Shown here piece after piece: positions 1 to 22,127 of a stretch of DNA of 22,127 nucleotides. The stretch covers positions 1-22,127 of IMG/VR virus record IMGVR_UViG_3300024350_000038. One strand, 5' to 3'. The notes beneath the pieces are model-generated. The model did no database searches, was not told where the DNA came from, and saw only the letters and a list, made by a program, of their open reading frames with translations. This DNA is from a virus. Position 1 is the stretch's first letter; every line of letters starts with the position of its first letter. Both the position numbers and the translations under genes were made by a program.

Positions 1-2
1 GT

Positions 3-1163
3 AGACGTTTCGGAAAAAGCTACCTGTCGTGTATCGAATTGCTGCGTGGGGCGATCGAAAGGCCGGGCGAAACATTCTTTTATGCCGCCCCTACATACCG
101 GATGGCGAAAGACATTGCCTGGAAGGTGATGAAAAAGCTGGTCCCGAAAGCCTGGATCAAGTCGAAGAACGAAACGGACCTGAAGATCGAGCTGGTGAAC
201 GGCTCGACGATCGAACTGAAGGGCACTGAAAACGCAATGGCATTGCGCGGCCGCAGTTTGGCTGGCGTGGTGTTGGACGAAGCCGCCTTCATGTCCAGCG
301 AAGTCTGGTTCGAGGTGATCCGCCCCGCTTTAGCGGACAAACAGGGCTGGGCACTGTTCATTTCCACGCCGGACGGCACGGCTAGCTGGTTCTACGAACT
401 TTGGCAATACGCCGACAGCGGCGATTCCGACTGGAGCCGCTGGCAATTCACAACGATTGACGGCGACAACGTCCCCCCGGAAGAAATCGAAGCCGCCCGA
501 GGCCAACTCGACGCCCGCACATTCCGCCAAGAATTTGAAGCCAGCTTCGAAAATCTTTCGGGCCTAGTGGCAGTCAGCTTCAGCGACGAAAACATAAGCA
601 CCGAAGCCGAAGACATCAGCGTCCTCCCCGTCCTGCTTGGAGTGGACTTCAACGTGGACCCGATGTCAGGCATCTGCGCCGTCCGCAAAGACGACACCCT
701 CTACGTCTTCGACGAAATCATGCTGACTGGTGGTGCCACCACCTGGGATTTCGCGGAAGAAGTCACCCGCCGTTTCGGCGTGGAGCGTCGAATCATTGCT
801 TGCCCAGACCCTACGGGTGGCGCCCGCAAAACCAGCGGCGTGGGTCTAACCGACCACAACATCCTGCGCCGCAGCGGCTTCAACGTCTCCAGCCCCAAAG
901 CCCCCTGGAAAATCCGCGACAAGATCACTTGCGTCAACACCGCCCTCCTCGATGCAACTGGAGCCCGCCGCACCTTCATCCACCCGCGCTGCAAGGAGCT
1001 AATCAAGTCTCTGCGCACCCTGACCTACGCCCCCGGCACAGGTTTACCCAACAAAAACCTTGGCGTTGACCACGCCTTCGACGCCTTTGGCTACATGTGT
1101 CTCCAACAATTCAACTTGGCAAAGCACGGCGTCCTCGGCCAAACCTCCTATCGCCTGTATTAA
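3..1163 (+). CDS. terL: Terminase large subunit (5'-partial)
   Basis: Packaging motor ATPase plus nuclease that cuts concatemeric phage DNA and drives it into the prohead. The reading frame is open from the left edge (first full codon at base 3), so the true start lies outside; 386 residues are visible. The first residues, RRFGKS, are the end of a Walker A loop. A Walker B segment VVLDEAAF follows with Asp92-Glu93, and then the ATPase coupling region (FISTPDG). The C-terminal half has the RNaseH-like nuclease signature: GVDFNVDP (Asp215) and a terminal [11 protein letters not shown] (Asp356) as probable metal ligands. Only a short N-terminal part is missing. It precedes the portal by five small genes, the usual order in siphoviruses. 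Family identity is secure from the motifs; the packaging mode (cos, pac) cannot be read from this piece. Confidence 0.95.
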
Positions 1164-1194
1164 GACACCTAGACTGCAGAAAATCGCTGGTGCC

Positions 1195-1344
1195 ATGCCT
1201 CTTAAGCGCGGTTATTCCCAAAAAACCATCTCCGAAAACATTCGGATGCTGGTGAAAGAGGGCTATGACCAAAAGCAGGCAGCTGCTATTGCTTACGAGA
1301 CAGCCCGCAAAGCGAAAAAAGCCGCCTCCAAGAGGAAAAAGTAG
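1195..1344 (+). CDS. Small basic conserved phage protein (49 aa)
   Basis: A 49-residue protein starting [18 protein letters not shown] and ending in a Lys/Arg/Ala-rich tail ([11 protein letters not shown]). The pattern 'PLKxGxSxKTIxxNIxxLVxxGxxxxQAxAIA' is one I recognise from many small phage proteins of unknown function near terminase and portal genes. The N-terminal part looks like a small helical fold, and the basic tail could bind nucleic acid, but that is inference. I chose ATG 1195 because the frame is open upstream only as an out-of-frame shadow of terL. It lies 31 bases after the terL stop, and the next gene starts two bases after its stop. Confidence 0.75.
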
Positions 1345-1346
1345 TT

Positions 1347-1508
1347 ATGGCCGCCAAAAAGAAGGGTTTATACGCAAATATCGCCGCCAAGCGCAAGCGC
1401 ATTGAGGCTGGCTCGGGCGAAAAAATGCGTAAACCCGGCACTCCCGGCGCCCCAACTGCCAAAGCCTTCAAAGAAGCGGCCAAGACCGCCAAAAAACGGA
1501 GGAAGTAA
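1347..1508 (+). CDS. Small Lys/Arg-rich phage protein (53 aa)
   Basis: Begins MAAKKKGLYANIAAKRKRI, contains SGEKMRKPGTPGAP and ends KTAKKRRK. The 'KKGLYANIxAKRKRI...GEKMRKPG' pattern occurs in many small phage proteins of unknown role. The protein is strongly positive and probably unstructured at its C-terminus, so nucleic-acid or capsid-interior binding is possible but unproven. A GAGG at 1332-1335 upstream could serve as ribosome-binding site. Its own last codons (CGG AGG AAG) provide GGAGG at 1498-1502 for the next gene, which starts inside this gene's stop codon (TAATG). Confidence 0.72.
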   Translation: MAAKKKGLYANIAAKRKRIEAGSGEKMRKPGTPGAPTAKAFKEAAKTAKKRRK

Positions 1509-1849
1509 TGGCTCTCACCATCTCACGCGGCACCAACCTGGTGGAACACCACCAGTCCACCCCACTAACTGCGGTAAATCAAACCTTCGAAGTCCACGCC
1601 GACAGCAGCGAATTTACCTTCGCCGCCGTCGTAACAGGCGGCGCCAACTTCACACTGTCCTTCGAGGCCAACTACAACGGCGGCAACACCTGGTTCGAGC
1701 TAGATAGCAGCAAAACTATCAACTCCAACGGCCAATACGCCTATTTTTATACCGGCAAACCCGCAAACAAAGTGCGTATGCGTATTGCTTCCATCAGCTC
1801 TGGCACGCCTAGTGTTGTTCCGATTGTTGCTGTTGCGTATCACGGCTAA
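1508..1849 (+). CDS. Hypothetical beta-rich structural-type protein (113 aa)
   Basis: Not recognised with certainty. The sequence is rich in Thr, Ser, Asn and Val with alternating hydrophobic residues (for example FTFAAVVTGGANFTLSFEA), which suggests a small beta-sandwich. No signal peptide or membrane segment is visible. It lies between the small basic genes and the portal and is translationally coupled on both sides: ATG overlaps the previous stop with GGAGG five bases upstream, and its TAA overlaps the next ATG. A head decoration or minor head protein would fit the position and composition, but this is inference only. Confidence 0.7.
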   Translation: MALTISRGTNLVEHHQSTPLTAVNQTFEVHADSSEFTFAAVVTGGANFTLSFEANYNGGNTWFELDSSKTINSNGQYAYFYTGKPANKVRMRIASISSGTPSVVPIVAVAYHG

Positions 1850-2034
1850 TGATCGAAACAGTCAGCGGCGGTTGCGTCCACATCGAAATTGACGCCGAGG
1901 AGGGCACAACCACCGCCACATTTGTATTTGCCACCCCAAACGAACCCGCAATCCTCGGCGCCTTCGTCTCTAAGCTGGCGCAAGGCGTCGAAGTCCTAAT
2001 CCCCATCGAAGAGGAGGAAGAAGATGACGATTGA
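1849..2034 (+). CDS. Small acidic hypothetical protein (61 aa)
   Basis: Not recognised. A 61-residue protein with two or three predicted beta strands (CVHIEIDA, TTATFVFAT), then a helix-like stretch, and a run of Glu and Asp at the C-terminus (IPIEEEEEDDD). The start codon is in the TAATG overlap with the upstream gene. The GAG GAG GAA GAA codons of the acidic tail form a GGAGG ribosome-binding site (2013-2017) six bases before the next gene's ATG at 2024, so the 3' end has a dual role. The last 11 bases overlap the next gene in another frame. Confidence 0.65.
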   Translation: MIETVSGGCVHIEIDAEEGTTTATFVFATPNEPAILGAFVSKLAQGVEVLIPIEEEEEDDD

Positions 2035-2299
2035 ATACCGAGGCGAGAAATTTGACGGCTACAACAAACCCAAGCGCACCCCAAAACACCCCACTAAATC
2101 ACACGTAGTTCTCGCAAAAGAGGGCGACGAAGTAAAACTAATCCGTTTCGGCCAGCAGGGCGTCAGCGGCAGCCCCAAGCGCACTGGAGAGTCCGACGCG
2201 GATAAGAAACGGCGTGAATCCTTCAAAGCACGCCATGCAGCTAACATTAAAAAAGGAAAGATGTCGGCTGCCTACTGGGCTGACCGCACCAAATGGTGA
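2024..2299 (+). CDS. Conserved small phage protein (91 aa)
   Basis: Starts MTIEYRGEKFDGYNKPKRTP and carries the segments THKxHVVLAKEGDEVKLIRFGQQG-like and KRRESFKARHAANIKKGKMSAAYWADRTKW-like, which I recognise as a conserved small protein found beside portal genes in cyanophages and other environmental phages. Its function is unknown to me. It is basic, and the C-terminal RHxxxIxKGxMSAAYWA stretch looks like the conserved core. It overlaps the upstream gene by 11 bases behind a strong GGAGG site, and lies five bases from the portal start, so it is part of the head operon. Confidence 0.75.
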   Translation: MTIEYRGEKFDGYNKPKRTPKHPTKSHVVLAKEGDEVKLIRFGQQGVSGSPKRTGESDADKKRRESFKARHAANIKKGKMSAAYWADRTKW

Positions 2300-2303
2300 C
2301 TAA

Positions 2304-3791
2304 ATGACTTACGCAGTCCCCGGCCGCATCCGCACCCATCTCGTCAGTTCCACCTACATGGGCGGCACTGACAACCCCTTCACGCGCACCGCCGCCGTGA
2401 TGGAGCAGATGAAGGGCTGGGAAATAATGAAAGCCGTAACGCTCGGCACCGAGTATCTCCGCGAGAACAGCGAAGCCTTCCTCCCCCTAGAACCCCGCGA
2501 GGACTACACGGCCTACCTCGCACGAGTCAACCGCGCCGTCTTCTCGCCTTACACGCAGCGTCTGATCCGCGCCGCCGCCGGTTTGATCCTGCGCAAACCC
2601 ATCACACTGACCGGCGACCCCTACTGGAGCGAGGTCTTCTCCAAGAACGTTGACGGCTGCGGTTCCGATCTAGACGAGTATGCCCGCCGCAGTCTGATCT
2701 GCGCCTTGACCTACGGCCACAGCCACACCCTGGTTGATTTCCCCGCACCAACTGGTGCCCGCAGCCTTGCCGAAGAACGCGCCCTAAACCGCCGCCCCTA
2801 CTGGATCGAGATCGACCCCAGCAACATCTACGGCTGGCGTTTGGACCGCGAAGTGAATTACGGAAACCTGGTTCAGGTAAGAATCGCCGAAAAGGCAGTG
2901 CTACCCGACGGCGAGTTCGGCGAAAAAGTGTACGACCAAGTCCGTGTCATCGAACCCGGTCGATACCGCATCTACCGCCAAACCGAAACCAAGAAAGAGC
3001 AAGTCGGCGGCTTCCCTTATCCCAACGCCTTCGACGCCACCACCAGCACCTCCGACTACGACTTGGTGGAGTCGGGCGACTACAGCCTGGGTGAAATCCC
3101 CCTGGTGACGCTGTACTCAAACAAGACCGACACGATGACCAGCAAGCCCCCGCTGCTGGACATCGCCTATTTGAACCTGGCCCACTTCCAGCGCCAAGCC
3201 GACCTAATCCACAGCCTCCACATTGCATCCCAGCCGATGCTTGTCCTTGAGGGCTGGGACGACCAGACCAAGGACATGGCAGTAAGCGTGAACTACGCCA
3301 TTGCCACCCAGCCGGGCAACAAGGTCTACTACGTGGAACCTGCTTCGAGCGCATTTGAAGCCCAAAGCAACGAAATCCGCGAACTGCAGCAACAGATGGC
3401 CACGCTGGGCATCAGCACTCTGAGCCAGCAGAAATTCGTGGCTGAGTCTGCCGACGCCCGCCGTCTCGACCGCGTAGACACCAACTCCATGCTGTCGATG
3501 GTCTCCATGGACCTAGAGCAAACCCTGCAAGGCGCCTTCAATCTGGCCGCCAGTTACCTGCAGCTGGAGCCCCCAGAAGTCAAGATCAGCCGCGACTTCG
3601 ACATCGACCGTCTGATCGGCCAAGACATCACCGCACTAACTGCACTCTTCGGCCAAGGCGTACTGGACCGCGACGAATTCCGCCAAATCCTGGTCCAAGG
3701 CGAAATTCTTCCTACCGCCTCCGAATCCACCGCCGAGGAAGAACTACTGGAAAGCCCCGAACAAGAGGAGCAAGAGGACGAATCCGTGTAG
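2304..3791 (+). CDS. Portal protein (DUF4055 type)
   Basis: A 495-residue protein that should form the dodecameric ring at the capsid vertex through which DNA passes, docking the terminase and later the neck. Evidence is length, position between terminase and scaffold, and sequence style: an N-terminal LEPREDYTAYLARVNRAVF segment and ICALTYGHSHTLVDFP, which match what I know of the DUF4055 portal family. A mid-protein stretch (ATLGISTLSQQKF...ESADARRLDRVD) has the helical stem character typical of portals, and the C-terminus is acidic (LESPEQEEQEDE). No protease domain is fused. The stop codon lies in the left arm of a hairpin. Confidence 0.85.
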   Translation: MTYAVPGRIRTHLVSSTYMGGTDNPFTRTAAVMEQMKGWEIMKAVTLGTEYLRENSEAFLPLEPREDYTAYLARVNRAVFSPYTQRLIRAAAGLILRKPITLTGDPYWSEVFSKNVDGCGSDLDEYARRSLICALTYGHSHTLVDFPAPTGARSLAEERALNRRPYWIEIDPSNIYGWRLDREVNYGNLVQVRIAEKAVLPDGEFGEKVYDQVRVIEPGRYRIYRQTETKKEQVGGFPYPNAFDATTSTSDYDLVESGDYSLGEIPLVTLYSNKTDTMTSKPPLLDIAYLNLAHFQRQADLIHSLHIASQPMLVLEGWDDQTKDMAVSVNYAIATQPGNKVYYVEPASSAFEAQSNEIRELQQQMATLGISTLSQQKFVAESADARRLDRVDTNSMLSMVSMDLEQTLQGAFNLAASYLQLEPPEVKISRDFDIDRLIGQDITALTALFGQGVLDRDEFRQILVQGEILPTASESTAEEELLESPEQEEQEDESV

Positions 3792-3820
3792 TGCAGTAGA
3801 GTAATACTGCACTCTTTTCC
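3790..3820 (+). terminator. Hairpin with T-rich tail after portal (possible weak terminator)
   Basis: AGTGCAGTA (3790-3798) pairs perfectly with TACTGCACT (3805-3813) around a six-base loop, and is followed by CTTTTCCTTT. The nine-base stem has only four GC pairs and the T-run is interrupted by CC, so it may be an attenuator, mRNA processing site or stabilising 3' end rather than a full terminator. The left arm includes the last two bases of the portal stop codon. Confidence 0.45.
3797..3802 (+). promoter_or_regulatory. Promoter-like -10 box TAGAGT
   Basis: TAGAGT matches the minimal sigma70 TANNNT and ends 24 bases before ATG 3827. The same spacing (23-25) is found for other promoter-like boxes in this window. 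It sits inside the hairpin, which weakens the case. No clear -35 was seen. Confidence 0.3.
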
Positions 3821-3826
3821 TTTGTC

Positions 3827-4012
3827 ATGGACAAGCACCTTGACAAAGTTCTACAGCCAGACGGCACCTACAAGTGGGAACTTGTAGAGCTTCGTGCTGA
3901 GAACTTGTACGAGAAAGACAAGCCCGCCCCGGAGCCTGCTCCCGAACCCCGCAAGCGCAAGACCAAAGAGTCTGTGCTTGAGACCCCCGAAACCCCCGAA
4001 ACTGAATTTTGA
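3827..4012 (+). CDS. Small hypothetical protein with Pro/Glu-rich tail (61 aa)
   Basis: Not recognised. Starts MDKHLDKVLQPDGTYKWEL. The second half is low-complexity: PAPEPAPEPRKRKTK, then ETPETPETEF encoded by two tandem copies of ACCCCCGAA (3983-4000). It lies between the portal and the scaffold, and its stop overlaps a TTG by two bases just ahead of the scaffold ATG. A minor head or scaffold-accessory role would suit its place, but nothing in the sequence shows it. It has normal codon use and its own ATG, so I take it as a real gene. Confidence 0.65.
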   Translation: MDKHLDKVLQPDGTYKWELVELRAENLYEKDKPAPEPAPEPRKRKTKESVLETPETPETEF

Positions 4013-4014
4013 GT

Positions 4015-4737
4015 ATGGAAGAGCAAGTCATCCAGGAATTTCCCGTGGAAACTCCTACCCAGCCCGTGGCTGGAGCCGACACCGCTCCCCAACCTGACCA
4101 ATCAGCCCAGCTAAAAGCTGAGTACGAAAGTCAGATTGCTGCGTTGAAGAATCAAGCGGTCGAAGCCGAGGAAAAATTCCAAGGCATCAAGGCCAAACTC
4201 GACGAGGTCTACAAGAAGCAGGACGACCAGCGCAAGAAAACGCTGGAAGACCAAGGCCAATGGAAAGATCTCTGGGAGGAAGCCAACAAAACCGCCCAGG
4301 AAAAAGACCTACAAATCGCGGAGTTAAACCGCCAGCTGGAGGATTTGCGCACCTCAAACGAGACTGCCGCAATGAAAACCAGCGCCCTTGCTGCCATCAG
4401 CCAGGCTGGAGCTATCAACGCCGAGCAGATGTTGCAGCTATTGCAAAACAACCTCCGCAAGAATGACAGCGGCAGCGTTGTTGTTTTGAACGGCGGTGTT
4501 GAGCAAGACATTAACGCCTACCTTTCCAATCTCAAGAACCCCGGTTCTGGATTCGAGCATCATTTCAAGCCAAGCAGTGCAGCTGGAATGGGTGCAAAAC
4601 CCACTCCCAACTCCACGATTGCGCCTGGAATGGCTAACCCATGGAAGGAAGGTAGTATTAACCTAACGAGGCAAATGGCCTTGGAAGCCAGCGATCCTGA
4701 TCTCGCAGCTGTGCTGAAGAGAGAAGCGGGTCGCTAA
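4015..4737 (+). CDS. Capsid scaffolding protein
   Basis: A 240-residue protein, mostly helical. Residues about 30-125 form a charged heptad-rich coiled coil (EAEEKFQGIKAKLDEVYKK, KDLQIAELNRQLEDL), typical of internal scaffolds that guide capsid assembly and then leave. The C-terminus contains ANPWKEGSINLTRQMALEA followed by DPDLAAVLKREAGR. This 'NPW...NLTxQ...DPxLAxxLK' ending is shared by many phage scaffold proteins and is the probable coat-binding helix-turn-helix. No protease motif is seen. The frame also opens at TTG 4009, but ATG 4015 is the simpler start. It lies directly before the major capsid gene, the standard order. Confidence 0.85.
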   Translation: MEEQVIQEFPVETPTQPVAGADTAPQPDQSAQLKAEYESQIAALKNQAVEAEEKFQGIKAKLDEVYKKQDDQRKKTLEDQGQWKDLWEEANKTAQEKDLQIAELNRQLEDLRTSNETAAMKTSALAAISQAGAINAEQMLQLLQNNLRKNDSGSVVVLNGGVEQDINAYLSNLKNPGSGFEHHFKPSSAAGMGAKPTPNSTIAPGMANPWKEGSINLTRQMALEASDPDLAAVLKREAGR

Positions 4738-4756
4738 GTCCCCGTGGGACACCACC

Positions 4757-4773
4757 TCAAGTCTGTGACTTGA
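4757..4773 (+). other. Small hairpin in the leader of the capsid gene
   Basis: TCAAGTC (4757-4763) and GACTTGA (4767-4773) form a perfect seven-base stem with a TGT loop. It lies 31 bases before the capsid GTG start in the only gap (66 bases) between scaffold and capsid. It has no T-run, so it is not a terminator. It could act as an mRNA-stabilising or processing element for the highly expressed coat gene. Confidence 0.35.
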
Positions 4774-4803
4774 ACCCCAACCCACCCCTTTCTGGAGTTT
4801 GAA

Positions 4804-5883
4804 GTGGCCGCACCATTTCAGAATTATTCCGGCGGTGTCCTTCTGGCGGACATCGTCAAGCGCAATAACCTCAGCACCTATGTGTCTGAGGCGATCAAAG
4901 AGCGCAGCCTGTTCATCAAGAGCGGCGCTGTCGTCCGCAACAGCCTGCTGGATGCCCGCGAAGGCGGCACCCGCATCCAGGTGCCCGAGTTCAACCCCGT
5001 GTCTCCCACCGAGGAGATCATGGACGGCACCGCTACCTGGGGCACCAGCACCGCTGGCTACCTGACCCCCCAGAAGATCGGCACCGGCACCCAAATCGCC
5101 ACCATCTGCCATCGCGGTTTCGCGTATGCAGTGGACGACGTTGCGATGCTCGCCGCTGGGGAAGACCCCATGCTGCACATCCGCAACCAGCTGGCCGACG
5201 CCATCAACAAACTGAACAGCGCCCGTCTGTTCAGCCAGCTGTCCGGTCTGTTCGGTTCGGCACTGTCTGCTAACGCCCTCGACCTGGGTGTTGCTGCTGC
5301 TTCCGGCGGCGCAGAAGCCAACTTCCTGACTGGCGCTGCTGTGGCACGTGCCCGCGCCCTGCTGGGTGAGCGCGGCGACGAACTGGACACCCTGGTTGTC
5401 CACCCCTCCGTTGGCTTCTACCTGTATCAGGTTGGCCTGCTGACCTTCTCCACCTCCGCACTGGCCGCTTCCGGCTCCGTGGTTTGGGGTGGTGGCGGCG
5501 TGGGCGTTGGCGCCCGCAGCATCGGCGAATTTGCCGGTCTGCGCGTGATCATGGATCCCGCCGTCAACACCGTGGCTCCTGGCACCGCCGGCCACCAGCG
5601 TGAGTTCTACTGCTATCTGACCAAGGGTGGCACCATCCTGGAAGGCGTACAGCAGGACCTCCGCATCGAAGCCGACCGCAACATCCTGTCCAAGCAGGAC
5701 GTGCTCTCGGTGGACTACCACTCTGCCTATCACGTGATGGGCACCAAGTGGACCTCCGCCAACGACAACCCGACCAACGCCACCCTGGCCACCTCGGGCA
5801 ACTGGAGCGCCACCTACGACATCGACCTGATCCCCATGGTTCAGCTCACCGTCAACAGCCCCCTCGACACCTCCACCATCTGA
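4804..5883 (+). CDS. Major capsid protein (HK97 fold, Gp13-like family)
   Basis: A 359-residue coat protein forming the icosahedral shell. The N-terminus (GGVLLADIVKRNNLSTYVSEA...) followed by SLFIKSGAVV, EGGTRIQVPEFNPVSPTEEIMD and RGFAYAVDDVAMLAAGEDPM follows the pattern I know for the phage 'Gp13-like' major capsid family: 'ADIV...S..I.SG....GG..I..PFW' with later 'R..A....DLA..L.G.DPM'. Start is GTG 4804, with GGAG at 4794-4797 six bases upstream. Codons are the most GC-rich and NNC-biased of the window, as expected for high expression. It ends with a tandem stop TGATAA, then a strong terminator. No N-terminal delta domain is present; the separate scaffold gene supplies that role. Confidence 0.9.
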   Translation: MAAPFQNYSGGVLLADIVKRNNLSTYVSEAIKERSLFIKSGAVVRNSLLDAREGGTRIQVPEFNPVSPTEEIMDGTATWGTSTAGYLTPQKIGTGTQIATICHRGFAYAVDDVAMLAAGEDPMLHIRNQLADAINKLNSARLFSQLSGLFGSALSANALDLGVAAASGGAEANFLTGAAVARARALLGERGDELDTLVVHPSVGFYLYQVGLLTFSTSALAASGSVVWGGGGVGVGARSIGEFAGLRVIMDPAVNTVAPGTAGHQREFYCYLTKGGTILEGVQQDLRIEADRNILSKQDVLSVDYHSAYHVMGTKWTSANDNPTNATLATSGNWSATYDIDLIPMVQLTVNSPLDTSTI

Positions 5884-5904
5884 TAATCAGATCGAGAGGA
5901 AACG

Positions 5905-5931
5905 GCCCCACTTCGGTGGGGCTTTTTTATT
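5905..5931 (+). terminator. Rho-independent terminator after capsid gene
   Basis: GCCCCAC (5905-5911), TTCG tetraloop, GTGGGGC (5916-5922), then TTTTTTATT. A seven-base GC-rich stem with a UUCG loop and T-run is a textbook intrinsic terminator, 22 bases after the capsid stop. Confidence 0.93.
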
Positions 5932-5936
5932 GGCGC

Positions 5937-5942
5937 TACACT
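5937..5942 (+). promoter_or_regulatory. Promoter-like -10 box TACACT
   Basis: GGCGCTACACT lies directly after the terminator T-run. TACACT fits TANNNT and ends 23 bases before the GTG start at 5966. The context CGCTANNNT recurs at 7877, 8764 and 22070. Confidence 0.5.
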
Positions 5943-5965
5943 GCGAGAAAGTATGTGTAGTAGTT

Positions 5966-6496
5966 GTGGCCGCCACGATCAACGCCACATTGAGTAGCGC
6001 CTCCGCTAACAGCTATGTGACGCTGGCCGAGGCAAACACGTACTTCGAAACAGTCCCAAGTTCGACCACTTGGACCGACAAGACTGACGACGCAAAGAAC
6101 CGCGCACTGATTTCCGCCACCCGCTGGATCGACAGCCTGAATTTTTACGGCGACCGCTGCGATAGCGGTCAAGCCTTGAAATGGCCCCGCAACAACTACC
6201 AAGTCGATCAGGTGGAGCTGACTTGTAGCACCATCCCCGCCGACATCAAATACGCCACCTACGAGCTGGCACGTGCATTAGCCAACGACACCGACGCCGT
6301 CACGGGCAACACCGGCACCACCGGCCTCTACGACGAAGTCAAACTGGGCGACCTTCAAGTCAAGTACAGCCAAACCTCCCAAGCCGTTGGAACGATCAAC
6401 AACATTTTCGACGTATATCCCTGGCTCCAGTCTTATTTGGGCGCCTACTGCCTTGGTGGCAGCGGCGGCTACCAAGTCCGCGTCGTGAGAGGTTGA
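5966..6496 (+). CDS. Neck/head-tail connector protein, DnaT-like family
   Basis: A 176-residue protein. The segment SANSYVTLAEANTYFETV followed by ALISATRWIDSL matches the phage 'DnaT-like ssDNA-binding' family, which in this position is a head-tail connector (adaptor) of the gp6/gp15 type that binds beneath the portal. The open frame extends back to TTG 5930, but that would start inside the terminator tail and give an unlikely CEKVCVVVV leader. GTG 5966 gives MAATINATLSSASANSYV, the expected N-terminus, and lies 23 bases after the -10-like box. The annotation name 'DnaT-like' reflects family labels; no replication role is implied by the neighbourhood. Confidence 0.82.
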   Translation: MAATINATLSSASANSYVTLAEANTYFETVPSSTTWTDKTDDAKNRALISATRWIDSLNFYGDRCDSGQALKWPRNNYQVDQVELTCSTIPADIKYATYELARALANDTDAVTGNTGTTGLYDEVKLGDLQVKYSQTSQAVGTINNIFDVYPWLQSYLGAYCLGGSGGYQVRVVRG

Positions 6497-6497
6497 T

Positions 6498-6875
6498 ATG
6501 AGCCTCGTCGATTCCACATTTGCCGGACTACCTGCCCCGCTTTTGGCGCAATGGGGTCAGGACGTTACCTACTTAAAAGCCAACACCTCACCGACATATA
6601 ACACCACCACAGGTGAAGTCTCTGGAGCTGACACAAGCGTCACTGTTCGCGCCTTGATTTTCCAAGCAAATCCCGAAGAGTTCGAGAGTTTTTACCAGAC
6701 AAACGACCTCAAAGTCATCATCGGTAACGCCGAACTCGGTAAGTACGTCCCTAGCGTGCGGGATCGGATTCAGTACACCGAAAACAGCGTCACCAAGACC
6801 GGCCGCATCATCAGCTGCAAGACTGCCCGTGGAGAACACGCAATCCTGCACACCATCCTTCTGAGGCCCCAATAA
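6498..6875 (+). CDS. Probable head-closure protein
   Basis: A 125-residue protein with a beta-rich second half: VTVRALIFQANPEEFESFY, LKVIIGNAELGKYVPSVRDRIQY, TKTGRIISCKTARGEHAILHTILLRP. Size, order (second after the capsid gene, between connector and Neck1-like gene) and the closing 'GR.I...K.......H.I.LR' strand pattern suit the head-closure/stopper family (gpFII or SPP1 gp16-like) that seals the DNA channel and presents the tail-binding face. This is inferred mainly from position. It begins one base after the previous stop and its TAA overlaps the next ATG. Confidence 0.65.
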   Translation: MSLVDSTFAGLPAPLLAQWGQDVTYLKANTSPTYNTTTGEVSGADTSVTVRALIFQANPEEFESFYQTNDLKVIIGNAELGKYVPSVRDRIQYTENSVTKTGRIISCKTARGEHAILHTILLRPQ

Positions 6876-7396
6876 TGGCCCGTGACATCAAGTTCCTTGT
6901 AAAGGATATTGAAGCCGCCACGATTACAGCAGCGCAGGAGGCTTGTGTACAGATAATGAACGGTTTAGCCCAAGCGGGACCAGCGTACACAGGAGAATTT
7001 TCATCTGCCTGGTACGCCTTACCTAAAGGCGCAGCTGTTGGAGGCCCTAGAGGATCGGGCAGTATTTATAGGTATACAAAGCGAAACGTACCAAAGACAC
7101 GTTTTACAGCCGGAACTTTATATCAGATAGTCAATGGGGCTAGTTACGCGGATGAAGCTATGGATTTAGTTGACGGTGTCTTTATTCGACAAAAAACGCG
7201 TCCGATTAAAGAGCCTGTAAATGAAGGTATCAGGTATGGACAACGCCGCGGACAGGTCGGTGCGGGTGAGGGCTTGGCAATCAGCACTGCACCTCTTAAC
7301 TGGTGGACCAACTACAATTTGGGGGGTACCTTAGACAGAGATCTTGCTAAAGGAATCCGTCAAGGTTTCGGTCGTGCAAGAGGTTTTGGTGCATGA
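6875..7396 (+). CDS. Tail completion / minor tail protein (gp10- or gpZ-like)
   Basis: A 173-residue protein beginning MARDIKFLVKDIEAATITAAQEA, with AGPAYTGEFSSAWYALPKG and later QIVNGASYADEAMDLVDG. The 'helix - TGxFxxSW - I.NxxxYAxxxxxG' layout is that of the HK97 gp10/lambda Z neck proteins, which sit at the joint between head closure and tail tube. The base composition is clearly more AT-rich than its neighbours, with TTA, ATA, AGA and NNT codons common, unlike the NNC-biased genes on both sides. That suggests replacement from another phage. It overlaps the previous gene by one base and the next by four (ATGA). Confidence 0.72.
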   Translation: MARDIKFLVKDIEAATITAAQEACVQIMNGLAQAGPAYTGEFSSAWYALPKGAAVGGPRGSGSIYRYTKRNVPKTRFTAGTLYQIVNGASYADEAMDLVDGVFIRQKTRPIKEPVNEGIRYGQRRGQVGAGEGLAISTAPLNWWTNYNLGGTLDRDLAKGIRQGFGRARGFGA

Positions 7397-7860
7397 ATTA
7401 CCAAAGTATCCGTGCTGCTCTTGAGGCTTCGTTACTGAGCGCGTATAACGATCTCGACCCCGCTGTCCCGGTCTATTTCGACAACGTCTTCAACGACGAC
7501 GCTGACAGTAGCGAGGAGTTCGTCCACATCAACATTCAATTCGGCCTAACCACTGAACCTACTTTGACTACAAGCCACGACATGGTGCGTGGCACGATTG
7601 TCATCCGCACCTACACGCCCAAAGGCAAGGGTCCTGCCCGCAATCAAACACTTGTAAACACAGCATTTACCACCCTTAACACCATCAATAACACCTCAAA
7701 AGCTAATTCAGGCGTGTACATGCGCCTCGACGGCATCAGCGGCCCCAGTTTTAGCCCTGATTTCGCTGGAACTTCACCGGACCAGCAGTCTCGCCGTGCT
7801 TTTACGCCGTTCTTTATTTCACGAATTGAAGCCGGCTTCAAAGCGCAAGTTATTTCTTAA
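7393..7860 (+). CDS. Tail terminator protein (DUF4128 / gpU-like)
   Basis: A 155-residue protein, MNYQSIRAALEASLLSAYN..., with VPVYFDNVFN, EFVHINIQFGL, HDMVRGTIVIRTYTPKGKG and FFISRIEAGFKAQVIS. The order helix, 'V..DN..F......F..V.I..G', then 'G...I.I.TP.G.G' fits the DUF4128/gpU class of tail terminators that cap the tail tube and set its length with the tape measure. It starts in ATGA overlap with the previous gene and ends 69 bases before the major tail protein. GC-type codon use returns here. Confidence 0.72.
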   Translation: MNYQSIRAALEASLLSAYNDLDPAVPVYFDNVFNDDADSSEEFVHINIQFGLTTEPTLTTSHDMVRGTIVIRTYTPKGKGPARNQTLVNTAFTTLNTINNTSKANSGVYMRLDGISGPSFSPDFAGTSPDQQSRRAFTPFFISRIEAGFKAQVIS

Positions 7861-7876
7861 GGGAAGTTACTGGCGC

Positions 7877-7882
7877 TAACCT
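7877..7882 (+). promoter_or_regulatory. Promoter-like -10 box TAACCT
   Basis: GGCGCTAACCT shares the CGCTANNNT context with the box after the capsid terminator. It lies in the 69-base spacer before the major tail gene but ends 47 bases from ATG 7930, longer than the others. A small CGGGC-AGT-GCCCG hairpin (7892-7904) follows in the leader. Confidence 0.35.
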
Positions 7883-7929
7883 GTATTAAGCCGGGCAGTG
7901 CCCGCGTAGTTCATTCGTAGGTACTTCCT

Positions 7930-8697
7930 ATGGCCACCGTCCTTTCGGGCACCTCCGGCGCCCTGTACTACTCTCCCGCTGGCACCAGCGCAACCTTCGG
8001 TGAATCCGCCGTCGATGTTGCCGACGACGAAATCACCATTGAAGCCTATCTGGGCTTCAAAGTTGGCGACCCCGTGAAATTCAGCGTGGTCGATACCACC
8101 ACTGGCGCTGCCGGCACCGGCACTCTGCCTGCTGGTATCACCTCCGGCACCACCTACTACGTGATTGCGTACACCGCCAGCACTGGTGTGCTGCAGGTGT
8201 CCGCTACTGCAGGTGGCACGGTGATTGCAATCACGGATGACGGCACTGCCGTTTCGCCCAACGCCTTCAAGGTTGCATACGCTGCTCCCGCAGTCGTCGG
8301 CTCCGTCCGCGACTGGAGCTTCGAGATCACCCGTTCGGAAATCGACGTTACGACCATCGGTCAAACGATTGGTCAGTACGCACCTTTCCGCACCTATATC
8401 ACCGGCTTCGCCGACGGCTCTGGTTCCGCCACGGTGTACACCACCGATGACGCCACCAACCTGTCCAGCCGGATGATTGAGGACGTGATCCAGCGTTCGC
8501 AGTCTGGTGCCACGATGAAGTTGTACATCGACCGGATCAGCAGCGGCGGCGCCGTGAGTGAAGCACTCAGCCGTTCGATCACCGTTCCCGTGATCGTGAC
8601 TTCCGCCAGCCTGAGCGTGAACCCGGACGACGGCCAAAGCGTTGCCATCAACTTCCGTCCCAGCGAAGCACCCACCTTCGACCTCAGCAAGTCCTGA
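7930..8697 (+). CDS. Major tail (tube) protein
   Basis: A 255-residue protein that should polymerise around the tape measure to form the tail tube. The core includes VGSVRDWSFEITRSEIDVTT and FRTYITGFADGSGSATVY, then MKLYIDRIS and SITVPVIVTSASLSVNP, the strand pattern of phage tube proteins. Residues about 28-115 look like an extra domain inserted in the core: it contains LPAGITSGTTYYVIAYTAST and LQVSATAGGTVIAI, a repeat-like motif seen in other phage surface proteins. Position just before the G/GT genes supports the call. Like the capsid gene it has NNC-biased codons, a tandem TGATAA stop followed by TCAG, and a strong terminator. Confidence 0.88.
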   Translation: MATVLSGTSGALYYSPAGTSATFGESAVDVADDEITIEAYLGFKVGDPVKFSVVDTTTGAAGTGTLPAGITSGTTYYVIAYTASTGVLQVSATAGGTVIAITDDGTAVSPNAFKVAYAAPAVVGSVRDWSFEITRSEIDVTTIGQTIGQYAPFRTYITGFADGSGSATVYTTDDATNLSSRMIEDVIQRSQSGATMKLYIDRISSGGAVSEALSRSITVPVIVTSASLSVNPDDGQSVAINFRPSEAPTFDLSKS

Positions 8698-8721
8698 TAA
8701 TCAGTACGGACGAAGACCCGA

Positions 8722-8750
8722 CCCCGGCCTCACCGCCGGGGTTTTTTATT
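8722..8750 (+). terminator. Rho-independent terminator after major tail gene
   Basis: CCCCGGC (8722-8728), loop CTCACC, GCCGGGG (8735-8741), then TTTTTTATT. A strong intrinsic terminator 24 bases after the stop, with the same T6ATT tail as the one after the capsid gene. Confidence 0.93.
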
Positions 8751-8763
8751 TCTTCTAGTCCGC

Positions 8764-8769
8764 TACAGT
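8764..8769 (+). promoter_or_regulatory. Promoter-like -10 box TACAGT
   Basis: CCGCTACAGT follows the terminator by 13 bases; TACAGT fits TANNNT and ends 24 bases before ATG 8794. It would restart transcription for the chaperone and tape-measure genes. No ribosome-binding site is evident at 8794. Confidence 0.5.
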
Positions 8770-8793
8770 AGTACCAGACCAAACTGAAATCAC

Positions 8794-9144
8794 ATGCCTG
8801 CTCCCGCAGCATTGAGCGCCATCGAACGCCTCCGCAAGGCGGCCAACCTGGAGCCCAGTAAAAAGACCGTCGAACTATCCGACGGCAGCGTTTTTGAAAT
8901 GTGGGTGACTCCTCTGACGATGGCGGAGCGTGAACGCGCTCAAAAACAAGCCAAATCCGACGACGCCAACGCCTTTGCCCTGCAACTACTGATCAACAAA
9001 GCCCTCGACGAAAACGGCATCCGCCTCTTCAACGCTGGCGAGATTGATGTGCTCAAAAACGAGGTCAAGGACAAAGACCTGCAAGCCCTGATGCTGGCAA
9101 TCCTGACGGACGACGAAACCGGGGCAATCGACCCAAAATCCTGA
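8794..9144 (+). CDS. Tail assembly chaperone, short form (lambda gpG equivalent)
   Basis: A 116-residue protein that in lambda-type phages coats the tape measure and recruits tube subunits. It begins MPAPAALSAIERLRKAANLEP, with a central VELSDGSVFEMWVTPLTMAERERA segment like the beta-hairpin and helix of known tail assembly chaperones. It sits between the major tail protein and the tape measure, the fixed place for this gene. Its last codons CCA AAA TCC TGA contain a C CCA AAA slippery heptamer ten bases before the TGA ends, so part of the product should read on as the GT form. Confidence 0.88.
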   Translation: MPAPAALSAIERLRKAANLEPSKKTVELSDGSVFEMWVTPLTMAERERAQKQAKSDDANAFALQLLINKALDENGIRLFNAGEIDVLKNEVKDKDLQALMLAILTDDETGAIDPKS

Positions 9145-9329
9145 GTGCCGAACTCCGTAAGGACAACTGGCTCCTACTGCAATTCGGCATCGCCAAAGAA
9201 CTGGGACTAACCCTTACACAAGTTCGCACCACCATGACCGCCGAGGAAATCCTCGGCTGGAGCGCCTATTTTCAGATTCTGAACGAGGACCAGGAAAAGG
9301 AGATCGAGAAGGCCAAACGCCGCCGCTAA
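8794..9329 (+). CDS. Tail assembly chaperone, -1 frameshift fusion (lambda gpGT equivalent)
   Basis: Joining 8794-9138 with 9138-9329 by a -1 slip gives a 178-residue protein: 115 residues of the short form, then 63 residues beginning ILSAELRKDNWLLLQFGIAK. This T part includes LTLTQVRTTMTAEEILGW and ends EKAKRRR. It has no start codon of its own near the junction, yet keeps normal codon use and a protein-like sequence, and 'MTAEEILGWSAYF' resembles T-domains of other siphoviruses. In lambda the equivalent GT form binds the tape measure through G and tube subunits through T, and is made in small amounts. The stop lies within the loop of the following terminator hairpin. Confidence 0.85.
9132..9138 (+). 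promoter_or_regulatory. Programmed -1 frameshift site CCCAAAA
   Basis: C CCA AAA fits the X XXY YYZ slippery rule in the G reading frame. Re-pairing as CCC AAA moves into the T frame, open to 9329. A short possible stem GAGT (9143-9146)/ACTC (9152-9155) follows five bases later but is weak. Confidence 0.85.
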
Positions 9330-9344
9330 CCCCGGCGGCTTTTT
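9319..9344 (+). terminator. Rho-independent terminator overlapping GT stop
   Basis: GCCGCCG (9319-9325), loop CTAACCC, CGGCGGC (9333-9339), then TTTTT. The left arm lies in the last Arg codons of the GT form and the loop holds its TAA. A seven-base all-GC stem with five T makes a good terminator. Confidence 0.85.
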
Positions 9345-9350
9345 CGTGCG

Positions 9351-9356
9351 TAAACT
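9351..9356 (+). promoter_or_regulatory. Promoter-like -10 box TAAACT
   Basis: GTGCGTAAACT follows the terminator T-run by six bases. TAAACT ends 25 bases before GTG 9382, the same spacing as the other boxes. This supports 9382 rather than 9346 as the tape-measure start. Confidence 0.42.
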
Positions 9357-9381
9357 GGTTAAACAGAACCGTGCCAGGGCC

Positions 9382-11925
9382 GTGGCCAGTTATTCAGCCG
9401 TAATAAATCTGAACGTTGTCGGCACAGACCGTCTTACAAAAGTCACAGCTGCTATTGGGCAACTAAATCGTTTAACGCAGGATCTAAACAAGTCTTTTAA
9501 TCTACTCGCCCCTGGTGCAGGCAAACTGGGAGATAAACTTCGAATTGCATTTGAACCCATAAAAAACTTTGCCAGAGAAGCTACAAACGGAACGGCAAAG
9601 TTTAGTAATACTCTCCAAGGAGCAGCACAACAAGCTGAAGTTTTTCAGACAGTTTTACGCAATGTAGCTATAAAGAAAGGCGGTTTTTCGGCTCAGACTG
9701 CTGACGTAAAAAACTTTGCAAACGCTCTCGCACAAGCTAGTGCTCAGACAGAGGAACTAGAACGGCGTCTGAACCAGTTGATGCAGGATGCTCGTCAACA
9801 ACAAGGTTTAGCGATTGGTCCTACAACTGAACTTGATTCTTTGGAGGCTGATTTAGCGCGTCGTCAATACTACGAGGAGCAAAAAATAACGCAAGAAAAA
9901 CAAAAGCAAGCAATCTTAGACGCTAGGGCAGTACGCATACAAGAGGAATTAAATAATAGACTTAAACAGCGCAAACAGTTAGAGGAAAGGCGCCAGCGCC
10001 TCCAAGAAGATCTTCTTCTAGGAGCCGGCTTTCCCCTACTTTTCGGAGGAGGAGCCGGTTCGATTGTCGGCGGTGCTGCAGGGGCTCTGGCTGCAGGAGG
10101 CGGACCAGGAGGCTTTGGACTTCAAATTGGTCTGAGCGCACTTGGTACAGTTTTCGATAAAAGCGCCGCTTCAGCTAAAGAGTTTGCCGCGTCGCTTAGG
10201 GAAGACGGTGACGCAGTAGGTTACCTGGAACAGGCTGTAGGTAGGCTTGACCCACGTCTAAAAAGACTTATATCAGGATTGCAGCAGTCCGGACAGACTG
10301 CCCGTGCAGCTGCGTTGGCCAAAGCACAGTTGGTTAGTGTACTAGGCACTGAAGGTGTGGACGCCTTAGAACGAAACGGAAAAGCCACAGATAAACTTAT
10401 CAAAAAGCTCAAAGAATTAGGCCTTCAGATATATTCAGTGTACGCACAATTTACAGCAGGTTTATCAGATCTACTGTACGGCCCCGGACAACGTGGAGGT
10501 GTCCAACCGGATATTACAGATCAAGCAAGAGATGCGGAGGAGTTATCTAAAAAACAAACGCAACTAGCGCAGGCTCAGGCTCTCTTAGCAGGTATAAACA
10601 GTACAAAAGAGTTTGAACGTTATCAAAATCAGCAAAAATACATTGCTTCCCTTGAGAAAGAAATACAACAGAAGAAAAATTTAAGAGCTTTGGACGAAGG
10701 AATTACGCTAGAAGAACGTAAGCGTAGAGATGCGCAAGCTGATGCTGCGTACCAAGCCGAGTTAAATCAATTAAGCCTTGCTGCTGAAGAAAGACGTCTT
10801 CAAATCCAATCTAATCGTTTACAAGTAGGAGCCGCTATTACGGAAGAACACAAGCAACTACTGGAGCTAACTATCCGTGCTTCAGAGCTTGAGAAAGGTC
10901 AATTAAACGGTATGTACGACAGGTACAACCTTATTGACGCTCGTACACGTCTTGAGTTTAATTCGCTGGAAATCGAACGCAGTGCAGCACTAATAGATGC
11001 ACAGAGAAATGGCACCGTTACGGAAACAGTAAAACTTTTCGATTTACGTCTAAAAAACTTGAAGGAAGAAGCCGAGCTAGAAAAACTATCTCTGGCTAGA
11101 CGGTACGAAGCGTTAAAACTCGAAAAAGCGCTGCGGAAAGAACAACGAGTGTTTGCTTTTGAAGAGCAAATTCGCGGAGTACAAAAACCTGAATTTAAGA
11201 CTCCATTGGAGCAGCTTACTATTACTCAAGCGGAAAGACGCCAAGATATTTTAGGTCCTCGTTTCCAGGAATTGGACGTACTTACACAGCAACTAGCAAA
11301 ACCAGAGGCCTTTGACCCTGAGCAGTTGACGGATTTCAAAGATAGGGTGGCCGAACTAAATCAAGAAATCACGGTACTAACAAACAAATTAAATGAAGTA
11401 GATGCTGCAGAAATAACATGGGAAAAGAATACAGCAGGTGTTCAGGCTATGACAGACGCGCTTAATGCTACAGGGCGTGCTGTTACAGATGTACTAGGGG
11501 AACTAATAACAGGCACTCTTGACTGGAATAGTGCGCTACGGCAAACTTTAATCAGTCTCTCGAAAGTATTTCTTAATGCGGGTTTACAGAGCCTGGCAGG
11601 TACGGACGGAATAGGCTTTTTCTCATTCCTCACAGGTGGATTAAAAGGTAAGGCTACAGGAGGTTCCGTTGCAGGCGGAACTCCCTACATGGTTGGCGAG
11701 CGTGGTCCTGAACTATTCGTCCCAGGCCGTTCGGGCACGATTGTCCCCAACAATCAGCTTGGTGCAGGCGGGGCCACCAGTGTGACGGTGAACGTCGATG
11801 CCAGCGGCAGTAGTGTGGAGGGCAACGAACAAGGTGCCAACCAACTCGGTAAGGCAATCGGTCTTGCGGTTCAGCAAGAACTGATCAAGCAAAAACGTCC
11901 TGGCGGTCTACTCGCTGGAGTCTGA
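9382..11925 (+). CDS. Tail tape measure protein
   Basis: A protein of 847 residues (859 if GTG 9346 is used) that sets tail length and is ejected with the DNA. It has long charged coiled-coil stretches (for example QKQAILDARAVRIQEELNNRLKQ-type sequence and 'EERKRRDAQADAA'), a Gly/Ala-rich hydrophobic segment at about residues 210-245 (LLFGGGAGSIVGGAAGALAAGG) that could span a membrane during DNA entry, and a C-terminal GGSVAGGTPYMVGERGPELF with GTIVPNNQL. The latter is a widely shared tape-measure ending. GTG 9382 gives MASYSAVINLNVVGTDRL, a natural start. Base composition is AT-rich with NNT/NNA codons up to about 11690 and then turns GC-rich like the neighbours. Expected tail length from about 850 residues is roughly 125-130 nm at 1.5 angstrom per residue (rule of thumb). 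Confidence 0.92.
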   Translation: MASYSAVINLNVVGTDRLTKVTAAIGQLNRLTQDLNKSFNLLAPGAGKLGDKLRIAFEPIKNFAREATNGTAKFSNTLQGAAQQAEVFQTVLRNVAIKKGGFSAQTADVKNFANALAQASAQTEELERRLNQLMQDARQQQGLAIGPTTELDSLEADLARRQYYEEQKITQEKQKQAILDARAVRIQEELNNRLKQRKQLEERRQRLQEDLLLGAGFPLLFGGGAGSIVGGAAGALAAGGGPGGFGLQIGLSALGTVFDKSAASAKEFAASLREDGDAVGYLEQAVGRLDPRLKRLISGLQQSGQTARAAALAKAQLVSVLGTEGVDALERNGKATDKLIKKLKELGLQIYSVYAQFTAGLSDLLYGPGQRGGVQPDITDQARDAEELSKKQTQLAQAQALLAGINSTKEFERYQNQQKYIASLEKEIQQKKNLRALDEGITLEERKRRDAQADAAYQAELNQLSLAAEERRLQIQSNRLQVGAAITEEHKQLLELTIRASELEKGQLNGMYDRYNLIDARTRLEFNSLEIERSAALIDAQRNGTVTETVKLFDLRLKNLKEEAELEKLSLARRYEALKLEKALRKEQRVFAFEEQIRGVQKPEFKTPLEQLTITQAERRQDILGPRFQELDVLTQQLAKPEAFDPEQLTDFKDRVAELNQEITVLTNKLNEVDAAEITWEKNTAGVQAMTDALNATGRAVTDVLGELITGTLDWNSALRQTLISLSKVFLNAGLQSLAGTDGIGFFSFLTGGLKGKATGGSVAGGTPYMVGERGPELFVPGRSGTIVPNNQLGAGGATSVTVNVDASGSSVEGNEQGANQLGKAIGLAVQQELIKQKRPGGLLAGV

Positions 11926-12266
11926 TGGCTACTTTCCCTGATTTCGACCCTGTTTACAGCGCCAGCAAGACCAGCAATCCAGCTGTTCGCACGGTGCAAT
12001 TTGGCGACGGCTACCAGCAACGCCTGACTTATGGCCTCAATCAAAACCCGAAGGAATGGCGACTGACCTTTAACGTCACGGATACTGACGCGGACACTAT
12101 TGAGACCTTCCTAAACGCTCGCGCTGCCGATTCCGCAAGTTTTGACTGGAGCCCGCCGGACACGGCATCGTCTTACAAGTGGATCTGCCCCAGCTGGACT
12201 CGTGAGATGTATGACCACCAGCGCAGCCGTATCGACGTAACTTTCCGGCAGGTATTTGAACCCTAA
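11925..12266 (+). CDS. Minor tail protein, lambda gpM-like
   Basis: A 113-residue protein at the tail tip, between tape measure and baseplate hub. MATFPDFDPVYSASKTSNPAVR, then VQFGDGYQQRLTYGLN, ETFLNARAADSASFDWSPP and RIDVTFRQVFEP match the gpM family pattern ('FGDGYxQR...GLN...W...F...FL.....FxWxPP'). It is compact, beta-rich and soluble. Start overlaps the tape-measure stop (TGATG), and its TAA overlaps the next ATG. In lambda, gpM acts after tube initiation with gpL, gpK, gpI and gpJ, and the same gene order is kept here. Confidence 0.9.
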   Translation: MATFPDFDPVYSASKTSNPAVRTVQFGDGYQQRLTYGLNQNPKEWRLTFNVTDTDADTIETFLNARAADSASFDWSPPDTASSYKWICPSWTREMYDHQRSRIDVTFRQVFEP

Positions 12267-13156
12267 TGGCATACGCAGCCTGGGCTAGTGCTACCGCCTA
12301 TGTCGTTGGCGATATTGTTCGCGCTTCTGCGCTGCAGGCCAGCGGCTTAGTTTTCCGCTGTACCACTGCCGGTACATCAGCCGCCAGCGAACCAACTTGG
12401 GGCACCGACATTGGCAGCACCGTCACCGATAACACGGTTGTCTGGACTGCAATTTCAAGTGTCTACGAAGAACTTGCCGCATTAGCCCCCAGCGCGGTCA
12501 TCGAACTCTTCGAGCTGCATTTGGACAGTTCACTTCATGGCAGCAGCGATGTGTACCGCTGGCATAACGGCGTCAACGCAAATGTCACCGGCAACATCAC
12601 TTGGAACGGCAACAGCTACACACGCCTACCAATACAGGCTGAAGGCTTCGATTACACCAACACGGGCACGCTGCCCCGGCCAACGCTGACGGTCGCCAAC
12701 TTGGATGGCACCATCACAACCCTTTTGCTGCTGGTGAATGCCACCACTGCGGGCAACGATCTGGGTGGCGCAACAGTGAAGCGTATTCGCACACTGAAAA
12801 AATACCTAGACGGCGAAGCGGCGGCTGACCCTCACGCCAAATTCCCAGACGAGATCTGGTATGTGGACCGCAAAGCCAACGAATCCCGCGATTCTGTCAG
12901 CTTCGAGCTTGCCAGCAAGTTTGACCTGCCCGGCGTGATGCTTCCCAAGCGCCAGATCATTGCAAACATCTGTCAGTGGAAATACCGCAGTACCGAATGC
13001 GGCTATACAGGCAGCAACTACTGGGACGCCAACGACAACGTTGTGGCAACACTGGCGCAAGACCAATGCGGCAAGCGGCTTGGCTCCTGCAAATTGCGCT
13101 TCGGTGAAACCGCCGAGCTGCCTTTTGGCTCCTTCCCTAGTGCCGGACTGTTCTGA
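12266..13156 (+). CDS. Minor tail protein, lambda gpL-like, with N-terminal binding module
   Basis: A 296-residue tail-tip protein. Residues about 70-296 are the gpL core: AVIELFELHLDSS, then GFDYTNTGTLPRPTLTVAN, then FPDEIWYVDRKANESRDSVSFEL and MLPKRQIIANICQWKYR. Four cysteines near the C-terminus (236, 245, 268, 275) match the ligands of the [4Fe-4S] cluster known in lambda gpL. The first about 65 residues (AWASATAYVVGDIVRAS, then FRCTTAGTSAASEPTW) are an extra aromatic-rich module that resembles small carbohydrate-binding (CBM5/12-like) repeats of phage proteins. It is coupled to M by TAATG and to K by TGATG. Confidence 0.88.
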   Translation: MAYAAWASATAYVVGDIVRASALQASGLVFRCTTAGTSAASEPTWGTDIGSTVTDNTVVWTAISSVYEELAALAPSAVIELFELHLDSSLHGSSDVYRWHNGVNANVTGNITWNGNSYTRLPIQAEGFDYTNTGTLPRPTLTVANLDGTITTLLLLVNATTAGNDLGGATVKRIRTLKKYLDGEAAADPHAKFPDEIWYVDRKANESRDSVSFELASKFDLPGVMLPKRQIIANICQWKYRSTECGYTGSNYWDANDNVVATLAQDQCGKRLGSCKLRFGETAELPFGSFPSAGLF

Positions 13157-13869
13157 TGAAACTGAGCGATTCGATCAAAAACGCAGCATTGGAGCACGCC
13201 AAAGAATGCTTCCCTCAGGAATCCGTCGGTCTGGTTGCAGTTGTCAAAGGTCGCAAGCGGTATTTCCCCTGCCGCAACATGGCGGAAACGCCCGACGAGC
13301 ATTTTGTGCTGGACCCGGCGGATTATGTAGCAGTGGAGGAAAAAGGCGAGATCATTGCCGTTATCCACAGCCATCCAAAGAGCAATCCTGCCCCATCACA
13401 GGCTGATCGCGTTGCCTGCGAAAAATCAGCTCTGCCCTGGCACATTGTTAATCCGCAGACCGAGCAGTGGGGATATTGCGAGCCTGACGGCTTCGAGCTT
13501 CCGTATGTCGGGCGGGAATTTGTATTTGGCGTGGTGGATTGCTACACGCTGTGCCGCGACTGGTACAACCGCGAATTTGGACTGAATCTGCGCGACTACG
13601 ACCGTCGTGACCGTTTCTGGCTGAACGGCGAGAATTTATACCTAGACAATTTTGCAAGCGAGGGCTTTTACCCGATCCCCTTGGAGGAACTGCAGTACGG
13701 GGACGCAATTTTGATGCAGCTGGAATCCCCGCTGCCAAACCACGCGGCGGTGTACTTGGGCGATCAGCTGATTCTGCACCACATGCAAGGCCGACTCAGT
13801 AGCAGGGACATATACGGCGGTTATTATTTGAAGAGCACTGCCAAGGCTCTACGGCATGAAAGTCGTTAA
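13156..13869 (+). CDS. Tail tip assembly protein/peptidase, lambda gpK-like (JAB + NlpC/P60)
   Basis: A 237-residue two-domain protein. The N-terminal Mov34/MPN (JAB) domain has Glu22 (PQESVGL) and the metal motif H-x-H-x7-S-x2-D at His71, His73, Ser81 and Asp84, complete for a zinc peptidase. The C-terminal NlpC/P60 domain has Cys129 (VVDCYTLCRDWY) and His196 (PNHAAVYLG) as the likely catalytic pair, with His208/His209 near the end. In lambda-type phages gpK helps form the tail tip, and the NlpC/P60 part may trim peptidoglycan for DNA entry. Both active sites look intact. It overlaps the I gene by 14 bases. Confidence 0.92.
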   Translation: MKLSDSIKNAALEHAKECFPQESVGLVAVVKGRKRYFPCRNMAETPDEHFVLDPADYVAVEEKGEIIAVIHSHPKSNPAPSQADRVACEKSALPWHIVNPQTEQWGYCEPDGFELPYVGREFVFGVVDCYTLCRDWYNREFGLNLRDYDRRDRFWLNGENLYLDNFASEGFYPIPLEELQYGDAILMQLESPLPNHAAVYLGDQLILHHMQGRLSSRDIYGGYYLKSTAKALRHESR

Positions 13870-14527
13870 GGTCTACGGCGCACTCCGCAAAAAGCTGGGA
13901 CAGTGCCGTTTTGAATTTGAAGCCGACACCCCAGCGCAAGCACTTAAGGCGTTGTGTGTAAATTTTCCATGGCTAACTCAGTGGTTAATTGATAGCGAGC
14001 AAGACGGAGTTGGCTATCGCGTAACTATCAGCAAGGAAAAAGTTACCAACGAAAACGCAGCCCCACTGGTACTGCCTTGGAGTGAGCGTGAAGTCTTCAG
14101 CATTACCCCCGTACTGACTGGTGCTGGTGGCGGAGGCGGTGGTGGTCAAATCTTGGCTGGTATCGGTCTTGTAGCCCTTGCAATTATTGCCGGTCCCGCT
14201 GCTGGCGGCTTCTTGGGTTTGGGTGCAGGTTTGGGCAGTGCCGCTGGAGCAGGTTTGATTGGTGGCGCAGCAGCAAGCGCTATTGGTTTTATTGGTCTTT
14301 CCTTGATTGTTGGCGGCATCGCTCAAGCGATCTCTCCATCACCTACTCAATCCCAAACTTCCTTTGCAACAGAACGCGGCAGGGAAGCGTCCAAGTTTGA
14401 ATCGTTCAGTTTTTCTGGCATCGTCAACACAGCAAAACAAGGCTTGCCGGTGCCGATTGTTTACGGTCGCGCCTACGTTGGATCAGCCGTTCTCTCCAGC
14501 GGCCTTGACGTGGATCAACTGAAATGA
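13856..14527 (+). CDS. Tail assembly protein, lambda gpI-like
   Basis: A 223-residue protein. The N-terminal about 85 residues form a ubiquitin-like beta-grasp type start (MKVVKVYGALRKKLGQCRFEFEA, then PAQALKALCVNFPWL), as in gpI. Next comes a GAG7 tract (14120-14146), followed by a long Gly/Ala/Ile-rich hydrophobic stretch (about residues 98-165) that could form two or three membrane-type helices. The C-terminus (GIVNTAKQGLPVPIVYGRAYVGS) is the conserved gpI end. In lambda, gpI acts with gpJ, gpK and gpL at tail-tip initiation and is not found in the finished virion. It overlaps J by ATGA. Confidence 0.88.
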   Translation: MKVVKVYGALRKKLGQCRFEFEADTPAQALKALCVNFPWLTQWLIDSEQDGVGYRVTISKEKVTNENAAPLVLPWSEREVFSITPVLTGAGGGGGGGQILAGIGLVALAIIAGPAAGGFLGLGAGLGSAAGAGLIGGAAASAIGFIGLSLIVGGIAQAISPSPTQSQTSFATERGREASKFESFSFSGIVNTAKQGLPVPIVYGRAYVGSAVLSSGLDVDQLK

Positions 14528-17500
14528 CACGGATCGTTGGTGCTGGTGGCGGTGGTGGCGGTGGCGGCTGCTTTCTAGGTCACACCCTTGTTGCCACGCC
14601 TGATGGCCGTCGCCGCATCGACGAATTAAAGGCGGACGATTATGTCCTGAGTTTTGACGACCAGGGCACAGTTCACAGCGCCAAGATCCTGAAGGTCCAC
14701 GAGCACGCGGACGAAAGGGTCGTTCGGTATCGGCTCTGGGGCGGTGATCATCTTGATGCCACACCAAACCACTGGGTTCTCAACCAGTTCAACGCCTTCG
14801 TCGAAATTGGGACGCTCGGCTCAGACGATTGCCTTGTTGACTGGAACAACCACCTCCGCCCGATTGTTGGCAAGGAGGATCTGGGCACTGGCACGGTCTA
14901 CAACCTGACCGTTGAAGGTCATCACACGTTTATTGCCAACGGCATTCGTGTCCATAACGCCGGTCTGGGTCTTGGCATTGCGGGTGCTGGCGGTGGCGGC
15001 GGCGGTGGTGGTGGCGGTAAAGGCGGCGGCGGTGGTGGAGGTGGCGGTGGAAGCCGGACGCCTGTCGAAGCCGATGACTCACTCCAGTCCGTTCAGTACG
15101 CAACCGTGCTGGATCTCCTTAGCGAAGGAGAAATTGACGGCATTGAAAACGGCAACCAAGGCATATTTCTTGATGACACCCCTGTTTTGGATTCGGGCGG
15201 CAATCCAAATTTTGAGGGCTACACGATCATCACCCGCACCGGCACACAGGCACAGAGTTATATCACCAATCTTGCTGGAACAGAAAGCGAGACGGCCGTA
15301 AACGTTGAAGTCACCAATGCCGTCCCAGTCGTTCGTTCAATTAGCGACTCTGACGTAGATCGCGTTCGCATCACTGTGATGGTGCCTGCCCTGCAGGTAT
15401 TTCTTGAGAACGGCGACATCGTTGGTTCTTCCGTCAGCCTTGAAATCCAAGTTCAGTACAACGGCGGCGGTTACAACACGGTTGCTACTGACACGATCAG
15501 CGGCAAAACCAGCAACCGTTACCAGCGTGACTATGTGATCACGTTGAATGGTGCATTTCCTGTAGACATCAAAGTTGTTCGCACAAGCGCAGACGCATCT
15601 ACCGCTCGTACTCAGAACGAAACTTACTGGCAAAGCTACACAGAAATTATTGACGAAAAGCTGCGTTACCCCAACAGCGCACTGGCGTATCTGCGTTTTG
15701 ATGCTCGCCAGTTCAGCAACATTCCAACCCGGAAATATCTGCTGCGTGGCATCAAAGTTCAGCTTCCATCTAACGCCACTGTTGACACCACAACTTATTT
15801 AGGACGTGTCACGTATTCCGGCGTTTGGGATGGAACGTTTGGTGCAGCTACCTGGTGCAATGACCCGGCTTGGTGCTTGTGGGATTTGCTTACCAATACC
15901 CGCTATGGCGCATCCGTGCCTGCCAGCAGCCTGGATCGGTACGACTTCTACTCAATCAGTCAGTATTGCAATGCGCTTGTTAGCAACGGCAAAGGAGGGC
16001 AAGAGCCACGGTTTAGCTGCAACCTGCTGCTAAATAGCCGCGACGATGTTTACAACGTCATCCAAGAGATGACCAGCCTTTTCCGAGGCATCGCGTATTA
16101 CGGCGCTGGTGCGCTGGTACTGCAGCAAGACAAACCGACAGATTCTCAATATCTGCTGGGACCAAGCAATGTTGTTGACGGCATTTTCACGTATAGCGGC
16201 ACATCACAGAAGGCTCGCCACACTACCGCCACCGTTGCATACCAGACCTACGAATCCAAGGGCGAAGTTCAATACGAATATGTGGAGGATTCAGACGCTG
16301 TAGCCAAATACGGCATTTTGAACAAGGACATTAAGTTGCTGGGTTGTTACAGCCAAGGTCAGGCGCATCGGGCTGGTAAGTGGGCACTTCTTAGCGAACA
16401 AAACCTTACTGAAACCGTTACGTTCTCTGTTTCGATTGATAGCGGCGTCATCCTCAGACCTGGGATGGTGATTGACGTTGCTGACCCACTCAAGGCTGCA
16501 ACACGCCGCAGCGGCAGGGTCAAATCTGCAACGACCACCAGCATCACACCTGATAGCAGCGCCAATCTTTCGGTCAACCTCTCCAATAGCCCCACGGTTT
16601 CTGTACTGATGCCAACTGGCTTGGTGGAAACCAGGATCATCAGTGCAATCACCTACGCAACCAATGATGCACGCATTGACGTAGCAACCGCATTTAGCGA
16701 AGCCCCGAACTCTAATTCGGTGTGGTTAATCCAAACGAGCGATATTCAATCCCAACAGTTCCGCGTTTTGAATGTTGCTGATGCAGGCGATGGAATCTAC
16801 GGCGTAACTGCCTTGGCGTATAACGCCACGATTTACGACGCGATTGAATCCAACATCAAGCTGACCGACCGTGACATCACCAACACGCTGGATCCCCCAG
16901 CATCCGTCACGGGTATCACGGGCACAGAATTTCTGTACCAGGACGGCCAAAGTATTTTTTCTGGCTTCAACCTGAGCTGGGTCGCCCCACCAGAACGTGC
17001 CACGTCCTACACAATCCAGTACCGCATTGATAACGACAACTGGACGCTGGTTACAACAGCATCACCCAATATCACTATTCGTCAGACGCGAGCCGGAACG
17101 CTTGCTGTTCAAATCCGTGCATTAAACAGTGTCGGTAAGGCCAGCCCGATTGCCACTGATTCCTTCGAGATTCTCGGCAAAACTGCTGTTCCTGGTGATG
17201 TTCAGAATCTGACGTTTGAAGCAATCAGCGCCAACTCCGGTCGCTTGCGCTGGAACCAGACCGTTGATCTTGACGTAAAGGTTGGCGGCAAGGTTTACAT
17301 CCGCCATAGCAACCTGACTGATGGCACGGGCACCTGGAGCAACAGCGTTGACCTGATTGAGGCGAAATCCGGCAGTGCCACGGAGGCTGTTGTGCCTTTG
17401 GTGGAAGGCGAGATTCTCGTCAAATTTGCTGATGACGGCGGCAGGCTAAGCGTCAATGAAGCCAGCGTGATCATTGATCTGCCCGATGCACTGGATCCAC

Positions 17501-18309
17501 TGCTGATTCAAGATCGCCGGGAGGATCAGGACGCTCCGCCGTTCCAAGGCAATCGCGTTGATGTGTTTTACAGCGATGAGTTTGATGCGCTGACCCTTGA
17601 CGGTGATGACGACTTGGATGACATTGCCGATGTCGATGCGATTCCTTCATTCGATACCCTCGGCAATATCCTGTCTTCAGGCACATATAGCTTTGCCAAC
17701 ACGCTGGATCTGGGCAATGTCTTTGCCTTGGACCTTTCGCGTTACTTTGTCACTCGCGGCTATTTCCCAAGCGACCTGATCGACAGCCGCAACGAACTTG
17801 TCGATACCTGGGATGACTGGGACGGCAGCACGATTGATCAAGTCAACGCCGCATTGCAACTGCGCCGCACCAACGATGATCCAAGCGGAACACCGACCTG
17901 GAGCGATTGGCAGAGCTTTGTGAATGGCACGTTCAACGGACGCGGCTTCCAATTCCGCACGCAACTCACCAGTAACGACACAGCGCAGAACATCCTGATC
18001 GATGAACTGGGCTATCAAGCCAGGTTGCAACGCCGAGTGGAGCAGCCCACCACGCCTGTCACCAGCACAGCCGGAGCAACTGCCGTGACCTTTACCCACC
18101 CCTATTTCACGGGTACTGCAACGTTGGGTGGAGTGAACGCCTACCTGCCTAGCATCGGGATTACTGCCCAGAACATGCAGAACGGCGACTACTTCACTGT
18201 TACAGGCGTAAGCGGCAGTGGCTTTACGGTGACGTTCTTCAACGCCTCTGATACGGCGGTCTCTCGGAACTTTGTGTGGACTGCTGTTGGATATGGACGC
18301 GGCGGTTAA
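14524..18309 (+). CDS. Tail tip/host-specificity protein J with an embedded intein-like domain
   Basis: A 1261-residue central tail-tip protein. Order: a short Gly-rich leader (1-15), a Hint/intein-like domain (16-145), a second Gly-rich tract (146-176), and the J core from about 178 (RTPVEADDSLQSVQYATVLD, then LLSEGEIDGI), which corresponds to residues near position 10 of lambda J. A DPAWCLWDLLTNTRYGASV hub motif follows at about 450. Two fibronectin III-like domains lie at about 790-880 and 888-985, and there is a C-terminal region with acidic linker (DGDDDLDDIADVD) and beta-rich end. J trimers form the tail spike hub and carry receptor specificity. No in-frame ATG or GTG occurs between codon 2 and the J core, so the core has to be translated through the Hint domain. 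The 4-base overlap with I is typical of coupling. Confidence 0.93.
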   Translation: MTRIVGAGGGGGGGGCFLGHTLVATPDGRRRIDELKADDYVLSFDDQGTVHSAKILKVHEHADERVVRYRLWGGDHLDATPNHWVLNQFNAFVEIGTLGSDDCLVDWNNHLRPIVGKEDLGTGTVYNLTVEGHHTFIANGIRVHNAGLGLGIAGAGGGGGGGGGGKGGGGGGGGGGSRTPVEADDSLQSVQYATVLDLLSEGEIDGIENGNQGIFLDDTPVLDSGGNPNFEGYTIITRTGTQAQSYITNLAGTESETAVNVEVTNAVPVVRSISDSDVDRVRITVMVPALQVFLENGDIVGSSVSLEIQVQYNGGGYNTVATDTISGKTSNRYQRDYVITLNGAFPVDIKVVRTSADASTARTQNETYWQSYTEIIDEKLRYPNSALAYLRFDARQFSNIPTRKYLLRGIKVQLPSNATVDTTTYLGRVTYSGVWDGTFGAATWCNDPAWCLWDLLTNTRYGASVPASSLDRYDFYSISQYCNALVSNGKGGQEPRFSCNLLLNSRDDVYNVIQEMTSLFRGIAYYGAGALVLQQDKPTDSQYLLGPSNVVDGIFTYSGTSQKARHTTATVAYQTYESKGEVQYEYVEDSDAVAKYGILNKDIKLLGCYSQGQAHRAGKWALLSEQNLTETVTFSVSIDSGVILRPGMVIDVADPLKAATRRSGRVKSATTTSITPDSSANLSVNLSNSPTVSVLMPTGLVETRIISAITYATNDARIDVATAFSEAPNSNSVWLIQTSDIQSQQFRVLNVADAGDGIYGVTALAYNATIYDAIESNIKLTDRDITNTLDPPASVTGITGTEFLYQDGQSIFSGFNLSWVAPPERATSYTIQYRIDNDNWTLVTTASPNITIRQTRAGTLAVQIRALNSVGKASPIATDSFEILGKTAVPGDVQNLTFEAISANSGRLRWNQTVDLDVKVGGKVYIRHSNLTDGTGTWSNSVDLIEAKSGSATEAVVPLVEGEILVKFADDGGRLSVNEASVIIDLPDALDPLLIQDRREDQDAPPFQGNRVDVFYSDEFDALTLDGDDDLDDIADVDAIPSFDTLGNILSSGTYSFANTLDLGNVFALDLSRYFVTRGYFPSDLIDSRNELVDTWDDWDGSTIDQVNAALQLRRTNDDPSGTPTWSDWQSFVNGTFNGRGFQFRTQLTSNDTAQNILIDELGYQARLQRRVEQPTTPVTSTAGATAVTFTHPYFTGTATLGGVNAYLPSIGITAQNMQNGDYFTVTGVSGSGFTVTFFNASDTAVSRNFVWTAVGYGRGG
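14539..15051 (+). repeat. Gly-Ala-polyGly tracts flanking the Hint domain
   Basis: GAG8 (14539-14568) stands directly before the Hint Cys. A second GAG10 copy (14983-15018), then Lys and ten more Gly (to 15051), follows 24 bases after the Hint domain. The protein I gene holds a third copy (GAG7, 14120-14146). The 14-base string GGTGCTGGTGGCGG is identical in I and in the first J copy. Confidence 0.85.
14569..14958 (+). other. Hint domain, A-type BIL or mini-intein, inside J
   Basis: J residues 16-145 (130 aa, no homing endonuclease). Block A is CFLGHTLVATPDGRRRIDEL with the N-terminal Cys16. Block B is LDATPNHWVL with the T-x-x-H pair Thr80/His83. Block F/G is VYNLTVEGHHTFIANGI then RVHN, with the block F His133/His134 and the terminal His144-Asn145. 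All catalytic positions for N-S acyl shift and Asn cyclisation are present. The next residue is Ala146, not Cys, Ser or Thr, so standard trans-esterification is not possible. This is the hallmark of A-type bacterial intein-like domains, which are known to cleave at their ends and sometimes splice by an alternative route. Confidence 0.9.
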
Positions 18310-18312
18310 AGT
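18307..18312 (+). promoter_or_regulatory. Promoter-like -10 box TAAAGT
   Basis: TAAAGT overlaps the J stop codon and ends 25 bases before GTG 18338, matching the spacing of the other boxes. No terminator precedes it. Confidence 0.33.
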
Positions 18313-18337
18313 GGAACTATTGAAAAGTCCCTGAGCT

Positions 18338-19114
18338 GTGGCACAGCACGATTACGTCATAGCCAACGGCACAGGATCGGCCGTTCGCTCCGACCTCAAC
18401 GGTGTATTAGGCGCGATCTCGACCAATAACAGTGGTGCCACCGAACCGGCTACCACGTATGCGTATCAGTGGTGGGCAGACGAAACGACGGGTCTGCTAA
18501 AAATCCGCAATGCAGCAAACAGTGCTTTCGTCACTGTTGGAACGCTTGCTAGCGCCAACTTGGGTTTGCTGAGTGGTGCTACTGCTGCAAGCACTTATTT
18601 GGCACTGGCTGGGGGCACAGTCACCGGCAACCTTGAAATTGGCACTGCTGGTTCGCTGACGTTTGAAGGCAGCACAGCAGATGGCTTTGAAACCACGCTG
18701 GCAGTCACCGACCCCACGGCTGACCGGACGGTTACTTTCCCGGATGCCACTGGCACGGTGCCGCTGCTGAGCTTGGCGCAGAGCTTCAGTGCAGCACAAC
18801 GCGGCGCAATCACTGCATTGACCGATGGTGCCACCATCACCCCGGATTTTGCACTGGCGAACAATTACAGCGTGACCTTGGGCGGCAACCGCACGCTGGC
18901 AAATCCAACCAACATCACTGCCGGACAAAGCGGTGCGATCTTCATTTCACAGGATGGCACCGGCAGCCGGACCCTTGCGTTTGGAACTTACTGGGATTTT
19001 CCTACTGGTACGGCGCCAACGTTGACGACAACTGCCAACGCGGTGGATCTGCTGGTTTATACGGTGCGGACTACGACTAGCATCCAAGCACAACTGATCG
19101 CAAACTTCAGCTAA
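18338..19114 (+). CDS. Probable tail fibre / tail-tip accessory protein (258 aa)
   Basis: Starts GTG at MAQHDYVIANGTGSAVRSDLN, a 'DYVIANGxGxxVRxDLNxxLxAIxxNNSG' opening that I recognise from tail-fibre-like proteins of environmental phages, followed by YAYQWWADETTGLLKIRNAA. The middle (SLTFEGSTADGFETTLAVTDPTADRTVTFPDATGTVPL) has Gly/Thr-rich repeats like trimeric fibre shafts. The C-terminus (GGNRTLANPTNI, GSRTLAFGTYWDFPTG) resembles fibre head or collar domains. The whole protein is beta-rich with no catalytic motif. It follows J directly and its stop overlaps the next fibre gene start, so the two probably form one adhesion assembly. The exact role is inferred. Confidence 0.72.
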   Translation: MAQHDYVIANGTGSAVRSDLNGVLGAISTNNSGATEPATTYAYQWWADETTGLLKIRNAANSAFVTVGTLASANLGLLSGATAASTYLALAGGTVTGNLEIGTAGSLTFEGSTADGFETTLAVTDPTADRTVTFPDATGTVPLLSLAQSFSAAQRGAITALTDGATITPDFALANNYSVTLGGNRTLANPTNITAGQSGAIFISQDGTGSRTLAFGTYWDFPTGTAPTLTTTANAVDLLVYTVRTTTSIQAQLIANFS

Positions 19115-21573
19115 TGGGCGTCCCCGGATCTGCCAACTTAATGCTGTTTGGCGGCGCACAGGCGTACGAGATCGACCAGAGCTTGCGGTTCAACTCGGCG
19201 GATTCGGCGTACCTCAATCGGACTCCGGCGAGTGCGGGGAACAGGCGCACCTATACCATTTCAATGTGGGTTAAGCGGGGAAAACTCGGACAAAGTTCCC
19301 GTCTGTTTGGATCTTATACAGGTCCTAATTCTTATTTTGAGGCGTTTTTTACTAGCTCAGACACACTGCAGTGGTATTACTGGAACGGAACAGGATATAG
19401 TTACAACAGAAACAGCACTCAGGTCTTCCGAGATGCGAGTGCTTGGTATCACCTTGTTTTTGTATTCAATAGCCCCTCCGGGACTGCTTCACAGCGGATG
19501 CGGATTTATGTAAACAATCAAGAGATAACATCTTTTTCTGCTTCAACGGATCCTAGCTCTAACTTTGATTGTTTATGGAACAGCACCTCTAACAATGTGA
19601 TCGGTGATTTGCTTTATGTAGGATCGCCGGGTTACGGCTTCGATGGCTACATGGCGGAGATTCACGCTATCGACGGCTCTGTCCTTGACCCATCATCCTT
19701 CGGTGAAACCGACCCCGACACCGGCGCCTGGATTCCGAAGCGTTACGCAGGATCCTACGGCACCAACGGCTTCTATCTGACGTTCGCGGATAATAGCAAC
19801 ACCACAGCCACCACGCTTGGCAAAGATTACAGCGGCAACGGCAACAACTGGACGCCCAATGCCTTCAGCGTCACTGCTGGTGCAGGCAATGATGTCCTGA
19901 GCGACACGCCGACGACGAACTGGTGTACGTTGAATCCGATTATCGCTAATACAGGTTATTTAATTCCAGCAACGAATGGAAATCTAGAGGTTTCTGTTGC
20001 AGCCGGTTCAAACCTTTTTGTAGGTGCCGCTGGGACACAAGCAATTACTGCGGGCAAGTTTTATTGGGAAATCACTCCTACAGCCATCTCCACCTCAGCA
20101 GGAACTTGGATGGAGGTGGGAATTATTCAAACACTGGCCATATACCCAAATGCAACAAGCATAGGCGCCTTTAACGGCGGCTTTGCATATACAAATAATG
20201 CGTACAAGGCCAGAAGCGGCTCCTATTCCGCTTATGGTGCAACGTGGACAACCAATGATGTTATTGGCGTTGCTCTCGATGCAGACAGCGGATCGATTAC
20301 TTTTTATAAGAATGGTGTTTCGCAGGGTGCAGCTTACACGGATCTCTTAAACTACAACCTGCCTGCTGGATACTATCCTGCTATTGCCATTTATCGAAAC
20401 ACAGGGACAACACAATCTGCTGTATTTAACTTCGGCCAACGCGCCTTTGCGTACACCCCACCGACCGGCTACAAGGCACTGAACACCGCCAACCTGCCCG
20501 AGCCGTCGATTAAGAAGCCGAGCAGTTACATGGACGTGGTTGCGTATTCCGGCGCCGCATCAAATCAAAGCATTACGTTGCTCGGGTTTCAACCTGATTT
20601 TCTGTGGATTAAACGAAGGAACTCCACTAACAGCCACGTCCTTCAAGATGCAGTGCGAGGTGCCGGTAAGACTTTATTTTCCAATGCAACTAATGCTGAA
20701 TCCGGCAATACCTCAGATCTTATTTCTTCTTTTGATGCAAACGGTTTTACTGTCAATGACACCTACTTAGGTGGATCGGGCGGCGGGGCAACCAACGCCA
20801 GCGGAGGCACCTACGCCGCATGGTGCTGGGACGCAGGCGGAGCTGGCTCAAGCAACAACGCAGGCACCATCACCAGCACGGTCAGCGCCAACCCCTCCGC
20901 TGGGTTCTCGATTGTTACCTATACGGGGAACGGCACAAATGGCGCAACGGTTGGGCATGATCTAGGTGTTAAACCGGACATGGTAATTATTAAAAAACGA
21001 GTCAATAATACTGCAACTAATACAGGAACCTGGATCGTACAGCACAAACAAACTACCGCCGGGGTCAATGCTAACGCAAGCACATTTACTTTGACAAGCT
21101 ATACAAATGGTGCGTTATATCTCAATCTTACAAATGCATTGTCATCATATGGTTTTGATAATCAAGTAAACGGTAATACCGACACTTTTGTCGCCTACTG
21201 CTTCTCCGAAGTCGCGGGTTACAGCAAGTTCGGCAGCTACACCGGCAATGGTTCCAGCGATGGTCCGTTTGTGCATACAGGGTTTAAAATTAGGTTCTTG
21301 TTACTTAAGAAGGCAACCACTGGAGTAGCGAACGGGAACTGGTACCTCTTGGATGCAACAAGAAATGAATACAATCCCGTCGATAAGTACATCTTACCAA
21401 ACAGTAGTGCCGCTGAAGGAACAACAACCGCTCACATAGATTTCTTGTCTAATGGATTCAAGGTGAGAACCACAAACACTGATTACAACGAATCCGGTCA
21501 GACGTACATCTTCGCCGCCTTTGCCGAAATGAGTTTCGGTGGTCAAAATGTACCCCCTGCAACAGCGCGATGA
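19114..21573 (+). CDS. Large receptor-binding/fibre protein with LamG, SPRY-like and triple-repeat domains
   Basis: An 819-residue protein. Residues about 20-215 look like a concanavalin A/LamG fold (LRFNSADSAYLNRTP, TISMWVKRG, WYHLVFVFNS, IYVNNQEIT, YMAEIHAIDGS). After a linker, about 285-450 look like a B30.2/SPRY-type fold (KFYWEITPTAIS, EVGIIQT, WTTNDVIGVALDADSGSITF, YPAIAIYRN). Residues about 473-815 are three diverged tandem repeats. All parts are beta-sandwich binding modules, so binding of host-surface glycans or proteins is the likely role. Composition alternates between GC-rich linkers and AT-rich domain cores, pointing to module exchange. No enzyme motif was seen. It ends in ATGA overlap with the HNH gene. 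Confidence 0.8.
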   Translation: MGVPGSANLMLFGGAQAYEIDQSLRFNSADSAYLNRTPASAGNRRTYTISMWVKRGKLGQSSRLFGSYTGPNSYFEAFFTSSDTLQWYYWNGTGYSYNRNSTQVFRDASAWYHLVFVFNSPSGTASQRMRIYVNNQEITSFSASTDPSSNFDCLWNSTSNNVIGDLLYVGSPGYGFDGYMAEIHAIDGSVLDPSSFGETDPDTGAWIPKRYAGSYGTNGFYLTFADNSNTTATTLGKDYSGNGNNWTPNAFSVTAGAGNDVLSDTPTTNWCTLNPIIANTGYLIPATNGNLEVSVAAGSNLFVGAAGTQAITAGKFYWEITPTAISTSAGTWMEVGIIQTLAIYPNATSIGAFNGGFAYTNNAYKARSGSYSAYGATWTTNDVIGVALDADSGSITFYKNGVSQGAAYTDLLNYNLPAGYYPAIAIYRNTGTTQSAVFNFGQRAFAYTPPTGYKALNTANLPEPSIKKPSSYMDVVAYSGAASNQSITLLGFQPDFLWIKRRNSTNSHVLQDAVRGAGKTLFSNATNAESGNTSDLISSFDANGFTVNDTYLGGSGGGATNASGGTYAAWCWDAGGAGSSNNAGTITSTVSANPSAGFSIVTYTGNGTNGATVGHDLGVKPDMVIIKKRVNNTATNTGTWIVQHKQTTAGVNANASTFTLTSYTNGALYLNLTNALSSYGFDNQVNGNTDTFVAYCFSEVAGYSKFGSYTGNGSSDGPFVHTGFKIRFLLLKKATTGVANGNWYLLDATRNEYNPVDKYILPNSSAAEGTTTAHIDFLSNGFKVRTTNTDYNESGQTYIFAAFAEMSFGGQNVPPATAR
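20532..21560 (+). repeat. Three diverged tandem repeats in the large fibre protein
   Basis: Repeat starts at about residues 473 (VVAYSG...LGFQPDFLWIKRR), 598 (IVTYTGNG...LGVKPDMVIIKKR) and 701 (FGSYTGNG...TGFKIRFLLLKKA). Each continues with a W/V-x-L-x-D/H strand and ends with an aromatic strand (YAAWCW, FVAYCF, IFAAFA). Each is about 105-125 residues. They are related in protein sequence but diverged in DNA. Confidence 0.75.
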
Positions 21574-22043
21574 ATTACAAGCACGGACTTAAAAATCACC
21601 CACTGTATATAACGTGGAAGTCTATGAAGGCACGTTGCTATAACCAGAGTTCTACTAATTACGAACGATACGGTGCCCGAGGTATTACAGTTTGCGATGA
21701 ATGGCGCAATGATTTTGCAGCTTTTTTGCGAGACATGGGAGAAAAACCATCGCCAAAACATTCCCTAGAGCGAAAAAATAATGCTGGTCCTTACTCGCCT
21801 GATAACTGCTGCTGGGCTACAGCATCTGAACAGGTAAAAAATCGAAGAGCTTATGTAATGCCAAACAAGCAAGGCGAAAAACATCCTATGGCGAAATTAT
21901 CCGACGAGGATGCTGAAATGATCAGAGCACTTGGCGGCGTACTTAAAAGACGTGAAATTGCCAAAATGTTCTCAATAAGTGTGACTACGGTTGGCGACAT
22001 TATTCAAGGCCGTCGCCGTACTCACCCAGCCAACGCCCGCTGA
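21570..22043 (+). CDS. Free-standing HNH-type endonuclease with C-terminal helix-turn-helix
   Basis: A 157-residue protein. The N-terminal part (HPLYITWKSMKARCYNQSST, NYERYGARGITVCDEW) and HSLERKNNAGPYSPDNCCWATASEQ are the signature of phage-borne HNH homing-type nucleases ('G.Y.RYG.RGI.V...W' and 'LDR.DN.G.Y.P.NCRWAT'). Here the usual Asp of 'LDRIDN' is Glu, and RIDN is RKNN, so activity needs checking. Residues about 105-155 (HPMAKLSDEDAEMIRALGG, then REIAKMFSISVTTVGDII) form a DNA-binding helix-turn-helix common in this family. Composition is more AT-rich than the tail genes, and it is placed directly after the fibre stop (ATGA overlap), as expected of an intruding mobile gene. Confidence 0.85.
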   Translation: MNYKHGLKNHPLYITWKSMKARCYNQSSTNYERYGARGITVCDEWRNDFAAFLRDMGEKPSPKHSLERKNNAGPYSPDNCCWATASEQVKNRRAYVMPNKQGEKHPMAKLSDEDAEMIRALGGVLKRREIAKMFSISVTTVGDIIQGRRRTHPANAR

Positions 22044-22069
22044 CCTATGAAACGGGCATCCACCACCGC

Positions 22070-22075
22070 TACGAT
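22070..22075 (+). promoter_or_regulatory. Promoter-like -10 box TACGAT
   Basis: CCGCTACGAT shares the CGCTANNNT form with the boxes at 5937, 7877 and 8764. It ends only six bases before ATG 22082, so a transcript from it would be leaderless or nearly so. Confidence 0.42.
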
Positions 22076-22081
22076 CTAGCC

Positions 22082-22127
22082 ATGGGATTCGAACTTAACG
22101 GTCAGCCGCTGGCAGTAGACCGCCCCT
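22082..22127 (+). CDS. Start of a further gene (3'-partial)
   Basis: Only 15 codons are visible: MGFELNGQPLAVDRP. The frame is open to the right edge. The 'F.LNGxPLAVDRPF' opening resembles small proteins next to tail-fibre genes in cyanophages, but this is too short for a firm call. It is 38 bases after the HNH stop, behind a promoter-like box, in the codon style of the tail genes. Confidence 0.5.
   Translation, partial: MGFELNGQPLAVDRP

Follow-up and report, generated by a model that had tools for sequence, protein, structure and literature searches.

How does the ribosome get from a short tail gene of this virus, G, into the reading frame that overlaps its end, T? The window, by which we mean the whole stretch of 22,127 nucleotides analysed here, is an IMG/VR virus record in which the overlapping G and T frames sit directly upstream of a tape measure gene. 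An earlier note, made from the sequence of the window, argued that G and T form a tail assembly chaperone pair and that T is reached by a programmed -1 frameshift. The features that bear on this question are the following:

7930..8697, + strand: probable major tail protein (by position only)
8794..9144, + strand: gene G, tail assembly chaperone, frame 0, 116 aa (open reading frame from ATG 8794; phrog matches)
9132..9138, + strand: slippery heptamer C_CCA_AAA, putative -1 frameshift site (sequence; conservation in relatives)
9138..9329, + strand: T extension, -1 frame, 63 codons plus stop (frame reading; phrog matches; dN/dS)
8794..9329, + strand: predicted GT fusion, 178 aa, 115 codons in frame 0 plus 63 codons in frame -1
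9319..9339, + strand: terminator-like hairpin overlapping the T stop codon, then TTTTT, between GT and tape measure
9346..11925, + strand: tape measure protein, 859 aa from a putative GTG start (phrog_8892, tail length tape measure, E 6.3e-10)

The end of gene G

Gene G ends in GAC CCA AAA TCC TGA (9130-9144), and its stop, the TGA at 9142-9144, lies one codon past C_CCA_AAA. The -1 frame is open from 9048 to its own stop at 9327-9329, and the 63-residue T reads ILSAELR...KRRR. On re-reading the sequence we found that the earlier note had placed the end of G, the heptamer, the end of the -1 frame and the 63-residue extension correctly.

Profile searches match G to phrog_344 ('tail assembly chaperone', E 8.1e-6) and to phrog_20784 (unknown function, E 2.7e-34). 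T matches phrog_337 (tail protein, E 4.1e-4), phrog_26456 (unknown function, E 7.2e-7) and, weakly, phrog_14766 (E 0.0046). A Pfam search gave no significant match for G or T, and the product of 7930..8697 had no family match in Pfam or phrog profile searches; in cyanophage S-2L the gene directly 5' of G is annotated as a major tail protein. Terminator-like hairpins with T-runs at 8720-8743 (before G) and 9319-9339 bracket G/GT inside the tail operon. There are 5 terminator-like sites on both strands between 7300 and 9700 against a mean of 2.8 (sd 1.9) in shuffles, a count that is not significant.

It is important to realize how little the heptamer says in a single sequence. By itself the 7-mer is no commoner in the window than expected (3 copies against 4.85). 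When G was randomly recoded with synonymous codons at the window's own codon usage (2000 trials), CCCAAAR appeared at this DPK in 12% of the recodings, and some in-frame X_XXY_YYZ appeared within the overlap in 23%. Because such sites arise this often, the heptamer of the window is weak evidence when taken alone, and without its relatives it could be chance.

Relatives of G and T

Relatives were collected by scanning IMG/VR with G, with T and with the T of two divergent members, and phage records were added. The 271 sequences, the window included, were reduced to 203 distinct loci by dropping 64 duplicates, identical over the stretch between the T stop and a point 60 nt upstream of the G stop, and 4 sequences without a G match (L127, L158 and L238, whose contigs begin at T, and L190). 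The three large viral scans supplied their best 80 loci each, so the counts given here are not frequencies in nature.

Three groups make up most of this collection. In the -1 group (112 distinct loci listed, window included) G resembles that of the window and T lies in the -1 frame. The FW group (21 distinct loci listed) combines such a G with a T in the +1 frame, and the marine group (66 distinct loci listed), also with T in the +1 frame, has a G like that of Marine virus AG-345-A17. 'FW' and 'marine' are working labels only and are not evidence of habitat. T is also in the -1 frame in four phage records: KBS-S-2A, S-2L, S-H1 and MED4-184.

G and T share one frame in none of the 203 distinct loci listed. 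For all 203 the two frames could be joined in silico into one open reading through a candidate shift site, which in seven of them is a four-base site only. Median predicted lengths, cut-off contigs included, are 175.5 aa (-1), 177 aa (FW) and 179 aa (marine). An ATG start lies within the contig in 186 of the 199 loci of the three groups (13 are without one), and the fusions so defined are 135-187 aa long in 106 -1 loci (the next shortest after 135 is 169), 177-178 aa in 20 FW loci and 177-182 aa in 60 of the 66 marine loci. The host of the virus is probably a cyanobacterium, going by its cyanophage relatives only; a scan of genome contigs gave 154 pattern matches, none of them a relative of G, and so no host.

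Conservation and selection in the -1 group

The earlier note made its case depend in part on whether the heptamer is kept in relatives that keep T. Both are kept in 106 of the 112 -1 loci listed, window included, where CCCAAA[A/G/C] stands at the same place: CCCAAAA in 86, CCCAAAG in 19 and CCCAAAC in 1. The other 6 of the 112 are without it, have CCCCAAG instead, and count against -1 slippage. The Asp codon before the heptamer is GAC in 112/112, against 85% of 1306 background codons, and CCA is used at the site in 106/112, whereas it makes up 16% of the 327 remaining Pro codons of these genes. These loci are related, hence they are not 112 independent tests. The stop of G is one codon beyond the site in all 112 listed. 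In 8 of the 112 the CCC of the heptamer, just 10 nt ahead of the G stop, is where the -1 frame becomes open; in these loci the shift must fall at the heptamer or at the single codon after it.

The T frame is under purifying selection in this group. Its median dN/dS is 0.096 (5742 of 6216 pairs) and that of the G body is 0.066 (5425 of 6216 pairs), using only pairs with dS of 0.1-2. The absence of stops in T holds by construction and carries no weight. We take the conservation of the site and the selection on T as joint support for -1 slippage of the ribosome on the heptamer.

These same data bear on three other ways to explain the frames. The window is a metagenomic virus record, which leaves room for a sequencing or assembly error, or for a decayed G/T gene. 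However, the same frame relation recurs across many separate contigs, 112 distinct loci listed, with the low dN/dS of T just given; such recurrence is strong counter-evidence, and we see next to no chance that error or decay accounts for the change of frame. The extra frame might instead be reached by slippage of RNA polymerase, and the site does hold a short run of A (CCCAAAA). Polymerase slippage usually needs runs of A longer than the four here, and slippage on A would not require CCA to be in frame, yet it is kept in 106/112. We regard this explanation as extremely unlikely.

The third possibility is that T is translated separately, by internal initiation or reinitiation, and that no fusion is made. 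The close overlap of the G stop with T also looks like a pair of coupled genes, CTG at 9141 is a possible rare start, and two chaperone reading frames are proposed to be separately expressed in some Microbacterium phages, as far as the available part of that paper goes (PMC7302621). The T frame of the window, though, has no ATG, GTG or TTG from its opening at 9048 to 9138, and the first ATG is codon 33, in the conserved part. A model based on starts also leaves unexplained why GAC CCA AAR is retained in 105 of the 112 loci and why the overlap is only 10 nt in 8 of them. Separate translation is therefore very unlikely in our opinion. The caution behind it still applies: the G/T overlap alone does not imply slippage, because some Microbacterium phages have chaperone pairs with an evident frameshift and some have pairs without one, according to the same partial source (PMC7302621).

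The six exceptional loci (L038, L045, L052, L065, L076 and L077) read GAC CCC AAG AAC TAG. Judging from these codons, two tRNAs can no longer slip in tandem, but one tRNA-Pro could still slide from CCC to CCC. Their T continues ...PQELAKELR, in register with the PKELSAELR of the CCCAAAG loci. In the data seen from PMC4066793, C_CC.C shifts weakly in E. coli, given a strong stimulator after it.

A probable lambda-type frameshift

Ribosomal slippage of the lambda G/GT type, programmed and in the -1 direction, is very probably what the window encodes; it is a known kind of event and this is another instance of it. Most ribosomes would end G at the TGA at 9142-9144. At GAC CCA AAA a minority would slip, with tRNA-Pro and tRNA-Lys re-pairing from CCA/AAA to CCC/AAA one base back, and would then read on through ATC CTG AGT ... 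to 9329, making GT of 178 aa. The G protein would bind the tape measure protein, and GT, present in few copies, would recruit the major tail protein through its T domain. The ratio of G to GT would thus matter for tail assembly, because G and T are proposed to bind different partners; these roles are borrowed from lambda as described in the accessible part of PMC5009743. The coordinates, frames, site conservation, T selection and gene order are observed, and from there we infer the slip and its efficiency.

That G and GT belong to a tail chaperone is supported by the conservation of the heptamer together with T, by phrog_344 for G and by phrog_337 for T. The earlier note raised the efficiency of a heptamer that starts with CCC. 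Such a start is not a weakness, since C_CC.A_AA.R heptamers shift in E. coli (PMC4066793, seen in part). There Sharma et al. 2014 list C_CC.A_AA.G among the most efficient E. coli heptamers, at 54% with the IS3 pseudoknot, which is the top of the range, and C_CC.A_AA.A among the motifs above 0.10% without stimulators. C_CCA_AAG is also called highly shift-prone in E. coli in the review PMC5009743, in the portion available to us. All of these efficiencies are E. coli values and not cyanobacterial ones. For lambda the G:GT ratio is given as 30:1 (PMC5009743, same portion), and frameshifting of 6% and 7% is given for two HK97-like chaperone genes (PMC3711429, in part). One suggestion about how to see the fusion has to be corrected. 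The peptide DPK|ILSAELR was offered as a tryptic peptide spanning the junction, but trypsin cleaves behind the K of DPK. The resulting ILSAELR would be specific to T, and a peptide that spans the junction calls for Asp-N (DPKILSAELRK) or Glu-C.

Relatives with T in the +1 frame

In the 21 FW loci G shares 76-85% identity with that of the window, and T follows A[C/A]C_AAA_AGC in the +1 frame. All 21 read GAC A[C/A]C AAA AGC NCT TGA, 18 with ACC and 3 with AAC. We propose from these codons that tRNA-Lys would slip from AAA to the overlapping AAA in the +1 frame, leading to GCN CTT GAG.... The predicted fusion (for example DTKALEAQLR) is in register with the window's DPKILSAELR.

The marine loci are more distant, with G 35-42% identical to the window's. 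All 66 listed read TTR AAA AGN, where AGN is AGC in 63, AGT in 2 and AGA in 1, and the stop follows AAA at a spacing of one codon in 53 loci and two codons in 13. A stop in the +1 frame, TAA or TGA, stands directly 5' of AAA in 66/66. This confines a +1 shift to AAA or the one or two codons following it, and among these AAA_A is the only obvious site for re-pairing. Forward-slip motifs are taken as runs of three or four equal bases in the part of PMC10885494 available, and AAA_A fits because it is such a run.

We also considered a -2 shift for the +1 groups and rejected it. Neither ACC/AAA nor AAA/AGC re-pairs two bases upstream, and in the marine loci the T frame has a stop just 5' of AAA in 66/66.

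Selection on T is present in both groups and is less strict than in the -1 group. The median dN/dS of T is 0.258 in FW (G body 0.082) and 0.214 in marine loci (G body 0.176).

A probable change of slip direction

The slip direction thus seems to differ within one chaperone family, and some close relatives of the window seem to slip forward. How many times did it change? In free G trees the direction changes twice (92 thinned rows of 203, and 49 rows), with the FW +1 rows inside or beside window-like -1 rows, but these trees use 104-111 columns and are poorly resolved. When all +1 rows were placed on one side of a branch, the 59-row G tree gained 6.1 log units over the free quick tree (p-AU 0.62), which had missed this better tree; the 49-row tree was 2.1 log units worse (p-AU 0.10). 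A single switch is not rejected by the G trees, and two switches are not demanded.

The neighbors of G differ in how they group. The FW T is 45-65% identical to the window's (21/21), against 70-93% for the -1 loci (among 45 of the 112 listed, the near-identical L001 apart). For the tail terminator gene the order is reversed: 70-84% in FW (16 of 21 loci with a match) and 43-55% in nearly all -1 loci with a match (among 45 of the 112 listed), the exceptions being L010 at 80% and L001. The gene before G separates the groups less cleanly than T or the tail terminator does, with 65-88% in FW and mostly 63-73%, up to 82%, in the -1 loci (45 of the 112 listed, L001 apart). In the T tree the FW rows fall outside the tight window-like T group with moderate support. 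An exchange at the G/T junction would possibly give this discordance of the FW loci between T and the upstream genes. Instead of an exchange, the T of the FW group could have evolved faster, and its higher dN/dS also suggests this.

Put together, we propose the following as a single claim, and give it even chances. The flip between -1 (C_CCA_AAR) and +1 (AAA_AGC) happened at 76-85% identity of G, with fusion length and layout kept, by exchange, at the G/T boundary, of T and its shift site as one piece; a broad group of marine-type relatives uses AAA_AGN for a +1 shift, with a strong SD-like stretch about 22 nt before AAA as its possible stimulator.

This family is a natural experiment. Similar G proteins stand before -1 heptamers, a one-tRNA site (C_CCC_AAG) and +1 sites, while the fusions are of similar length, and this lets one compare the direction and the efficiency of slippage within a single protein context. 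In the review PMC5009743, as far as it was available, -1, -2 or +1 shifts are used by different tailed phages; what is new here is a difference between close relatives and not just between phages.

Search for stimulators

The earlier note had remarked that no strong structure lies downstream of the heptamer, and this holds. The single-sequence fold of the window 3' of the heptamer has no significant stem (z = -0.92), and a consensus fold of 34 of the 112 -1 loci has no pair changed on both sides; nor does that of 23 of the 66 marine loci. We also compared the mean fold z just downstream with that of a control further into T, using plain shuffles and not dinucleotide ones. The values are -1.51 vs -1.51 in the -1 clade (30/112), -1.74 vs -0.22 in FW (21/21) and -0.49 vs -0.32 in marine loci (30/66). 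Unlike the -1 clade, the FW loci fold more stably just downstream than in the control, and this stem is a possible +1-specific stimulator. The FW contrast in downstream fold sets L003 and L004 against L039, L047, L055 and the L167 type.

Upstream matches to the anti-SD differ among the groups. None of 73 distinct segments of the -1 clade reaches -8 kcal/mol or below. Neither the folds nor these matches thus yielded a stimulator for the window, which is a point against -1 slippage. In FW 10 of 18 distinct segments do so within 24 nt, and 28% of recodings are as strong, so recoding does not separate this match from chance. In the marine group 37 of 38 distinct segments reach -8 kcal/mol or less in a stretch that lies 48-21 nt before AAA ends; the recoded mean is -6.2, and 9% of synonymous recodings are as strong. 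L166 and its relatives among L191-L270 carry the SD-like variants AGGGAGGT, AGAGGAGT and AAGGAGGT, ending about 22 nt before AAA, and the stretch is kept though the encoded residues differ. No start codon stands at normal spacing from it among the 14 marine segments inspected. To our knowledge a spacing of about 22 nt between SD and AAA is known for neither direction of slip.

Comparison with known systems

The heptamer of lambda, as the earlier note gives it, is GGGAAAG. The window differs in having C_CCA_AAA and a T of 63 aa, and its likeness to lambda does not come from a direct comparison with the lambda proteins. What is shared with lambda G/GT is a short gene directly before the tape measure, a -1 shift just before the G stop and an extension made only as a fusion, as the accessible part of PMC5009743 has it.

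In KBS-S-2A (HQ634187) and S-H1 (MK105819) the homologues of G and T keep the order seen in the window, and T is again in the -1 frame, but the in-frame slip site is A_AAA_AAC. The G of S-H1 is 25-29% identical. Cyanophage S-2L (MW334946; G 37-38% identical, T in the -1 frame) has C_CCA_AAG at the corresponding DPK, but its G runs 15 codons past the site. The site of MED4-184 is GCA AAG, an A_AAG tetramer. Over T, the KBS-S-2A record has nothing annotated and the S-H1 record has a separate hypothetical protein, and in S-2L only G is annotated. Our reading would fix the annotation of the GT fusion, which is left out of the KBS-S-2A, S-2L, MED4-184 and S-H1 records.

Marine virus AG-345-A17 (MH327491) and 65 further distinct loci share homologous G and T with the window but have T in the +1 frame behind TTR_AAA_AG[C/T/A]. 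Halorubrum virus HSTV-2 is a more distant parallel, an archaeal myovirus that we liken by description only; its tail chaperone very likely uses +1 frameshifting, according to the available portion of PMC5009743. Our literature search, which covered few subscription journals, found nothing on frameshifting in this cyanophage G/T family.

Other features of the window

Two other reading frames of the window deserve mention. The large tail protein at 14524-18309 has a Hint/intein-like domain at its start (14524-15000), between glycine-rich stretches, which begins GCFLGHTL and ends HTFIANGIRVHNAG. It matches Pfam Intein_splicing with E 2.3e-8 and 34.5 bits, below the cut-off of 35.8. Ordinary intein splicing needs Cys, Ser or Thr after the final HN, and the residue here is Ala. 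Ordinary splicing is doubtful on this reading of the residues, and the domain may be a BIL-like or non-splicing Hint domain. At the right end, the 157 aa product of 21570-22043 gives the impression, from its sequence, of an HNH-type endonuclease.
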